Assembly (NCBI RefSeq): GCF_001049755.1
Contig: NZ_CVLB01000001.1
Location: forward strand, 1,878,995 to 1,942,994
Origin: Brachyspira suanatina
GTDB taxonomy: Bacteria > Spirochaetota > Brachyspiria > Brachyspirales > Brachyspiraceae
Length of the DNA: 64,000 bases
Direction of reading: 5' to 3'
Both the position numbers and the translations under genes were made by a program. The notes under the pieces were generated by a model. It was not told the origin of the DNA. It was given only the letters and a program-made list of their open reading frames with translations, and made no database searches. Below are positions 1-64,000 of the stretch, one piece after another; the stretch's first letter is position 1, and each line of letters begins with the position of its first letter.

Positions 1-388
1 TACTAGATTTAATTTCGATATTAATATAAATTTATATCAGGAAGTTTTAAGATTAGTAATTTCTCCTTATATAGGTATGGGAATATCCTTTACAACTATA
101 GGAGAAGTAATCGGAGGAAATTACTATACTGATAATTACGGCTATTTAAAAAGCGGAGCTAAAATAGACTCAAGAGACATTATGTTTGGTGTAGGTGCAA
201 TAGCATCTTTACAATATAATGTTACAGATACTATAGGATTAAATTTAGGAGTCGGATATAGATTTTATACTAATCCTATTAATTTAGGCGTTTTTAGTGA
301 TGGTCAGGAAGTTTCTTTACCTGAAAAGATTAAAACGGTTAATCTTACAGGATTAGAATTTACATTTGGAGCATTTTTCATATTATAA
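1..388 (+). CDS. outer-membrane beta-barrel protein, 5'-truncated
   Basis: The reading frame is open from the first base of the window, so the gene begins upstream; the ATG at 77 is probably internal. The visible 128 residues alternate polar and hydrophobic positions in short strands separated by Gly/Asn turns (GVGAIASLQYNVTD, LNLGVGYRFYTNP) and end in an aromatic-rich strand finishing FFIL. This is the pattern of the last strands of a spirochaetal outer-membrane beta-barrel. The stop overlaps the next start by one base (TAATG), so the two genes are probably translationally coupled. No specific family recognised. Confidence 0.6.
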   Translation, partial: TRFNFDININLYQEVLRLVISPYIGMGISFTTIGEVIGGNYYTDNYGYLKSGAKIDSRDIMFGVGAIASLQYNVTDTIGLNLGVGYRFYTNPINLGVFSDGQEVSLPEKIKTVNLTGLEFTFGAFFIL

Positions 389-987
389 TGAGTACAAAAA
401 TTATATTAATATTATTTATCATATCAAACACCTTCTTTGGTGCTTTTTATTTTTCAGATATAGCTAAAGAATACGGTACTAATGAAAACAATAATACAGA
501 AAAAAAACCTGTAATAGAAACAAATGAACAATTAAAAACAGATTATAATATAGACACAAACAGTATTGAATCCTTCTTTACTATGGAAGGAACTAATATT
601 ATAAATCAAAAAGGAGTTATAAGTTCTCCTGTTATATTAGAAGATAGTTATAAAAGTAATCCTTTCAGATATACAGAAGTTACATTTATTTTAACTGCAT
701 TTTTCTCATACACTTATGCTACTTATTTAACATTAGGTTTAAGCTCGATAGAAAATGCCAATGTAGTTACAACTTCCGGAAGAAGCAGATATAAAACTTT
801 GTGGATATCATCTATGCTATTTGAAATAACTGCTGGAATATTCTGTGGTGCTGCTGTAGCATATGATAGCTATCAAAGAGTTTATGGTAAAAATAAAAAT
901 GAAGGATTCAGCTTCAGTTTTGTACCTTTTTATGAGCCTATAAATAAAGATGCCGGATTTGTATTTTCTTTGAATCATCCTCTTTAG
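388..987 (+). CDS. hypothetical membrane/exported protein
   Basis: A 199-residue protein with an N-terminal hydrophobic stretch (residues 4-22) that could be a signal peptide or anchor. A polar Asn/Glu/Thr-rich spacer follows, then two further hydrophobic segments near residues 94-114 and 130-152 separated by a Ser/Arg-rich loop. The C-terminus (FSFSFVPFYEP) looks like short beta strands. It overlaps the upstream beta-barrel gene by one base and is probably co-transcribed with it. Family not recognised; an envelope role is inferred from the hydrophobic segments and neighbour only. Confidence 0.6.
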   Translation: MSTKIILILFIISNTFFGAFYFSDIAKEYGTNENNNTEKKPVIETNEQLKTDYNIDTNSIESFFTMEGTNIINQKGVISSPVILEDSYKSNPFRYTEVTFILTAFFSYTYATYLTLGLSSIENANVVTTSGRSRYKTLWISSMLFEITAGIFCGAAVAYDSYQRVYGKNKNEGFSFSFVPFYEPINKDAGFVFSLNHPL

Positions 988-1069
988 AATTTTTCTAATA
1001 ATTAATTAATATATTATTTAAAAATATATGACAATATAATATATATTTATATCTTTTGATAAAAATAAA

Positions 1070-1561
1070 TTAACCTTTTGAAGGTATTATTCTTTTCTTT
1101 TTTAATTTTGGAAGTAAATTTCTGTTTATTAGAAGTAAATACGTTATGAAACATAGAGCTATCATTGATGCTAATATCAAGGCTCCCCTAATATTAATAT
1201 AATTATCATTTTCTTTTATATCTGATAATGATGATACATTTTTAGTATTTTTTCTTTCTCCATCATTTTTAATGATTTTTATAATCTTCTCATTTTTAGT
1301 ATCATCTAAATATCCGAATGTTTTCGCATAAGATAGTATATATTCTTTATCTGTTTTTAATCTTTCTATATTATTTGATATCTGAATTTTTCTTCTATTT
1401 AATTCTTCAACTTTCTTTTTTTTAGTTTCTATAATAACTTTTTTAGCATCTAATGTAAGAAATCCTTTAGGACTGAATATGAATACATATACCATAAAAG
1501 CTATTCCAACTAATATGATACCATAGAATATTTTAGAGCTGATTCTCACATTGAAATACAT
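1070..1561 (-). CDS. FtsB/DivIC-like septum formation initiator family protein
   Basis: Small bitopic protein: transmembrane segment (residues 10-27 from the chosen start), a basic coiled coil (KKKKVEELNRRKIQISNNI), then ERLKTDKEYILSYAKTFGY, which resembles the E-x-[IV]-A-R-x-x-x-G-[YM] end of the FtsB/DivIC family. FtsB-like proteins sit at the division septum with FtsL and FtsQ. Unusually, a second hydrophobic segment (about residues 125-145) and a basic tail follow, longer than FtsB of model bacteria. The frame could start upstream at 1648, but no ribosome site precedes that codon, whereas AAGG lies 11 bases before the ATG at 1561. The exact cellular role is inferred. Confidence 0.6.
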   Translation of the reverse strand: MYFNVRISSKIFYGIILVGIAFMVYVFIFSPKGFLTLDAKKVIIETKKKKVEELNRRKIQISNNIERLKTDKEYILSYAKTFGYLDDTKNEKIIKIIKNDGERKNTKNVSSLSDIKENDNYINIRGALILASMIALCFITYLLLINRNLLPKLKKKRIIPSKG

Positions 1562-1648
1562 AAAATTATTAACCTTATTAAATATACAACTTATTATCGG
1601 AAGTAATTTATTAAAGTTAATACTATTACATATAAATATTAGAACCAT

Positions 1649-1828
1649 ATATATGTTTATATAGTGTTTTTAATATTTAAAATACTGTAATTATTTACTA
1701 TTTTTATATTCTATAGAGTATTTACTGCATTTTTGTTTGAATTTCTATTATGGTTACTATTATCAAAGCACAATTAAGAGAAATTAAAACCTATTTTAAA
1801 CTCTCAGTAAATTATAAAAAATGTCAAT
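1649..1828. other. intergenic, no gene seen
   Basis: A/T-rich sequence upstream of the FtsB-like gene. An open frame of about 27 codons begins with the ATG at 1750 on the plus strand but has no convincing ribosome site or recognisable product. Confidence 0.3.
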
Positions 1829-1860
1829 AAAAAAGACATGCCAAAAACAGCATGCCTTTT
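1829..1860 (-). terminator. intrinsic terminator of the MATE-HSDH unit
   Basis: On the minus strand an 11-bp stem (AAAAGGCATGC paired with GCATGTCTTTT, one G-T pair) is followed by TTTTTT. It lies 20-50 bases past the stop codon of the dehydrogenase gene and closes the transcription unit. Confidence 0.8.
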
Positions 1861-1881
1861 AAATTTTAAAATAATAAATAA

Positions 1882-2691
1882 TTAACCTTTCTTCCCGCCC
1901 ATATCCATGTACTGACTATACATAGGTGAAGGAAGCCCAAAACCTCCTGCTACAGGCATAGTTTCACCTGTTATAAATGAAGAATTATCGCTAGCAAAGA
2001 ATAATACCGCATTAGCTATATCTTCAGGTGATGCAGGTCTATTTAACGGTACATTCTTCAAAAATGATTTTAGAAACTCTTCTGACATACTCTCCATTGC
2101 CCCATCTGTTGCTACAAACCCAGGTAATACAGCATTGCATCTTATATTATTTCTAGCATACTGTACTGCAATGTTTTTTGTAAGGAAGTTTATTGCTGAT
2201 TTTGATATGCCGTAAGCTAGTCTTGACATATCAGGAAAAATTCCGCCTACAGATGATATATTTATTATACTTCCGCCTCCTGTTTTAATCATTTGTTTAA
2301 CAGCAGCCTTTGAAGGAAGATAAACACTCTTTAGGTTTTCATTAACTATTTTAAAAAATGCTTCAGTCTCCCCATTAACTAAATCAAAATCTTTACTAGT
2401 ATCAGTAGTACCAAAATTATTTACTAATATGTCTATTCTATTTTCTTTTTTTATAACATCTTCAATCATAGAAGTAAATGTTTCTTCTTTAGTAGCGTCA
2501 AAATATACAACATCAGCTTCTCCTCCATTTTTTATTATCTCATTTGCCACTTCTTTTCCTGCATCAAGTCTTCTCACAGCTAAATAAACTTTAGCACCAT
2601 TTTCTGCAAGCTTCTTTGAGCATGCTAAGCCTATACCTCTTGTAGATGATGTTACTAATGCTATTTTTTTATCTAAAAGTTTCATAACCAT
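1882..2691 (-). CDS. SDR-family oxidoreductase, 7-alpha-hydroxysteroid-dehydrogenase-like
   Basis: Classical short-chain dehydrogenase of 269 residues. Visible are the cofactor motif TSSTRGIG (14-21), the unusual NNFG (91-94) in place of NNAG, and the catalytic Ser146/147, Tyr160 and Lys164 (YGISK). R40-R41 after the second strand suggests NADP(H). Long stretches match what I recall of clostridial NADP-dependent 7-alpha-hydroxysteroid dehydrogenases: VTSSTRGIG, EET-TSM, RIDILVNN-G, SVYLP-KAA, QYAR-NIRCNAVLPG and a C-terminal VAGGF-L--P-YS-Y. These enzymes oxidise the 7-alpha-hydroxyl of bile acids. An AAGGAG site lies just before the start. The gene follows the MATE exporter by 61 bases and shares its promoter. 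Substrate is inferred from similarity; another hydroxysteroid or sugar is possible. Confidence 0.8.
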   Translation of the reverse strand: MVMKLLDKKIALVTSSTRGIGLACSKKLAENGAKVYLAVRRLDAGKEVANEIIKNGGEADVVYFDATKEETFTSMIEDVIKKENRIDILVNNFGTTDTSKDFDLVNGETEAFFKIVNENLKSVYLPSKAAVKQMIKTGGGSIINISSVGGIFPDMSRLAYGISKSAINFLTKNIAVQYARNNIRCNAVLPGFVATDGAMESMSEEFLKSFLKNVPLNRPASPEDIANAVLFFASDNSSFITGETMPVAGGFGLPSPMYSQYMDMGGKKG

Positions 2692-2752
2692 ATATCTCCT
2701 TTATATTTTATAATTACATTAAATTTAATAAATATTTTTATAATTAATATAA

Positions 2753-4072
2753 CTATTTTGAATATATAGTTCTGTATTTCATAAAAAATACCATAGCAAT
2801 GATAAAAGTTATAACTTCTGTAATAGGCATGACATACCAAATGCTATTCTTTACAAATATTAAAGGCATTATAAATATTAAAATACCGCTTATTATAAGT
2901 CCTCTTAATACAGCAATTATAAAAGAAGATGAAGGCTTCATTATTGCCTGAAAATAGTAAGTTGCATATACATTGAAAGGCAATATTAAAAATGATATAA
3001 AATAGGCTCTCATAATATTTTTTGATATAGACAAAGCTTCTTCTGAAGGCTTCATAAATGCTTTCATTAAAAAATCTGTATTAAAATATGTGAATAAAGT
3101 ATATACTATGCTAAGAACCAAAGCTGAAAATATACTGCATTTTACTGCTGATTTTATTCTCTCTATTTTTCCAGCACCTAGATTCGTTGATATTATAGGC
3201 TGAGCTGCCTGCCCTATTGCATAAGCCGATGACTGAACTAATATATTAATATTTATTATTACAGAATAAACTGCCAATGCTGATGTTCCGAAATACTTCA
3301 TTATTTGCCTATTAAACATTAAAGCTAGTATTCCCATCGCTATATCTATAAAGAATGTAGAAAAACCAATAGATGCAATACTCTTTGATAATGAAAATAC
3401 TTTATTAACCTTTTGAAATTTCAAAGTATTTTTTTTAGTGAATAAATGAGATATCAATATAGAAGCAGTAATAATTTGTCCTATAGCTGTTGCAAGTCCT
3501 GCACCAAATATACCCATATCGCATATAAATACAAAGAAATAATCACCGAATACATTGAAAATACCTCCTGCCATAACTCCTAAAGTAGCTTTCATAGGGG
3601 CATTATCGTTTCTAAGAAATGCTGCAAAAAATTGACTGAAAGCAAATAAAGGAAGAATAATTTTTATAGGAAGAAAATATCTTTTAGCTAAATTGAGCAG
3701 TACTTCATCAGCACCGAAAAAATAAAGTATATTATCTTCAAAAACAATCGATAATATCCAAACTATAAATATTACTATTGATAAAGCAATAAATGAGGCT
3801 GTAAAGAAATTATTTTGTTTATCATATTCTCCTGAGCCTTTTGCCTTACTAAAAAGTACAGAACCGCCTATACCAAAAAGAAGCCCTATGCCATATATAA
3901 CATTCCATATAGGAGCAAATACTGCCAAAGCAGCAGCCCCATTATCACCCTCGTATTGTCCAACCATAGCAACATCAACTATAGAATAAATTGCAGCTAT
4001 CAATGCACTTCCAAAACTAGCAGATAAATATTTAAAAAATATTTTTTTTACATCTGTTTTTAGCATATCCAT
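2753..4072 (-). CDS. MATE family efflux transporter
   Basis: A 439-residue polytopic membrane protein with about 12 predicted helices in two homologous halves, typical of MATE (MatE/NorM/DinF) antiporters that export drugs or metabolites by Na+ or H+ exchange. Visible family features are SIVDVAMVGQYEG near residue 25, the helix-1 signature, and QAAQPIISTNLGAG near 285-300, the repeat-two equivalent. GGAG sits 7 bases before the start, favouring this ATG over the one two codons later. It is the first full gene of a unit with the downstream 7-alpha-HSDH-like gene. Its leader carries an attenuator hairpin, so expression is probably conditional. Substrate unknown; bile acids and ribosome-targeting drugs are both plausible. 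Confidence 0.9.
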   Translation of the reverse strand: MDMLKTDVKKIFFKYLSASFGSALIAAIYSIVDVAMVGQYEGDNGAAALAVFAPIWNVIYGIGLLFGIGGSVLFSKAKGSGEYDKQNNFFTASFIALSIVIFIVWILSIVFEDNILYFFGADEVLLNLAKRYFLPIKIILPLFAFSQFFAAFLRNDNAPMKATLGVMAGGIFNVFGDYFFVFICDMGIFGAGLATAIGQIITASILISHLFTKKNTLKFQKVNKVFSLSKSIASIGFSTFFIDIAMGILALMFNRQIMKYFGTSALAVYSVIININILVQSSAYAIGQAAQPIISTNLGAGKIERIKSAVKCSIFSALVLSIVYTLFTYFNTDFLMKAFMKPSEEALSISKNIMRAYFISFLILPFNVYATYYFQAIMKPSSSFIIAVLRGLIISGILIFIMPLIFVKNSIWYVMPITEVITFIIAMVFFMKYRTIYSK

Positions 4073-4087
4073 AAATAAACTCCAATA

Positions 4088-4171
4088 TTAAAAGTTTAAA
4101 AACAAAAAAGGCTGAATAAGAAATCTAATAATTAGACATCTTATCCAACCTTTGGTATTTTTTCTCTCCAA
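4088..4171 (-). CDS. candidate leader peptide ORF of the MATE unit
   Basis: A 27-codon frame starting with TTG (peptide begins MERKNTKGW) lies in the 5' leader of the MATE gene. A perfect GGAGG (4177-4181) is spaced 5 bases from the TTG. Codons 8-11 form the 5' arm of the attenuator stem, and the stop lies past the T-run. This is the arrangement of ribosome-mediated attenuators ahead of drug-resistance genes. No homology is available for so short a frame; the call rests on the ribosome site and the overlap geometry. Confidence 0.4.
   Translation of the reverse strand: MERKNTKGWIRCLIIRFLIQPFLFLNF
4104..4150 (-). terminator. attenuator hairpin in the MATE leader
   Basis: A 12-bp stem (GGTTGGATAAGA at 4150-4139 pairing with TCTTATTCAGCC at 4121-4110, two G-T pairs) encloses a smaller palindrome and is followed by six T. 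It lies between the promoter and the MATE start, so it would end transcription before the gene unless disrupted. An upstream ACTTATT can pair with GATAAG of the 5' arm and could act as an antiterminator. Confidence 0.75.
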
Positions 4172-4197
4172 TAAGTCCTCCGATGAACTTGACATGT

Positions 4198-4225
4198 ATT
4201 ATATCATATACAATTTATAAGTCAA
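4198..4225 (-). promoter_or_regulatory. sigma-70 promoter of the MATE-HSDH unit
   Basis: TTGACT (4225-4220), 16-base spacer, TATAAT (4203-4198) reading toward the MATE gene. The predicted start is near 4190, giving a leader of about 120 bases that contains the attenuator. Confidence 0.8.
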
Positions 4226-4288
4226 ATTTTGGACTAATATTTTTTCACAAATACTAAATTTTATTTCAGTACTTATCATATTTATTTA

Positions 4289-4317
4289 TTGATATTTTTT
4301 ACATAATATATTATATT
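4289..4317 (+). promoter_or_regulatory. promoter of the beta-barrel gene at 4374
   Basis: TTGATA (4289-4294), 17 bases, TATATT (4312-4317), about 57 bases before the start codon. The 301-base gap 4073-4373 holds this promoter plus the divergent MATE promoter, leader and attenuator. Confidence 0.55.
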
Positions 4318-4373
4318 AGTATAGTATAAAGTGTATTATTATAGAAAAAATATAAATTAAGAAGATTAAATTT

Positions 4374-5120
4374 ATGAAAAAGTTTTTATTTACATCTATT
4401 TTAATGTTAATACTATCCGCATTAGCTTACTCTTTCCCATACAAAATGTATACAGGTATGACTGGAGCATTACGTCTTGGCGGAACTCTTTATCTTAACA
4501 ATGACAGAATAGGTACATCAAAATATACTTTATCAAGCCCGTTAATGATAAATTTTGGAATATTAAGAAATTTAGATATATTTGCAAGAGTAGTTCCTAT
4601 AACTTATGTACCTGAAATAGGCGTAGGTGTAGAAGGACAGCCTCAATTTTCTATAATGCCTAGATTCCAATTTTTTAATGGATTCATAGGAGCTATTGAA
4701 GTATTATTTCCTGGATCATCTAAACAGAAATTCGGACTTAATCCTCAAATCCATTATTTAATAGGTTTAGGAGACTTTTTTACAGCCTTCTTCAATTTTG
4801 AACTTCCTATGTATTTCGATGATCCAAGGGGAGTTGTTGAATCTATAAGATTAAAAACGGCTTTCGGAGTTTATCCTGGAGCATTATTCGGATTCTCTTT
4901 AGCTGGTATATATTTAGAATATCATTTCGCTTATGACTTTTATAATAGCGCCCTATTATATCTTAATCATTTAGGAGTAGGTCTTTATTTGGTATTAAAC
5001 AGTGATGCAAGCCTATCTCTAAACTTTACTCCTTATTTGGAGCAGTTATCAACAGGATTCTATTTTGGAATAGGTGCTTCTATATCATATACATTTGATT
5101 TCAGCCAATTCCTTAGATAA
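4374..5120 (+). CDS. outer-membrane beta-barrel protein
   Basis: A 248-residue protein starting with a clear signal peptide (MKKFLFTSILMLILSALAYS, cleavage near residue 20). The mature part is made of alternating amphipathic strands rich in Phe, Tyr, Leu and Gly (GALRLGGTLYL, LDIFARVVPITYV, FFTAFFNFELPMYF, VGLYLVLNSDASLSLNF) and ends with ISYTFDFSQFLR, like a closing barrel strand. This suggests an outer-membrane protein of 10-12 strands. It stands alone with its own promoter. No family name can be given; transport or adhesion is not distinguishable from sequence. Confidence 0.7.
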   Translation: MKKFLFTSILMLILSALAYSFPYKMYTGMTGALRLGGTLYLNNDRIGTSKYTLSSPLMINFGILRNLDIFARVVPITYVPEIGVGVEGQPQFSIMPRFQFFNGFIGAIEVLFPGSSKQKFGLNPQIHYLIGLGDFFTAFFNFELPMYFDDPRGVVESIRLKTAFGVYPGALFGFSLAGIYLEYHFAYDFYNSALLYLNHLGVGLYLVLNSDASLSLNFTPYLEQLSTGFYFGIGASISYTFDFSQFLR

Positions 5121-5262
5121 TATAATTGAATTAACTAATGCAGTTATAAAAACTATACTATTATTTTTTAGTGTAATGAAAGTTTGAAAGTATCAGGATT
5201 TTGATTTGAATTAAAGCTTATAAAATATATTCAGAATATTAATCTATTAATAATTTTATATA

Positions 5263-5289
5263 TTGACTTTTTTTATGTTTTTATATAAT
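5263..5289 (+). promoter_or_regulatory. candidate promoter giving a near-leaderless transcript
   Basis: TTGACT (5263-5268), 15-base spacer, TATAAT (5284-5289). The -10 ends 8 bases before the ATG at 5298, and no Shine-Dalgarno sequence precedes that ATG. Confidence 0.45.
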
Positions 5290-5297
5290 CTACTTCA

Positions 5298-5831
5298 ATG
5301 ATTAAATACTATATTTTTTTAATAATAATGATAACAGTAAATGCCCTATACCCCATAGTGATAGTAGAAGAAAAAGTAAGTAAAAAGAGTATGTACCTTT
5401 GGCAGAATTTAGAGTATACCCTAACATATACAGGAGATGCTGATAAATTTAAACCTGAAGGTATAAACACAAATGCTATAAGCGATTTTGAAGTGCTTAA
5501 TGAAAGAGTGGAAATAGAAACTATACATAAAGATAATGAAATTCCAACTATGAATTATAAAATAATATATACTATGAAGCCTTTAAGAAACGGTAAATTA
5601 AAAATACCTGAGTTGGAAGCAAGATATTATAATGTAGAGAGAGGAAACAGTTTAGTACCTAAAGAACAGATGATAAATGAACATAATATAAGAGTATTTA
5701 GTTCATGGTTCTTATTAATAATGATAGGACAGTGGATTGTAATAATACTTATAGCACTTTTAATTTATAAGTTCATAAAAGATCAGCATAAATTAAATAA
5801 AAAGAACTTTGCAAATAAACAAACATCATAA
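5298..5831 (+). CDS. BatD-like membrane protein
   Basis: 177 residues: N-terminal signal/anchor (1-18), a periplasmic all-beta domain, and a C-terminal transmembrane helix (about 137-160) with a basic cytoplasmic tail. The segment IIYTMKPLRNGKLKIPELEARYY matches the repeat end of the BatD/oxygen-tolerance family (Y-x-[LF]-x-P-x-x-x-G-x-x-x-[IL]-P). BatD proteins work with MoxR ATPases and vWA proteins of Bat clusters. It is much shorter than usual BatD (over 400 residues), with a single beta domain. The MoxR gene begins 35 bases downstream, which supports the call. No ribosome site precedes the start. Confidence 0.6.
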   Translation: MIKYYIFLIIMITVNALYPIVIVEEKVSKKSMYLWQNLEYTLTYTGDADKFKPEGINTNAISDFEVLNERVEIETIHKDNEIPTMNYKIIYTMKPLRNGKLKIPELEARYYNVERGNSLVPKEQMINEHNIRVFSSWFLLIMIGQWIVIILIALLIYKFIKDQHKLNKKNFANKQTS

Positions 5832-5866
5832 TTTTAATATATATAAAGAACTATGAGGGATAACAT

Positions 5867-6910
5867 ATGACAGACAATATCAATAACAGCGAAAATACAA
5901 ATGAAATCAGCAGTGAAATAGCTAATGCCAGCAAGGATTTACAAGCTATATCAGAAGCTTCAAAAATGGCTCTCGATGTTGTAAATGCTATAAAAAATGA
6001 AATAAAAAAAGTAATTATCGGACAGGAAAACATGCTCGATAAGCTCCTATTAGGAATTATATGTGATGGGCATGTATTGTTAGAAGGTGTGCCAGGACTT
6101 GCAAAAACATTAACTGTAAAATCATTGGCAAGCACAATAGATGCTAGCTACAAAAGAATACAGTTTACACCGGATTTGCTTCCTGCAGATATAGTAGGTA
6201 CAGAAATTTACGATATAAAAAATTCAGTATTTCTTCCTAAACAAGGTCCTATATTTTCTAATATAATATTAGCCGATGAGATAAACCGTTCACCTGCTAA
6301 AGTACAGTCAGCACTTTTGGAGGCTATGGGAGAACATCAGGTTACTATAGGAGATAAAACATATAGACTTCCTGATGTATTCTTAGTATTAGCAACTCAA
6401 AACCCTATAGAACAGGAAGGAACCTACCCTCTTCCAGAAGCTCAGGTTGACAGATTTATGCTTAAAGTTATAGTAAAATACCCTACTAAAAGCGAAGAAA
6501 AAACTATAATAAAAAATATGTCATCTTCAAAACCTGCAGAATTAAAGCCTATAACTACTATAGAAACTATAGAAAAATTAAGAAAATTGGCTAATCAAAT
6601 ACATATAGAAGAAAGATTGATTGATTATATAGTAAACATTATAGATGCCACAAGAAATCCAAAAGATTATAAACTTCAAAGCGAATATATAGAATACGGA
6701 GCTTCTCCAAGAGCAGGAATATATTTAACTAAAGCAGCAAAAGCAAATGCTATGATGCAGGGCAGAGGATTCGTAATGCCTGAAGATATAAGAGCTGTTG
6801 CTTATGAGGTATTAAGACATAGAATAAGCGTAAGCTATGAAGCACAGGCTGAAAATGTTAATAGCGATATGATAATAGAAAATCTTTTAGCGAATATCAA
6901 TGTACCTTAA
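5867..6910 (+). CDS. MoxR-family AAA+ ATPase
   Basis: 347 residues, the normal MoxR length. Motifs: Walker A GVPGLAKT (74-81), Walker B with D137-E138 in LADEINR, sensor-1 in LATQNPIEQEGTYPLPEAQ, and the C-terminal lid with GASPRAG. MoxR proteins are cytoplasmic chaperone-like ATPases that activate or insert metal cofactors, usually paired with vWA-domain partners. The first 35 residues are a polar Asn/Ser/Glu-rich extension. GAGGGAT precedes the start. It follows the BatD-like gene, but the usual DUF58 and BatA/BatB genes do not follow: the next genes are convergent. Confidence 0.93.
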   Translation: MTDNINNSENTNEISSEIANASKDLQAISEASKMALDVVNAIKNEIKKVIIGQENMLDKLLLGIICDGHVLLEGVPGLAKTLTVKSLASTIDASYKRIQFTPDLLPADIVGTEIYDIKNSVFLPKQGPIFSNIILADEINRSPAKVQSALLEAMGEHQVTIGDKTYRLPDVFLVLATQNPIEQEGTYPLPEAQVDRFMLKVIVKYPTKSEEKTIIKNMSSSKPAELKPITTIETIEKLRKLANQIHIEERLIDYIVNIIDATRNPKDYKLQSEYIEYGASPRAGIYLTKAAKANAMMQGRGFVMPEDIRAVAYEVLRHRISVSYEAQAENVNSDMIIENLLANINVP

Positions 6911-6937
6911 TAGTTTATAAAATATGATTGATTATTA

Positions 6938-6967
6938 AAGCCTGATTATTGAATAATCGGGCTTTTT
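6938..6967. terminator. bidirectional terminator between moxR and the nuclease genes
   Basis: An inverted repeat (AAGCCTGATTATT at 6938-6950 with AATAATCGGGCTT at 6952-6964) is followed by TTTTTT on the plus strand and preceded by AAA on the other. It separates two convergent units. Confidence 0.8.
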
Positions 6968-6969
6968 TA

Positions 6970-7371
6970 TTAAATAAAAATTTCATTATTGTCAGTTATA
7001 TCATGCTTTATAATATCTAAAGTATAAGAATTAAAAGGATAGATTTTTAAAAGTACATTATTGATTATCTTTTTTTTCTTAAACAAACGTCTCTCATTTA
7101 TTTCATCTTTCTTCTTATTTGTACTATTATCTGTTTCAGAACAACTTTTAGAATCAATATTATTTTTATACACTAAATGAAAGTTTATATTTTCTATATC
7201 ATTAGAATAAGCAAGAAAAATAGCTCTTATTCTCAAATATGCACCTAAAAACTGTTGATGAATCCATTTTAAATCATCATCATGAATATCATTTTTTAAT
7301 TCTATTATATGTAAATCAAATTTATCATTTTCATTTTTATTTATAATCACAGCATCAGCACATTTATTCAT
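6970..7371 (-). CDS. C-terminal fragment of a PD-(D/E)XK-type nuclease, frameshifted
   Basis: 133 residues containing a PD-(D/E)XK-like core: Asp6 in CADAVII and E24-L-K26 in LHIIELK, with a helix QQFLGAYLRIRAIFLAY after it. The ATG at 7371 has no proper ribosome site and overlaps the stop of the upstream fragment. This frame stays open upstream of the ATG to about 7431, encoding SSDIEGERKFSHLR, which reads as a natural lead into the core. I infer that the gene at 7597-6970 was originally one nuclease of about 205 residues and carries a frameshift near 7376-7431. It is the last part of the ATPase operon and would have been the effector. Confidence 0.55.
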   Translation of the reverse strand: MNKCADAVIINKNENDKFDLHIIELKNDIHDDDLKWIHQQFLGAYLRIRAIFLAYSNDIENINFHLVYKNNIDSKSCSETDNSTNKKKDEINERRLFKKKKIINNVLLKIYPFNSYTLDIIKHDITDNNEIFI

Positions 7372-7597
7372 TCTTAAATGGCTGAACTTTCTCTCTCCTT
7401 CTATATCTGAACTGCAAATAGAATTCAGAGCTTAATTTTACATGGCATTCCATTTCTGAGTTTTTATCTTTTATAGTAAAAATATCTTCTATCACATCAA
7501 TTTTACACATTGTATTATCAAATAAATATTTTTTTTCACCTTTTTTATTAACTATAAAAGCAGAATTATAAAGTTTATTAAAATCGTCCATAATCAT
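7364..7597 (-). CDS. N-terminal fragment of the frameshifted nuclease
   Basis: 77 residues with no recognisable domain by themselves (begins MIMDDFNKLYNSAF). The start overlaps the ATPase stop by one base (TAATG), so it is translationally coupled to it. The last dozen residues (FRYRRREKVQPFKNE) look like out-of-frame sequence: the +1 frame over the same bases gives a hydrophilic stretch continuing into the nuclease core. It may be a natural pseudogene, a sequencing error in a T/A-rich region, or, less likely, a programmed frameshift. Confidence 0.5.
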   Translation of the reverse strand: MIMDDFNKLYNSAFIVNKKGEKKYLFDNTMCKIDVIEDIFTIKDKNSEMECHVKLSSEFYLQFRYRRREKVQPFKNE

Positions 7598-8985
7598 TAA
7601 TCTTCATTTATTGCATCATATTCTATAGAGGCATTATTTATATATTTATGAAATGTTTCTATATAAAATCCTGTTTCTCTATCGCCTTTCAATTCTTTTA
7701 TGGTTGTAATATCATTGTTATCAGTATCAAATTGATATATTCTAATTTTATCTATATCTATAGTGTCATTTTCAGTATATGAATACTCTTTTAATATTTG
7801 ATTCTTTTTATCCTCATCTTTCATGCTATGAAGAACTGCCATATTATTTATATGTTCTAGTATAGTGTCGCTGTGAGTAGATACTATAATATTTCTTTTT
7901 TTATTAACTAAATTTATTAATACACGGGCTAATTGTTTCTGCAATTTTAAATGCAATGATAATTCAGGCTCCTCTATAAATAAATCACCAACTATATCTT
8001 TATATTTCAAAAATAAATACAATGGTGCAACTTCTGTAATAACGGCTGAACATAAATGCATAGGTACTTTCAAGTCTTTGTTATTCGGCTGATAATACAT
8101 AGCATCAGTTTCTTCATTAATATTTATTTTTCCTTTTAATATATTATTTTCAAATATTTCTATTACATCTTTAAATTCTTTATTTTCTTCATAATTAGAT
8201 AAACCTATTAAACTGTTAATAAAATCTATAATAGGTTTTTGAAATAAAGTTTTTTCTTTTTTATCTCCAATACTAAATTGATTCATATTTGATATTTTTG
8301 ATAATTCTTTATATGTTAATAAAAAACCTGTCCTTGATGTAGGTAAGAAATCAGTATTAATTGATAATATACCTATTAATATTAGTTTCAATATAAAAAT
8401 ATATGACATATTATCAAATCCCATAGAACCTATTGATCTTTCACTATAATAAAATATATAATCTTTTGCTAAAAAAATATTATATAAAAAATTAGAAAAA
8501 TCAAAGCGTATAACTTCTAAATTAATTATCTTACTACTATCATTAAAAATAAATTTTAAAATTTCTGTTTTATATTTATCAAATAATTTATTCAAAATAC
8601 TAATGAATATATTTACTTCTTTTTTTTGTAATAAATTATATTTATTTTGTATATACTTATCTATTATTGATATGTTTTTATCTTCTTTTACCATATCTAG
8701 ATAGTCTTTAAAAATACTATTATTATTTTCTATATCATTTGTTTTTATATATTTATCAATTATATCTTTAATTTTTTCATATTCTTCCAAACTGTAAATA
8801 AAATCCTTATTTTGAAACATAATATCTACAATATCTCTACTATATTCCATCAATCCATATATCAATGTCATTAAATAGCTTTTTCCGCTGTTATTATCAC
8901 CTATAAACAATATAAGATTAGAAAGTTCTATTTCTGCCTCTTTAATCTTACCGAAATTTTTAATTATTAGCTTGGAATATGACAT
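7597..8985 (-). CDS. AAA family (OLD/ABC-like) ATPase, putative defence ATPase
   Basis: About 462 residues. N-terminal strand KLIIKNFGKIKEAEIEL, Walker A GDNNSGKS (29-36), a long Ile/Lys/Asn-rich coiled middle region, then a C-terminal catalytic block with Walker B FIEEPELSLH, a coupling helix and the switch-like STHSD. This is the SMC/RecF-like ATPase fold of the OLD and AAA_15/AAA_21 families. Many such proteins pair with a nuclease in anti-phage systems, and here the next two frames form a split PD-(D/E)XK protein. The frame extends upstream to 9060, but MSYSKLIIKNFG is the natural start and has AAAGG about 10 bases before it. No TOPRIM domain is present. Confidence 0.75.
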   Translation of the reverse strand: MSYSKLIIKNFGKIKEAEIELSNLILFIGDNNSGKSYLMTLIYGLMEYSRDIVDIMFQNKDFIYSLEEYEKIKDIIDKYIKTNDIENNNSIFKDYLDMVKEDKNISIIDKYIQNKYNLLQKKEVNIFISILNKLFDKYKTEILKFIFNDSSKIINLEVIRFDFSNFLYNIFLAKDYIFYYSERSIGSMGFDNMSYIFILKLILIGILSINTDFLPTSRTGFLLTYKELSKISNMNQFSIGDKKEKTLFQKPIIDFINSLIGLSNYEENKEFKDVIEIFENNILKGKININEETDAMYYQPNNKDLKVPMHLCSAVITEVAPLYLFLKYKDIVGDLFIEEPELSLHLKLQKQLARVLINLVNKKRNIIVSTHSDTILEHINNMAVLHSMKDEDKKNQILKEYSYTENDTIDIDKIRIYQFDTDNNDITTIKELKGDRETGFYIETFHKYINNASIEYDAINED

Positions 8986-9060
8986 TTTCAAAATACCTTT
9001 TTTAATTTGCATTATTTTATAATAGAATTTTATCTTTAACAAGTATTTTAATATATACAT

Positions 9061-9280
9061 AAGTAAATATATTTTATCAAAAATAAAATTATATTTTTAA
9101 TATATGGGGCTTTGCCCCATACCCCACTTCTTTTGTTGTCACAAAGAAGCAAAAAGACTGCATTTTTGACCTAAAATTATGGTATTATCATTATTAAATA
9201 CATATTCTTAAAAATTAAGCTGTAATATGTGCATTTTCGCGAAGCGTGTAAAAAAAGTAGATAATATTAATATATTTATA
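9061..9280. repeat. dispersed hairpin-rich intergenic repeat, copy A
   Basis: Noncoding. It contains GGGGCTTTGCCCC (perfect hairpin), then CCCC, CTTCTTTT, a GACTGCATTTTT block, a TTTTCGCGAAGCG hairpin and AAAAAGTAGATAA. The same blocks occur in the same order at 26030-26350, with a variable middle. No transposase is nearby. The rest of the gap up to flgG (9281-9416) holds only the flgG promoter region. Confidence 0.6.
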
Positions 9281-9351
9281 TAGTTTTGAAATAGTTTTAA
9301 TGTAAAAAAGCATTTAAATAACTTAACATAATATTTTTTATATAAATTCTA

Positions 9352-9378
9352 TAAAGCAATTTTTATAATTACCGAAGA
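9352..9378 (+). promoter_or_regulatory. candidate sigma-28-type flagellar promoter
   Basis: TAAA (9352-9355), exactly 15 bases, then ACCGAAGA (9371-9378). The flagellar sigma-28 consensus is TAAA-N15-GCCGATAA; the -35 and spacing match fully and the -10 matches 5 of 8. It lies 38 bases before the flgG start. Confidence 0.4.
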
Positions 9379-9416
9379 TATAATATAATAAATTTATAGA
9401 TAATGGAGTGTATTAT

Positions 9417-10211
9417 ATGGTACGTTCTTTATGGACAGCTGCAAGCGGTATGAATGGTATGCAGTTCAAAACTGATACTATAGCCAATAACCTTGCAAAT
9501 GTTAATACTATAGGATATAAAAAAGTTAGAGCTGATTTTGAAGATTTAATATATCAAAACTTAAAAATACAAGGAACTCCTGCTACAGAAGATACTGTAA
9601 CACCTGTAGGACTTCAAACAGGACTAGGTGTGAAAAGTGCTGCTACTCAAAAAATGTTTGATCAGGGTTCTTTACAGGCAACAGGAAATAAACTTGATTT
9701 AGCATTAGAAGGAGAAGGATTCTTCCAAGTATTAATGCCTGATGGAAGTGTTTCTTATACTAGAGACGGTTCTTTCAAAATTGATGCTAACGGACAATTA
9801 GTTACATCAAACGGATACAGATTGGTTCCTGAAATAGTATTCCCTGAAAATTTCTTGGTAGAGCAGATAAGCATATCAAGAGAGGGTGTTGTTTCTGTGA
9901 AAATAGGTGATGAAAATGATCCTGTAGAAATAGGACAAATTACACTTCATAGATTCATCAATCAGCCTGGACTTTTATCTATAGGCGATAACTTATATAA
10001 AGAAACTATAGCAAGCGGACCAGCTTTTGAAGGCGAACCGGGTGCTAATGGATTCCCTAGAATTCACCAAGGCTTCGTTGAAATGTCAAACGTTAAAGTT
10101 GTTGACGAAATGGTTGATATGATAGTTGCACAAAGAGCTTATGAGATGAACTCAAAAGCAGTACAAACTAGCGATAACTTACTTGCTACTGTTGTAAACT
10201 TGAAAAGATAA
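9417..10211 (+). CDS. flgG: flagellar basal-body distal rod protein FlgG
   Basis: 264 residues. N-terminal flagellar rod motif MVRSLWTAASGMNGMQ followed by IANNLANVNTIGYKK, the central FlgG signature (GFFQVLMPDGSVSYTRDGSF), and the conserved C-terminal heptad region ending VDMIVAQRAYEMNSKAVQTSDNLL. FlgG forms the distal rod between the MS ring and the hook; in spirochaetes the motor drives periplasmic filaments. The frame also has a GTG three codons earlier (9408), but GGAG at 9405-9408 is spaced 8 bases from the ATG at 9417, which fixes the start. It is alone here, without flgF or flgH beside it. Confidence 0.95.
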   Translation: MVRSLWTAASGMNGMQFKTDTIANNLANVNTIGYKKVRADFEDLIYQNLKIQGTPATEDTVTPVGLQTGLGVKSAATQKMFDQGSLQATGNKLDLALEGEGFFQVLMPDGSVSYTRDGSFKIDANGQLVTSNGYRLVPEIVFPENFLVEQISISREGVVSVKIGDENDPVEIGQITLHRFINQPGLLSIGDNLYKETIASGPAFEGEPGANGFPRIHQGFVEMSNVKVVDEMVDMIVAQRAYEMNSKAVQTSDNLLATVVNLKR

Positions 10212-10240
10212 TAAAAAATAATACATGACTAGTGATAGAT

Positions 10241-10264
10241 AAGGGGCTTTAAAAGGCCTCTTTT
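10241..10264. terminator. short hairpin between flgG and the transglycosylase gene
   Basis: AAGGGGC (10241-10247) pairs with GCCTCTT (10256-10262), followed by TTTTC on the plus strand. It overlaps the stop of the convergent transglycosylase gene and is a weak terminator candidate for flgG. Confidence 0.4.
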
Positions 10265-10806
10265 CTATATATAGCACCATAAGAACTATTGTCTTTCACA
10301 TAAAGACTAACCATTGTATTATATTCATACTTTATCTTCTCAGCGTAGGACTCACCGTATACATCATAAGCATTGCCAGCATTATAATATCTAAGAGATT
10401 TTACGATATCGCCATCGAATTTATCCAAAATTTTATCTATGAATCTTACACCAAGAACAATATTATCTCTAGGATCATATCTATTCAATTTGGGATCAAC
10501 ATCTTTATTGGCAATAGGTGTTATTTGGCAGTATCCGTAAGCATTTTTTCTTGAAAGTGCTGTAGGTATAAAACTGCTTTCCACCTTAATTAAAGCCACC
10601 ATTAAAAGAGGATCAACATCATAATTACTGCAAACATCGAAAACATCTTTAATAAACCAAAAATCCTGACTATAATGATTAGATACATCTTTAATCAATG
10701 TTACCCAATCATTAGAAGGAAAGGAATAATCACTGATATTGAAATTATGCGTCTCCAAATTGAGATTGCAAAGAAATAAAACTAATATTATAACTATTCT
10801 TTTCAT
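10249..10806 (-). CDS. lytic transglycosylase (SLT domain)
   Basis: 185 residues with an N-terminal signal peptide (about 1-17) and a goose-type lysozyme/SLT domain. Catalytic Glu76 lies in ALIKVESSF, followed by AYGYCQITP (the GLMQI-like motif) and the later SLRYYNAGN block (the AYNAG motif). It cleaves peptidoglycan glycan strands in the periplasm, forming 1,6-anhydro ends. It is convergent with flgG, and a role in opening the wall for the flagellar rod is possible. The link is by position only; general wall turnover is equally likely. Confidence 0.88.
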   Translation of the reverse strand: MKRIVIILVLFLCNLNLETHNFNISDYSFPSNDWVTLIKDVSNHYSQDFWFIKDVFDVCSNYDVDPLLMVALIKVESSFIPTALSRKNAYGYCQITPIANKDVDPKLNRYDPRDNIVLGVRFIDKILDKFDGDIVKSLRYYNAGNAYDVYGESYAEKIKYEYNTMVSLYVKDNSSYGAIYRKEAF

Positions 10807-10996
10807 AAACTTCCTGTTAAATTTTAATATCCTATTAATTATAAATTAGCTAATATCAAAAAACATAAACTATATTTTAAATATTAACATTTTTTTGAAA
10901 AAAGTCAGTTAAAAAATATATTTTTTTTACATTGCATTAAATAAATACGAATAATGATTAAATAATTGTTATTAATATTTATTATGTATAAAAATT

Positions 10997-11836
10997 CTAT
11001 AGTAAAACTTTACCTTCAAAAGAATATCTCGCTTCCCCTTTCATAAAAACGCTGTTATTTTCATATCTCAACACTAAATCGCCACCTAAAAGATGATTAA
11101 GTATAATATTATCAGTTCTTTTGCTTATAAATCCGGCAACACATACGGCTGAAGCACCTGTACCGCAGGCTAAAGTTTCCCCGCTTCCTCTCTCCCAAGT
11201 TCTTTGTTTTACCTCTCCCATATTTATTATCTCCACAAATTCAACATTAGTTCTGTTTGGAAATATACTATTATTTTCTATATAGCTTCCTATAGAATTT
11301 ATATCTAAATCCTCTATATTATCCATAAATATTACAGAATGAGGATTCCCCATAGATACTGCAGTAAAATAATATGTTTTGCCGTTAAATGTTATAGGCT
11401 CATCAATAATAGGATTTTTATCTATGGTAGTAGGTATTTTAAGCCCTTCAAGTATAGGAGAACTCATATTTATTTCAACTTTATCAACTTCATCATTCTC
11501 TATGAATAGCTTAGCCTCTAATATACCTCTTAAGGTTTCTATTTTTAGAGGATTATTTTTACTTATTCCTTTATCATAAACATATTTAGCCACACATCTT
11601 ATACCATTACCGCACATTTCAGATTCGCTTCCGTCAGCATTAAACATTCTCATTTTAGCATCAGCTTTATCGCTTGGCATTATAAGTATTATTCCATCAG
11701 CTCCTATAGAATAATTTCTATTGCTTAATATAGGAGAATATTTTGAAGCATCTTCCGGAGTGAATTTTTCTTTAAAACAATTCACATAAATATAGTCATT
11801 TCCTATTCCATGCATTTTAGTAAAAGATAAAGTCAT
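10997..11836 (-). CDS. dapF: diaminopimelate epimerase
   Basis: 279 residues, family length. Both active-site cysteines are present: Cys75 in MCGNGIRC and Cys224 in ACGTGA. The N-terminal MHGIGNDYIYVN and WERGSGET are also family signatures. It interconverts LL- and meso-diaminopimelate in lysine and peptidoglycan synthesis. The next lysine step, lysA, is also in this window (39643-40881) but not adjacent. AAGGG precedes the start. High confidence. Confidence 0.96.
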   Translation of the reverse strand: MTLSFTKMHGIGNDYIYVNCFKEKFTPEDASKYSPILSNRNYSIGADGIILIMPSDKADAKMRMFNADGSESEMCGNGIRCVAKYVYDKGISKNNPLKIETLRGILEAKLFIENDEVDKVEINMSSPILEGLKIPTTIDKNPIIDEPITFNGKTYYFTAVSMGNPHSVIFMDNIEDLDINSIGSYIENNSIFPNRTNVEFVEIINMGEVKQRTWERGSGETLACGTGASAVCVAGFISKRTDNIILNHLLGGDLVLRYENNSVFMKGEARYSFEGKVLL

Positions 11837-11908
11837 AATAAACCCTTAAAATATTTTTTATGTTTTATTCTATTCTATAATATAATATGAATTAAGTAAA
11901 TATTTTAT

Positions 11909-11950
11909 AAAAAAACAGCTAATACCTTTAATATGATAAAGATATTAGCC
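11909..11950 (-). terminator. katA terminator
   Basis: On the minus strand a 13-bp stem (GCTAATATCTTTA with TAAAGGTATTAGC) is followed by TGTTTTTTT. It lies about 60 bases past the catalase stop. Confidence 0.75.
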
Positions 11951-12008
11951 GCAGAGATTAAAATTTGATAATTTATTTAATATTTATTCGTATATATTCT
12001 ATTATTAT

Positions 12009-13460
12009 TTATTTTATGTCTTTCTCATCAAAGCCCAATGCTTTAGCAACCCCAAGTCCGTAAGCTTTATCAACATTCATACAATTTTTTATATGTCTTA
12101 ATTGTACTTCTTTAGTAACGCCGTTCATATCTCTTGCAGTATTTTCAAATAATACTTGCTTCTGTGCATCTGTCATAAGATTGAATAAAGCTCTTGCATC
12201 TGTGTAATAATCATCATCATCTTCTCTATGATCATATCTGTAAGCATCGCCGTAAATTTTTAGAGGCGGTTCAGCATATTCTTTCTGCTCTTTCCATTCG
12301 CCTTGAGAGTTTGGTTCATATTCTACTTTAGAACCATTAGACTCTACTCTCATATATCCATCTCTATGATAAGTATTAGGTTTAAATTTTGGAGCATTTA
12401 CTGGTATGCTTGAATAGTTAACACCTAATCTATATCTTTGTGTATCAGTATAAGAGAATAATCTTCCCTGAAGCATTCTGTCTGGTGAGAATCCTATACC
12501 AGGAACTATTGTAGAAGGGCTGAATGCTGATTGTTCTACTTCTGCGAAATAGTTTTCAGGGTTTCTATTTAATTCTAAAACTCCAACATCAATTAGAGGA
12601 TATTCTTTTTGAGACCAAGTTTTTGTTAAGTCAAATGGATTTCTTTTGCTTGCATTAGCCTGTTCTTCAGTCATTATTTGAATTTTCATATTCCATCTAG
12701 GGAAATCGCCTCTTTCTATAGCTTCAAATAAGTCTTTTTGAGAACTTTCTCTGTCTTTTGCTATGATTGCTTCAGCTTCCTGATCTGTTAAATTTTTAAT
12801 TCCTTGCTGAGTTTTGAAATGGAATTTTACCCAATATCTTTTGCCTTCTTTATTTATGAAACTATAAGCATGACTGCTGAAACCATGCATATGTCTGTAA
12901 CTATAAGGTATACCTCTGTCGCTCATATCTATAGTTATTTGGTGAATAGCTTCTGGTAAAGAAGTAAGGAAATCCCATTTATTTTGAGCACTTCTCATAT
13001 TAGTTTTTGGATCTCTTTTTACAGCATGGTTCAAATCAGGGAATTTTAAAGGATCTCTGAAATAAAATACAGGAGTGTTATTTCCAACTAAATCCCAGTT
13101 TCCTTCTTCAGTATAGAATTTAATAGCAAAACCTCTTATATCTCTTTCAGCATCTGCTGCACCTCTCTCACCTGCCACTGTAGAAAATCTTACAAATAAA
13201 TCAGTTTTCTTTCCAACTTCAGAGAATATTTTTGCCTTAGTATATTGTGTGATATCATGAGTTACAGTGAATGTACCATAAGCACCTGAACCTTTAGCAT
13301 GCATTCTTCTTTCTGGTATAACTTCTCTGTCAAAATGTGCCATCTTTTCCATAAACCATACATCTTGTAAAAGCATAGGACCTCTGGCACCTGCTGTCAT
13401 AGAATGCTGATTATTTTCAACCGGAGCACCGAATTCAGTTGTTAATTTTTTATCTGACAT
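12009..13460 (-). CDS. katA: monofunctional haem catalase
   Basis: 483 residues, the length of small-subunit clade-3 catalases. The distal haem His54 lies in [11 protein letters not shown], the distal Asn in [14 protein letters not shown], and the proximal haem-ligating Tyr in [14 protein letters not shown]. It converts hydrogen peroxide to water and oxygen in the cytoplasm; no signal peptide is seen. AAGGAG lies just before the start. A strong promoter and a PerR-like box lie upstream, and hemH, which makes its haem, diverges from it. Catalase in an otherwise anaerobic gut spirochaete fits life near the oxygenated mucosa. Confidence 0.97.
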
Positions 13461-13498
13461 ATTAAAACTCCTTAATAGTATTTATTATCAATAAATAT

Positions 13499-13526
13499 AT
13501 TATACTAAATAAATATTTTATTTCAA
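13499..13526 (-). promoter_or_regulatory. katA promoter
   Basis: TTGAAA (13526-13521), 16 bases, TATAAT (13504-13499), reading toward katA, 39 bases from the start codon. Confidence 0.75.
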
Positions 13527-13535
13527 GTCTATTGA

Positions 13536-13550
13536 TAAAAATTATTATAA
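13536..13550. promoter_or_regulatory. PerR-like operator between katA and hemH
   Basis: On the minus strand TTATAATAATTTTTA matches the PerR box TTATAATNATTATAA at all but two positions. It ends 9 bases upstream of the katA -35. PerR represses peroxide-defence and haem genes with a metal cofactor. The A/T-rich background makes chance matches possible. Confidence 0.45.
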
Positions 13551-13604
13551 AATATTAAAAAATTATTAATAAAAAATATTAAATAATAAAAATTAGAATA
13601 AGTA

Positions 13605-13632
13605 TTGACTAATAATAAAAAAACTATATACT
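13605..13632 (+). promoter_or_regulatory. hemH promoter
   Basis: TTGACT (13605-13610), 16 bases, TATACT (13627-13632), 34 bases before the hemH start. Confidence 0.65.
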
Positions 13633-13666
13633 TAATAATAAATATTACTAATAAGGATTATATATT

Positions 13667-14662
13667 ATGAGTAGAACAAAAGAAACAACTATACTTCTAA
13701 ATATGGGAGGACCTAGAAATTTTGATGAAATAAATACTTTTTTAGTAAATATGTTTAATGACTATTATATACTAAACATAAAAAATAGTTTCATAAGAGG
13801 CATGATAGCCAAAAAAATAGTAAATAAAATAAGACCTGATGTAATAAGACATTATGAAGCTATAGGAGGAAAATCACCAATAAATGAATATACTGAAAAA
13901 CTCATAAATAAATTAAATGAATTAGACAGTTCAAGAGATTATAAATACATAATGAATTATACTCCGCCCTACTCTTACGATGTATTAAAAGAGTTAAAAG
14001 AAAACAATATATATAATATTACATTATTCAGTATGTATCCTCAATATTCAGAAGTTACAGTAAAATCATCTTTAGAAAGCGTTTATAAAGCTATGAAAAA
14101 ATTAAAATATAATCCTAAAGTCAATATAATAGACAGATACTATGACAATGAATACTATAATGATTCTATAGTACAATTAATAAAAAATACCATTGCTGAT
14201 AAAAATGCAGAAGAATACATATTAATATTTTCTGCCCATTCTATACCAAAAATGTATGCTGATAAAGGAGATCCTTATGAGCATGAATGCAATTATAATG
14301 TTCAGATATTAAGAGAAAAACTTCATAATGCAGGTTTAAATTTCAAAGATATTGTTATTTCTTATCAGTCAAAAATAGGAAAAATTGAATGGCTTGAACC
14401 ATCAACTATAGATACAATAAAAAAATATAATAGCGAAAAATTAATAATATATCCTTTAGCATTCACTGTAGACAATTCAGAAACTATTTATGAAATAGAT
14501 ATTGAATATAGAGAAGAATCCATAAATAAATACAATATTAAAGATTTCATATTATGTCCTTGCTTGAATGATAATATAAATTTTGCTCAAAGTATAATAG
14601 AAATACAAAATATACATCAAAAACAGAATTTAAATATGCATTATAATAGAAAAATAGTTTAA
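13667..14662 (+). CDS. hemH: ferrochelatase
   Basis: 331 residues, family length. N-terminal ILLNMGGP, metal-site His in FSAHSIP, YQSKIG--EWLEP, and the conserved Glu in DNSETIYEIDIEY. It inserts a metal into the final porphyrin or coproporphyrin to make haem in the cytoplasm. Of other haem genes none is in the window. It diverges from catalase, the likely user of the haem, and the shared intergenic region has a PerR-like box. AAGGAT about 10 bases upstream is the ribosome site. No terminator is seen after it. Confidence 0.93.
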   Translation: MSRTKETTILLNMGGPRNFDEINTFLVNMFNDYYILNIKNSFIRGMIAKKIVNKIRPDVIRHYEAIGGKSPINEYTEKLINKLNELDSSRDYKYIMNYTPPYSYDVLKELKENNIYNITLFSMYPQYSEVTVKSSLESVYKAMKKLKYNPKVNIIDRYYDNEYYNDSIVQLIKNTIADKNAEEYILIFSAHSIPKMYADKGDPYEHECNYNVQILREKLHNAGLNFKDIVISYQSKIGKIEWLEPSTIDTIKKYNSEKLIIYPLAFTVDNSETIYEIDIEYREESINKYNIKDFILCPCLNDNINFAQSIIEIQNIHQKQNLNMHYNRKIV

Positions 14663-14711
14663 AAAATATATATAACTTTTTTATATTCCCTAAGTTTTAT
14701 AATAAGTATAG

Positions 14712-14788
14712 AATTTTAAAGTAAATAATATTCTCATAAAATATTTTATAATTAAAATATTTTTACTTTCATTATTTACTTTAAAATT
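14712..14788. repeat. 18-bp perfect inverted repeat upstream of the macroglobulin gene
   Basis: AATTTTAAAGTAAATAAT (14712-14729) is repeated as its exact reverse complement at 14771-14788. The 41-base loop contains a further 14-bp palindrome at 14736-14749. The right arm covers the -35 of the next promoter. Confidence 0.8.
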
Positions 14789-14802
14789 ATTTATGATATA
14801 AC
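14775..14802 (+). promoter_or_regulatory. promoter of the alpha-2-macroglobulin gene
   Basis: TTTACT (14775-14780), 16 bases, TATAAC (14797-14802). The -35 lies inside the right arm of the inverted repeat. Confidence 0.5.
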
Positions 14803-14836
14803 ATTACAAGATAAAAATATCGTTTTTGGAGCTTTT

Positions 14837-17800
14837 ATGAGAAAACTTATTGTAAAACTAAAAACTATTTACTGTATTATGATAATGTCATTAATTTTAA
14901 CAATGATAACAGGAGTTAGTATGTTTGCAGCAGTGGCTATCGATAGAACTACTCCAATTGGGGAAAATACAAGTAGAGCAAATTATGAAGCAATAACAGT
15001 TACATTCAATCAGCAAATGGTAGCTTTACAGGCTATTAAAGAAGTAACTAATCAATATTTCAATTTTAATATAGATGTTAAAGGTACATATAAATGGCTT
15101 TCTATTAATACATTAGCATTCTACCCTAGCGAGCCTTTACCAGATAACACAAAAATAGAAGTTACATTAAAGAAAGGAATAAAAAGCGAACTTACAGGCG
15201 ATGTATTAGAAAATGATTATACTTGGACTTTTAATACTTTAAGACCTATAATGCAGAAAAGTTCTCCTTATGACAGACAATCAGAACTTCCTACAGATGT
15301 TAATATAGTTGTTTATTACAATATGCCTATATATCTTCAAAGTGCAAAAGAAAAAATACAATTAATCGCAAGCAATAATACTACTATAGATTTTGATGTA
15401 AGATATGCAAAAATAGAAGATTTAAGAGAATGGGAAACTAATGAATACAAATTAGAACAAGTATTAGTTATAAAACCTAAAAAAGCTTTAGCTAAAAATG
15501 ATGAGATAACAGTACATATAGGAGAAGGACTTGCTGCTGTTAATGGAGATTTAGGCACAGCAAATGCTAAAAGCTTTAATTTTTCTACACATGATGAATT
15601 CTATTTCAGCGGAAACAGCGAGCAAACTGTAACAGCATCATATTCTCCTGAAGCTCCTAAATTAGAGTTCAGTACAAGAGTTGAATGGGCTGATTTAATA
15701 AGAAACATTGAAATCACTCCGGCAATTCAGCTTCCTACAGAAGAAGAAATTCAGCAAAATTCTTGGTCATCTAAAAGTTTTTCACTTTATCAATTAAGAT
15801 TCAATCCAAATGTTACATATAATATAAAAATTAATGGAAGTTTAAAAGACGCTTACGGACAAACTTTGGCTCAGGAACAAAATATCACTTTAAATGTTAC
15901 TGATTATAACCCAAGCGTTTCTATACCTTCAGGAATGGGAGTTGTTGAATCTTATGAGGGAATAAAACTTCCTGTACAGGTAATGAACCCTAATACTATT
16001 AATATACAAAGCAGATATGTTGATAAAGAAAATATCATACCTTTCCTATTTGTAAATAAACAAGTATACAGATATGATGAAACTCCTGAATTCAGAAGAT
16101 ATACAAATCAATATAAAAATTTATTCGGTTACAATAATACTACAGAATATACTCCAAATGTTGAAAGAAACAGATATATTACAACAGCATTATATTTAAC
16201 TAATTATATGAATAATAAACAGTACGGACTTTTATCTATAGAGTTTAAGACTAAAACAGGATATCAAAGTCAGTACGATTATTCTACTGCTTCACAGATA
16301 CAAATAACATCTATGGGATTAACAGGTAAATTCTCAGGCGATTCAAACACTATATTTGTAACTGATTTAAAAACAGGAATGCCTGTTGAAGGAGCTGAAG
16401 TAGAAATAAGAGATGATTTCAACAGAGTTTTAGCAAGAGCTACTACAGATAAAAACGGAATAGCAACTACTAAAGGATTTAGAGAATTAGGAATAAAAAG
16501 AGCAAGCAGATGGGATACTCCAAGACAATGGGCTATAGTTACAAAAGGTGATGATGTATCTTTTATAAATAGTGATTGGGGCACAGGCGTTTCACCTTGG
16601 AGAATGGATATAAGTTATGATTATTCACCTGCTGACAGAGATTATAATGGTTCTATGTTCACAGAAAGAGGACTTTATAAACCTGGTGAAGAAGTACATA
16701 TAAAAGGTGTTATAAGAGAAAATATATTAGGAAATTGGAAAATAGCTAGAGATTTCAAAACAGGATTATACACTGTTAATAATTCAAGAGGCGAAGAAAT
16801 ACATAAAGGAACAGTTACTTTAAATGAATACGGTTCTTATTTAATTGACTTTACTCTTCCAGCTGATGCTCCTACAGGATATTACAGTGTAAATGTTGAA
16901 TTCAAAAGCGATTCAAATAAACAAAGCGATGAAGAAAAACAAGAAGGCGTAAAAGATCAAACATATAGTTTATCTCAAAGCTTCAGAGTAGAAGAATTCA
17001 AACCTTTAGAATATGAAAGCAGACTTTGGGTTGAAGATAAAAATTATTATTTAGGCGATACAATGCCTATTAAGATGTCAGGCTGGTATTTATTCGGCGA
17101 GCCTATGATATCTAATCAAGTAGATTATAATATATCTATGAACGAAACTTTCTTCACTCCTCCTAATAATGCAGGATTCAGATTCACAAAATTAAGCTGG
17201 TTTGAAGATGAGTATTATAATAATTATTATTCTATGATAGCAAATGGTACAGGTGCATTAGATGAAAACGGTGAATATGCTTATGCTCCTACTATAGATG
17301 CAAGCCGCTCAATACATGCTGCTTATGTTACTATAGAATCAACTGTATCAGGTGAAGACTCTCAAAGAGTAAGCACAACTAAAAGCGTATTAGTTCATGG
17401 AAGCGATTATTATATAGGTATAAAAAGACAAGGCTATTTCTTAGAAACAGATAAGCCTGCACAATTAGAATTCATAGCTGTTGATCCTGAAGGAAACAGA
17501 CTCGAAGGCAAGAAAATAGAAGTTCAGGTTATAAGAAGACATTGGGAATCAGTAAGAAAAGCTATAACAGGCGGAAGATTTGAATGGGAATCAAAACAGA
17601 TAGATGATGTTGTTGAAACTACTACAGTTACAACAAAAAAAGATCCTGTTGCATATAGCTTTACTCCTACAAATTCAGGACTTTACATAATATTAGCAAG
17701 AGCAAAAGACTCTAAAAACAGAGAAGTTGCTTCTGATGAATATATGTATGTTATAGGTAAAGATTATGCTCCTTGGGCTATGTTCGATGATGATTTGTTA

Positions 17801-20626
17801 GAGCTTATCACAGAAAAAGAAGAATATCAGCCAGGCGAAACAGCTAAGATAATGATAAAATCTCCTTATGAATCTGCTACTGCTTTAGTAACAGTTGAAA
17901 GGGAATATGTAATAGATTCTTATGTTACAAATATTGAAGGTTCTACTGCTTTAATAGAAGTACCTATAAAACCAGAATATTTACCTAATATTTATGTAGG
18001 TGTTTCACTTGTTAAGGGAAGAGTTGAAAATGAAGCATATACTAATTATGCTACTGATGAGGGAAAACCTTCATTTAAAATAGGTTATGCAGGACTTTCA
18101 GTATCACCTCGTGAGAAAGAACTTAATGTAAAAATAACAAAATCTGCTGATACTTTAGAGCCTCGAGATGAAATGACAGTAGATTTATATGTAGAAACTA
18201 AAGAAAGCCAGCCTATGGAAACAGAAATTATGTTAAGCGTAGTTGATGTTGGAGTATTAAATTTAATAGGTTATAAAACTCCTAACTGGTTCAATACTTT
18301 CTATGGACAAAGACCTTTGAGTGTAGCAAGTGCCGACACAAGAATACACTTAATAGGACAGAGAAACTATGGAGAGAAAGGAGATACTCCTGGCGGTGAT
18401 GGTATGAGAGCTGCTAATGATATGATGGCTAAAGCTGAAGCTATGGGTATGGATGTATTCAGTATAAGAAAGAATTTCTTGACAACTGCATTCTATCAAG
18501 GAAGAGTAAAAACTGATGCTAACGGTAAAGCTACAGTTACATTCAATTTACCTGATAATATTACATCATTTAGAATAATGGCTTCTGCTATAAATAAAGA
18601 TGGTTATTTCGGTGCTTCTGATGATGTTGTAGTAGTTAAGAAAAATATCATGCTTATGCCTACCCTACCTGAATTTACTTATGTTGAAGATAAATTCAAA
18701 GCAGGAAGTATAGTATATAATTATTCCGATCAGGATTTAGAAATAGAAGTTCAGGCTGTTGCTTCTAATGCTGTAATAGAAAATGCATCTCAAAAAATTA
18801 CTGTTCCTAAAGGCGGTAATGCTGATGTAAGATTCGATATTATAGCTACAAACAGAGGAGAGGCTAAAGTTACAATATTAGCTAAAGGCGGAGAATATAC
18901 TGATGCTGTAGAAAAAGCATTTAAAGTTAATGTTCCTATGACTACAGAATCTGTTGCTCTATTCTCAAGCACTACAAATAATAATACTGATTTAATGCTT
19001 AAAATTCCTAATATATCAGAAGCGTATAAAGGTGCCGGAGATTTAGAAGTTTATATGTCTCCTAGTGCATTCAGCGAACTTACAGGCGGTATAAATTATC
19101 TTATAAATTATCCTTATCTTTGTTTAGAACAGCAGTTATCAAGAGTTTATCCTATAATAACAAGTAAGAGATTATTAGTAGACATGAAGCTTACTGATAT
19201 ATCTGAAGAAAATTTAGATAAAACAGTTCAGGATTTCTTAAAAATGATGCCTACATATCAAAGTCCTGACGGAGGATTCTCTTACTGGCCTAGCAAAACT
19301 TGGATATCTCCATGGCTTACTGCTTATGCTGCTGATGCTATGATTAAGGCCAAAAAAGAGGGATACACAGTTGATGAAAACTCTTTAAAACTAGCATTAG
19401 AATACATCAATAATTATGCTAAGAGCGGAGAGGCTGAAAAACCTAGCTTCTGGCAGGATGAATATATCAATCTTTCATCTATAGCTTATATTGCTGCAGT
19501 TCTTTCTGAAGGCGGATACAATGCTAATGATGTAAAAACTATAATAGACAGAATATATCCTCAAGTTAATAATATACCTTTCTATGGACAGGTTCAATTA
19601 ATGAGAGCTATGTATTATAACAAATATGATAATAAAGCATTAACTGAAGTTAGACAGTATATACTTAACACTATTAAAGAAGATCCTAACACAGCACATT
19701 ATGAGCTTGAAGCATATTATTCTAATCTTTATTGGATACACTCTTCTTCAGTAAGAGACACATCTGTTGCTTTATATGCTTTAATAGAAACAGGTTATGA
19801 CAATGCTATCAATGAAAAAGTAGTTCGTTGGTTAGTTCAGTCAAGAAAAAACGGCAGATATTTAAATACTCAGGACAATGTTTCAGTATTTGCTGCTATG
19901 AATATGTATTATAAAAAATATGAAAATGTTAAGCCTAATTTCAAAGCAGAGTTTATATATCAAGGAAAAACTTTACTTGAAGAAACATTCACGGCAAGAA
20001 CTCAGCCTAGCCTAACTAAAAAATATACTTTAGATGAGTTTATGAATGAAAGATTAAGTAATTCAAATACTAGATCTGCTTTAGCTAATATAAAACGTAA
20101 TGGAGACGGAAGACTTTATTATGGTGTTAGACTTACTTATGCTCCTCGTGAATTAGCTGTTAATAGAGATATGGGTATAAAAGTAGAAAGAAGATACGAA
20201 ACTAAAGACGGCAGAGTATTAGACTTAACTAAAGATAAATTCAAGCAAGGTGAGGAATATGTTGTTGTAGTAAAAGTAACAGCTCCTTTTGAAAGACATT
20301 TCGTTGTAGTTGATACTCCTATTGCGGCAGGTATGAGAATATTGAATGCTAGCTTTGCTACAGAAAGCAGCGAAGTTAAAAACTTAACTGGAAATGCTGG
20401 CAAACCTACTTGGTGGTGGGGCGGATTCAATCACACTGAAAACTACAATGACAAAATATTATTGTTTGCTGATATGCTTAGTGACGGCGAACATGAATAT
20501 AGATATGTAGTTCGTGCTGTTACTCCTGGTGAATATTTACTTCCTGCTACTAAGGCTGAAGAAATGTACAATCCTGAAGTATTCGGTTATGACGGACAGC
20601 ATAAAGTTGTTATAGAAGCTAAATAA
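14837..20626 (+). CDS. bacterial alpha-2-macroglobulin family protein with thioester
   Basis: 1929 residues, the largest gene here. A signal peptide spans about residues 1-32 with no lipobox Cys, so it is secreted or periplasmic rather than a lipoprotein. A chain of beta-sandwich MG domains follows, a bait region with Gly/Met-rich GGDGMRAANDMMAKAEAMGMD (about 1190-1210), then FRIMASAI (MG7/8). The thioester motif CLEQ is at Cys1429-Gln1432, with the alpha-helical TED domain around it (SPDGGFSYW), and a C-terminal receptor-like domain ends the protein. The family traps proteases that cleave the bait. GGAG lies 5 bases before the start. No pbpC partner is adjacent, unlike in E. coli. Confidence 0.92.
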   Translation: MRKLIVKLKTIYCIMIMSLILTMITGVSMFAAVAIDRTTPIGENTSRANYEAITVTFNQQMVALQAIKEVTNQYFNFNIDVKGTYKWLSINTLAFYPSEPLPDNTKIEVTLKKGIKSELTGDVLENDYTWTFNTLRPIMQKSSPYDRQSELPTDVNIVVYYNMPIYLQSAKEKIQLIASNNTTIDFDVRYAKIEDLREWETNEYKLEQVLVIKPKKALAKNDEITVHIGEGLAAVNGDLGTANAKSFNFSTHDEFYFSGNSEQTVTASYSPEAPKLEFSTRVEWADLIRNIEITPAIQLPTEEEIQQNSWSSKSFSLYQLRFNPNVTYNIKINGSLKDAYGQTLAQEQNITLNVTDYNPSVSIPSGMGVVESYEGIKLPVQVMNPNTINIQSRYVDKENIIPFLFVNKQVYRYDETPEFRRYTNQYKNLFGYNNTTEYTPNVERNRYITTALYLTNYMNNKQYGLLSIEFKTKTGYQSQYDYSTASQIQITSMGLTGKFSGDSNTIFVTDLKTGMPVEGAEVEIRDDFNRVLARATTDKNGIATTKGFRELGIKRASRWDTPRQWAIVTKGDDVSFINSDWGTGVSPWRMDISYDYSPADRDYNGSMFTERGLYKPGEEVHIKGVIRENILGNWKIARDFKTGLYTVNNSRGEEIHKGTVTLNEYGSYLIDFTLPADAPTGYYSVNVEFKSDSNKQSDEEKQEGVKDQTYSLSQSFRVEEFKPLEYESRLWVEDKNYYLGDTMPIKMSGWYLFGEPMISNQVDYNISMNETFFTPPNNAGFRFTKLSWFEDEYYNNYYSMIANGTGALDENGEYAYAPTIDASRSIHAAYVTIESTVSGEDSQRVSTTKSVLVHGSDYYIGIKRQGYFLETDKPAQLEFIAVDPEGNRLEGKKIEVQVIRRHWESVRKAITGGRFEWESKQIDDVVETTTVTTKKDPVAYSFTPTNSGLYIILARAKDSKNREVASDEYMYVIGKDYAPWAMFDDDLLELITEKEEYQPGETAKIMIKSPYESATALVTVEREYVIDSYVTNIEGSTALIEVPIKPEYLPNIYVGVSLVKGRVENEAYTNYATDEGKPSFKIGYAGLSVSPREKELNVKITKSADTLEPRDEMTVDLYVETKESQPMETEIMLSVVDVGVLNLIGYKTPNWFNTFYGQRPLSVASADTRIHLIGQRNYGEKGDTPGGDGMRAANDMMAKAEAMGMDVFSIRKNFLTTAFYQGRVKTDANGKATVTFNLPDNITSFRIMASAINKDGYFGASDDVVVVKKNIMLMPTLPEFTYVEDKFKAGSIVYNYSDQDLEIEVQAVASNAVIENASQKITVPKGGNADVRFDIIATNRGEAKVTILAKGGEYTDAVEKAFKVNVPMTTESVALFSSTTNNNTDLMLKIPNISEAYKGAGDLEVYMSPSAFSELTGGINYLINYPYLCLEQQLSRVYPIITSKRLLVDMKLTDISEENLDKTVQDFLKMMPTYQSPDGGFSYWPSKTWISPWLTAYAADAMIKAKKEGYTVDENSLKLALEYINNYAKSGEAEKPSFWQDEYINLSSIAYIAAVLSEGGYNANDVKTIIDRIYPQVNNIPFYGQVQLMRAMYYNKYDNKALTEVRQYILNTIKEDPNTAHYELEAYYSNLYWIHSSSVRDTSVALYALIETGYDNAINEKVVRWLVQSRKNGRYLNTQDNVSVFAAMNMYYKKYENVKPNFKAEFIYQGKTLLEETFTARTQPSLTKKYTLDEFMNERLSNSNTRSALANIKRNGDGRLYYGVRLTYAPRELAVNRDMGIKVERRYETKDGRVLDLTKDKFKQGEEYVVVVKVTAPFERHFVVVDTPIAAGMRILNASFATESSEVKNLTGNAGKPTWWWGGFNHTENYNDKILLFADMLSDGEHEYRYVVRAVTPGEYLLPATKAEEMYNPEVFGYDGQHKVVIEAK

Positions 20627-20651
20627 ATTTAAACAATAATTTTATAAAATT

Positions 20652-20686
20652 AAAGGCGGTATCTTTTTTGAGGTATCGCCTTTTTT
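20652..20686 (+). terminator. terminator of the macroglobulin gene
   Basis: GGCGGTATC pairs with GGTATCGCC (9 bp, two G-T pairs), followed by TTTTTT. Confidence 0.85.
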
Positions 20687-20688
20687 AT

Positions 20689-20717
20689 TTGATATAAAAT
20701 TTATTTGTATTTATAAT
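20689..20717 (+). promoter_or_regulatory. strong promoter giving a leaderless nuclease mRNA
   Basis: TTGATA (20689-20694), 17 bases, TATAAT (20712-20717). The ATG at 20724 begins 7 bases past the -10, where transcription should start. No ribosome site is present. The -35 lies directly against the preceding terminator T-run. Confidence 0.7.
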
Positions 20718-20723
20718 ACTTAT

Positions 20724-22010
20724 ATGAAAAAAATGCATTTAGATATAATAAATTTTTTATTTGATAAAAATAGAGAATTAATTAATAATAAAGAAACCAT
20801 TTTAAATCTTTTATTAGAAAATTATGAAAGTCTTATTAATTCTTTAAAAGAATATAAATTAAGTAAACCACCAAGAATTAATATATTTAAACTAATTGAT
20901 ATAGAAGAATTAGAACGTAAAAATTCTACAATATTATATGAATTACTGAAAATAAATATTAATAATGAAAATGTACGATTCAATTTTATAAACTCTTTTT
21001 TACAATATATTTTTAAAGAAGATATTATAAATGATAGTAATGAAACATTTGAAATAGAAAAAGAGTATAGTCCAAAAGGAACTCAAAAATCTATAGATTT
21101 GTATATTCATAATAGAAATTTTTCTGTTATTATTGAAAATAAAATTAACAGCGGAGATAATGGAGATAATCAGCTATTAAATTATATCAAGTATGTAAAA
21201 GATGAAATAAGTCATAATAATATTTATATTATATATTTAACTAGAGGCGGTTATTTACCTTCAGAAAATAGTTTACCAACAAAAGAAAGAATAAAATTAA
21301 AAAATAAATTTATTAATATATCACATAGAAATATTGCTGATTGGCTTAAATATATTATTTATGAAGATGAAAATTGTAATTTTATACATATGAAAGAATA
21401 TGATAATTTGAAATCTGCAATAGTTCAAATTATAGAAGAAGAGGAATATTTAAGTTCAAGCAGCGAAGAGGATACTTTTATGCAAGATAAATTAAAAGAA
21501 TTATTACAAAGCAATGATGCATATAATAATATTAGTACTCCTGAAGAAGCACAGGAATATATTGATTTGATTGAAAGTACAATAGAAATATTAAGACACC
21601 AAAAAACTGATAATATGCAAGATTATATAGATTATATTAAAAAAGTATCTGATATTTTGAGAGAAGATAAAAAATATAAATTTGAAATAGAAGATTCTGA
21701 TACTATAAAAGATAATTTATTTAATAAAAATTTCTCTCACACAATATATAAAGGATCTGATCAAATAGAAGGTTTGTATATTATTTTAGTACTTAAATAT
21801 AATCATATAAGTGTAGGATTTGATACAGGAGGAATTAAAAAAAGAGAATTAGGAAATATAATAGAAAAAATAAAAAACTATAAAATAAAATGGCTTAATA
21901 TAAATGATAATGAAGGTATATGGTATGATATAGATATAAATAATAAAAGTGCTGAAGATACAGCTTCTAAAATGAAAGAATTATATGATGCATTAAAAAA
22001 TATAAAATAA
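20724..22010 (+). CDS. PD-(D/E)XK nuclease superfamily protein (PDDEXK_4-like)
   Basis: 428 residues. The nuclease core shows Asp125 in SIDLYI, E138-N-K140 in VIIENKI, then a helix with Gln (NQLLNYIKYV), matching the D-[ED]xK-Q pattern of PDDEXK_4 proteins. An upstream strand (EKEYSPKGTQKSIDLYI) fits the family. The C-terminal 170 residues form a second domain beginning with a STPEEAQEYIDLIES helix and ending GIWYDIDIN--SAEDTA. This second domain is repeated as a separate protein by the next gene. A DNA nuclease or defence role is inferred; target unknown. The mRNA appears leaderless. Confidence 0.75.
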   Translation: MKKMHLDIINFLFDKNRELINNKETILNLLLENYESLINSLKEYKLSKPPRINIFKLIDIEELERKNSTILYELLKININNENVRFNFINSFLQYIFKEDIINDSNETFEIEKEYSPKGTQKSIDLYIHNRNFSVIIENKINSGDNGDNQLLNYIKYVKDEISHNNIYIIYLTRGGYLPSENSLPTKERIKLKNKFINISHRNIADWLKYIIYEDENCNFIHMKEYDNLKSAIVQIIEEEEYLSSSSEEDTFMQDKLKELLQSNDAYNNISTPEEAQEYIDLIESTIEILRHQKTDNMQDYIDYIKKVSDILREDKKYKFEIEDSDTIKDNLFNKNFSHTIYKGSDQIEGLYIILVLKYNHISVGFDTGGIKKRELGNIIEKIKNYKIKWLNINDNEGIWYDIDINNKSAEDTASKMKELYDALKNIK

Positions 22011-22023
22011 TTAGGTATTAAAT

Positions 22024-22578
22024 ATGAATGATAAATTATTGAAGCAAATATTAGAAAACAATAAAAATTATAAACAAATATCATCTATAGAAGATATAGA
22101 TAATTTTATTGATATATTAGAAAATACAAAAGAAGTTCTTATTGAAAAAAGACGGGAATTAGTACAAAAAAATGTACAGAATCATATTAATTTTTCTGAA
22201 TATGTTGATAAATTGATAAAATCTAAATATGAATTGATAAAATCTAAAAATGAACATTTTAATTTAAAAAAAGAAAAAAATACTTTATTAGATGAGATTT
22301 ATAACAAGACAGAATCTGATATAATATATTGTGATGTAAATGACTTTAGTATTTGTATAAAGATTGGTCAAGGAGAAGAATATATATATATTTGTATTTA
22401 CTCTAAAAATACAAAACTAATAAATAAATTAAAAAGTATAATATATTTAGATGAAGAATTCTCTTTCCTTGATGGAAATGACGATCATAATATATGGGGA
22501 CCTGTTGCTCAAAATGATGCAGAAGAAACAGCAAATAGAATGCTTACTATATTTAATGTAGTAAAGAAAATTAAATAG
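22024..22578 (+). CDS. paralogue of the C-terminal domain of the upstream nuclease
   Basis: 184 residues. It lacks the nuclease core but follows the C-terminal half of the upstream protein: SSIEDIDNFIDILENTKEVL against STPEEAQEYIDLIESTIEIL, and NIWGPVAQNDAEETANRM against GIWYDIDINNKSAEDTASKM. It is therefore a partial duplication that keeps only the second domain, perhaps a specificity or immunity partner. It starts 13 bases after the nuclease stop, with AGG as a weak ribosome site, so the two form one unit. Function unknown. Confidence 0.65.
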   Translation: MNDKLLKQILENNKNYKQISSIEDIDNFIDILENTKEVLIEKRRELVQKNVQNHINFSEYVDKLIKSKYELIKSKNEHFNLKKEKNTLLDEIYNKTESDIIYCDVNDFSICIKIGQGEEYIYICIYSKNTKLINKLKSIIYLDEEFSFLDGNDDHNIWGPVAQNDAEETANRMLTIFNVVKKIK

Positions 22579-22782
22579 TTATTATAATTAATTTAATATA
22601 TTTTTTATCGCTTTTTCTAACTTTATGGCACTGTATTTGAGTTTATAAAATAATCTTATATTTTATTATGCTTTTGAAAGCGTAAGTTAAATATTGTATT
22701 AAATAATACTAAGACAAAGCCTTGCAAATATTAAAATTAAAAAGCTTAGTATAATTTGTTATTTTTAATCTATTTACATTTG
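22579..22782. other. intergenic, no gene seen
   Basis: A/T-rich sequence between the nuclease pair and palindrome copy 1. Neither an open frame nor a clear hairpin terminator stands out. Confidence 0.3.
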
Positions 22783-23092
22783 CCCGCCCTATATATTTAA
22801 AACTTTTATTTGTTATTTTATATTTTATACTTCTTTAAAACTAATACTGCAATTATAGAACCCACCCAAAATTTTATTTAACTTTATAATCTATTCACCG
22901 CACGCAGAATGAAATTATAAATATATATTAATTATGAATTCTAATTTTTACTATATTTGAAATTTTACTTACCGTGCGTATAGTAAAGTCTTAAATTTAA
23001 AAAAATCTTGGGAGGGTGCTAAAATTTCTAATAAAGCTATAAATATAATAACACCACAATTACAGAAAAAACTATAAAGGATAAAGGGCGGG
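22783..23092. repeat. 310-bp imperfect palindrome, copy 1 (MITE-like)
   Basis: The ends are CCCGCCCT (22783-22790) and AGGGCGGG (23085-23092). Inside, a second arm pair (CCACCCAAAATTTT from 22862; right arm 22991-23018 ending GGGAGGGTG) and a third (CGCACG at 22899, CGTGCG at 22973) are nested symmetrically around GAATTC at 22936-22941, the exact centre. Copy 2 at 27522-27831 has the same length, order and centre. It has no coding capacity. Confidence 0.8.
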
Positions 23093-23120
23093 ACTTCAAA
23101 ATAATTTTTTATATTAATAA

Positions 23121-25736
23121 TTAAGAAAACATATCAGTAAGCCTAAAATCCCAAATCATCAAAATAAGTAATGTATAAATAAATCTATCCTGCAATTTTT
23201 GATTATCATTAAAAAAATTAATATTTATTTTTACTTTATCTTTGTAATCAATATCATTATTAGCATTTATAGTGATTTCAAGACTATCTCCATTTTCTAG
23301 TTTTAAATTATAAGTTTCAACTACACCATAATCTAAATAACTAGGATTCATTGAATACCTAGTACCGAAAGCCTTAAAAGTACCATAAGATATTTCAATG
23401 TTTTGTAATTTTTTTATTTCATTTTCCAAATTATTTTTATCTAATTTTATTATACTTAATTGATTTATTGTTTGAGTAAGTTCGTAATCTTCTAATTGTT
23501 TTCTCCATTTTGTAATAGTTTCATTATTCATTTCTATAGGACTTGCCAAACTTATAAAGCTGTCATCATCAATATTTACTTCTTCATCATCGCAATTTGT
23601 ATAACTTCCGTCACCTGCATATCTAAATGTAGTTAAAAACAAATTATCTTTATCATACAAATTCCAAATAAGTGAAGAAGCAAATTTATTCATTATAGAA
23701 TTATCAATAAATACTTCTTTGAAAAAACTATAATTATATTTCTTTTCATACATCAATAATTTTGTTAAATTTATAGAAAGTTTCTTTATTACTTTTGGTA
23801 TTTCTTTTTTGATATATTTAATTTCTTCTTTTTCAGTTTCTGTAAAATCTCTAGGTACTGCTTTTAACTCCTTATTATTTTTTATATCAAATATATTTAC
23901 AGAATAATCTGCATTCAAAATTAATTTATAATTATCATTAATAATTTTTTCTCCTCTTGAATCGAATCCCAAATTTGAACTAAACTTTAATTCTAAATCA
24001 TCAATATCAAGTCCTATTTCCTTTGATATCTTATTTATTAAATTAAAAGCATTTTCTCTCAATTCTGATTTTTTAGTTTTTGAATAAATATCATATAATA
24101 ACTTAATACTGTATTCTGTCGTTTTTACTGATGATAAAATTATCAAAAAGAAATTAGAGTCTTTCTCTTTCTTGTATATTTCTCTTAAAGCTTCATCGCC
24201 GCCATACAAACCATAAACAACAGCAGCAGCTTCTTTATATGTTTCTATATAAATATTTTTAGCAAAAGTCAAAAAACTTTCTCTGTCAAGTAAACCAATT
24301 ATAGAATCAATTTCAAGCAAATAATAAATATCTCTTTTTAACTCTAAATATTTTAAGTATATATATTTTATAACTTTTATATCAACTATTCTTGATTTAT
24401 CTTTTATTAACACATTACAATTTTCTATATAAGAAACTTTCTTCTCATCTTTTTTATTTAATTTAATAGTTTCTTCATATTTTTCAATACTGTCAAATAT
24501 TTCATAATCAACAACTTCTTTCAAATCATCATAATAAATATTTTCTAATTTTCTTTTAGCAAATTGAACTTTTTTATTTTTTATTTCTGAAGCTATTTTA
24601 TGAATCTCTTTTATATTCTCCTCTATTTTGTTAATTATAATTTTATTCTCATTATCAAAAGCATATAAATATAAAATCCATTTCAAACTTAATTTATCTA
24701 TATTTTTAGAAATAACATCAGACCAATCGCCTAAATACTCAAGAGATTCAATATTCCAATCCCCCAAAGAATCATAATGCTGAAAACCGCTTCTAAATAA
24801 CATTCCAATCATATTTTCTACTTTATCGACTTTCCAAGTACTCAAACTCTGATTAAAACTTTCTGCATCATAAAATAAACATTGCATAGATACTACATTA
24901 GAAGTGTCCCATTTATCCAAAGGCTGATTAAACTTTTTAGCTTTATCAAAAACATAATCCATTTCTATAATTTTAGATGTATTCCAAGTATTTAACGGCT
25001 GATTAAATTCATAGCAAAATTTAAACATATTTGATATATATTTCAAATTAGAAGTATCCCAATTATCTAAAGGCTGATTAAAACTATAACAATCTTCAAA
25101 CATACTATGTGCATATTCTAATTTAGAAACATCCCAATTATTAATATTTTGATTAAAGTTTATACAATGCTTAAACATACTAGCAGTACTTATTAAACTA
25201 GAAGTATTCCATTTATCTAAAGACTGATTGAAATTCCAGCATTCTTCAAACATGTTATTGGCATATTCTAATTTTGAAACATTCCAATTATTAATATTTT
25301 GATTGAAATTTCTACAATTCATAAACATACCAGTAGCACTTATTACATTGGAAGTATCCCAATTATCTAAAGGCTGATTGAAATTTGAACAATGAGCAAA
25401 TGTGTAAACCATTTCTTTTACTTTAGATACATTCCAAGAATTTAAATTTTGATTAAATTTTTTACAATATTTAAACATTCCTTTTATATTTTCAGCGTTA
25501 GATAGATTCCATTTAGAAATATCTTCATTAAAATTTACACACTCCCTGAACATATAACTAAAATCTATAACATTACTTACATTCCATTTATCTATACCAG
25601 AAAAATCTTCTCTTTTTATTAATGAAAATAAATATTTCATATCCGTTATTAAACTAGTATCTATATCACCTAAGTAAATATTTTCATCTTGTATTAAAAT
25701 TCTTAATTCTTCTTTTGTTTGAGGATAATATTTCAT
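23121..25736 (-). CDS. DUF285 (BspA-like) repeat protein with C-terminal DUF4132-like domain
   Basis: 871 residues. A conserved cap (KEELR-LIQDENIYLGDID, SLITDM) is followed from about residue 45 to 340 by roughly 12 tandem 25-residue units of the pattern FNQ-L--W-TS-V----MF--C. These are the DUF285/BspA-like leucine-rich-type repeats. After a helical linker, residues about 640-800 (SSLIWNLYDKDN, TFRYAGDGSYTN, W---L-DYELTQTINQLSI) resemble DUF4132, found in MolR-like proteins. There is no signal peptide or lipobox, so a cytoplasmic location is likely, unlike BspA. AAGGA lies 8 bases upstream. Role unknown; the repeats suggest protein binding. Confidence 0.8.
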   Translation of the reverse strand: MKYYPQTKEELRILIQDENIYLGDIDTSLITDMKYLFSLIKREDFSGIDKWNVSNVIDFSYMFRECVNFNEDISKWNLSNAENIKGMFKYCKKFNQNLNSWNVSKVKEMVYTFAHCSNFNQPLDNWDTSNVISATGMFMNCRNFNQNINNWNVSKLEYANNMFEECWNFNQSLDKWNTSSLISTASMFKHCINFNQNINNWDVSKLEYAHSMFEDCYSFNQPLDNWDTSNLKYISNMFKFCYEFNQPLNTWNTSKIIEMDYVFDKAKKFNQPLDKWDTSNVVSMQCLFYDAESFNQSLSTWKVDKVENMIGMLFRSGFQHYDSLGDWNIESLEYLGDWSDVISKNIDKLSLKWILYLYAFDNENKIIINKIEENIKEIHKIASEIKNKKVQFAKRKLENIYYDDLKEVVDYEIFDSIEKYEETIKLNKKDEKKVSYIENCNVLIKDKSRIVDIKVIKYIYLKYLELKRDIYYLLEIDSIIGLLDRESFLTFAKNIYIETYKEAAAVVYGLYGGDEALREIYKKEKDSNFFLIILSSVKTTEYSIKLLYDIYSKTKKSELRENAFNLINKISKEIGLDIDDLELKFSSNLGFDSRGEKIINDNYKLILNADYSVNIFDIKNNKELKAVPRDFTETEKEEIKYIKKEIPKVIKKLSINLTKLLMYEKKYNYSFFKEVFIDNSIMNKFASSLIWNLYDKDNLFLTTFRYAGDGSYTNCDDEEVNIDDDSFISLASPIEMNNETITKWRKQLEDYELTQTINQLSIIKLDKNNLENEIKKLQNIEISYGTFKAFGTRYSMNPSYLDYGVVETYNLKLENGDSLEITINANNDIDYKDKVKININFFNDNQKLQDRFIYTLLILMIWDFRLTDMFS

Positions 25737-25999
25737 TATTATGTTTCCTTATTCTTTTTTATTATTCTATATTCTTATATATATTTTTCAATTTAAAAAA
25801 CTATATAATAAATAAATTTTGTATAAAATTTTTAATACAATGACAAAGTTTAATTATTGTATGGTATTTCAATTATAATATTTGTCTTTTTGCAACTTTG
25901 ACGAAGTCGCGGAAAAAAAGTTAATATAATTTTTTTATTTTTATAATTGTGGCTTGCCCACCGCGAAGTGTATACGTCTGTAAAAAGAACAATAAAAAA
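25737..25999. other. intergenic, promoter side of the DUF285 gene
   Basis: The first 60 bases upstream of the start codon are nearly the same as those upstream of the paralogue at 27452, so the genes were duplicated with their control region. Beyond that lie a GCGGAAAAAAAG block and CCACCGCGAAGTG, fragments like those of the dispersed repeat. No gene. Confidence 0.4.
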
Positions 26000-26028
26000 T
26001 TGACAAACTTAAAAATTTTCAGTATATA
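26000..26028 (+). promoter_or_regulatory. promoter-like direct repeat, left copy
   Basis: TTGACA, 17 bases, TATATA. The same 29 bases recur exactly at 26359-26387. It reads into the noncoding dispersed repeat. Confidence 0.5.
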
Positions 26029-26029
26029 C

Positions 26030-26350
26030 CTAAACAAATATACTTTGTCAGAAATAATTTTTTTAATTTTAAATATCTGCAGGGCTTTGCCCCGAACCCC
26101 AGTTCTTTTACAACCGAAGGAAGTACTGTAAGTATTGGTATAAAAGAACCAAGGCTCTGACCACTACACTTCGTTTCGTGAAAGAACTGCATTTTTATAG
26201 GTTATACCATATATTTAATAGGCATGTTTTAATATAAAGTTCTAGCACTTGCGTTTTCGCAAAGCGTATCCGAGCTTGTCGAGGATATAGGTTCTTTAAC
26301 GAAGTCCGCAGAGCGTGTGCGTCAAAAAAGTAGATAACATTTATATAAAG
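26030..26350. repeat. dispersed hairpin-rich intergenic repeat, copy B
   Basis: Shares with 9061-9280 the blocks GGGCTTTGCCC, CCCC-GTTCTTTT, ACTGCATTTTT, TTTTCGCAAAGCG and AAAAAGTAGATAA in the same order, but its middle is longer and includes extra hairpins (CACTTCGTTTCGTG). No credible gene; an open frame across 25949-26131 has no family or ribosome site. Confidence 0.6.
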
Positions 26351-26358
26351 TGTATCAG

Positions 26359-26387
26359 TTGACAAACTTAAAAATTTTCAGTATATA
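26359..26387 (+). promoter_or_regulatory. promoter-like direct repeat, right copy
   Basis: TTGACA, 17 bases, TATATA, identical to 26000-26028. Transcription from here would run antisense into the 3' end of the truncated DUF285 gene. Confidence 0.5.
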
Positions 26388-26411
26388 TAACATATTTAAT
26401 ACTAAACTAAA

Positions 26412-27452
26412 TCATTTTATTTTTGATTTTTGTTTATATTCATTTAAAATATTTTTTTTATTTTCAATAAGTTCTTTTAATTCTTCATAATAAATATTTT
26501 CTAATTTCTTTATAAAATCTTTTAATTTATTATATTTCAAAACTTCTTTATACACTTCTTTTATATCGCAGTTTTCAAGCATAGAAAGCAATTGTTTTTT
26601 ATAATTACCTTTAGCAATAAAATAAATTTTCAATATTGATTTCATATTATTATAAGAACTTGAAAAAATATCTTTAATATCACAATATTTATTAATATCC
26701 CAATTTTCTATTGACTGATTAAAACTTTCTGCTGCAAAAAACATATCATTCATATACTTAACTTCGCTTACATTCCAAGAATTTATATTCTGATTGAAAC
26801 TCAAAGCATAATAAAACATAACTTCCATATTTATAACTTTTGAAGTATTCCATTTATCAAGCGGCTGATTAAATTTATTAGCTTTTGAAAACATACCGGA
26901 CATATCGGTAACATTTGAAGTATCCCAATTATTTAAAGGCTGATTAAAATTAGAACATTCATAAAAAGTATAACGCATATCTTTTACATTGCTAACATTC
27001 CAATTTTCTATATTCTGATTAAAATTCTTACAGCCAAAAAATGTAACATGTAAAGTTTCAATATTTGAAGTATCCCATTTATACAAAGGCTGATCAAACC
27101 TAAAGCAATTATAAAACATAAAGCTGATATTTTTAACATTAGAGATATTCCAGTCATTAAGAGGCTGATTAAATATAACAGCATAGTTAAACATCTTTGA
27201 CATATTTTCAACTTTAGAAACGTCCCAGCTATTAATATTATAATTAAAATTTTCTGCCAATTCAAACATACTGCTCATATTAACAACATTAGAAGTATTC
27301 CAAGTTTCAAGTCCTTCAAAATTTACTCTCTTACTGTTTTGAAACAATTCGCTCATGTCTGTTATTAAACTTGTATCAATATCACCCAAGTAAATATTTT
27401 CATCTTGTATTAGATTTCTTAATTCTTCTTTAGTTTGAGGTTTATATATCAT
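26412..27452 (-). CDS. DUF285 (BspA-like) repeat protein, truncated paralogue
   Basis: 346 residues: the same N-terminal cap as the 871-residue protein (KEELRNLIQDENIYLGDID), about eight 25-residue units (FNQPLNDWNISNVKNISFMF and similar), then a helical linker. It stops after KKLENIYYEELKELIENKK, which aligns with the start of the linker in the longer paralogue; the whole DUF4132-like part is missing. The dispersed repeat begins soon downstream, consistent with loss of the 3' half by rearrangement. AAGGA lies 9 bases before the start. No signal peptide. It may be a working repeat-only protein or a decayed copy. Confidence 0.75.
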   Translation of the reverse strand: MIYKPQTKEELRNLIQDENIYLGDIDTSLITDMSELFQNSKRVNFEGLETWNTSNVVNMSSMFELAENFNYNINSWDVSKVENMSKMFNYAVIFNQPLNDWNISNVKNISFMFYNCFRFDQPLYKWDTSNIETLHVTFFGCKNFNQNIENWNVSNVKDMRYTFYECSNFNQPLNNWDTSNVTDMSGMFSKANKFNQPLDKWNTSKVINMEVMFYYALSFNQNINSWNVSEVKYMNDMFFAAESFNQSIENWDINKYCDIKDIFSSSYNNMKSILKIYFIAKGNYKKQLLSMLENCDIKEVYKEVLKYNKLKDFIKKLENIYYEELKELIENKKNILNEYKQKSKIK

Positions 27453-27521
27453 CGTTATGTTTCCTTATTATTTTTTATTATTCTATATTCTTTTATATAT
27501 TTTGCAATTTTATTAACAAAT

Positions 27522-27831
27522 CCCACCCTTCTATATTTACAATTTTACCTGTTATTTTTACTTTATAATTTCTTTAAAAACAATACTGAAATTAGAAAAC
27601 CCACCCAAATTTTATTTAACTATATAATTACTTCACCGCACGGAGAATAAAACTATAAAATATATATGAATTTGAATTCTAATATTTACTATATTTAAAA
27701 TTTCACTTACCGTGCGTATAGTAAAGTCTTAAATTTAAAAAAATCTTGGGCGGGTGCTGAAATTTATGATAAGGCAATAAATATAATAATATTATAATTT
27801 CAAAATAAAACTATGAAAAATAAATGGCGGG
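27522..27831. repeat. 310-bp imperfect palindrome, copy 2 (MITE-like)
   Basis: Same length and arm order as copy 1 (22783-23092). Ends are CCCACCC and GGCGGGA, the inner arms are CCACCC and GGGCGGGTG, then CGCACG and CGTGCG, centred on GAATTC at 27674-27679. It lies between divergent genes. The remainder of the gap (27832-27939) holds the promoter of the next gene. Confidence 0.8.
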
Positions 27832-27871
27832 AATTATAAATAAATAAAAAATATAACTCATAAAAAATTTC

Positions 27872-27899
27872 TTGATTAATATATAATTAGCTATATAAT
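27872..27899 (+). promoter_or_regulatory. promoter of the YczE-like gene
   Basis: TTGATT (27872-27877), 16 bases, TATAAT (27894-27899), 40 bases before the start codon. Confidence 0.7.
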
Positions 27900-27939
27900 A
27901 TTTGCAATAAAATTTAAAAAATCATATTAAGGTTACAAA

Positions 27940-28629
27940 ATGACATCAGAAAATAAGCATATTATAATAAGCGGAGAATTAGCATTAATTTTAGTCGTAA
28001 TTATAAATAGTTTCGGAGTTGTATTAATGCTTTATTCAGGTTCAGGAATATCTGCTATATCAAGCGTGCCTTATGCTTTTTCTGAGGTTATAAAGAATAT
28101 ATCTCTTGGAACTTTTACTTATATTTTTCAAACTCTACTCGTATTAGTACTTATGATATTAAGGAAAAAATTTGTCGGAGAGTATTTATTTAGTTTTGTT
28201 GTAGGGTTTTGTTTCGGTAAATTTGTAGATATACATGCTGCTTGGATAAATCATTTACCATTAACAATAACAAGCAGGATAATATATTTCATAATAAGTT
28301 ATTTTATATTAGCATTCGGAATAGCTCTATCAAATAGATGCGGACTTCCCATAATACCAACAGATTTATTCCCAAGAGAATTATCCAATATAATAAAAGT
28401 ACCTTATGCCAAAATAAAAATAACATTCGATGTAACCTGCCTTTTAACAACAGCAATACTTACATTTATATTTTTAGGACATATAAAAGGACTTGGAATA
28501 GGTACTGTACTTGCCGCTTTTACAATGGGTAAATCTATATCCTTTATAGGAAAACTTCTAGATAAAAGAATAGAATTTATACCATATATAAAAAACTATT
28601 GCATAAATAAAATAATGCATAAACTTTAA
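27940..28629 (+). CDS. YczE/YitT-like integral membrane protein
   Basis: 229 residues with about five to six hydrophobic helices (9-30, 55-75, 83-100, 110-127, 160-180). The motifs LYSGSGISAISSVPYAFSE and ALSNRCGLPIIPTDLFPRE (G-x-x-P-x-[ID]) are typical of YczE-type (DUF6198-like) membrane proteins, whose function is not settled. AAGG lies 7 bases before the start. The stop overlaps the convergent murB stop by 4 bases. Confidence 0.7.
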   Translation: MTSENKHIIISGELALILVVIINSFGVVLMLYSGSGISAISSVPYAFSEVIKNISLGTFTYIFQTLLVLVLMILRKKFVGEYLFSFVVGFCFGKFVDIHAAWINHLPLTITSRIIYFIISYFILAFGIALSNRCGLPIIPTDLFPRELSNIIKVPYAKIKITFDVTCLLTTAILTFIFLGHIKGLGIGTVLAAFTMGKSISFIGKLLDKRIEFIPYIKNYCINKIMHKL

Positions 28630-29531
28630 AATTTTTCATTTTCATCATTGGAAATGATTCTAACTTCAGCATTTAAAGTAATGCCTTTTTGATTATAAAC
28701 TTCCTCTCTTACTTTTCTCATAAGATTTAAAATATCTCTTCCTGTAGCATTGTTATAATTGATTATAAAATTTGCATGATAAGGTGAAACCATAGCACCT
28801 CCTACCCTAACATTTCTCATATTAATTGAATCTATAACCTTACCTGCTATCATATTAGTTTCATAATCATTTAAAAAAGTACTTCCGGCAGAAGGATATT
28901 TAAATTGATTTTTATTCTTTCTATCTTTATAAAACTTTTTCATTTCAGGCTTAATTAATTTTTTTGAACCCTTATTTAGTTTAAATCTCACATCTACAAT
29001 TATATATTTCTTATACTGAAAAATGCTTCTTTTATAAGCGTACTCACAATCTTCAACATTTATATGCATATATTCAATATTATCATCTATTATACCAACT
29101 TTATCTATAAACTCAGATACGGAATGTTCATAGCATCTGGCATTCATATAAGCAGCCCCTCCTATAGTACCAGGAAGTCCTGATAAAAACTCTAAACCTG
29201 TAAAGGCATTTTTATAAGCATATTTAACAACATCCGAAACTTTTGCCCCTGAATATGCTAAAATATTATGAGATGTATGCTCTATGCGTGAGAAAAAGCC
29301 CATATAAATAATTGGAAATTCTATAACCTTATCCAAAAATAATATATTGCTTCCGCCTCCTAAAATCATATATCTTTTATTATTATCATTAAGATATTTA
29401 ATCAAATCTATAAAACCATTAATAGTTTCAGGCATATAAAATTCTAAAGCCTTAGCATTAACCCTGAAAGTATTAAATTTTTTTAAAGAAACATTCTCTT
29501 TACTTAAAACACCATTAAAAGATTTAACCAT
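28626..29531 (-). CDS. murB: UDP-N-acetylenolpyruvoylglucosamine reductase
   Basis: 301 residues. FAD-binding motif MILGGGSNILF, GLEFLSGLPGTIGGAAYMNA, the substrate Tyr/Arg in CEYAYKRSIF, the catalytic Ser in PSAGSTF and the final Glu in LNAEVRII. It completes UDP-MurNAc synthesis in the cytoplasm (NADPH-dependent). The SAGSTF form and the length fit type II MurB. An AGAGG site precedes the start. It is isolated from other mur genes and sits within the DUF285 accessory region. Confidence 0.95.
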   Translation of the reverse strand: MVKSFNGVLSKENVSLKKFNTFRVNAKALEFYMPETINGFIDLIKYLNDNNKRYMILGGGSNILFLDKVIEFPIIYMGFFSRIEHTSHNILAYSGAKVSDVVKYAYKNAFTGLEFLSGLPGTIGGAAYMNARCYEHSVSEFIDKVGIIDDNIEYMHINVEDCEYAYKRSIFQYKKYIIVDVRFKLNKGSKKLIKPEMKKFYKDRKNKNQFKYPSAGSTFLNDYETNMIAGKVIDSINMRNVRVGGAMVSPYHANFIINYNNATGRDILNLMRKVREEVYNQKGITLNAEVRIISNDENEKF

Positions 29532-29595
29532 TAAAATAACCTCTAATATAATTTTATTCTAAATAATATATTAATAAAACTGTCAAAAATAATTT

Positions 29596-30099
29596 TTATA
29601 AAATATACCAAACAGGTTTTGAATCAATTTTCGTATTAAAAAACATATCCTTAATATCAGCCTCTTTATTTATATTCCAAGCATTCAAATCCTGATTAAA
29701 ACTGCAAGCATTTTTAAACATACAAGTCATAGATTTTACATTAGATACATTCCATTTATTCAAAGGCTTATTAAAATTCTCGGCTCCGCAAAACATATAA
29801 GCCATATCAATAACTTTAGAAACATCCCAATCATTTATATTTATATTGAAATTTTTTATATTATGAAACATAGACCTCATATTAACAACATTGGAAGTAT
29901 CCCATTTATCTATACCAGAAAAATCTATCCTAACATTATAACTCTCATATTCACTATAAGAGCCTTCAAAACATGCAAAATTAGGCTTATCAAAAAGCAT
30001 AGACATATCGGTTATTAATGAAGTGTCTATATCTCCTAAATAAATATTATTGTTTTCTATTAAACTTCTTAATTCTATTTTATTCTTTGGCGTATACAC
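29596..30099 (-). CDS. short DUF285 (BspA-like) repeat protein
   Basis: 167 residues starting at a GTG (30099) that has AGGA 8 bases upstream and begins the conserved cap YTPKNKIELRSLIENNNIYL. The open frame runs further upstream, to 30168, but those residues overlap the previous gene. Only four 25-residue units follow (FNININDWDVSKVIDMAYMF, FNKPLNKWNVSNVKSMTCMF). The cap carries an inserted loop (about residues 30-50). It follows the 864-residue paralogue by 17 bases and is probably co-transcribed. It has no DUF4132-like part; no signal peptide. Confidence 0.65.
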   Translation of the reverse strand: MYTPKNKIELRSLIENNNIYLGDIDTSLITDMSMLFDKPNFACFEGSYSEYESYNVRIDFSGIDKWDTSNVVNMRSMFHNIKNFNININDWDVSKVIDMAYMFCGAENFNKPLNKWNVSNVKSMTCMFKNACSFNQDLNAWNINKEADIKDMFFNTKIDSKPVWYIL

Positions 30100-30116
30100 A
30101 ATTAAAATCCTAATAT

Positions 30117-32711
30117 TTAATAAAAAAGTTTTTCTTTTTTTAAATCTGTTATCATCAAAACAAGCCAATAATATATGAATCTATTTTCAACTGTTTTATT
30201 TTCACTATTAATAAATGATATATTAATTTTTACAATATCTCCATTATTAACATATTCTTGAAACTCTATTTTAATAATAAATTGATCTTTTTTAAAATCT
30301 TCAAAATAAAATATACTCTCTGAAAATTTATAAATAACATTCATAGAATATCTGCTTGCAAATGCTTTCAAACTTGAATAAACTATTTCTATGTTTTTCA
30401 GCTTTTCTATTACTTTGTTAAAATCTGAAGTATATATATTAATAATCGGAAACTGATTTATAGGCTGAAATATCTCATAATCATTTAAATGCATTTTCCA
30501 TTTTGCAATATCTTCTTTAGTTAAGTCAAATACACTAGATAAATTAATATAACAATTTTCATCCATAACAACATTATTATCATCATAGTCAGTATAACTG
30601 CCGTCGCCTAAATATCTAAAAGAAGTTTTTAAATTCATATTTTCATCATATAAATTCCAAATTAAACTATATGCATATTTATTCATTATAGGATTATCAA
30701 TAAAAATTTCTTTCCAAAATTTATAATTATATTTCTTACCGCTTATTAAAATTTTTATTAAATTATAATTCTGACTTTTCAATATATTAGGAATCTCTTT
30801 TCTAATATGCTTTATTTCTTCTTTTATATTTTCAGGAAAGTATTTAGGTATTGATTTTAATTCTTTTTTATTGTTAATATCAAACAATTCTACTGCATTA
30901 TTATTTTTAAGAGAGATTTTATATTTATTATCATTTACTTCTATAATTTTCTCTCCTCTTTTATCTAATCCAAAATCATATACTACTTTAAAACCTAATT
31001 CATATAACTCTAAATTCATTTTTTCAGCAATAAAATTTAATAAACTAATAGCCTCTTTTTTAATAGAAGCCTTTTTATTCCTAGCAAAAACATTATATAA
31101 TAAACTTAAAGCGAATTTACTGTCTGTATGCAATGCTAAAATCTTCATAAATAATAATGAACTATTTTCTCTATTGTACATTTCAATTAACATATTATCA
31201 TCAGCATATACACCGCAAACTAAAACAGAAACATCTTTTTGAGAATTAATATATATTTCTCTTATACAATTTTTAAAACTTTCTTCATCAAGAAAATTAA
31301 TTATATTATCAAGTGTTTGTATTTTATAAATATATTTTTTTAAATTAAAATACTCTAAATAAATATACTTTATTATTTTTATGCCTATAATTTTTGATTT
31401 ATCTTTAGTTAAAACTTTTATTTCTTTTTCTTTTATTATATCATCAATAAAATTTAATTTTTGATTATTCTTTTTATCATAATTTATAGAATTCTCTATA
31501 TCTTCTATACTGATAAAATTTAATACTTCATTATTATTCGTTTTTAATTCTGATAATTCTCTATAAAATTCATTTTCAAGCATTATTCTAAAATCAGTAT
31601 ATATTTTATTATTATAATTAATAATACTTTTATATGCTTCTTTTACATTATTTTTTATTATTTCAAACTGTTCAATCTTTGATGATTTATTCTTTGCTGT
31701 TACATATTCAGCAATTATAAATTGTATAGGAATTTTATTATTCTTTTTTAATGGAGTTTCTTCAAATGCAAAAGCTAAATCTGATACATTATCCAAATTC
31801 CAATTTGATAAATCCTGATTAAACATTATAGCATTATAAAACATACTATACATATTTTCTAATTTTGCAGTATTCCATTTATTTAAAGGCTTATTAAAAC
31901 TTCCTGCTCCATTAAACATAGAAAGCATATATTTTACATTTGAAATATCCCAATCATTTAAAGATTTATTAAAATTATAAGCACCAGCAAACATAACTGT
32001 CATATTTTCAACATTAGAAACATTCCATTTATCTAAAGGCTGATTAAAATTATAACAATTAAAAAACATCTCTTTCATATTTCTAACATTAGATACATTC
32101 CAGCTGTTAATATTCTGATTAAATTCCTTACAAGCTAAAAACATTCCCCCCATATCATTTACTTTTGAAATATCCCATTTGTCTAAAGGCTGATTAAATT
32201 TACTGCAGCCTGAAAACATTTTTTTCATATTTTCAACTTTAGAAACATTCCATTTATCCAAAGGCTTATTAAACTTTTCACATAAACAAAACATATTACT
32301 CATATCTGTAACATTAGATACATTCCAACTATTAATATCCTGATTAAATTCCTTACAAGCTAAAAACATTCCCCCCATATCATTTACTTTTGAAATATCC
32401 CATTTGTCTAAAGGCTGATTAAATTTACTGCAGCCTGAAAACATTTTTTTCATATTTTCAACTTTAGAAACATTCCAATTATTGACACATTGATTAAAAG
32501 TATTATTATGAAATATATTAAACATAGATTCCATATTAATAACATTCTCTGTATTCCAATTTTCTATACCTGAATAATCTTTTCTCTTAGTTTTTGAAAA
32601 TAAATTTGACATATCAGTTATTAATGAGGTATCAATATCGCCTAAATATATATTATTATCTTCTACTAATTTTTTTAATTCTTCTTTATCTTTGGGTTTA
32701 TATTTACACAT
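30117..32711 (-). CDS. DUF285 (BspA-like) repeat protein with C-terminal DUF4132-like domain
   Basis: 864 residues, same architecture as the 871-residue paralogue: cap (KEELKKLVEDNNIYLGDID), about eleven 25-residue units (residues 40-320), helical linker, then a DUF4132-like region (SLIWNLYDENMNLKTSFRY, GDGSYTDYDD, W---L-DYEIFQPINQFPI). Two blocks of the repeat array are identical over 138 bases (32115-32252 and 32340-32477), showing recent internal duplication. No signal peptide. It starts 20 bases after the scpA stop with no clear ribosome site, so it may be read through from scpA. Confidence 0.8.
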   Translation of the reverse strand: MCKYKPKDKEELKKLVEDNNIYLGDIDTSLITDMSNLFSKTKRKDYSGIENWNTENVINMESMFNIFHNNTFNQCVNNWNVSKVENMKKMFSGCSKFNQPLDKWDISKVNDMGGMFLACKEFNQDINSWNVSNVTDMSNMFCLCEKFNKPLDKWNVSKVENMKKMFSGCSKFNQPLDKWDISKVNDMGGMFLACKEFNQNINSWNVSNVRNMKEMFFNCYNFNQPLDKWNVSNVENMTVMFAGAYNFNKSLNDWDISNVKYMLSMFNGAGSFNKPLNKWNTAKLENMYSMFYNAIMFNQDLSNWNLDNVSDLAFAFEETPLKKNNKIPIQFIIAEYVTAKNKSSKIEQFEIIKNNVKEAYKSIINYNNKIYTDFRIMLENEFYRELSELKTNNNEVLNFISIEDIENSINYDKKNNQKLNFIDDIIKEKEIKVLTKDKSKIIGIKIIKYIYLEYFNLKKYIYKIQTLDNIINFLDEESFKNCIREIYINSQKDVSVLVCGVYADDNMLIEMYNRENSSLLFMKILALHTDSKFALSLLYNVFARNKKASIKKEAISLLNFIAEKMNLELYELGFKVVYDFGLDKRGEKIIEVNDNKYKISLKNNNAVELFDINNKKELKSIPKYFPENIKEEIKHIRKEIPNILKSQNYNLIKILISGKKYNYKFWKEIFIDNPIMNKYAYSLIWNLYDENMNLKTSFRYLGDGSYTDYDDNNVVMDENCYINLSSVFDLTKEDIAKWKMHLNDYEIFQPINQFPIINIYTSDFNKVIEKLKNIEIVYSSLKAFASRYSMNVIYKFSESIFYFEDFKKDQFIIKIEFQEYVNNGDIVKINISFINSENKTVENRFIYYWLVLMITDLKKEKLFY

Positions 32712-32730
32712 AGTTTAAATATTAAAAGTA

Positions 32731-33780
32731 TTATTGATTCTGATTATCTGAATTATTAGAAATATTTTCAGAATTTTCATTATTGCTATTATTTTGATTA
32801 TTTTCTTCTGAAGAATTATTTTCAGTATTTTCGTTACTTTCTTCTATAGCCTCTTCATTATTAGGAGCTTCTTCTGAATTATTATTACTTTCTTCTGCTG
32901 ACTCTTCATAATCATCTGATTTATCTTCTTCTGCTTTAGGCATAAACTTTTCATCTCTTTTAAATACATAAATCTCTCTAAACTTCATCTCTTGTTTAAG
33001 AAGAATTTCTTTCTCTTTAACAAGTTCAAGCATGGCCAAAAAGAATGTAACAAGCTGTCTTTTAGTAACTCCGTCTTTAAATAAAGTAATAAAAGGAAAG
33101 AAGGCTGTTTCAGATAATTTGATTCTTATCATATCAATGGCATTATCTATATGGAAATTAGACATTCCCGAAAGAACCGCCAAATCTGTTTCCGGAACAA
33201 ACTGCACCTTAGTGAATGCATAAACCAAATCATAAAGCGTAATATCCTTCCAAGCTACCTCATTATCATCTGTACTTACAGTTTTGAAGAATTTTACCCT
33301 TTCAGTATCTTTTCTTTCAAATATAGTGTCTGATGTATCCTGAAGTTTATCAAGTTCTTCAGAAACCATTTTATATCTTTGAAATTCAAGCATCTGTTCA
33401 ACTATTTCAAATTTAAGCTTATCTGTAAATTTATCATCGTCCATATCATGAGGAAGAAGCATTTTGGATTTATAAAGGTGGAACTCTGAAGCAACAACCA
33501 AAAAGTCTCCAGTTGAATCCAAATTTAAAGCAGCCTGAGCCTTCAAATATTCTACAAACTGGTCTATAATTTCAAGTATAGACACTTCATATATACTTTT
33601 CTCACTTCTTTTAAGCATATCAAAAAGTATAGACAATGGTCCTTCATAATCTATACTGGATAATGAAACTGTAAACTCTTTATAATCCGGCTTACTGTTT
33701 TCTGTTTCTTCTTTGGCTGAAGCGTCTGCATTTATTGTATTATTATTTTCTTGCTGTGTTTCGTTTATATTTTCTTCCAT
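32731..33780 (-). CDS. scpA: segregation and condensation protein A
   Basis: 349 residues from the chosen start. The kleisin N-terminal signature YEGPLSILFDMLKRSEKSIYEVSI is clear, with DFLVVASEFHLYKSKMLLP after it. A C-terminal winged helix (about residues 185-260) follows. ScpA bridges SMC heads with ScpB in chromosome condensation. The core is flanked by a 35-residue Asn/Glu N-tail and a long Glu/Ser/Asn-rich tail of about 70 residues, making it over 90 residues longer than usual. The frame extends up to 33849, but MEENINET at 33780 lies just after a -10 element. No scpB is adjacent. Confidence 0.88.
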   Translation of the reverse strand: MEENINETQQENNNTINADASAKEETENSKPDYKEFTVSLSSIDYEGPLSILFDMLKRSEKSIYEVSILEIIDQFVEYLKAQAALNLDSTGDFLVVASEFHLYKSKMLLPHDMDDDKFTDKLKFEIVEQMLEFQRYKMVSEELDKLQDTSDTIFERKDTERVKFFKTVSTDDNEVAWKDITLYDLVYAFTKVQFVPETDLAVLSGMSNFHIDNAIDMIRIKLSETAFFPFITLFKDGVTKRQLVTFFLAMLELVKEKEILLKQEMKFREIYVFKRDEKFMPKAEEDKSDDYEESAEESNNNSEEAPNNEEAIEESNENTENNSSEENNQNNSNNENSENISNNSDNQNQ

Positions 33781-33790
33781 AATGGGATAT

Positions 33791-33818
33791 AATATATTAT
33801 AAAAATATAAAAATTCAA
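33791..33818 (-). promoter_or_regulatory. candidate scpA promoter, near-leaderless
   Basis: TTGAAT (33818-33813), 16 bases, TATATT (33796-33791). The -10 ends 10 bases before the ATG at 33780, and no ribosome site is seen. Confidence 0.45.
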
Positions 33819-33842
33819 GTATATAATTTTCCATTAATAATA

Positions 33843-33870
33843 TTGACAATAAATTAAATTCTAATATTAT
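33843..33870 (+). promoter_or_regulatory. promoter of the Gfo/Idh/MocA gene
   Basis: TTGACA (33843-33848), 16 bases, TATTAT (33865-33870), 33 bases before the start codon. Confidence 0.65.
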
Positions 33871-33903
33871 TTACATAATAAAATATTTATAGGGGGTAAT
33901 ATA

Positions 33904-34884
33904 ATGAAAAAAATAAATATAGGGTTTATAGGTGCTGGACATATTGCAGAAAAAATGGCGCAAACTATTTCAAAAATTAAAGAAGCACAATCTTATGCAG
34001 TAAGTGCAAGAGATATAAAAAGGAGTAAGGCTTTCGCTAAAAAATACGGATTCAAAAAATTTTACAGCTCTTATGAAGAAATGCTAAAAGATGAAAATGT
34101 TGATTTGGTATATATAGCCACTCCTCATTCACATCACTATGAACATATAAAATTATGTTTGGAAAATAATAAGCATGTTATATGTGAAAAGGCTTTTACT
34201 GTTAATGTTAAACAAGCTAGAGAAGTTTTAATACTTGCTAAAAAGAAAAAACTTTTACTTGCTGAAGCTATTTGGACTAGATACATGCCTAGCAGACAAA
34301 TAATCAATGATACTATAAAAAGCGGTATAATAGGAAAAGTTACATCATTAACTGCTAATTTAGGTTATGTTATAAATAAAGTACCTAGATTGATAGAACC
34401 GGAACTTGCTGGAGGAGCTTTACTTGATGTTGGTGTTTATACTATAAATTTCGCTTTAATGGTATTCGGTAATAAAATAAAAAAAATAGATTCTTCATGC
34501 GTAAAAACTAGCAAAGGTGTAGATGAGCAGAACTCTATTACATTAACTTTTGAAGATAATAAAATGGCTATATTAAACTCTACAATGTCAGCATTAACTA
34601 ACAGAGAAGGCGTTATAAATGGCGACAAAGGTTATATGGTTGTAAAAAATATAAATAATCCTGAAAGCATAACAGTTTATTCATTGGACAGAAAGGTTGT
34701 AAAAACAATAAAAGTACCTAAACAAATAAGCGGTTATGAATATCAAATAATTTCATGTATCAATGCTATTAATAACGGTAAATTAGAATGCGAAGAAATG
34801 CCTCATGAAGATATTTTGAGAGTAATGAATATAATGGATACTTTGAGAAGAAGCTGGAAAATAAAATATCCTTTTGAAAAATAA
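33904..34884 (+). CDS. Gfo/Idh/MocA family NAD(P)-dependent oxidoreductase
   Basis: 326 residues. N-terminal Rossmann motif GFIGAGHIAEKM, the family motif CEKAFTVN (the EKP-like loop with the conserved Lys), then the C-terminal substrate domain with GGALLDVGVYTINFA. Family members oxidise or reduce sugars, inositols, dihydrodiols or biliverdin; EKA in place of EKP and LLAEAIWTRYMP fit the dihydrodiol-dehydrogenase-like branch. AGGGGG precedes the start. It is a single-gene unit. Substrate cannot be told from sequence. Confidence 0.88.
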   Translation: MKKINIGFIGAGHIAEKMAQTISKIKEAQSYAVSARDIKRSKAFAKKYGFKKFYSSYEEMLKDENVDLVYIATPHSHHYEHIKLCLENNKHVICEKAFTVNVKQAREVLILAKKKKLLLAEAIWTRYMPSRQIINDTIKSGIIGKVTSLTANLGYVINKVPRLIEPELAGGALLDVGVYTINFALMVFGNKIKKIDSSCVKTSKGVDEQNSITLTFEDNKMAILNSTMSALTNREGVINGDKGYMVVKNINNPESITVYSLDRKVVKTIKVPKQISGYEYQIISCINAINNGKLECEEMPHEDILRVMNIMDTLRRSWKIKYPFEK

Positions 34885-34900
34885 TTTTATTTAGCATATA

Positions 34901-34937
34901 AAAAAGCCGCTAATATTTATATATTAACGGCTTTTTA
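34901..34937. terminator. bidirectional terminator
   Basis: AAAAAGCCG-CTAATAT and ATATTAA-CGGCTTTTT form a long stem with A- and T-runs on each side, between convergent genes. Confidence 0.85.
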
Positions 34938-34951
34938 TTTATACATATTTT

Positions 34952-35458
34952 TTAATTAATATCATAAATATATACGCTTTCTGCTATATCTTCATCATCT
35001 ATCTTCAAAGTATTTTTTGTACCGGAATCTTTAAATCCGTTTTTCTCATAAAACTTTTTAGCTTCTTCATTTTTCTCAAAAACGCAAAGACATATATTAG
35101 TATAACCAGACTCTTTCATATATTTTACAGCCTGCTCTAATAATAACTTACCTATTCCGGAACCCTGATATATAGGATGAACATATAATGATATTATCTC
35201 GCCGTATCCTTCCATATTGCATCTGCTTTTTCCATGAGATATAACAGCTATAGGTTTTCCGTCAATATAGGCTAAATGTGCCTCTCTAGTTTTATTATTA
35301 ATACCGTCTTCAAATTCTTCGCACCAATCATCTAAATATATTCTTTTAAGATATGATTCAGGTATAATATTTTTATAAGCATCTTTCCAGCATATGGCAT
35401 GAAGTTTGCTTATATCAAAAACATCTTCTAATCCTGCTTTTTTTATAGTTATATCCAT
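34952..35458 (-). CDS. GNAT family N-acetyltransferase
   Basis: 168 residues with the GNAT fold. The acetyl-CoA motif A is VHPIYQGSGIGKLLLEQA (Q/R-x-x-G-x-G/A), and motif B is YTNICLCVFEKNEEAKKFYEKNGF. Such enzymes transfer acetyl groups to amines of small molecules or proteins; the substrate is unknown. A GAGG site lies 9 bases before the start. Single gene between a convergent oxidoreductase and ruvA. Confidence 0.87.
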   Translation of the reverse strand: MDITIKKAGLEDVFDISKLHAICWKDAYKNIIPESYLKRIYLDDWCEEFEDGINNKTREAHLAYIDGKPIAVISHGKSRCNMEGYGEIISLYVHPIYQGSGIGKLLLEQAVKYMKESGYTNICLCVFEKNEEAKKFYEKNGFKDSGTKNTLKIDDEDIAESVYIYDIN

Positions 35459-35557
35459 TTAATTATACCTCTTTTTAATAATAATCATTACTATTAAATA
35501 AATTATATATCTATAATAAGTTATTTTCAATTATTTATTTTTATTTTTTATAAAAAA

Positions 35558-36136
35558 TTATAAAGTGCTAAGATTTCTTAAAGCATTACTTATCAAATCT
35601 TCTGTAGTCATATTATCTTTATTTTCTATTGCAGACAAAGCCTTAACAGCTTCATTATTTGAAAAACCTAATGATATCAAAGCTTTTATAACATCGCTTT
35701 CATTATCATTACTAATAACAGATGGTGAAATATTAATATCTATCTTTTCTATCTTGTCCCTTAACTCAAATAAAAGTTTTTCGGCCTTTTTTACTCCCAT
35801 ACCTGATACTTTTTTAAGTAAATTTATATCCTTATTAAAAAGTATATGCATCAAATCATTTATGGAATAAGTAGAAAGAACTTCCATAGCCAATTTAGGA
35901 CCTACTCCTGAAGCAGACATAAGAGTAGTGAACATATTTTTTTCTTCTCTAGTTAAAAAACCATAAAGTATCATAGCATCTTCTCTGTGTATAAGTTTGG
36001 TATAAAGCCTTATATTATCATCATTTTTCACATCTAATTTTTTTGATACTATAACCTCATAGCCGACACCATTACAAAGAAGAGCAATGACACCTTCTGA
36101 TATTATTTGAACTTTACCTTCTATAAAAGCAAACAT
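35558..36136 (-). CDS. ruvA: Holliday junction branch migration protein RuvA
   Basis: 192 residues, normal length. Domain I OB fold (MFAFIEGKVQIISEGVIALL, GVGYEVIVS, IHREDAMILYGF), domain II with two helix-hairpin-helix motifs (SASGVGPKLAMEVLS and VSGMGVKKAEKLLFELRDK), and the C-terminal RuvB-binding domain III (ALISLGFSNNEAVKALS). RuvA binds Holliday junctions and loads RuvB. Neither ruvB nor ruvC is adjacent. Its start overlaps the stop of the upstream metallochaperone gene by one base (TAATG), an unusual partnership. Confidence 0.96.
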   Translation of the reverse strand: MFAFIEGKVQIISEGVIALLCNGVGYEVIVSKKLDVKNDDNIRLYTKLIHREDAMILYGFLTREEKNMFTTLMSASGVGPKLAMEVLSTYSINDLMHILFNKDINLLKKVSGMGVKKAEKLLFELRDKIEKIDINISPSVISNDNESDVIKALISLGFSNNEAVKALSAIENKDNMTTEDLISNALRNLSTL

Positions 36137-36345
36137 TATAAACTAGGCTCGTATTCTAATTCTTTTATAGTGTCAAGCATTTTATCAGTGCTTACTTTAG
36201 ACTCATCATATTCTACTTCAGCACAAGCATTTTCTAAACTTACATTAACTTTGCTTACACCGTCTAAAGCACTTAACTCTTCTGTAACTGCTTTAACACA
36301 ATTTTGACAGCCCATACCTTTTATTTTTATAGTAACATTTTTCAT
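36136..36345 (-). CDS. heavy-metal-associated (HMA/CopZ-like) protein
   Basis: 69 residues, a single HMA ferredoxin-like domain. The metal site is GMGCQNC (residues 10-16), CxxC as in copper chaperones CopZ/Atx1; C-terminal DTIKELEYEPSL completes the fold. It probably binds Cu(I) in the cytoplasm and delivers it to a P-type ATPase or regulator that is not in the window. AAGGAG lies at good spacing before the start. Translationally coupled to ruvA by a one-base overlap. Confidence 0.9.
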   Translation of the reverse strand: MKNVTIKIKGMGCQNCVKAVTEELSALDGVSKVNVSLENACAEVEYDESKVSTDKMLDTIKELEYEPSL

Positions 36346-36401
36346 TTTATATCTCCTTTGTTATAATTATCTAACAATTATATACTACATAAGGGTATTT
36401 T

Positions 36402-38180
36402 TCAATTATTTTTTTCTATTTTTTCAATATTTTTAGATTCTTCTTCTTTTTTATACAAATTAAATACAACAGTCATTTCAGTGCCTACATTCTCTTCACT
36501 TTTAATATGTATGTCAGCATTGTAATAATTACATATATTTTTTACTATTGTAAGTCCAAGACCTGTACCATGAACTTTCAAATATTTATTGTTTTTAACT
36601 CTAAAAAACCTTTCAAAAACTCTATTCAAATACTGAGGAGCTATTCCGCAGCCTGTATCTTTCACAGAAAATATAGCTTTATCAGCATTCTTTTTTAAAT
36701 ATATCTTTACTTTACCGTCATCATCAGTATATTTTATAGCATTATCAACCAAATTATTAACAACTTCAGTAATTTTTTCTTTATTAGCCATTATAACAGC
36801 AGATTCTATATCTAATTGCACATCAATATTTCTTTGCTCAGCTTTTATTCTATTGCTTTCAAATACATCAAGAACAATATCTTTAATATCTATTTCTTCA
36901 TCAACAGTTTCCTTCCAATTAGCCTCTATTCTGCTCAATGTAAGCATATCAATAACAAGGTCTTTCATTCTCAAAGCCTCATTATTAATTCTTTTTATAA
37001 AATCCGCCTGATTCTTTCCGCCTCCTGTAGCAATAAGAAGCTCGGAATATCCTATTATAGAAGTAAGAGGAGTTTTTAATTCATGAGAAGCATTTATAAA
37101 GAAATCCTGCTTTTCTATCTCGACCTTTCTTATATCTGTAACATCTTCAAATTTTATTAATGCCGATATATTCTCATTATTTCTTATAGGAACAATACTT
37201 ATTTCTATATCCATAGTATGTTCTTTAACATCAAATTTTGAAAATCTGCTAAACTCTATGGCATTATCTATTTTTTCTATAACATCATCATCTTTTATGA
37301 TTTCATTAAGTTTTCTTATATTACTGTCAGAAATTTCAAGCAAATCTAAGGCATATTGATTAATGAAAAATATTTCTTTATTTTTATTAACAGCAATAAT
37401 ACCCTGTGCTATATTCTCAAGTACATAATTGAGCTTTTCTCTTTCAGTTTGATAGCCTGTGATATTTTCATTCAAACTTACGGCCAATTCATTTATATCA
37501 TAAAGTATAGTGTTAATATCATTATATCCCGTTAAATTCTTAGGTATCGTTGATTTATTATTGTAAATATTATCAAGTGTTTCTTTTATCATATAGAAAG
37601 GAATCATAATATTACGGCTCATCAAAGGAAGAACCAAAGCCATAACTATAACAACCACACCTATAACCATAACAGCTGTAAATAAGAAGCTTATTAAATA
37701 TTTATTAACTGATTCTATAGGAATTGAAACCCTAAGTATATAATCTCTTTTGTCATCAGCTTTAATTTTTTTAGATACATACATATAAGGAGTTTTTTGA
37801 CTAATAGAAGTATTTATAGAAAAAGCCGGCTTATTTTCTATACTATGTAATGCTGCTATAACATCGCTTCTATTCGTATGATTTCCCATAGGATTTTTGG
37901 AAGTATCAGTCATAGTATCAGCTATTACAACCCCATTTGTAGATATTATGCTGATTCTTAATTCTTCTTTATCTGACTGAAGTACAAATTTTCTAAAAGC
38001 ATCTTCTGTCTGAACATCATATAAGTCAATCTCTTTTTCAAGCATCTCGATAATATTTACTATCATAACCTGACTGTATACAATATTATTATACTGCACA
38101 GTAAACAGTATTCCTATAAACATTAAAGCACTTGATAATATCAAAATGAGTAATGATTTATAAAATATGTTCTTAATCAT
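36402..38180 (-). CDS. PhoR-type sensor histidine kinase
   Basis: 592 residues. Transmembrane helices at about 8-28 and 160-188 bracket a periplasmic sensor domain with a double Cache-like look (VQTEDAFRKFVLQSDKEEL, GVVIADTMTD). A HAMP-like linker and a PAS domain (VLENIAQGIIAVNKNKEI) follow, then HisKA with phospho-acceptor His366 in FFINASHELKTPL. The HATPase has an N box (NNLVDNAIKYT), G1 (DTGCGIA), F box and G2 (GTGLGL). It starts 12 bases after the response regulator stop, forming a two-component operon. The signal is unknown; phosphate is only suggested by the PhoR-like order of domains. Confidence 0.9.
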   Translation of the reverse strand: MIKNIFYKSLLILILSSALMFIGILFTVQYNNIVYSQVMIVNIIEMLEKEIDLYDVQTEDAFRKFVLQSDKEELRISIISTNGVVIADTMTDTSKNPMGNHTNRSDVIAALHSIENKPAFSINTSISQKTPYMYVSKKIKADDKRDYILRVSIPIESVNKYLISFLFTAVMVIGVVVIVMALVLPLMSRNIMIPFYMIKETLDNIYNNKSTIPKNLTGYNDINTILYDINELAVSLNENITGYQTEREKLNYVLENIAQGIIAVNKNKEIFFINQYALDLLEISDSNIRKLNEIIKDDDVIEKIDNAIEFSRFSKFDVKEHTMDIEISIVPIRNNENISALIKFEDVTDIRKVEIEKQDFFINASHELKTPLTSIIGYSELLIATGGGKNQADFIKRINNEALRMKDLVIDMLTLSRIEANWKETVDEEIDIKDIVLDVFESNRIKAEQRNIDVQLDIESAVIMANKEKITEVVNNLVDNAIKYTDDDGKVKIYLKKNADKAIFSVKDTGCGIAPQYLNRVFERFFRVKNNKYLKVHGTGLGLTIVKNICNYYNADIHIKSEENVGTEMTVVFNLYKKEEESKNIEKIEKNN

Positions 38181-38192
38181 CTTTTATTAAAA

Positions 38193-38879
38193 TTATTGTA
38201 CATCTGTTAATTTATATCCCATACCTCTAACGGTTATAATGTTTTCTTTAGTTAAATCAAGTTTTTGTCTTATTGATTTTATATGCATATCAATAGTTCT
38301 TGTTTCCATAGTATGGTCAACACCCCATACCTCTTCAAGCATAGTTTCTCTATCAACTACATTATTAGCATTTTCCATTAAGAGCTTAAGCAAATCGAAT
38401 TCTTTCTGAGTTAAAACAACCTGCCTTTCTCCTACGAATACATTTCTCTTTTTAACAATAAGTTTTATTTCTCCAAAAGTAAGTTCTTCTGCATCCAATC
38501 TTACATCTTTTTTTCTTAAATTTGCTTTGATTCTAGCAAGAAGCTCTAGTACAGAAAAAGGTTTAGGCATATAATCATCTGCACCTAAATTAAGACCTGT
38601 AACAATGTTTATTTCACTGGTTTTAGCTGTAAGCATTATTACTTTAATAGGAAGATGGGCATAATCTGTTCTAATAATTTTTAATATTTCTGTACCTTCT
38701 ATGTCTGGAAGCATTATATCAAGCAATACCAAATTAGGAGTTTGTTTTTTTAATGCCTCAAGCATATCATTACCATTTGAGAAACATTCTATAGTATATC
38801 CTGCCTCTTCAACGGTATATTTGATAAGATCCCTAATATTATCATCATCTTCTACTGAGTAAATAAGTTCTTTATTCAT
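38193..38879 (-). CDS. OmpR/PhoB-family response regulator
   Basis: 228 residues. Receiver domain with acidic pocket D11-D12, phosphorylation site Asp54 in LVLLDIMLPD, and Lys in YMPKPF; C-terminal winged helix of the OmpR/PhoB type (LTQKEFDLLKLLMENANNVV, TIDMHIKSIRQKL, TVRGMGYKL). It is transcribed ahead of its histidine kinase. A promoter is present about 60 bases upstream, divergent from the DtxR-like regulator. Target genes not identifiable. Confidence 0.93.
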   Translation of the reverse strand: MNKELIYSVEDDDNIRDLIKYTVEEAGYTIECFSNGNDMLEALKKQTPNLVLLDIMLPDIEGTEILKIIRTDYAHLPIKVIMLTAKTSEINIVTGLNLGADDYMPKPFSVLELLARIKANLRKKDVRLDAEELTFGEIKLIVKKRNVFVGERQVVLTQKEFDLLKLLMENANNVVDRETMLEEVWGVDHTMETRTIDMHIKSIRQKLDLTKENIITVRGMGYKLTDVQ

Positions 38880-38937
38880 AAAATACTACCAAAATTAAAA
38901 TTATTTTATTGTCAAATTAAATACTTTTTATATCATA

Positions 38938-38965
38938 AATATAATAAAAAAATACATTTTGTCAA
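38938..38965 (-). promoter_or_regulatory. promoter of the two-component operon
   Basis: TTGACA (38965-38960), 16 bases, TATATT (38943-38938). Confidence 0.6.
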
Positions 38966-39055
38966 AATATTTTATTAAGACTAAAATAACTAATTTATTA
39001 TTAAATATAATAACTTCTATATTTTACATTATGTAAAAAAATAGACATTTAAATA

Positions 39056-39083
39056 TTGACTTATAATATTTTTATATTAAAAT
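39056..39083 (+). promoter_or_regulatory. promoter of the DtxR-like gene, leaderless layout
   Basis: TTGACT (39056-39061), 16 bases, TAAAAT (39078-39083). The ATG at 39091 lies 8 bases past the -10 and has no ribosome site. Confidence 0.5.
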
Positions 39084-39090
39084 CATTTAT

Positions 39091-39507
39091 ATGAAACAAG
39101 AAATAACACCTATATTAGAAAATTATTTAGAAACTATCTACAATCTTGAGGTAGAGAAAAATTTTAAGGAAGCTATTAGAATAACAGATATAGCAGATCT
39201 AGTAGGACGCTCTAAAGCCAGTGTTAATACAGCGATTAAAACATTGTCAAAATTAGGACATATAAAACATGAGCATTACGGCGATATAGAGCTTACTGAA
39301 AGCGGAAGAGCTATAGGAAAAGATATTGCTGAAAGACATGCTATATTCTATTATTTCCTTACAAAAGTATTAAATGTGGATGAAAAAATAGCTGATGAAG
39401 AAGCATGCCTAATAGAACATGCTATGAGCAAAGACACTGTACATAAATTCAAAGAGTTTCTTTGCGGATACTGCAAAAAAGAAAATATTTTTAATAAAGA
39501 CAATTAA
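39091..39507 (+). CDS. DtxR/MntR-family metal-dependent transcriptional regulator
   Basis: 138 residues. N-terminal winged helix (ILENYLETIYNLE, ITDIADLVGRSKASVNTAIKTLSKLGHI), then the metal-binding and dimer domain with ERHAIFYYFLTKVL and DEEACLIEHAMS, where the Cys/Glu/His set (E--C--EH) matches DtxR/IdeR metal ligands. There is no SH3 domain, as in MntR. It probably represses iron or manganese uptake genes when metal is bound. Divergent from the two-component operon; its own mRNA looks leaderless. Confidence 0.88.
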   Translation: MKQEITPILENYLETIYNLEVEKNFKEAIRITDIADLVGRSKASVNTAIKTLSKLGHIKHEHYGDIELTESGRAIGKDIAERHAIFYYFLTKVLNVDEKIADEEACLIEHAMSKDTVHKFKEFLCGYCKKENIFNKDN

Positions 39508-39582
39508 ATCAGCAGTTTATAATAAAAACCAGTATCTTATAATCTAATTTAAAAGAAATTTATATTCCGCTTAAAAAATAAA

Positions 39583-39618
39583 AAAGACTAAATTGATAAA
39601 ATATACAATTTAGTCTTT
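39583..39618. terminator. bidirectional terminator
   Basis: AAAGACTAAATTG (39583-39595) and CAATTTAGTCTTT (39606-39618) form a perfect 13-bp stem between convergent genes. Confidence 0.8.
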
Positions 39619-39642
39619 ATAGTTTAATGTTTTTATAATCAA

Positions 39643-40881
39643 TTATAAGATCTCATCTTTTATCATATCATCGAAAGTCTGTCTTTTTCTTATGATATAA
39701 TGTTTATTATCATCAATCATAACCTGAGGTAGAAGAAGTCTTGAATTATAATTGCTTGACATACTAGATCCATAAGCTCCAACATCGAGTAAAGCCACAT
39801 AATCACCCTGCTCTAATACACTGCATTCTCTGTTATATGCAAAGAAGTCTGAACTTTCACATATAGGACCTACAAAATCATAATTAGAAACATTATCTTT
39901 TTTAACTAAAGGATATATTTCATTATAAGCATCATACATAGCTACTCTTATATAATCATTCATACCGCCGTTTAATATAACATATTTTCTTCCAAGCTCT
40001 TCTTTGATATATTCAACTTTCATTATTAAAGCACCAGATTCTGCCACAAAATATCTTCCGGGCTCTGTAGTAACTCTTAAATTAATTTCTTTTAATAGAT
40101 TAATACTTTCAGCTTTAAATTTATCAAAATCAAATCCAGAATGATCTCTGTTATATCTTACCCCGTATCCTCCGCCTATATCAATATCAGTAATATTAAA
40201 TCCAATACTCTTAATTTCAGCAATTAAATCCTTCATCACTAAAATAGCTTTATAGAAAGGTTCAGCATCTGTCATTTGAGAGCCTATATGCATTGATAAT
40301 GATTCTATTTCTATATTAGATAATGATTTTAATAAATCAGAATTCTCTTTTATAGTTTTTATACTGATACCAAATTTATTTCCAGTAACCCCTGTAGTAA
40401 TTTTTTCATGAGTGTGAGCATCAACATTCGGATTAACTCTTATTGAACATTTTACTTTCTTTTTAAGTTCTTTAGCTATATTATTAATTCTTATAGCCTC
40501 AGGAATTGATTCTATATTAAAACGTTTTATATTAAGCTCTATTGATTTTCTTATCTCTTCTTCTGTTTTTGCAACTCCTGAAAATACTATATTTTCAGCC
40601 TTTCCGCCTGCTTTTATATATTTTAAAGTCTCTCCTATAGATACAACATCAGCACCTATACCCTCTTCAGCCATCATCTTCAATATAGATAAATTATTCT
40701 CTGCTTTAACAGCATAAACTATTAAAGCATCATTTAAAGGTGAAAATACTTCTTTTAAAAATCTTATTTTAGTTAAAATATCATTCTTTGAATAAATATA
40801 AAAAGGTGTACCGTAAACTTCAGCAATCTCTCTAATATCAATATTTTCACACATCAATACATTATTTTTATAAGCAATCAT
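39643..40881 (-). CDS. lysA: diaminopimelate decarboxylase
   Basis: 412 residues, family length. PLP-binding Lys59 in VYAVKAENN, the His of SMHIGSQ, the Gly-rich phosphate loop DIGGGYGV, EPGRYFV, and the active-site Cys in GPICESSDFF. It makes lysine from meso-diaminopimelate. The start has GGAG at 10 bases. A second ATG (40888), 3 bases past the GGAG-AAA, opens a six-codon frame overlapping this start, which might modulate initiation. The upstream deacetylase gene is 40 bases away on the same strand. Confidence 0.96.
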   Translation of the reverse strand: MIAYKNNVLMCENIDIREIAEVYGTPFYIYSKNDILTKIRFLKEVFSPLNDALIVYAVKAENNLSILKMMAEEGIGADVVSIGETLKYIKAGGKAENIVFSGVAKTEEEIRKSIELNIKRFNIESIPEAIRINNIAKELKKKVKCSIRVNPNVDAHTHEKITTGVTGNKFGISIKTIKENSDLLKSLSNIEIESLSMHIGSQMTDAEPFYKAILVMKDLIAEIKSIGFNITDIDIGGGYGVRYNRDHSGFDFDKFKAESINLLKEINLRVTTEPGRYFVAESGALIMKVEYIKEELGRKYVILNGGMNDYIRVAMYDAYNEIYPLVKKDNVSNYDFVGPICESSDFFAYNRECSVLEQGDYVALLDVGAYGSSMSSNYNSRLLLPQVMIDDNKHYIIRKRQTFDDMIKDEIL

Positions 40882-40921
40882 TATTCATTTTCTCCTAATT
40901 ATTATTTAATTATTTAATTTT

Positions 40922-41830
40922 TTAATTTAATATCTCTGTTATGCTTACAGATATAATTCCTTCATCTTCTAAAAGCGGTAAATTATTCTCTAAAATTTTT
41001 AATGTTTCTTCGCTTTGATAATGCCCTATTCCAACCGCTACTCCATATTCTTTTGATAATTTTATTAACTCTCTCCACTGCTTCATTATAGAAGAATAAT
41101 CCCTTTCATTATCTAAAAATACTGATCTCCTAGCAGTTCTTACACCATATTCTAAAGCCATATCATATATTAAACTATCAGACACGGTATAAGAATCTAC
41201 AAAATATTTATCATTATTCCTAGCATAATCAAGCATATAAGATACTATACTCTCATCACTGCTTGCTACAGAACCTGTATGATTATTCATTCCTTTTGCA
41301 TAAGGTACTTTTGAAAATGAATAATCTAGTAATCTAAACACTTCATCTTCATTCATTCCCTTTCTTATTAAAGTCTGCTCTCCAAAATAATCACTGCCTT
41401 CCATAGGTATATGCAAAATAATATTAACATTATTACTATATGCTGCATAAGAAAAATCTGTACTATGATAAGAATCTGGAAGCACTGCAAAAGTTATATT
41501 GTATTCATTAGCTAAAGAAAAATATCTTTCAGAATTATCTAAAGTATTTCCGCTGTCATCTATTATAATGCTTATACAATTACTATGTTCATTTATTTTA
41601 TTTAAAATTGGCTTTGCTGTATCCGGTGAGTTTATATCGGCTAAATGAAATATATCATTTGAAGGCTTCTCTGTTATATTTTTTTTTAAAATAGAATTTG
41701 CATTTGATTGTTTATAAACATTATTAGCATATTCAAAACTAATATTATAATTCTCTTTAACCTTTATAAAAGTAAAGGCAAATATGCAAAGTATAATAAT
41801 CGAAAGTACAAATACAAATATATTTTTCAT
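40922..41830 (-). CDS. divergent polysaccharide deacetylase family protein
   Basis: 302 residues. N-terminal membrane anchor (about 4-22), a polar linker, then a NodB-like barrel of the divergent (YibQ/DUF610) type: IIIDDSGNTLDNSERYF, ITFAVLPDS, ILHIPMEGSDY, and GMNNHTGSVASSDE, with the final strand VGIGHYQSEETL. These proteins are thought to act on envelope polysaccharide, but the substrate is not established. Upstream of lysA on the same strand; possibly co-transcribed. Confidence 0.85.
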   Translation of the reverse strand: MKNIFVFVLSIIILCIFAFTFIKVKENYNISFEYANNVYKQSNANSILKKNITEKPSNDIFHLADINSPDTAKPILNKINEHSNCISIIIDDSGNTLDNSERYFSLANEYNITFAVLPDSYHSTDFSYAAYSNNVNIILHIPMEGSDYFGEQTLIRKGMNEDEVFRLLDYSFSKVPYAKGMNNHTGSVASSDESIVSYMLDYARNNDKYFVDSYTVSDSLIYDMALEYGVRTARRSVFLDNERDYSSIMKQWRELIKLSKEYGVAVGIGHYQSEETLKILENNLPLLEDEGIISVSITEILN

Positions 41831-41889
41831 AAAACATTAATGTAAAAAAATAATGCATTAATGATATCTTAAATAGTAATAAAAGTCAA

Positions 41890-42174
41890 TTATTTATGTA
41901 CCATATATTCTACACTTACAACAGCATTCTCTTTACATTTTGGACACTTAGGACATCTAGGAGACAGCTTATTAAAAATTTTTTCTATAAAAGATTCTTT
42001 TTTTTTATCTGAATAAATTTTTGATGTTACATTTCCATTTTCATCTTTTTCTGATTCATTAAAATCAAGAGATACAAAAGAAAGTTCGGAAGGAGCATTT
42101 AATTTTTTATCAGTAGTAAAAAAATATCCGCAATTTCTGCATTTATAATAAAAAGGTGGATTATCTGGCAACAT
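41890..42174 (-). CDS. small zinc-ribbon protein
   Basis: 94 residues with CRNCGYFF near residue 12 and CPKCPKCKENA near 75, two Cys pairs that would form a split zinc ribbon with a charged 55-residue insert (ESEKDENGNVTSK). The N-terminal MLPDNPPFYYKCRNCG matches small predicted zinc-ribbon proteins found in anaerobes. AAGGA lies 8 bases upstream. It follows the metallophosphoesterase gene by 26 bases. Function unknown. Confidence 0.7.
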   Translation of the reverse strand: MLPDNPPFYYKCRNCGYFFTTDKKLNAPSELSFVSLDFNESEKDENGNVTSKIYSDKKKESFIEKIFNKLSPRCPKCPKCKENAVVSVEYMVHK

Positions 42175-42200
42175 AATGGAATCCTTTTTATATTAATAAA

Positions 42201-42896
42201 TTATATGTCTAATACCAATAGTTTATCCTGTTCTGTATCAAAATGATCCGCCATATATATAGTATAACTATCTTTTTTTATAACACTTCCAGGCTTTACT
42301 CTATTATGGCCTACAACCTGATTATATCCTATCCATGCATCATCTGACAAATCCATTGAATCAGACCATAATATACCCGCAAACTTGCTCATTCCTCCCC
42401 TTCTGAAAGAAGCTATATTACAGTCATCTTTATCATTATTATAAACAGCATTCACAACATCTTCAATATTATCAATATTAATATCTTTTAAATCATATTT
42501 TTGTTTTATATATTCAATCCAGCCATTTGTGATGCCTGCATGAGTGAATATATAATTGTTCTCTATATAAATTGGATTAAATAGATTTGCATTATCATTA
42601 AATATTTCATGCATTTCCTTAGCATAACTTTTTCTATACCTGCTCGCTGTAGGATATCCTACTATATACTGAAAATCATGATTTCCTATAAGCAGAATAA
42701 TTTTATCATCATGATTCTTTTTGAACTCTATTACATCTTTTAAATTATTAACTATCTCCTCATCAGTAAAAGTAACCCAGCTGTCATCGCTATAATCTCC
42801 CATAAAAACTATCTTATCAAACTTATCAAACCTTCCTTCAATAAGTTTCTTCCAACAGCTTTTTCCATGTAAATCACCTATAACAGCAGTTTTCAT
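42201..42896 (-). CDS. calcineurin-like metallophosphoesterase
   Basis: 231 residues with all metal-binding motifs: GDLHG (7-11), GDYSD near 32, GNHD near 70, and the late FTHAG and GHNRVKPG. It belongs to the serine/threonine protein phosphatase / ApaH-like branch and hydrolyses phosphoesters with two metal ions. GGAG is 8 bases before the start. The upstream HPr-like gene ends one base before it, so the two are coupled. Substrate unknown; a phosphoprotein made by the partner is conceivable. Confidence 0.87.
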   Translation of the reverse strand: MKTAVIGDLHGKSCWKKLIEGRFDKFDKIVFMGDYSDDSWVTFTDEEIVNNLKDVIEFKKNHDDKIILLIGNHDFQYIVGYPTASRYRKSYAKEMHEIFNDNANLFNPIYIENNYIFTHAGITNGWIEYIKQKYDLKDINIDNIEDVVNAVYNNDKDDCNIASFRRGGMSKFAGILWSDSMDLSDDAWIGYNQVVGHNRVKPGSVIKKDSYTIYMADHFDTEQDKLLVLDI

Positions 42897-42897
42897 T

Positions 42898-44067
42898 TTA
42901 AAGTCTCCTTACAATTATATTTATATGCTGATAATCAATAATAGGCTCTTCAGAATCATTTTCAATAACTTTATTAATATAAATAGCTTCAAATTTCTCT
43001 TGTAAATATTCTTTAAACTCTCTTATTGTTTCCCAATATTCTTCATTATTATGAGAAGTATTAATTTTATTTTTATGCTCAAAATTATCTTTTATTTTAT
43101 ATGCTATATTATCAATGATCTTTTCTTCTATCTCATAAATTTTTCCTATATTTTGAACAATATTTATAGTTCTATAAAGATCCAAACTAAAATTAGATGA
43201 ATTTGAAATCATGTATATATTTATAGAATAATCAGAAGATTTTCTCTTATCATCCAATATAAAATCTAGAGTCTTTATAGATTCATCTACAAAATTTTTA
43301 TTAGCTTCTATATCATATTCAACTTTCAAAGGCTCTATACCTATAATTTTCTTGATAAATAATGAGTCAAATTGACTATGAAAATATTTTTTCACATTAT
43401 TAAATAATAAATATATATAAAAGTACCTAATATCTCTATTTTTTACAATATCTGTTAAATTAACTAAAAAATTATTTAAATCATTTTCATTTATATGTAT
43501 TTCATAATGAATAGATAACTGCTTTATAACATCAGCTATATTATTATTAATAACATTAAAAATCTCTGTTTTATCATCATTTTTTATATATATAATATTA
43601 TTATTTAAATTCAAAGAAGGCAAATGAAGAGAATCCCTTTTTTCCTTCAATAACTTCACTTTATTTTCTATATCTTCTTTTACAATATCTTTTTTATCTT
43701 TAGGAGTTAAAAATAATATTTCCTCCTCTATAAACTTATTACCCTCTGATTCTTCCTCTTTTTCTAATTCTTCTATTTTTTCTAAAGTATAAAATTCCTT
43801 TTTCTCCAATATTTCTTCTATTCTTTTTAAATTATTTTCTCTATCCTCACCATATACATATAATGTAAATCTATATCCGAATTTTATATCGAGTCCCATC
43901 ATTTTTATAAAAGATTTGGCATTAACTCTCTTTCCATTCTTATTTTCTATTTCTATTTTATCTTCAATAGTTCTAAAAAAATCAACAATAGAATTAACCG
44001 TTTTATTATCATCTATAATAGAATTTCTACATTCAAACTCTTTAGATATAAAATCATTATTCTCCAT
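42898..44067 (-). CDS. HPr-like domain fused to a long unknown region
   Basis: 389 residues. Residues about 25-90 (FRTIEDKIEIENKNGKRV, NAKSFIKMMGLDIKFGYRFTL, YGEDRENNLKRIEEIL) follow the second half of phosphocarrier HPr, including the NaKSi-x-x-mm-L region and the closing G-x-D---al--i helix. The GLHARP motif with the phosphorylatable His is absent (the region reads CRNSIIDDNKTVNSIV). The remaining 300 residues are Glu/Lys/Asn-rich, partly coiled-coil, without a known family. Coupled to a metallophosphoesterase. It could be a regulatory pseudo-HPr; this is inference from a weak pattern. Confidence 0.55.
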   Translation of the reverse strand: MENNDFISKEFECRNSIIDDNKTVNSIVDFFRTIEDKIEIENKNGKRVNAKSFIKMMGLDIKFGYRFTLYVYGEDRENNLKRIEEILEKKEFYTLEKIEELEKEEESEGNKFIEEEILFLTPKDKKDIVKEDIENKVKLLKEKRDSLHLPSLNLNNNIIYIKNDDKTEIFNVINNNIADVIKQLSIHYEIHINENDLNNFLVNLTDIVKNRDIRYFYIYLLFNNVKKYFHSQFDSLFIKKIIGIEPLKVEYDIEANKNFVDESIKTLDFILDDKRKSSDYSINIYMISNSSNFSLDLYRTINIVQNIGKIYEIEEKIIDNIAYKIKDNFEHKNKINTSHNNEEYWETIREFKEYLQEKFEAIYINKVIENDSEEPIIDYQHINIIVRRL

Positions 44068-44377
44068 ATAGTATCCTGTATAATTTTATTTTATTCTATA
44101 AATACAATTATATACAAATATAGAAACAAATCAATTAGTTATGTATAAAAACATATTAAAAACTATATAGCAACACTATATATATACCTATATAGGATAT
44201 ATAAAATATCTATATAAAAATAGAATAATTTAATTAATTGTAGATAACATAAATAAAATAACTTTAAACAATTTTATTTTTTAATATTTTTAAAATTAAA
44301 AATTTAATTAAAAATGCTTTATTTACTTTAAAAATATATATGACTTTATTTATCATACAAATAATACATAAAAACCC
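44068..44377. other. A/T-rich intergenic region
   Basis: About 300 bases, nearly all A/T, between divergent genes. Apart from short A/T palindromes such as CCTATATAGG near 44189, I see nothing definite until the promoter at 44378. Confidence 0.3.
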
Positions 44378-44406
44378 TTGAAATTATAAATAATATTGTT
44401 TATAAT
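44378..44406 (+). promoter_or_regulatory. promoter of the XRE-GTPase gene
   Basis: TTGAAA (44378-44383), 17 bases, TATAAT (44401-44406), 39 bases before the ATG. Confidence 0.75.
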
Positions 44407-44445
44407 AATAAAAAATAAAAAATAACAGAGTAAAAACAAAAAAAT

Positions 44446-46029
44446 ATGATTGATTTTAATTTAAAAGATATTAGAGAAAAAATTTTGAAACTAACACAAA
44501 GCCAATTTGCTAAAATGTTAGGTGTGCGTCAAGATTATATTTCAAGGTTGGAAAGAAATGCCAATAATATAACTCTTGACTTATTGGATAAGCTTGCAGA
44601 AAATACTGGACTTACTATTGATGAACTTACAAAGTATAAAAAGAATTCTTTTGAAAGTGAAAATCCATATCTTTATGAGAATCTTATTAATGTACAAGTC
44701 ATCATAGATAAAATTAATGAAGAAATAAGTACAGTAGATAAAAAGAATAATGAAAAAATATCCGAACTAACGGCTGATGTTTATAATAAAATCAGCGACA
44801 CTTTCGATATTGTAGTATATGGAAGATATAGTTCCGGAAAAACTTCATTTATTAATGCAATATTTGATAAAAATATTGATACAAACCCCTATTCTGAAGA
44901 AACGAGCAATGATGAATATTATTTGAATGATGATTCTAAGCTATTTAGAATCATTGAGTACAAAGAAAATCTTCTTGATACTAGAAAATACAATAATCAG
45001 AATATGTTCATTTATTTATGTGATATAAATGCATTTTCTCAGGAAGATATTACGAATATAAATGCTTTAGCAAATTTTATAGATGATTTTAATAATATAT
45101 CTGTAATATTCTCAAAAGCTAATATATTTGATGAAGATAAGCTAGATGAAGTTATTGATAAAAAATTTGAAACATTGAAAAACTTTATAGAGTCTTCTAA
45201 CAATATTAAAAAGATAGATTATAGTATCTTAAGAAAGAGATTCTTCCCATTTTCAATCAATAACAATAATCTAGTTAAACAGATTAAAGATGATTTTGCT
45301 GAAAATGTGAAATATGCTTACTATAACAGAATATTAACAAATATTAATTTCATTACAGAAATAATAGATAATAAAAATGACTTTCAGGAAAATGATAAAT
45401 TAGAAGTTAATTTAAACAAAATAAAAATATCAGTTAAAGAAGCATTTAATGAAATATATAAAAATACTCTTAATATAGACAGCATAATTCAATCTATTGA
45501 TAATAATAATGTATATAGAAAAAAAGATGATATAAAGGTATTATGCAACAGTATAAATTTAAATCTTGATACACAGTTATATAACATACTTGCAGTAACA
45601 AAAGAGGATTTTGATACTAAAGAACCTAATAAAATAAAAACAAATTTAATAAATCTTTCTATAGGTATTTTACCTTCATTTAATTTATTAAAAAACAGTG
45701 CAATGAAAATAATAAATATTATAGGCGTATCTTTATCATTCCTTCCTAGTGTTGTATTTATATTATCAGGATTTATGTCTTTCTCAGGAAATTGGAAAAA
45801 AACACTTTCTAAGAAAGTTATTAAAGCTTATGAAGAAGAAAATGTGGTATCCAAATATAATAAAACAATAGATGAGTACTTTAATAATTATTTGACAAAT
45901 ATAAAAGAAATAGATGCTAAAGCCAAAGAAATTCTAAAATATCAAGAAGATGCAAAAATGTACAAAAATATGAAATCTATATTAGTTAATTTTTCATCTT
46001 ATATAGAAACTGAAAAAAATAAAAAGTAA
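44446..46029 (+). CDS. XRE helix-turn-helix fused to a dynamin-like P-loop GTPase with membrane segment
   Basis: 527 residues. Residues 7-63 are a clear XRE/HTH_3 domain (LTQSQFAKMLGVRQDYISRL, ITLDLLDKLAENTGLTIDEL). A coiled linker leads to a P-loop G126RYSSGKTS followed by FINAIF, like dynamin-family and Era-like GTPases. The switch II DxxG is not evident (LFRIIEYKEN) and the G4 motif reads FSKAN, so the GTPase may be degenerate. A hydrophobic segment at about 412-450 suggests membrane insertion, and a coiled coil ends the protein. I do not know a described family with this order. It has a monocistronic promoter and terminator. Confidence 0.7.
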   Translation: MIDFNLKDIREKILKLTQSQFAKMLGVRQDYISRLERNANNITLDLLDKLAENTGLTIDELTKYKKNSFESENPYLYENLINVQVIIDKINEEISTVDKKNNEKISELTADVYNKISDTFDIVVYGRYSSGKTSFINAIFDKNIDTNPYSEETSNDEYYLNDDSKLFRIIEYKENLLDTRKYNNQNMFIYLCDINAFSQEDITNINALANFIDDFNNISVIFSKANIFDEDKLDEVIDKKFETLKNFIESSNNIKKIDYSILRKRFFPFSINNNNLVKQIKDDFAENVKYAYYNRILTNINFITEIIDNKNDFQENDKLEVNLNKIKISVKEAFNEIYKNTLNIDSIIQSIDNNNVYRKKDDIKVLCNSINLNLDTQLYNILAVTKEDFDTKEPNKIKTNLINLSIGILPSFNLLKNSAMKIINIIGVSLSFLPSVVFILSGFMSFSGNWKKTLSKKVIKAYEEENVVSKYNKTIDEYFNNYLTNIKEIDAKAKEILKYQEDAKMYKNMKSILVNFSSYIETEKNKK

Positions 46030-46043
46030 ATACATTAACTATA

Positions 46044-46075
46044 AAAAAGAGCAGGATTAAATGCCTGCTCTTTTT
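46044..46075. terminator. terminator of the XRE-GTPase gene
   Basis: AAAAAGAGCAGG and CCTGCTCTTTTT form a perfect stem with an 8-base loop, usable from both sides. Confidence 0.88.
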
Positions 46076-46104
46076 ATTTTCTATTATTTACATATATTTA
46101 CATA

Positions 46105-46716
46105 TTAACTGTTAGTATTATTAGTATAGACTGTCCAAGTACTATCCGGAAGCTGATAATATGAATTATCTATAAGCTTCTGAACATTTCTTCTATATAA
46201 AGCACTTTCAACCTCTTTTATATTTGCCATGCTAAGTTTAGGATCTGAAAGTATTAAATATTCAGCTATAGTTCTTCTATCTATGTTTTCTTTTTCCATT
46301 ATTTCTTTTATATATTTTATTCTCTCTTCACTATATGTCGTTTTTGGTTTCGAAACATCAAAGGCTATATACGATAAATATCCTCCGTTATTTTCTCCTA
46401 TATAGTAGTTAGTTTTATACAAATTTATTTCATCTTGATTGAACATACTTCTTATAAGTGCTTCTCTATAACTTTGTGCCAATTCATCAGAAACATTTGT
46501 ACTCACCATAATAAGATTTAAATCTTCCTCGCTTGAAAGAGTAGATATTTGATATGCACTTTCATCTATTTGTCTGTATCTTCCTAAAACTTGAGCTTCT
46601 ATCAAAGTTTTTCCTCCAAGCACTCTCATCTCAGGTTCCTGTACTAAAATAAGCTTTGAACAGCTTGTAATAAATATCATAATAAGTAAAATAAATATCA
46701 TATTATAAAATTTCAT
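46105..46716 (-). CDS. YdbL/DUF1318-like lipoprotein
   Basis: 203 residues with a lipoprotein signal ending FITSCS (lipid Cys at 19). The mature start (EMRVLGGKTLIEAQVLGRYRQIDESAYQIST) resembles DUF1318 lipoproteins of spirochaetes, and RIKYIKEIMEKENIDRRTIAEYL matches the later YdbL-like helix. It lies directly after the giant AsmA-like gene (28 bases). In E. coli, YdbL and YnbE accompany the AsmA-like YdbH in lipid transport between membranes, and this pairing supports the call. A separate ynbE was not seen. Similarity is moderate. Confidence 0.6.
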   Translation of the reverse strand: MKFYNMIFILLIMIFITSCSKLILVQEPEMRVLGGKTLIEAQVLGRYRQIDESAYQISTLSSEEDLNLIMVSTNVSDELAQSYREALIRSMFNQDEINLYKTNYYIGENNGGYLSYIAFDVSKPKTTYSEERIKYIKEIMEKENIDRRTIAEYLILSDPKLSMANIKEVESALYRRNVQKLIDNSYYQLPDSTWTVYTNNTNS

Positions 46717-46744
46717 AAAACAAATATCTCCTATTTTTACTGTA

Positions 46745-49700
46745 TTAATTTCCGCCCTCTAAATATGATATAACATCAGAGAAAGGCATAGGTTCAAGCC
46801 CGAACTTATCACCTTCAAATGCTATAAGCTGCTGCTTCTGCTGATTAGGCTTATCTAAGTTTTGATCTCTAAAATAGAATGTAGTATATACTTTATTAGC
46901 AGATATACTAAATTCTACAGAATTAGGATCATAACCAAATTGTACAATATTTTCAACAGTAGATATACCTGGGTTAATAGGTCTTATCATCTCTATCAAG
47001 AACTTAGAAAACTCTGTAGACATTTTACTTATACCAACAAAGAATGTAGTAGGTCTTATATTATTCAAAGGACTTACACCAACTCCGGCAATATCTGCTG
47101 TAAGATTAACAAGTAATTTTTCATCATTAATTTTTTCTCTATTTTCAGGAGCAAGCAAATATTTAAAGTTTATATCACTTGCCAAAACACGCATATCATA
47201 TTTTATAGTACTAGTATTGAAGCTTCCCAAATCAACATTAAGCCAAGGTAAATGTATAGCTCCTCTTCTAGGCGCTGTATTATTTGATATAGAAGTCAAG
47301 AATAAATTATCATCAAATTTTTCACCTCCTATATATATAGATGATTTCAAATCCTGTATTGTAAGTCCATGTCCCTGAACTTTTACATAAGAAGAAAAAT
47401 CTCTTATTCTTATACTGTCATCTATAAATGGAGATATTTTCAAATATACTCTTAATTGATCAAAAAATACATTTGGAACCTGCTCTATAAGAGGTGTATA
47501 TCTAGTAGCTGTGGCAACTACCTCATTATCTGTAGGAGTCAAATCAAAATGATAGTCTATATTTGAAGTTAATCCTTTTAATACTATAGACATTTTATCA
47601 GGAGAATCCATATTAGCAAAGAACTTATCAGTTTTAAAAATACCGTCTGCTATATTATTTCTTAAATTACCATTAACATTGAATAATCCTCCTATTTCAA
47701 TGCCGAAAGGTAAATATAAAGTTTCTGTATCTAAACCTATATTATAATTCAAGTTAGCATTTTTTATAATAGGAGTAAAGTAACCATCAACATATACTAA
47801 CAATTTATTGGCAGGGCTTTGTAAATTGAATTCTCTTATATCAGCATATAAATTCTCTCCAAAATTAACATCCGCATCAACTTTCATAGTAACATCTTGA
47901 AGTTTATACTGTTTTTCTGTTACATAGAAAGTACTGAAATTTGTAACTGTTGCAAATTTATCTTCTAATGATAAGTTATATCCCAAAGCACTAGTCATTT
48001 TTATATCATCTTCAAAAGGCAAACTATCAAGAATCTCAGCAAATTTAGTAGAAAGCCAATTTTTCATAGCATAAGGAGCTATTCTTAAGCTTGATATATT
48101 AACAAAACCTCTCTTTAATCCCAAACCCTCTAAATCAAGATTGGATCTAAAATTAAGAAAATTATCCAAATCTAAATTAAGCTCATTAACTTTTACATCT
48201 TGGCTAAGCAAATTAGCATTGGCAAGTACATTAAGCTTAGCAGTAGCAGTAGAAGAAACCTCACCATTTAAATTATAAGAAAAATTCTTTATGATACCAT
48301 TTACTGTAGTATTAATATCATTTATCATCTTTCCAAAAACATGAACATCTAAATTTAAAGAACCTCTTGCAAGTCCGCCTGAAAAATTAGCAATAGGCAA
48401 TGATGTTACATTTACATTCAAATCTGTAGGATCATCAAATTTTACCGCTCCATTAACCTTTATATCAGAATTAATATATTTTGAAGATACATTATCAATA
48501 TAAAGAACTGTATCGCTTTTCTTACTAGGATCATTAATAGCAGGAAGAACTCCTAATGCTCCATTCAATGATGATAAAATCCTTACTGATACATCTGTAT
48601 TATTGAATCTATATAGTTTTAATGCTGTTACTCTATCAATAGTGGTATTATGCTCTAATTTTATATCTTCTTTTGAAATATTATTAGGATTAAAAGTAAA
48701 ATTCAATTTTGTTTTTGAATTAAGATTATTTACAGCTATAGTATCTCCCATAGAAAAATTAATCTTATCTAATGCTATATTTATAGTATTAGTTAAATTA
48801 TTAATTGTACCGCTGCTTTTATCTGCATCCACATTAATCATACCGCTCATATTAATACCTAAAGAAGGTACAAACATAGAAGCTAAACCATTTATTTTAT
48901 CTAAATTAAGTCTTGCATATAATGTATCTAAATTAACACCTATATTTCCGCTGAATATTTGATTGGCAGAAGCGATAACCTTTAATATTTCATCATTTAA
49001 AAGTTCTGAAGACAAATTCTCTATTGATACGCTTTGATTTTTTATATTATATCTTGCAAGGAAATGTGCCGCAAATTGCATATCATCTCGTTTTTTGCCA
49101 TTATAGCTGAAATTAGGATCATCTATTTCAAAATCAAATCTTATTATTATTTCATCTTTATTTTCTGTACCGTCTGCACTTTTAGGATATGAAACATCTA
49201 AATTAAATAAAGGATTATCATTAAAGAAAATACTACTGTCATTATAGGCCAAACTATTACTTATAAAACTCTTTAAATAAATATCTTTCAAAGCCTCAGG
49301 GGCAGAAATACCCATTACCTGAGATAATGAGAATCTTTTTGTATGCAAATCCAAATGAAGATTATAATTACTTAAACTTGCTATAAGTCCGTTATTAGGT
49401 ACATTAGTTAAAAACGATTTGCTGTCTGCCTTAAATGCTAGATTATTTATTCTAATATTTTCTACATCAGCTTTTAATTTAAGAAAATCAAGTTTACTGA
49501 AATCGAAAGGCTCTTTATTGGTATCTTCTTCTTTAGGTTCAGACGGAGGCATATCCGGTAAATTCCAATTTCCGCTCTCATCTGTAAACATATAAACATA
49601 TAAATTGTCTATACTTAAATCCTGAACATGAAGCTTCAAAAAGAATAAAGAAAAAAGAGAAAATTTTAATCTAAAATTATCTATCTTTATATTTTCTTCA

Positions 49701-50005
49701 TTATTGAAATTATCAGAATTATAAAGCACAACATTGCTCATTTCTACTTTTGGAAATAATAATCCGTATTTAAAATCACCTATTTCCAATTTTCTATTAG
49801 TAGCAGAATATACTATATTTTCAATAAGATTTTTCATTCTTTCATTATTGAAATATATTCTAGCTCCTGCAATGCCTATAACAATTAAAAAAAGAAGTAT
49901 CAAAGGTATATATCTCTTTTTGAATCTTCTTTTTTTCTTATTGTTTTCTTGTTCTGATGATATTTCAGTTTTTTCTTTTTTCTTAAAAAATTTCTTCATA
50001 ATCAA
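46745..50005 (-). CDS. AsmA/YdbH-like large envelope protein
   Basis: 1086 residues. A highly basic cytoplasmic start (KKFFKKKEK, KKKRRFKKRY), one transmembrane helix (about 33-50), then a very long periplasmic region of repeating beta strands with DNF-L and NLDLDNF patterns. N-terminal IENIVYSATNRKLEIGDFKYGLLFPKVEMSNV is the AsmA start signature. Such proteins form hydrophobic grooves that carry phospholipids to the outer membrane. The DUF1318-like lipoprotein downstream fits the YdbH-YdbL pair. The ribosome site is weak (AGAAG). Assignment to YdbH rather than TamB or AsmA is by context. Confidence 0.75.
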   Translation of the reverse strand: MIMKKFFKKKEKTEISSEQENNKKKRRFKKRYIPLILLFLIVIGIAGARIYFNNERMKNLIENIVYSATNRKLEIGDFKYGLLFPKVEMSNVVLYNSDNFNNEENIKIDNFRLKFSLFSLFFLKLHVQDLSIDNLYVYMFTDESGNWNLPDMPPSEPKEEDTNKEPFDFSKLDFLKLKADVENIRINNLAFKADSKSFLTNVPNNGLIASLSNYNLHLDLHTKRFSLSQVMGISAPEALKDIYLKSFISNSLAYNDSSIFFNDNPLFNLDVSYPKSADGTENKDEIIIRFDFEIDDPNFSYNGKKRDDMQFAAHFLARYNIKNQSVSIENLSSELLNDEILKVIASANQIFSGNIGVNLDTLYARLNLDKINGLASMFVPSLGINMSGMINVDADKSSGTINNLTNTINIALDKINFSMGDTIAVNNLNSKTKLNFTFNPNNISKEDIKLEHNTTIDRVTALKLYRFNNTDVSVRILSSLNGALGVLPAINDPSKKSDTVLYIDNVSSKYINSDIKVNGAVKFDDPTDLNVNVTSLPIANFSGGLARGSLNLDVHVFGKMINDINTTVNGIIKNFSYNLNGEVSSTATAKLNVLANANLLSQDVKVNELNLDLDNFLNFRSNLDLEGLGLKRGFVNISSLRIAPYAMKNWLSTKFAEILDSLPFEDDIKMTSALGYNLSLEDKFATVTNFSTFYVTEKQYKLQDVTMKVDADVNFGENLYADIREFNLQSPANKLLVYVDGYFTPIIKNANLNYNIGLDTETLYLPFGIEIGGLFNVNGNLRNNIADGIFKTDKFFANMDSPDKMSIVLKGLTSNIDYHFDLTPTDNEVVATATRYTPLIEQVPNVFFDQLRVYLKISPFIDDSIRIRDFSSYVKVQGHGLTIQDLKSSIYIGGEKFDDNLFLTSISNNTAPRRGAIHLPWLNVDLGSFNTSTIKYDMRVLASDINFKYLLAPENREKINDEKLLVNLTADIAGVGVSPLNNIRPTTFFVGISKMSTEFSKFLIEMIRPINPGISTVENIVQFGYDPNSVEFSISANKVYTTFYFRDQNLDKPNQQKQQLIAFEGDKFGLEPMPFSDVISYLEGGN

Positions 50006-50103
50006 TCTTCTATAAAAATATATTTTACATGTTTATAAAACAATTTTACACTTATAATGTAGTATATTATAAAACATATTCTTTATCAATAGCCAATACA
50101 TAT

Positions 50104-51834
50104 TTAAAAATCATTATTATCATAATACCTGCTATCTTCATAAGTATTATCTTCATTATTATTATAATATCTGCTATCCTCATAAGTGTTATCTTGATTA
50201 TCATAATATGTACTGTCTTCATAAGTATTATCCTGATTATTATCATAATAACCATCATTATTTTCATAAGAATTTGTTTCTTCTTCATTACTGTAATAAT
50301 AATAATCAGAATTATAATCTTCCGGTCTTATAATGATAACATTATTTGTATTATTGAAATTGCTTTCTAAATTTTCCTCAAACTGCTCTTCAGGCATATT
50401 ATTATCATTCAAATAATTATTGCTGTAATTATAATAATCTATCTCATAAGCATTGGTATTATTATACAAATCATAACCATAATTATAATCACCGCTTATC
50501 TCATTTGAAATACTCATATTAAATTCATAATTTCTAGCTTTTGAAATACCCTTTTTCCATCCTTCTTTAGTCAAATCCCTTTCAAATATGAGATAATATC
50601 TGCCTTGAGACAAACTTACTTCATGTTCATCATCAGTCTGAGGCATAGTAAATATCTTACCTAATACATCATTAGAAATGCTTATATTAATAGCTTGGGA
50701 ATCTATTAAGAAATAAGAAAGTTTAACACTTGATTGAATAGGTATGCTGAAACTGTAATAATCTCTGTCATAAGAATAGTCTATAGCACCTTTATATGTT
50801 CGATTAAACTCTATAGTTTGAGCTTCAGAATATTTATTATTAGGTTCATGTTCAGTATATTTATCATAAGGTTTAGCAATAATACTTACTCTATATGGTA
50901 TATTATTAACTGCATTTGTAGAAGCCAATATAAAATAATATGACATATAAGGATAAAGTATAAGCTTATCAACAGTCTCTCCATCTCCTACATTATTAAT
51001 ATCTTTCATTGTTATCCAATTACCTTTCTGATCATATAGTCTTATACTTGCATCTATTGCAGGAACACCAGAAAGCTCTATAGAAATAGAATATGTATTA
51101 AAAGAACTATTAGTTATCTTATAGGCATCTGTTTCCATATTTTTCAAATCACCTGTTTTCAAAGTAGGATTATAAGTTTGGCTATAATATCCTTCTATTG
51201 TATAGAGCCTATTATCACTATTAACATCTATTATTTGAGATGCTGAAATTTTATCATTAGGTTCTTTCTCATCAGTTTCTTTATAATCTCTTTTTTTAAG
51301 TATAAACATATAATCAATATTTTCTTTTACAGTATCTTTAGGAGCTATTGATATATAATATTTATTTTCATCTATATTATTTTGAGAAGTTTCAAAATAT
51401 ATATTCTTCATTACCTGAGTTGTATATATCATTTCTTCTTCTTTTTTATTTTGATTATTATTGCTGCTTACTTTTTCATTTGTATCAGTATCATTTGTAA
51501 GCGAACTTGTTTCAGTATATGGAATTTCATCCGGTTCACTTATTACTTTTATAACATTATTATTATAATCATACAAAGTCATTATAACAGGAGAATATGT
51601 AGAATTAGATACATAAAAATCTATAATACTAGATTTACCATCAAAATTAAAATAATAATAATCTGTATTATCCCCTTCCAATTGCCCAATTATACCATCT
51701 TTATTAATTTGCTGAGCAGTTTCAAAACTATTATTATTTCCAGATTTTTTTTCCAATTTATATTGTGAAGAACTGCAAGATGATAAAATTATCATTACTA
51801 TATTAATAATTGCTACAAAACAAATTTTTCTCAT
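50104..51834 (-). CDS. lipoprotein with PPC-like domains
   Basis: 576 residues. Lipobox ILSSCS (Cys near 20). Three beta domains follow, each opening with an E-x-N-D/N motif and A-x-x-[IV]: SFETAQQINKDGIIGQLEGDN, EPNDKISASQIIDVN and EPNNKYSEAQTIEFN, each later showing D-D-Y-Y-F. This is the pattern of bacterial pre-peptidase C-terminal (PPC) domains. From about residue 480 to the end the protein is Asn/Tyr/Asp-rich, with tandem units around NTYEDSRYYDN, encoded by 42-45 base repeats. GGAG lies 5 bases before the start. A surface lipoprotein; function unknown. Confidence 0.7.
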   Translation of the reverse strand: MRKICFVAIINIVMIILSSCSSSQYKLEKKSGNNNSFETAQQINKDGIIGQLEGDNTDYYYFNFDGKSSIIDFYVSNSTYSPVIMTLYDYNNNVIKVISEPDEIPYTETSSLTNDTDTNEKVSSNNNQNKKEEEMIYTTQVMKNIYFETSQNNIDENKYYISIAPKDTVKENIDYMFILKKRDYKETDEKEPNDKISASQIIDVNSDNRLYTIEGYYSQTYNPTLKTGDLKNMETDAYKITNSSFNTYSISIELSGVPAIDASIRLYDQKGNWITMKDINNVGDGETVDKLILYPYMSYYFILASTNAVNNIPYRVSIIAKPYDKYTEHEPNNKYSEAQTIEFNRTYKGAIDYSYDRDYYSFSIPIQSSVKLSYFLIDSQAINISISNDVLGKIFTMPQTDDEHEVSLSQGRYYLIFERDLTKEGWKKGISKARNYEFNMSISNEISGDYNYGYDLYNNTNAYEIDYYNYSNNYLNDNNMPEEQFEENLESNFNNTNNVIIIRPEDYNSDYYYYSNEEETNSYENNDGYYDNNQDNTYEDSTYYDNQDNTYEDSRYYNNNEDNTYEDSRYYDNNDF

Positions 51835-51946
51835 TTTATCTCCGTCATAAAAAACAATATATAAAATTATACATTATTCTATAATAAAAAGATACTTAAT
51901 ATTTTTATATATTTTAAAAAAAATAAAATAAAAATAAAATTGGGTA

Positions 51947-51975
51947 TTGACTTTTTTATTTTTATATGGTACTAT
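51947..51975 (+). promoter_or_regulatory. tRNA-Tyr promoter
   Basis: TTGACT (51947-51952), 17 bases, TACTAT (51970-51975), 24 bases before the tRNA. Confidence 0.7.
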
Positions 51976-51999
51976 TCTTTTACGTTTTCAAATTAATAT

Positions 52000-52082
52000 G
52001 GGTAGGTGGCCGAGCAGTCAATGGCAGCAGACTGTAAATCTGCCGACGTGAGTCTACGGGGGTGCGAATCCCTCCCTGCCCA
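52000..52082 (+). tRNA. tRNA-Tyr (GTA)
   Basis: Acceptor GGGTAGG pairs with CCTGCCC (one G-T). The anticodon loop CTGTAAA gives GTA at 52034-52036. A long variable arm marks it as type II, and the T-loop is GTGCGAATC. The 3' CCA is not encoded. Confidence 0.95.
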
Positions 52083-52124
52083 CATTCTTTTTTACGAATA
52101 TTTATCTTAAAAAGAGGTATTGCT

Positions 52125-52448
52125 TTGGCTATAGAATTTAATAATGAATATATATCTATAGTTATGGAAGCTAACCTAGCTACTCCCGAAGAAATAAAAT
52201 CTTTTGTAGAAGATTCTGATGAAGCTTGCAATATAAGAATGCCTGTAGTTGTTCTCGATATGAAAAATGTAAGAGAGATTAATAGTGCAGGAATAGCTAA
52301 AATACTTAAACTCTACAAAAATCTTCAGTCTCTTAAAGTAAAACTATTTATGATAAATCTTGATGAATCTGTAAAACCTACTATAAAAAGCTTAATGATT
52401 TTCAGTTTAATAAAATATTTTGATGATCCTAAAGATTTTACTATATAA
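52125..52448 (+). CDS. STAS-domain protein (anti-sigma factor antagonist-like)
   Basis: About 107 residues. The core MPVVVLDMKNVREINSAGIAKILKL has the STAS signature with the conserved serine in NSAGI. The following SLKVKLFMINLDESVKPTIK completes the fold. In SpoIIAA-like proteins this serine is phosphorylated by an anti-sigma kinase. The frame runs open back into the tRNA, but a TTG at 52125 has GAGG 7 bases upstream and gives the natural STAS length, so it is taken as the start. No partner kinase is adjacent. Confidence 0.8.
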   Translation: MAIEFNNEYISIVMEANLATPEEIKSFVEDSDEACNIRMPVVVLDMKNVREINSAGIAKILKLYKNLQSLKVKLFMINLDESVKPTIKSLMIFSLIKYFDDPKDFTI

Positions 52449-52550
52449 TCCTAATTTAAATAATACCAAAATGATTAATTCTTATAATATTTATTGAATT
52501 TTTATTATCATTTTATTATACTTATTTCAGTAAATAATAGGAGAATTTTT

Positions 52551-53594
52551 ATGCATAATAATATACCTACGGTAAGATGGACAGGAGATGAACTCTACAT
52601 ATTAGATCAAACATTAATACCTGTCACTGTAAAAGAAATAAAACTATCTACTGAAGAAGATGCCTATAATGCTATAAAAGAATTAAAAGTAAGAGGTGCT
52701 CCTGCTATAGGTGTTGCGGCTGCTTATTCTTTACTTATAGATTTAAAAAGTAAAACTAATTTGAAAGCTGATGAGTTTATAAAGTTTCTTCAAAAAAGAG
52801 CAAAATATTTAAATTCATCAAGACCTACAGCTGTTAATTTAAGCTATGCTTTAAACAGAATGCTTGACACTATAAAAGATAAAAAAGATAAAACTTCATT
52901 AGAATTATACAATATATTAGAAGCAGAAGCCAAAAAAATAAATTCTGAAGATGTAGATATATGTCAAAAAATAGGAGAATATGGTAATGGACTTTTAAAA
53001 GAAAATTCAGGAATACTTACACATTGTAATGCAGGAAGACTAGCTGTAAGCGGAATAGGTACCGCTCTTGCTCCTATGTATATAGCTCATCAAAAAGGTA
53101 AAAAAATAAGAGTATATGCTGATGAAACAAGACCATTACTTCAAGGTGCAAGATTGACAAGTTTTGAATTGCAGGAAGCAGGAATAGATGTTACTTTAAT
53201 ATGTGATAATATGGCAGCTTTCATAATGTCTAAAGGACTTATTGATTTAGTTATAGTAGGATGCGACAGAGTTGCTGAAAATGGAGATGCCGCAAATAAA
53301 ATAGGTACTATGGGAGTGGCAATTTTAGCAAAACATTTTAATATACCTTTTTATATAGCATGTCCTTCTACTACTTTTGATCTAAATACCAAAACAGGAA
53401 ATGATATAGTTATAGAAGAAAGAGATGCAAAAGAGATTATAAATTTTGCAGGCGTTCAGACAGCACCTTTAAATATGAAGGTAAGAAATCCTGCTTTCGA
53501 TGTTACGCCTAATGAACTTATAACAGGATTCATTACAGAAAAAGGTATAATTAAAGCTCCTTATATAGAAAATTTAAAAAAAGCTTTCAATTAA
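52551..53594 (+). CDS. mtnA: S-methyl-5-thioribose-1-phosphate isomerase
   Basis: 347 residues from an ATG with GGAG 7 bases upstream; the open frame extends further to 52494. Family motifs: RGAPAIGVAAAYS, catalytic Cys159 in THCNAG, catalytic Asp239 in VGCDRVAENGD, and KIGT. It isomerises methylthioribose-1-phosphate to methylthioribulose-1-phosphate in methionine salvage. Its substrate is made by the kinase encoded 26 bases downstream. The later enzymes mtnB, C and D are not present here. Confidence 0.95.
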   Translation: MHNNIPTVRWTGDELYILDQTLIPVTVKEIKLSTEEDAYNAIKELKVRGAPAIGVAAAYSLLIDLKSKTNLKADEFIKFLQKRAKYLNSSRPTAVNLSYALNRMLDTIKDKKDKTSLELYNILEAEAKKINSEDVDICQKIGEYGNGLLKENSGILTHCNAGRLAVSGIGTALAPMYIAHQKGKKIRVYADETRPLLQGARLTSFELQEAGIDVTLICDNMAAFIMSKGLIDLVIVGCDRVAENGDAANKIGTMGVAILAKHFNIPFYIACPSTTFDLNTKTGNDIVIEERDAKEIINFAGVQTAPLNMKVRNPAFDVTPNELITGFITEKGIIKAPYIENLKKAFN

Positions 53595-53620
53595 TTTTAT
53601 AATTTTTAAAAGGGTTAAAT

Positions 53621-54883
53621 ATGGCTTATAAACAATTAAATATTAATACAATAATAGATTACTTAAAAACTATAGATGAAATAAAAGATATATTTTCAAG
53701 TTTTGATTATTTAGAAATAAAAGAAATTGGAGATGGAAATTTAAACTATGTATACAGTATAACAAATAGAAAAAATGATAAAGAAACTGTAATATTAAAA
53801 CAATCTGTACCTTTTTTAAGATGTGTTGGTGAAAGCTATCCTTTAGAAAAAGATAGAATGAAAATAGAAATTAAATCGCTCAAAGAACAGTATAAATTAT
53901 GTCCGAATTTAGTACCAAAAGTATATTATTTTTCTGAAGATATGTGCGTTGTAATAATGCAAAATTTAAATAAACATAAAGTACTTAGAGGAGAAATAAT
54001 AAATGGAAAAAAATTTCCAAAAGCGGCTGATCATTTAACAGATTTTCTTTCAAAAACTTTATTTTATACTTCAGATTATTACTTGGATACTAAAACCAAA
54101 AAGAAACTTGTAACTGAATATATGAATGCTGAATTATGCAGCTTAACTGAAGATTTTGTTTTTACCCATCCATTTGAAGAAAACGAAACTAATATTTACC
54201 ATAAAAAATTAAACTTAGATGAAATAAAAAAATTCCAAAGAGATCCTAAATTAAAAATAGCAGCTGCCGAAATGAAGTATGCCTTTATGACTAGATCAGA
54301 AGCATTACTTCATGGAGATTTTCATTTAGGAAGTTTTATGGGTAATGAAGAAGAAACTTATGTAATAGACCCTGAATTTGCATTCTATGGACCTATTGGT
54401 TTTGATATAGGAAAAGCTATGGCTAACTTCTTTATAGCATACATATCTCAAGAATATCATCAAAAAAGATTGGGCACAAATTCAAAAGAATTTAGAAAAT
54501 GGCTTTTTGATACAGCTAAATATATGCTCACAGGAACTTTAGATAAATTTGAAATATTATGGAAAAAACATTTAGAAGATACTAAACCTTTATATTGGAA
54601 TTATCCTGAAGGACAAAAACATTCTGAAGAATATATAAAAACTGTATTAAACAGAATATTTAAAGACTCTGTAGGTTTTGCAGGATGCGTATTTATAAGA
54701 AGAACTTTGGGCCTTGCTAAAAATAAAGATATTTCTGGTATTGAAGATTTAGATGAAAGAGCAAGACTAGATTGGATATGTCTTAATATAGGAAAAGAAC
54801 TTTTAATAAATAAAGATAATATAGATAATATAGAAAAAGTTTCTGATATTGTAAATAAATATTCTAATATAGATAAAATCTAA
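53621..54883 (+). CDS. mtnK: methylthioribose kinase
   Basis: 420 residues. Aminoglycoside-phosphotransferase-like fold with EIGDGNLNYVYSI (nucleotide loop), the catalytic LLHGDFHLGSFM and metal-binding VIDPEFAFYGPIGFDIGK, and the MtnK-specific KQSVPFLRCVGESYPL. It phosphorylates methylthioribose with ATP. AAGGG precedes the start by 6 bases. Same operon as mtnA. Methylthioribose would come from a methylthioadenosine nucleosidase encoded elsewhere. Confidence 0.95.
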   Translation: MAYKQLNINTIIDYLKTIDEIKDIFSSFDYLEIKEIGDGNLNYVYSITNRKNDKETVILKQSVPFLRCVGESYPLEKDRMKIEIKSLKEQYKLCPNLVPKVYYFSEDMCVVIMQNLNKHKVLRGEIINGKKFPKAADHLTDFLSKTLFYTSDYYLDTKTKKKLVTEYMNAELCSLTEDFVFTHPFEENETNIYHKKLNLDEIKKFQRDPKLKIAAAEMKYAFMTRSEALLHGDFHLGSFMGNEEETYVIDPEFAFYGPIGFDIGKAMANFFIAYISQEYHQKRLGTNSKEFRKWLFDTAKYMLTGTLDKFEILWKKHLEDTKPLYWNYPEGQKHSEEYIKTVLNRIFKDSVGFAGCVFIRRTLGLAKNKDISGIEDLDERARLDWICLNIGKELLINKDNIDNIEKVSDIVNKYSNIDKI

Positions 54884-54893
54884 TAATAATAAA

Positions 54894-54921
54894 ATGGGCT
54901 ATAAAATTAATTATAGCCCAT
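54894..54921. terminator. bidirectional terminator
   Basis: ATGGGCTATAA and TTATAGCCCAT form an 11-bp perfect stem between the convergent mtnK and aminotransferase genes; the T-rich tract is better on the minus strand. Confidence 0.7.
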
Positions 54922-54945
54922 AATTTGTATATAAAAAATTATTAT

Positions 54946-56145
54946 TTACTTTTCTACTTCTTTTTTGTATTTAATCAAACCTTCTTTCAAAATTCTCATA
55001 GCTTTTTTAAGATCATCTGAATTAAGTACATAGCACATTCTTATCTCATTTCTTCCTAAACCTTCAGTAGCATAAAAGCCTTCTGCCGGAGCGAACATAA
55101 CAGTTTCATTATCAATATTAAAATCTTTAAGAAGCCAAATAGCAAAATCTTCTGCATCTTTAACAGGCAGCTGAGCTAGAACATAAAAAGCCCCTTCAGG
55201 TTCTCTCATAAATACACCATCCATTTTTGTAAGTTCTTCAAAAAGAATCCTTCTCCTGTTATCATATTCCTTTCTAGTAGCCTCAAAATAATCTGAAGGC
55301 AAATCATATAAAGCAGATGCCCCTATCATTTCAAGAGTAGGTACAGATAATCTAGCCTGACATTCTTTAAAAATAGCTTCCATAAATTCCTTATTCTTAC
55401 TTATTATACAACCTATCCTAGCACCGCATGCAGAAAATCTTTTTGATATAGAATCTATTATAATAACATTCTCAGCTATATCATCATAAGTACCAAAACT
55501 TATTGCTTTTCTCTCTCCATAAACAAATTCTCTATATACCTCATCGCTTATAATAAAAAAATCATGCTTCTTAGCCAAATATGCTATGTCATCCAATTCC
55601 CTTTTTGTAGATACAACTCCTGTAGGATTTGAAGGATTTGAAAATAAATATCCCTTAGTCTTTTTTGTAATACTTTTCTCTATTTCATCTCGATTTGGTA
55701 AATGAAATCCGTCTTCTGCATATGTTCTTACAACATTTCTTTTAATATTAAGTATATCATAAAAGCTGTTATAATTAGCATAATAAGGTTCTGAAACTAA
55801 CATTTCATCACCTTCATCAAATATTGCAATTAAACTAAGGAGTATTGCTTCACTACCCCCATTAGTTATTATTATTTCATCTTCATTATAATGAATACCC
55901 AACCTTTCATAATATGCTTGAATTTTATTAATAAGTTCCTTAGTTCCTCTTGAATGTTCATATTTAACAGTTTTCATATTGGTATTGGCAATAGCATCAA
56001 AAAATACTCTAGGTGTTTCTATATCAGGCTGCCCTATATTAAGGTGATGTATTTTTATTCCTCTCTTAGCAGCTTCTTCAGCATAAATATTTAATCTTCT
56101 TATAGGCGAAGCTTTAAGCTGCTGTACTCTTTTAGATAGATACAT
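54946..56145 (-). CDS. class I/II PLP-dependent aminotransferase (paralogue 1)
   Basis: 399 residues from the ATG at 56145, which has GGAG 6 bases upstream; an in-frame TTG lies at 56157. AspC-like features: LNIGQPDIETP, the SNPSNPTGV loop, the PLP Lys in DSISKRFSACGARIG, and the C-terminal Arg region NEIRMCYVLN. It transfers amino groups between an amino acid and a 2-oxo acid. Its neighbour upstream is a close paralogue (most residues shared). Substrate unknown; aspartate, aromatic or methionine-related oxo acids are possible. Confidence 0.88.
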   Translation of the reverse strand: MYLSKRVQQLKASPIRRLNIYAEEAAKRGIKIHHLNIGQPDIETPRVFFDAIANTNMKTVKYEHSRGTKELINKIQAYYERLGIHYNEDEIIITNGGSEAILLSLIAIFDEGDEMLVSEPYYANYNSFYDILNIKRNVVRTYAEDGFHLPNRDEIEKSITKKTKGYLFSNPSNPTGVVSTKRELDDIAYLAKKHDFFIISDEVYREFVYGERKAISFGTYDDIAENVIIIDSISKRFSACGARIGCIISKNKEFMEAIFKECQARLSVPTLEMIGASALYDLPSDYFEATRKEYDNRRRILFEELTKMDGVFMREPEGAFYVLAQLPVKDAEDFAIWLLKDFNIDNETVMFAPAEGFYATEGLGRNEIRMCYVLNSDDLKKAMRILKEGLIKYKKEVEK

Positions 56146-56197
56146 GATAAACTCCAATTCATTGTTGTATATAATAAAATATTGCTATATAAAAAAT

Positions 56198-56229
56198 AAA
56201 GGAGCTATAAGATAAATTATAGCCCCTTT
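56198..56229 (-). terminator. terminator of aminotransferase paralogue 2
   Basis: On the minus strand AAAGGGGCTATAA pairs with TTATAGCTCCTTT, followed by ATTTTTTAT. It separates the two tandem aminotransferase genes. Confidence 0.75.
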
Positions 56230-56256
56230 CTATTCCTCTTAATCTTTATAAGACTA

Positions 56257-57453
56257 TTATTTATCTATTTCCCTATATTTAATTAAGGCCTCTCTAAGTA
56301 TATGCATTGATTTTTTTAAATCTTCAGAATCTAAAGCATATGAAATTCTAACCTCATTTTTTCCTAATCCTTCAGTGGCGTAGAAACCTTCCGCGGGTGC
56401 AAACATTACTGTTTCATTATTTATATTGAAATCTTTTAAAAGCCATATAATAAAGTTTTCTGCATTTTTTACAGGAAGTTTAGCAAGAACATAGAAAGCT
56501 CCCTCTGGCTCATGAGTAACAACTCCTTCCATAGTAGCAAGTTCTTCAAATATAATTTTTCTTCTATAATCATATTCTTTTAAAGCTTCATCAAAATAGT
56601 TATCAGGCAAATCATATAAAGCAGCAGCTCCAACCATATCTAAAGTAGGAAGTGATAATCTAGCCTGACACTCTCTGAATACAGCTGTCATCAATTTTTT
56701 ATTTTTGCTTATAAGACATCCTACTCTAGCACCGCAAGCAGAAAATCTTTTTGATATAGAGTCTATAATAATAACATGATCTGCTAAATCTTTATAAGTA
56801 CCGAAACTTATTGCTTTTCTATCACCATAAACGAATTCTCTATAAACTTCATCACTTATGATAAATAAATCATGTTTCTTAGCAAGATAAGCAATATCAT
56901 CTAACTCTTTTTTAGTATATACAACACCTGTAGGATTTGAAGGATTTGCAAGCATGAATGCTTTTGTTTTAGGAGTAATATGTTTCTCTATCTCTTCTAC
57001 GCTAGGAAGATGAAAGCCGTCTTCTGCATAAGTTCTAACAGCATTATATTTAATATTATAAAGATCATAAAAACTTTTATAATTAGCGTATAAAGGCTCA
57101 GATACTAATATTTCATCTTCTTCATCAAATATAGCAAGCATAGCAAAAGATATTGCCTCAGAACCTCCGCTAGTAACAACAATATCTTCCTCTTCATAAT
57201 GAATACCTAATTTATCATAATAGGCTTGAATTTTATTAATAAGAGGTTTAATACCCCTTGAATGTTCATATTTAAGCGTCTTTTCACGAAATTTAGAAAT
57301 TGCTTCAAAAAATATTTTTGGTGTTTCAATATCAGGCTGACCTACATTAAGATGATATATTTTTATACCTCTTTTAACAGCATCTTCAGCATAGGGATTC
57401 AATTTTCTAACAGGCGAAACCTTTAGTCTCTGAATTCTTTTAGATATATCCAT
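56257..57453 (-). CDS. class I/II PLP-dependent aminotransferase (paralogue 2)
   Basis: 398 residues with the same motifs as its neighbour: LNVGQPDIETPK, ANPSNPTGV, DSISKRFSACGARVG, NEVRISYALD. The two proteins align end to end and are clearly a tandem duplication. GGAG lies 7 bases before the start. A terminator follows, so each copy is probably transcribed separately. Cytoplasmic; substrate unknown. Confidence 0.88.
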   Translation of the reverse strand: MDISKRIQRLKVSPVRKLNPYAEDAVKRGIKIYHLNVGQPDIETPKIFFEAISKFREKTLKYEHSRGIKPLINKIQAYYDKLGIHYEEEDIVVTSGGSEAISFAMLAIFDEEDEILVSEPLYANYKSFYDLYNIKYNAVRTYAEDGFHLPSVEEIEKHITPKTKAFMLANPSNPTGVVYTKKELDDIAYLAKKHDLFIISDEVYREFVYGDRKAISFGTYKDLADHVIIIDSISKRFSACGARVGCLISKNKKLMTAVFRECQARLSLPTLDMVGAAALYDLPDNYFDEALKEYDYRRKIIFEELATMEGVVTHEPEGAFYVLAKLPVKNAENFIIWLLKDFNINNETVMFAPAEGFYATEGLGKNEVRISYALDSEDLKKSMHILREALIKYREIDK

Positions 57454-57767
57454 AATGACTCTCCATTAATTATTCTAAATAGTAATTTTTAGCTAATTAA
57501 ATATATATGAAACAATAAAAATTGTCAACATATTTTAATTATTTATTAATAAATAAATAAAAAAAATCATAATATAAACATTATTTATAGATAAAAACCC
57601 ATCATTATATATATAAAATATATTATAAAGTGAAAATTAGCAATATAATCATTAAGTTATAAAACTATTAATAATTTTTTATCATCAAGTAATAAAATAT
57701 TACAAAATATTGATAAAAGATGTTTTTTGATATAAAATTAATCAAAAATAAAAAATGAATTTTAAAT
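57454..57767. other. A/T-rich intergenic region with weak promoter elements
   Basis: Between divergent genes. TTGATA (57727-57732) and TAAAAA (57749-57754) with 16 bases between could drive the PEGA gene with a leader of under ten bases. An ATG at 57755 is out of frame with it. Nothing else is evident. Confidence 0.35.
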
Positions 57768-59372
57768 ATGCATATAAAAACAATTGTAACAATAATAATA
57801 GCAACTATTTTACTATATATTCCGTTATACCCTTTTGGCGGAAAGCCTATTAGAATAGAAAAAGTAAAACCTTACTATACAATTAAAGATACTGCAAAAA
57901 TTGATGTATTCATATATACTAATTTAGGAAATAATACGAATTACAATTATTTATGTTTTGCAATTGCCGATGCAGTAGCAAGCCAAATAGAATATAATAA
58001 AACATTAAGACTTCAATCAGAAACTAATTATACAATAACACCAGTAGATTTTGAACGTGCATATAATTATAAAGTATTCCAATTTACTAATATAACATAT
58101 ACAAGCAGAACCGAAGGAACTAACATAAAAATAATAACAAATTATGAGTATACAACTTATACTAATTGGGGGGATGTTAGGAGCAATGTTCAGCTAATTA
58201 GCCCAGAAACAGAAGGTTTTTTCCTAGAAACAAATGAAATGTTATTTGATTATAATGGAAGCAATGTAATATTAAGAGGCACCAATGATTTTATTGAAAA
58301 AGTTGATATAGGAAGAAATTATTATGAATATTTCGGAGATGATATAAAAAAATATGTATTTACAAGAGAGTCTGACATTGCAATATTTGGAACAGTAGAA
58401 TACAGCAGACCTAATATCAGTATAGTAACATACATAGCATATATAAAAGAAAGAAAAATCACTTCATATTCTATAACAATACCAGAAGCAAAAATTGATG
58501 AGCAAATACCAAATTATTCTTTAGAAATAGCTAATAGAATAAGTTATTTGGATAAAACAGGAGTTATAGCAATAAATGTTGCTCCGGAAGATGCATTTGT
58601 TTATGTAGATGATGTATTCATAGGTAAAAGCGGTCAAACATTATATGTTCCGGCATTAACAACCAATAGCCATAGATTTACAATAAAAAAAGAAGCATAT
58701 GATACTATAGATACTATGCTTTCTTTTGAAAAACCAAATGAAAATATAATGCTTAATTTTCAATTAAAAGAATTAAGTAAAAGTGCAAGAGTACAGATTA
58801 ATATACCTGGCGAAGAAGAAAGCAGTGTTGTAATCAATGGCATAAAAGAAACACCTACAAATGTAATAAATAGATATTTTGGTTTTGGAACATATTCTTT
58901 AAAAATAACAAATAAAAATTATATAGATTATTATGGTACATTTACAGTAAACAGCACTAATTCTTTAATACTTACTCCAAATATGAAGAGATTTAAAGAA
59001 CCTACATTAGCCGATAAAATATTTAAAAACTATGAAAGAAATACCAAAATCTTCTTAGGATTAACTATAGCAAGTGCTATATTCACAGTAGGTACTTATA
59101 TATATGCTAATGAAGTGCTGGATTCAGCAGTAGTTAATCACTATAATCAATATAAAGATCTTCCTCCTAGTCAGAGACCAGCTTTAAATTTAAATAATTA
59201 TAATACAGCCGTCAATATATATGTAGCAGGAATGGTTATAACAGGAGCATTCGCTTTAACTGCTGGAGTATATTATATGCTTTGGATAAATGAAAGTAAT
59301 TTTGCTGTAGAGGAGCTTTCATTTAATGCCGGTTACAGCGGTGTTAATTTAATGTATTCATGGCGGTGGTAG
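57768..59372 (+). CDS. PEGA-domain membrane protein
   Basis: 534 residues. An N-terminal signal/anchor (1-22), then a region of about 230 residues rich in Tyr/Thr/Asn. Two PEGA-like domains follow: GVIAINVAPEDAFVYVDDVFIGKSG and a shorter one at ARVQINIPGEEESSVVING. Near residues 425-445 and 480-500 are two transmembrane helices, and the C-terminus (FNAGYSGVNLMYSWRW) ends in aromatic strands. PEGA domains occur in surface and cell-wall-binding proteins. The start has no clear ribosome site. Function unknown; an envelope role is inferred. Confidence 0.7.
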   Translation: MHIKTIVTIIIATILLYIPLYPFGGKPIRIEKVKPYYTIKDTAKIDVFIYTNLGNNTNYNYLCFAIADAVASQIEYNKTLRLQSETNYTITPVDFERAYNYKVFQFTNITYTSRTEGTNIKIITNYEYTTYTNWGDVRSNVQLISPETEGFFLETNEMLFDYNGSNVILRGTNDFIEKVDIGRNYYEYFGDDIKKYVFTRESDIAIFGTVEYSRPNISIVTYIAYIKERKITSYSITIPEAKIDEQIPNYSLEIANRISYLDKTGVIAINVAPEDAFVYVDDVFIGKSGQTLYVPALTTNSHRFTIKKEAYDTIDTMLSFEKPNENIMLNFQLKELSKSARVQINIPGEEESSVVINGIKETPTNVINRYFGFGTYSLKITNKNYIDYYGTFTVNSTNSLILTPNMKRFKEPTLADKIFKNYERNTKIFLGLTIASAIFTVGTYIYANEVLDSAVVNHYNQYKDLPPSQRPALNLNNYNTAVNIYVAGMVITGAFALTAGVYYMLWINESNFAVEELSFNAGYSGVNLMYSWRW

Positions 59373-59415
59373 CTGCAATAATATCTTTAATAATTAATAA
59401 AATTCTTAATTACAT

Positions 59416-59443
59416 TTGACAAAACATTATTATTTACTATACT
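59416..59443 (+). promoter_or_regulatory. adk promoter
   Basis: TTGACA (59416-59421), 16 bases, TATACT (59438-59443); AGGAG and the ATG follow at 59463 and 59476. Confidence 0.75.
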
Positions 59444-59475
59444 ACTTATAATAATATAATTTTAGGAGTTATAAT

Positions 59476-60033
59476 ATGCTTAATATAATTTTTATAGGAG
59501 CTCCCGGAGTTGGAAAGGGAACTCAATCTGCCTTAATTGAAAAAGATTATTCTATATCACATATTGCTACAGGTGATATGCTTAGAGAAAATATTGCAAA
59601 TAGTACAGAACTTGGAAAAACAGCTAAATCATATATGGACAAAGGAGAATTAGTACCTGACAGCTTGGTTATCGATATGCTTAAAGACAGAATAAAAAAA
59701 GATGACTGTAAAAATGGCTTTATGCTTGATGGTTTCCCTAGAACTATAGAACAGGCTAAAGAATTATCAAATATATTAGAAAGTCTAAATTATAAAATAA
59801 GTGCTGTAATAGATATATTTGCTTCAGAAGAAATAATAATAGACAGACTCTTAAAAAGAGGACGCGCTGATGATAATGAAGAAACTATTAAAAATAGATT
59901 AAAAGTATTTGAAAATCAGAGCAAGCCTGTATTAGATTATTATAGCGATAAAGCAAAAATAATAAAAATAGAGAGTGTCGGAACTCCTGAAGAAGTATAT
60001 GCTAAAATAAAAAAAGAGTTAGATGTATTATAA
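59476..60033 (+). CDS. adk: adenylate kinase
   Basis: 185 residues. P-loop GAPGVGKGT (8-16), [16 protein letters not shown], and the LID reduced to [15 protein letters not shown], the short non-zinc form. It interconverts 2 ADP with ATP and AMP in the cytoplasm. Good AGGAG site, own promoter and terminator. Confidence 0.97.
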
Positions 60034-60057
60034 TTTACAATTATTATATTTTTTACG

Positions 60058-60087
60058 AGGCTATGATTTATAATCATAGCCTTTTTT
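60058..60087 (+). terminator. adk terminator
   Basis: AGGCTATGATT and AATCATAGCCT form an 11-bp perfect stem with a 3-base loop, followed by TTTTT. Confidence 0.88.
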
Positions 60088-60168
60088 ATATGCAAATTAT
60101 TTTTATGATATATATTCCGACAATATAAAAAAGCAATATTATCAAAATTATTATTTACGGGTTTGTAT

Positions 60169-60714
60169 ATGTCTGAAGAAAAAGATATAAATAACAACAA
60201 TGAAATTGAAAATACTGATGCTGTCCCTAGAAAAGCTGTTAAGAAAAAAATGATAATAAAGTCTAAAAATAAAGAAAATATTAAAGACTTGGATTTATCA
60301 TCTTATGGAGCAAGAAGACAAGCTAGAATATATGCTGTTATGTCATTATATTCCTATGAAATTAATGACAGAAAAGAAACTGTAAATGAAATTCTTAGTT
60401 TTGATTATGATAAAAAAATACCTGATAATATATTTTCATTCACTAGAACTTTGGTAGAAGGAACTATAAATAATTTAGAAAGAATAGACAATTTAATAGA
60501 AAAATATTCTAATAATTGGGATATAAAAAGAATACAATATGTAGATAAATCAATTATTAGAATGTCAATATATTCACTAATATTTTTGAAAGATATACCT
60601 AAATCTGTGGTAATAGATGAAGCTGTAGAAATTTCAAAAATTTTTAGTGATAAAGATTCTTATAAATTTGTAAATGGGATTTTAGATGGTATACAAGAAA
60701 AAGACATACAATAA
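60169..60714 (+). CDS. nusB: transcription antitermination factor NusB
   Basis: 181 residues from the ATG at 60169; an in-frame TTG lies at 60163. A charged N-tail of about 45 residues (Glu/Asn then Lys-rich) precedes the NusB fold: SSYGARRQARIYAVMSLYSYEI, then WDIKRIQYVDKSIIRMSIYSLIFL and the signature PKSVVIDEAVEISK and KFVNGILDGI. NusB with NusE binds boxA of rRNA leaders. The next gene starts inside its 3' end, so the two are coupled. Confidence 0.93.
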   Translation: MSEEKDINNNNEIENTDAVPRKAVKKKMIIKSKNKENIKDLDLSSYGARRQARIYAVMSLYSYEINDRKETVNEILSFDYDKKIPDNIFSFTRTLVEGTINNLERIDNLIEKYSNNWDIKRIQYVDKSIIRMSIYSLIFLKDIPKSVVIDEAVEISKIFSDKDSYKFVNGILDGIQEKDIQ

Positions 60715-62581
60715 AAGATTAGCTAAATATAAAAATATACAGATGATAGTTTTTATATTATCTATAGGTGCATTAGGTTTAATAGCCATAATATCATTAA
60801 ATGTAGCAATAATACAGGGAAAAGTAAAATTAAATTCACAAATTGTAGATGATTATACTTTAGCTAAAGAATATTATAATAATAAAGATTATAATAAAGC
60901 TAAATCTATATTGAAAAAAGAAATTAGAAACACTATAGATCCTAAAAAAGAATATGAGGCTAATATACTTCTAGGAAAAATATATAATGAAACTAAAGAT
61001 TATGATAATGCTATAAAAATATTTAATACTATGACAAATTCATTATATTTAGATGAACAGTTAAAACATAATTTAGCAATATCATATCTTAAAAAAGAAA
61101 TGTATGATGAAGCTTTAGTATCATTAGAAACATCATTATCAATAAACAGCAATTATATACCTAGCCTTCTAACATTGGGCAGATTCTATATGGAAAGAGA
61201 TTTGCCTAGATTAGCTAAAGGATATTATGAAAGAGTTTTAACTTTAGAAGAAAATGATGAGGCTTTATTTTATGTTGGATTAATAGCACTTAATGAAGGT
61301 TTTCAAAGTGTTGCTTATGATACTTTAACTAAATTAGTAAGAAGAAGCAAAGGAGAATATGCTGATAAAGCAGCTACTATACTTGGTGATATATATGTAA
61401 TATCAGGAGATACAGACAGTGCCATAGAAATGTATTTGAAAAGTTTAGTTAATTCAGATACAAAACCTGATTCTATTAAAAGACTTGTAAAAATATATGA
61501 GCAGGTTGAAGATTATGATGGTATAAAAAAAGTATATGAGCAGATATTAGAACAAAATCCTAATGATATAGATACGATACTTGCATTAGGTGAATTATAT
61601 GAAAAAGAAAATGCTTATGACAGAGCTGTAAAATATTATTTGAAATTAGTAAAAATGAAAGATTATACCAATACTTATGGTGCTACAGGTTTGCTTGCAA
61701 ATGCATACTATAAAGGAAGTATGTTAAAAGAAGCAGAATCAAATTATAAAAAAATTATAATGGCTAACAATAAAGATGATCTATATAAAACAGCATTAGA
61801 AAGACTTGGAGATATAACATACAGACAAAAAGATTTTATGTCATCTTTAAGATACTATCAGGAAATATATAAGATAGAAACCAATAATGCAATATTTATG
61901 CCTAGACTTGGAGAATTAGAATTATATTATGGCAACTCAGATAAAGGAATAAAATTATTAAAAGAATCTATTGCCGAAGACGTAGGAAATGCCTTCCCTA
62001 GCAGAACATTAGCAGTTTATTATGAAAGCATAGGCAATAATAATGAGGCATTAAATTATTATAATTATACACTTTCAAAATACCCTAAAGACAGAGAAAG
62101 TATATACAGAGCAGGAATGCTTTATTATAAAACAAAAAATTATGAAAAATCAAAAGAGTCTTTGCTTATAGCAGCTAATGATGAAAATAATACAACATTA
62201 GTAAGAGAAAATGCTTGGATAACATTGGCTACAATGATGGAAGAAATACGTTCTTATAATGATGCCTCTGCTTATTACAGACAATTAGTAGAAATGTCTC
62301 CTAGCGTTGAAAACTATATGCTTTATGGAGGATTCTCATATAGAAGACTTCAATATAATGAAGCTATATATGCTTATAATGAAGCTTTAAATTTAGCAAC
62401 AACTAAGAAAGATATGTTTGATATCAATTTAGTTTTAGGTAAATGCTATTATAGAATGAATGAATTAGATAATGCAGAAGAAAGTTATAGAAATGCTTTA
62501 AGCTATAATAGCGGAGATTCTCAGGCAAAAGATGGTTTAAGACAGGTACTTACAAAGAAAGAGCTTATGTATAATAATTAA
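60686..62581 (+). CDS. membrane-anchored TPR-repeat protein
   Basis: 631 residues with a basic N-terminus, one transmembrane helix (20-44), then about 14 tetratricopeptide units to the C-terminus (DYDNAIKIFNTM, MYDEALVSLETSLSINSNY, AYDRAVKYYLKLV, LDNAEESYRNALSYN). TPR arrays mediate protein assembly; the bulk is probably periplasmic or cytoplasmic scaffold. It overlaps nusB by 29 bases in another frame, with GGGA upstream. Function unknown. Confidence 0.85.
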   Translation: MVYKKKTYNKRLAKYKNIQMIVFILSIGALGLIAIISLNVAIIQGKVKLNSQIVDDYTLAKEYYNNKDYNKAKSILKKEIRNTIDPKKEYEANILLGKIYNETKDYDNAIKIFNTMTNSLYLDEQLKHNLAISYLKKEMYDEALVSLETSLSINSNYIPSLLTLGRFYMERDLPRLAKGYYERVLTLEENDEALFYVGLIALNEGFQSVAYDTLTKLVRRSKGEYADKAATILGDIYVISGDTDSAIEMYLKSLVNSDTKPDSIKRLVKIYEQVEDYDGIKKVYEQILEQNPNDIDTILALGELYEKENAYDRAVKYYLKLVKMKDYTNTYGATGLLANAYYKGSMLKEAESNYKKIIMANNKDDLYKTALERLGDITYRQKDFMSSLRYYQEIYKIETNNAIFMPRLGELELYYGNSDKGIKLLKESIAEDVGNAFPSRTLAVYYESIGNNNEALNYYNYTLSKYPKDRESIYRAGMLYYKTKNYEKSKESLLIAANDENNTTLVRENAWITLATMMEEIRSYNDASAYYRQLVEMSPSVENYMLYGGFSYRRLQYNEAIYAYNEALNLATTKKDMFDINLVLGKCYYRMNELDNAEESYRNALSYNSGDSQAKDGLRQVLTKKELMYNN

Positions 62582-62605
62582 TATTAAGTAATATAAAAAA
62601 TAAAG

Positions 62606-62634
62606 CAGGATATTAAAAATATTCTGATTTTTTT
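62606..62634 (+). terminator. terminator of the nusB-TPR unit
   Basis: CAGGATATT and AATATTCTG form a 9-bp stem followed by TTTTTTT. Confidence 0.8.
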
Positions 62635-62639
62635 ATTAT

Positions 62640-62960
62640 TGTTATGCTCATCTACGCCTACAATGAGCTAGTGAGTAAACTCACTAGCTGGCTACGACTC
62701 GCTTTTATATTTTTATTCTAATATTTAAAAATTATTATTTATTATTATTGCTATGCCCGCAACGTATAAAGGCTTAACTTAATAAATTAAGTTACAAGAC
62801 TGTCTACCTATTGGAAGGGCTTCAACTTGTTTTTTCTTAATAATATTATTAAGTTTTAAAGTGATAAACTTGCTAGCAATAATAAAAATAAACGAGCGGA
62901 TGATAACTTTAGTTGTAGCCTATTTACTGATAATTCATAAATAAAAAAATAATTTTTTAA
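62640..62960. repeat. palindrome-rich intergenic region
   Basis: About 300 noncoding bases with several perfect inverted repeats: AGCTAGTGAGT with ACTCACTAGCT (62666-62689); TTATTATTGCTA with TAGCAATAATAA (62742-62753 and 62874-62885) enclosing TAACTTAAT with ATTAAGTTA (62775-62794) and the 18-bp palindrome at 62836-62853. Islands of higher G+C (CTACGCC, GCCCGC, GAGCGG) stand out. No gene is seen. Confidence 0.6.
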
Positions 62961-63031
62961 TCATTGAATATTAAAGATAAAAATTGTGAGTATGCTGCAA
63001 ATTAGTTTGCTATAGATTGAATGTGAATAAT

Positions 63032-63060
63032 AAAAAAGCCGTACTAATTATCAGTACGGC
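63032..63060 (-). terminator. terminator of the tRNA-Lys/tRNA-Glu unit
   Basis: On the minus strand GCCGTACT pairs with AGTACGGC and is followed by TTTTTT. Confidence 0.88.
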
Positions 63061-63067
63061 AACAATG

Positions 63068-63141
63068 AACCGGTGACGGGTTTCGAACCCGCGAGTGCAG
63101 GAATGAAAATCCTGTGTGTTAAACCTCTTCACCACACCGGC
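63068..63141 (-). tRNA. tRNA-Glu (TTC)
   Basis: Acceptor GCCGGTG pairs with CACCGGT; anticodon stem CAGGA/TCCTG with loop TTTTCAT gives anticodon TTC; T-arm GCGGG-TTCGAAA-CCCGT. CCA is not encoded. It follows tRNA-Lys by 26 bases. Confidence 0.93.
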
Positions 63142-63167
63142 ATATATTAAAGAACTTTTGATTAATG

Positions 63168-63240
63168 TGAGCCAAGAAGGGTTCGAACCTTCGACAACCG
63201 CCTTAAAAGGGCGATGCTCTACCGACTGAGCTATTGGCCC
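63168..63240 (-). tRNA. tRNA-Lys (TTT)
   Basis: Acceptor GGGCCAA pairs with TTGGCTC; D-arm GCTC-AGTCGGTA-GAGC; anticodon loop CTTTTAA gives TTT; T-arm GAAGG-TTCGAAC-CCTTC. CCA is not encoded. Confidence 0.95.
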
Positions 63241-63272
63241 GTTTGTTTTCACATTCATTCAAATGTTTGTAT

Positions 63273-63301
63273 ATAATACTATATTATTAATTTTTTGTCA
63301 A
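63273..63301 (-). promoter_or_regulatory. promoter of the tRNA-Lys/tRNA-Glu unit
   Basis: TTGACA (63301-63296), 17 bases, TATTAT (63278-63273), 32 bases before tRNA-Lys. Confidence 0.8.
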
Positions 63302-63326
63302 GCCCAAATTTAATTTTTTTTCATAA

Positions 63327-64000
63327 CTAATTATTAAATATATTCCATGGATTATATGAAGGCAAATCTGCTTCAACATATATTTCTTCATCTTTTGTAG
63401 GATGAGGAAATTTAAGACTTTTGGCAAATAAAGCTAAAGGGACATCATTTCTGTCATATTTTATATAACTTCCGTATTTCCTATCGCCATATATAACATG
63501 TCCTATATTAGAAAGCTGTACTCTTATCTGATGGAATCTTCCAGTTTCTAATTCTATCTTTAATAAACTAAGATTTTTTATTACATCTTCTTTGATAACA
63601 TTATATTTTAATTTGGCTATTTTGGCATTCTTTGTATTTTCAAAAACAACCTGAGCTATATTACCCAATTTATTTGTTTTTTTTATAAGATAGTTTTCAA
63701 GTTTAGCCTCTTTTTCTAAAAGTATGCCATTAACAACAGCATAATAAGTTTTTTCAAATTTTCTATCTCTTATAGCCTCGCTTAACCTTGAAGCGGCCTT
63801 TGATGTCTTAGCAAATACTATAACTCCTGATACAGGTCTGTCTAATCTATGCACAAGCCCTAAAAATACATTTCCTTTCTTATTATACTTTATTTTTATA
63901 TAATCTTTAATATTCTCAAAAAAAGAAATATCTCCTGTTATATCGCCCTGTGTAGGTATATTAGGAGGCTTTACAGCTACTATTATATGATTATCTTCAT
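63327..64000 (-). CDS. RluA-family pseudouridine synthase, 5'-truncated by the window
   Basis: The frame is open to the end of the window, so the N-terminus lies outside; the ATG at 63854 is internal. Visible are the strand EDNHIVAVKPPNIPTQGD, the catalytic motif HRLDRPVSGV (Asp of HRLD), then FEKTYYAVVNG, ETGRFHQIRVQLSNIGHVIYGDRKYG and the C-terminal LFAKSLKFPHPTK. It converts uridine to pseudouridine in rRNA or tRNA. An S4 domain cannot be judged from the fragment. RluD-like or RluC-like; the exact target is not determinable. Confidence 0.9.
   Translation of the reverse strand, partial: EDNHIIVAVKPPNIPTQGDITGDISFFENIKDYIKIKYNKKGNVFLGLVHRLDRPVSGVIVFAKTSKAASRLSEAIRDRKFEKTYYAVVNGILLEKEAKLENYLIKKTNKLGNIAQVVFENTKNAKIAKLKYNVIKEDVIKNLSLLKIELETGRFHQIRVQLSNIGHVIYGDRKYGSYIKYDRNDVPLALFAKSLKFPHPTKDEEIYVEADLPSYNPWNIFNN

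Follow-up and report, generated by a model that had tools for sequence, protein, structure and literature searches.

The two 310-bp palindromes in our window, the 64,000-nucleotide stretch of Brachyspira suanatina DNA analyzed here, belong to a large family of intergenic elements. In the reading that we favor, at a probability of a little under one half (~0.47), this family is ancient and vertically inherited and acts at the level of DNA as a putative multi-site protein-binding scaffold. A non-coding element that occupies ~140 places per genome, spans a spirochaete genus from the guts of animals and humans and is apparently undescribed has several implications. First, its conserved 6–7-bp blocks, fixed-length but drifting spacers and concentration away from the replication origin make a nucleoid-organizing function cheaply and directly testable, and such a function would be of interest in a phylum whose chromosome organization is little known. 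Second, recombination between palindrome copies accounts for local rearrangement of DUF285 genes. Finally, the family poses a risk to short-read assembly and to typing.

Copy 1 (22783..23092) and copy 2 (27522..27831) are both full arm–core–arm elements at the positions given in a preliminary description of this DNA, and are 85% identical by BLAST. Ungapped palindromic identity is 0.52 in copy 2 and 0.44 in copy 1, rising to 0.56 in copy 1 with a 1-bp register shift, compared with 0.315 ± 0.035 (maximum 0.43) in 2000 shuffles. The nested arm pairs noted earlier are present as outer CCCRCCC/GGGCGGG, inner CCCACCC/GGGNGGG and core CGCACG/CGTGCG blocks, which are conspicuous against DNA of 26% GC, except that copy 2 ends in CCCACCC and TGGCGGG. 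In copy 1, the plus-strand blocks are CCCGCCC (outer left, 22783..22789), CCCACCC (inner left, 22861..22867) and a CGCACG core block of the CA subtype (22899..22904); these are followed, in minus-strand orientation, by CGTGCG (core, 22973..22978), GGGAGGG with a degenerate middle base (inner right, 23010..23016) and GGGCGGG (outer right, 23086..23092). The corresponding blocks of copy 2 are CCCACCC (27522..27528), CCCACCC (27600..27606) and CGCACG (27637..27642) on the plus strand, and CGTGCG (27711..27716), GGGCGGG (27748..27754) and the degenerate TGGCGGG (27825..27831) on the minus strand. GAATTC, said to mark the exact center, is present in both copies but lies 1 bp off-center in copy 1; it occurs in only 4 of 34 full copies and is therefore not a feature of the family. 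Two other elements of the preliminary description gave way on closer inspection. The repeating unit is ~346 bp rather than 310 bp, each end carrying half of a conserved palindromic linker (for example, ATTTACATTTG at 22769..22782, the left end of copy 1), and the element is polar rather than symmetric, its halves tending to differ in subtype.

Between the two copies lie two minus-strand genes, one encoding a protein with DUF285 (PF03382) and DUF4132 domains (23121..25736) and the other a second DUF285 protein (26412..27452). On the other side of copy 1, two neighboring genes (428 and 184 amino acids; 20724-22578 of the window) have no Pfam match. Another dispersed repeat, unrelated to the palindromes and at least 157 bp long (...GGCAGGGCTTTGCCCCGCACCCCAGTTCTTTTATTGGTATAAAAGAACC...GTTGACAAACTTAAAAATTTTCAGTATATAT), has one copy between the two DUF285 genes, at about 25940-26380 of the window, and another at L032:11443-11720; its copies are 80–96% identical across Brachyspira genomes. 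Small CGCACG-32-CGTGCG palindromes (L035:10014-10060 and L028:14092-14136), which have the core block in common with the 310-bp family, adjoin the GTTGACAAACTTAAAAATTT end of this second repeat.

Across the palindrome family, the blocks follow the order CCCRCCC-70-CCCRCCC-30-CGCACG-68-CGTGCG-30-GGGYGGG-70-GGGYGGG, with gaps of 70.4 ± 1.0 bp within arms, 30.3 ± 0.6 bp between arm and core, 67.9 ± 1.0 bp within the core and 35.8 ± 1.3 bp in the linker. A full unit of ~346 bp comprises two arms, a core and the palindromic linker common to tandem units, whose outer blocks are joined across ~36 bp (GGGYGGG-caaATGTAATTAAATTTTAAAACTTAATTACATac-CCCRCCC). Half of the linker is retained at many single ends, and it is because of these half-linkers that the period is ~346 bp; in a tandem array of genome G003, units are spaced 347–352 bp apart. 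Measured from center to center, successive blocks are 7.4, 3.5, 7.0 and 4.1 helical turns apart, and 346 bp corresponds to 33 turns, possibly by coincidence. The polarity is evident in the two bases that follow CGCACG, compared across the core: CA faces GT in 38 cases and GT faces GT in 8, whereas CA never faces CA; other pairs make up the remainder. Half units, consisting of a core and one arm, outnumber full units and start sharply at a core block, often no more than ~25 bp and in some cases within ~10 bp of a stop codon.

The family is neither confined to the window nor the product of segmental duplication of one locus, which its genome-wide and genus-wide distribution rules out; the proposal of a non-coding, foldback-like dispersed repeat is borne out. 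The MurB protein encoded nearby also assigns the DNA to Brachyspira. BLAST returned 73 matches in the window's own genome (E<=0.001), most of them outside the window pair, and 1 to 57 matches apiece in 18 other Brachyspira genomes. Within a 450-kb sample of the own genome, composed of regions around BLAST matches, each GC block occurs ~20–40 times per strand in fixed order, compared with 0.36 expected, and a profile search of this sample found 71 places: 21 full elements, 41 halves of ~200 bp and 9 partial ones. Scaling on exact inner blocks gives an estimate of ~140 places in the genome, which may be off because the sampled loci were picked by BLAST matches. The family is nearly absent from two divergent Brachyspira genomes, G005 and G009, with 1–2 inner blocks each; this near-absence offers a natural comparison for tracing a putative binding protein, whose best correlate would be restriction to the species that carry the elements. 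Outside Brachyspira, 12 spirochaete genomes were searched: ten had no match and two had one or two weak ones (~1e-4), and the genus specificity of the family is judged from these 12. Phage, plasmid and E. coli collections yielded no matches, which speaks against a phage or plasmid origin, and pattern matches in viral contigs were chance occurrences in DNA of richer GC without a model hit. A term search of two Brachyspira genome papers (PMC3532143 and PMC2650404) did not bring up any such repeat, and a review of prokaryotic MITEs (PMC10969869) does not mention Brachyspira; provisionally, we regard the family as undescribed, subscription literature lying outside the search.

Comparison of the own genome with Brachyspira genome G012 reveals strong purifying selection on the blocks, together with spacers that are constrained in length while their sequence drifts. 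Substitutions affect 8 of 355 block positions (2.3%) but 420 of 3381 spacer positions (12.4%; p=3e-11). At G/C sites, the difference is 16-fold (5/313 or 1.6% in blocks and 154/594 or 25.9% in spacers; p=2e-25), with 294/1836 changed in other intergenic DNA. Because blocks were recognized by an intact sequence in one genome of the pair, this contrast is somewhat inflated, by up to about twofold. An alignment of 12 orthologues at one conserved site, locus A, was made without such a filter, and there the core and inner blocks scarcely vary, mean column identity being 83%. Spacer lengths stay constant within 1–2 bp despite far-reaching sequence drift, and indels per substitution are fewer in spacers (0.126) than in other intergenic DNA (0.229; p=2e-4).

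Placement in the chromosome is also non-random. Among gaps of at least 120 bp in the own-genome sample, an element is present in 22 of 35 convergent, 15 of 90 tandem and 8 of 58 divergent gaps. The terminus half of genome G031, where stretches were chosen by coordinate, one of them on a dense cluster, gives 8/28, 6/103 and 4/27, respectively (convergent versus tandem p=0.002). Tandem gaps include those within operons, and the convergent preference is therefore partly a matter of tolerance. The chromosome half opposite dnaA contains 113 of the 128 exact inner blocks of G031 (Rayleigh p ~1e-26; 5e-15 with clusters collapsed), which peak near 1.66 Mb within a broad, noisy zone of GC-skew sign change (~1.45–2.0 Mb), and the 100 matches listed for G012 give a similar terminus-side picture. 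The second repeat family, a small and non-random control, is on the terminus side in 7 of 12 cases (p=0.015 versus the palindromes). Element polarity shows no bias with replichore and thus no FtsK/KOPS-like signature.

The main rival to a scaffold, which we consider rather unlikely, is that the elements are fossils of MITE-like transposons. The blocks would then be present or past transposase sites in inverted ends, and the family would have spread before speciation, decayed slowly and been duplicated locally in tandem. Inverted arms, ~140 places in intergenic positions, sharp-ended full and truncated forms and the G003 array with its period of 347–352 bp all fit this history, and some dispersal mechanism must once have acted. 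The MITE-like character proposed earlier fits insofar as the elements have inverted ends and no transposase gene inside. In the DNA collinear with G012, however, the comparison gave neither a clean empty site nor a target duplication, and the Y1 transposase (PF01797), the type searched for, is absent from six Brachyspira genomes and present in 5 of 14 controls. Nor was any element found among the viral-contig pattern matches. Moreover, orthologous positions are retained across species. Palindromic elements occupy collinear positions in the own genome and G012; the full element of locus A (L141-L159), at the A_left gene or beside A_right, is kept in 13 genomes, and a double half at locus B in 11–12. 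Continued selection on the blocks after fixation would be unexpected for a fossil.

An RNA-level role, in which pairing of arms or linkers would form a bidirectional terminator, a 3′ UTR stabilizer or another structured RNA, is improbable as the main function. In its favor, individual elements have more stable folds than shuffled sequences (z -5.65, -4.54 and -3.09), the linkers fold into GC-clamped hairpins with T-rich DNA after them (mean z -1.7), elements are placed in convergent gaps and some half units begin no more than ~10 bp from a stop codon. Good folding of single copies is, however, what any diverged inverted repeat gives, and the signs of a pairing constraint are missing. Two arms taken from one element resemble each other less than arms taken from separate elements do (0.539 versus 0.574; permutation p=0.99), the opposite of what pairing predicts, and the same is true of linker halves (0.685 versus 0.724; p=0.99). 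The middle bases of blocks that face each other across the linker match in only 5 of 26 cases, a full match being avoided (p=0.003); inner blocks facing across the core have a G:C match in 1 of 33, a weak tendency against matching, and outer blocks across the core show no tendency to avoid it. The compensatory changes that a fold should leave did not emerge: for 12 locus A orthologues, the GC blocks are invariant and the RNAalifold covariation term is -0.23 kcal/mol. Rfam returned no match at E<=1. At several loci, canonical intrinsic terminators stand outside the element, between the stop codon of a flanking gene and the palindrome; at other half units, the core directly adjoins the stop codon, with no distinct terminator in evidence. 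The tests of arms, linkers and blocks, together with the covariation result, count against a foldback RNA or cruciform maintained by pairing.

Copies do recombine. At locus A, species differ in which of the two subtypes the right arm belongs to, a switch that points to gene conversion among copies or to an exchange of arms. At the window locus, genome G015 carries only one element, which is similar to copy 1 in its left arm (0.92) and core (0.97) and to copy 2 in its right arm (0.95 against 0.90), and one element of genome G007 joins the left flank of copy 2 (0.89) to the right flank of copy 1 (0.89), that is, it lies between two DUF285 genes. Such chimeras are the expected products of crossing over between copies that flank DUF285 genes. 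The suggestion that the palindromes guided duplication of these genes is upheld to the extent that both copies took part in DUF285 rearrangement, which may have been a loss or a gain. That the elements serve mainly as recombination sites for gain, loss and amplification of cassettes such as the DUF285 genes is very improbable, despite the chimeras in G015 and G007 and the arm exchange between species at locus A, as loci A and B adjoin conserved genes and keep their element across species, exchange between any 85%-identical repeats is expected without selection, and no recombinase is linked to the element.

We return to the protein-binding scaffold. Short conserved blocks at fixed distances, separated by drifting spacers and free of any pairing constraint, suggest protein–DNA contacts. 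One or more putative DNA-binding proteins would recognize CCCRCCC and ACCGYRCG and could come together along the unit, with the AT-rich spacers bent or wrapped. Such assemblies might organize the terminus-side nucleoid or handle supercoils where convergent transcription collides. Recombination between copies would then be a side effect that shuffles arms and, near the window copies, has changed the arrangement of the DUF285 genes. Against this model, terminus-side and convergent locations are also where tolerated repeats accumulate, and polarity shows no replichore bias; the scaffold also leaves the spread of the family unexplained. A bolder version, in which 346-bp modules, read through the spacing of their blocks and not as continuous sequence, constitute an undescribed class of large, polar, multi-block scaffold that organizes the terminus half of the Brachyspira chromosome through a putative genus-specific protein, is on balance doubtful.

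Among known repeats, the BIME/REP elements of enterobacteria and pseudomonads are similar in their high copy number, their intergenic location between convergent genes or after genes, their mosaics of alternating orientation with fixed linkers and the DNA-binding roles proposed for them. REP units, however, are 20–40-bp hairpins with a tagged end (GTAG/CGTC), whereas the Brachyspira unit is ~346 bp long with six GC blocks and AT spacers of 30–70 bp. REPs are also tied to Y1 (RAYT/TnpA-REP) transposases, whose absence from six Brachyspira genomes rules out a REP/RAYT system, and the Brachyspira arms show no pairing constraint. ERIC/IRU, Correia (CREE/NEMIS), BOX and other MITE-like repeats are likewise palindromic, non-coding and dispersed, with lengths of 100–300 bp and sometimes, as in BOX, a modular build. 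The Brachyspira family differs from them in conservation restricted to blocks, rigid spacing, concentration opposite the origin and positions conserved across species, and in showing neither target duplication nor mobility.

Like matS, which is bound by MatP in the Ter macrodomain of E. coli, the palindromes are concentrated near the terminus and would act at the DNA level without coding capacity. The matS site is a single 13-bp palindrome present in 23 copies; the Brachyspira elements are large multi-block units at ~140 places. The scaffold role that we propose resembles those proposed for E. coli BIMEs or matS, from sequences that are unrelated. Finally, the palindromes resemble strong DNA-gyrase sites and the gyrase sites of BIME-2 in lying where positive supercoils from convergent transcription would be expected to build up, and the inner blocks centered on the core span ~148 bp, a length that is suggestive only.
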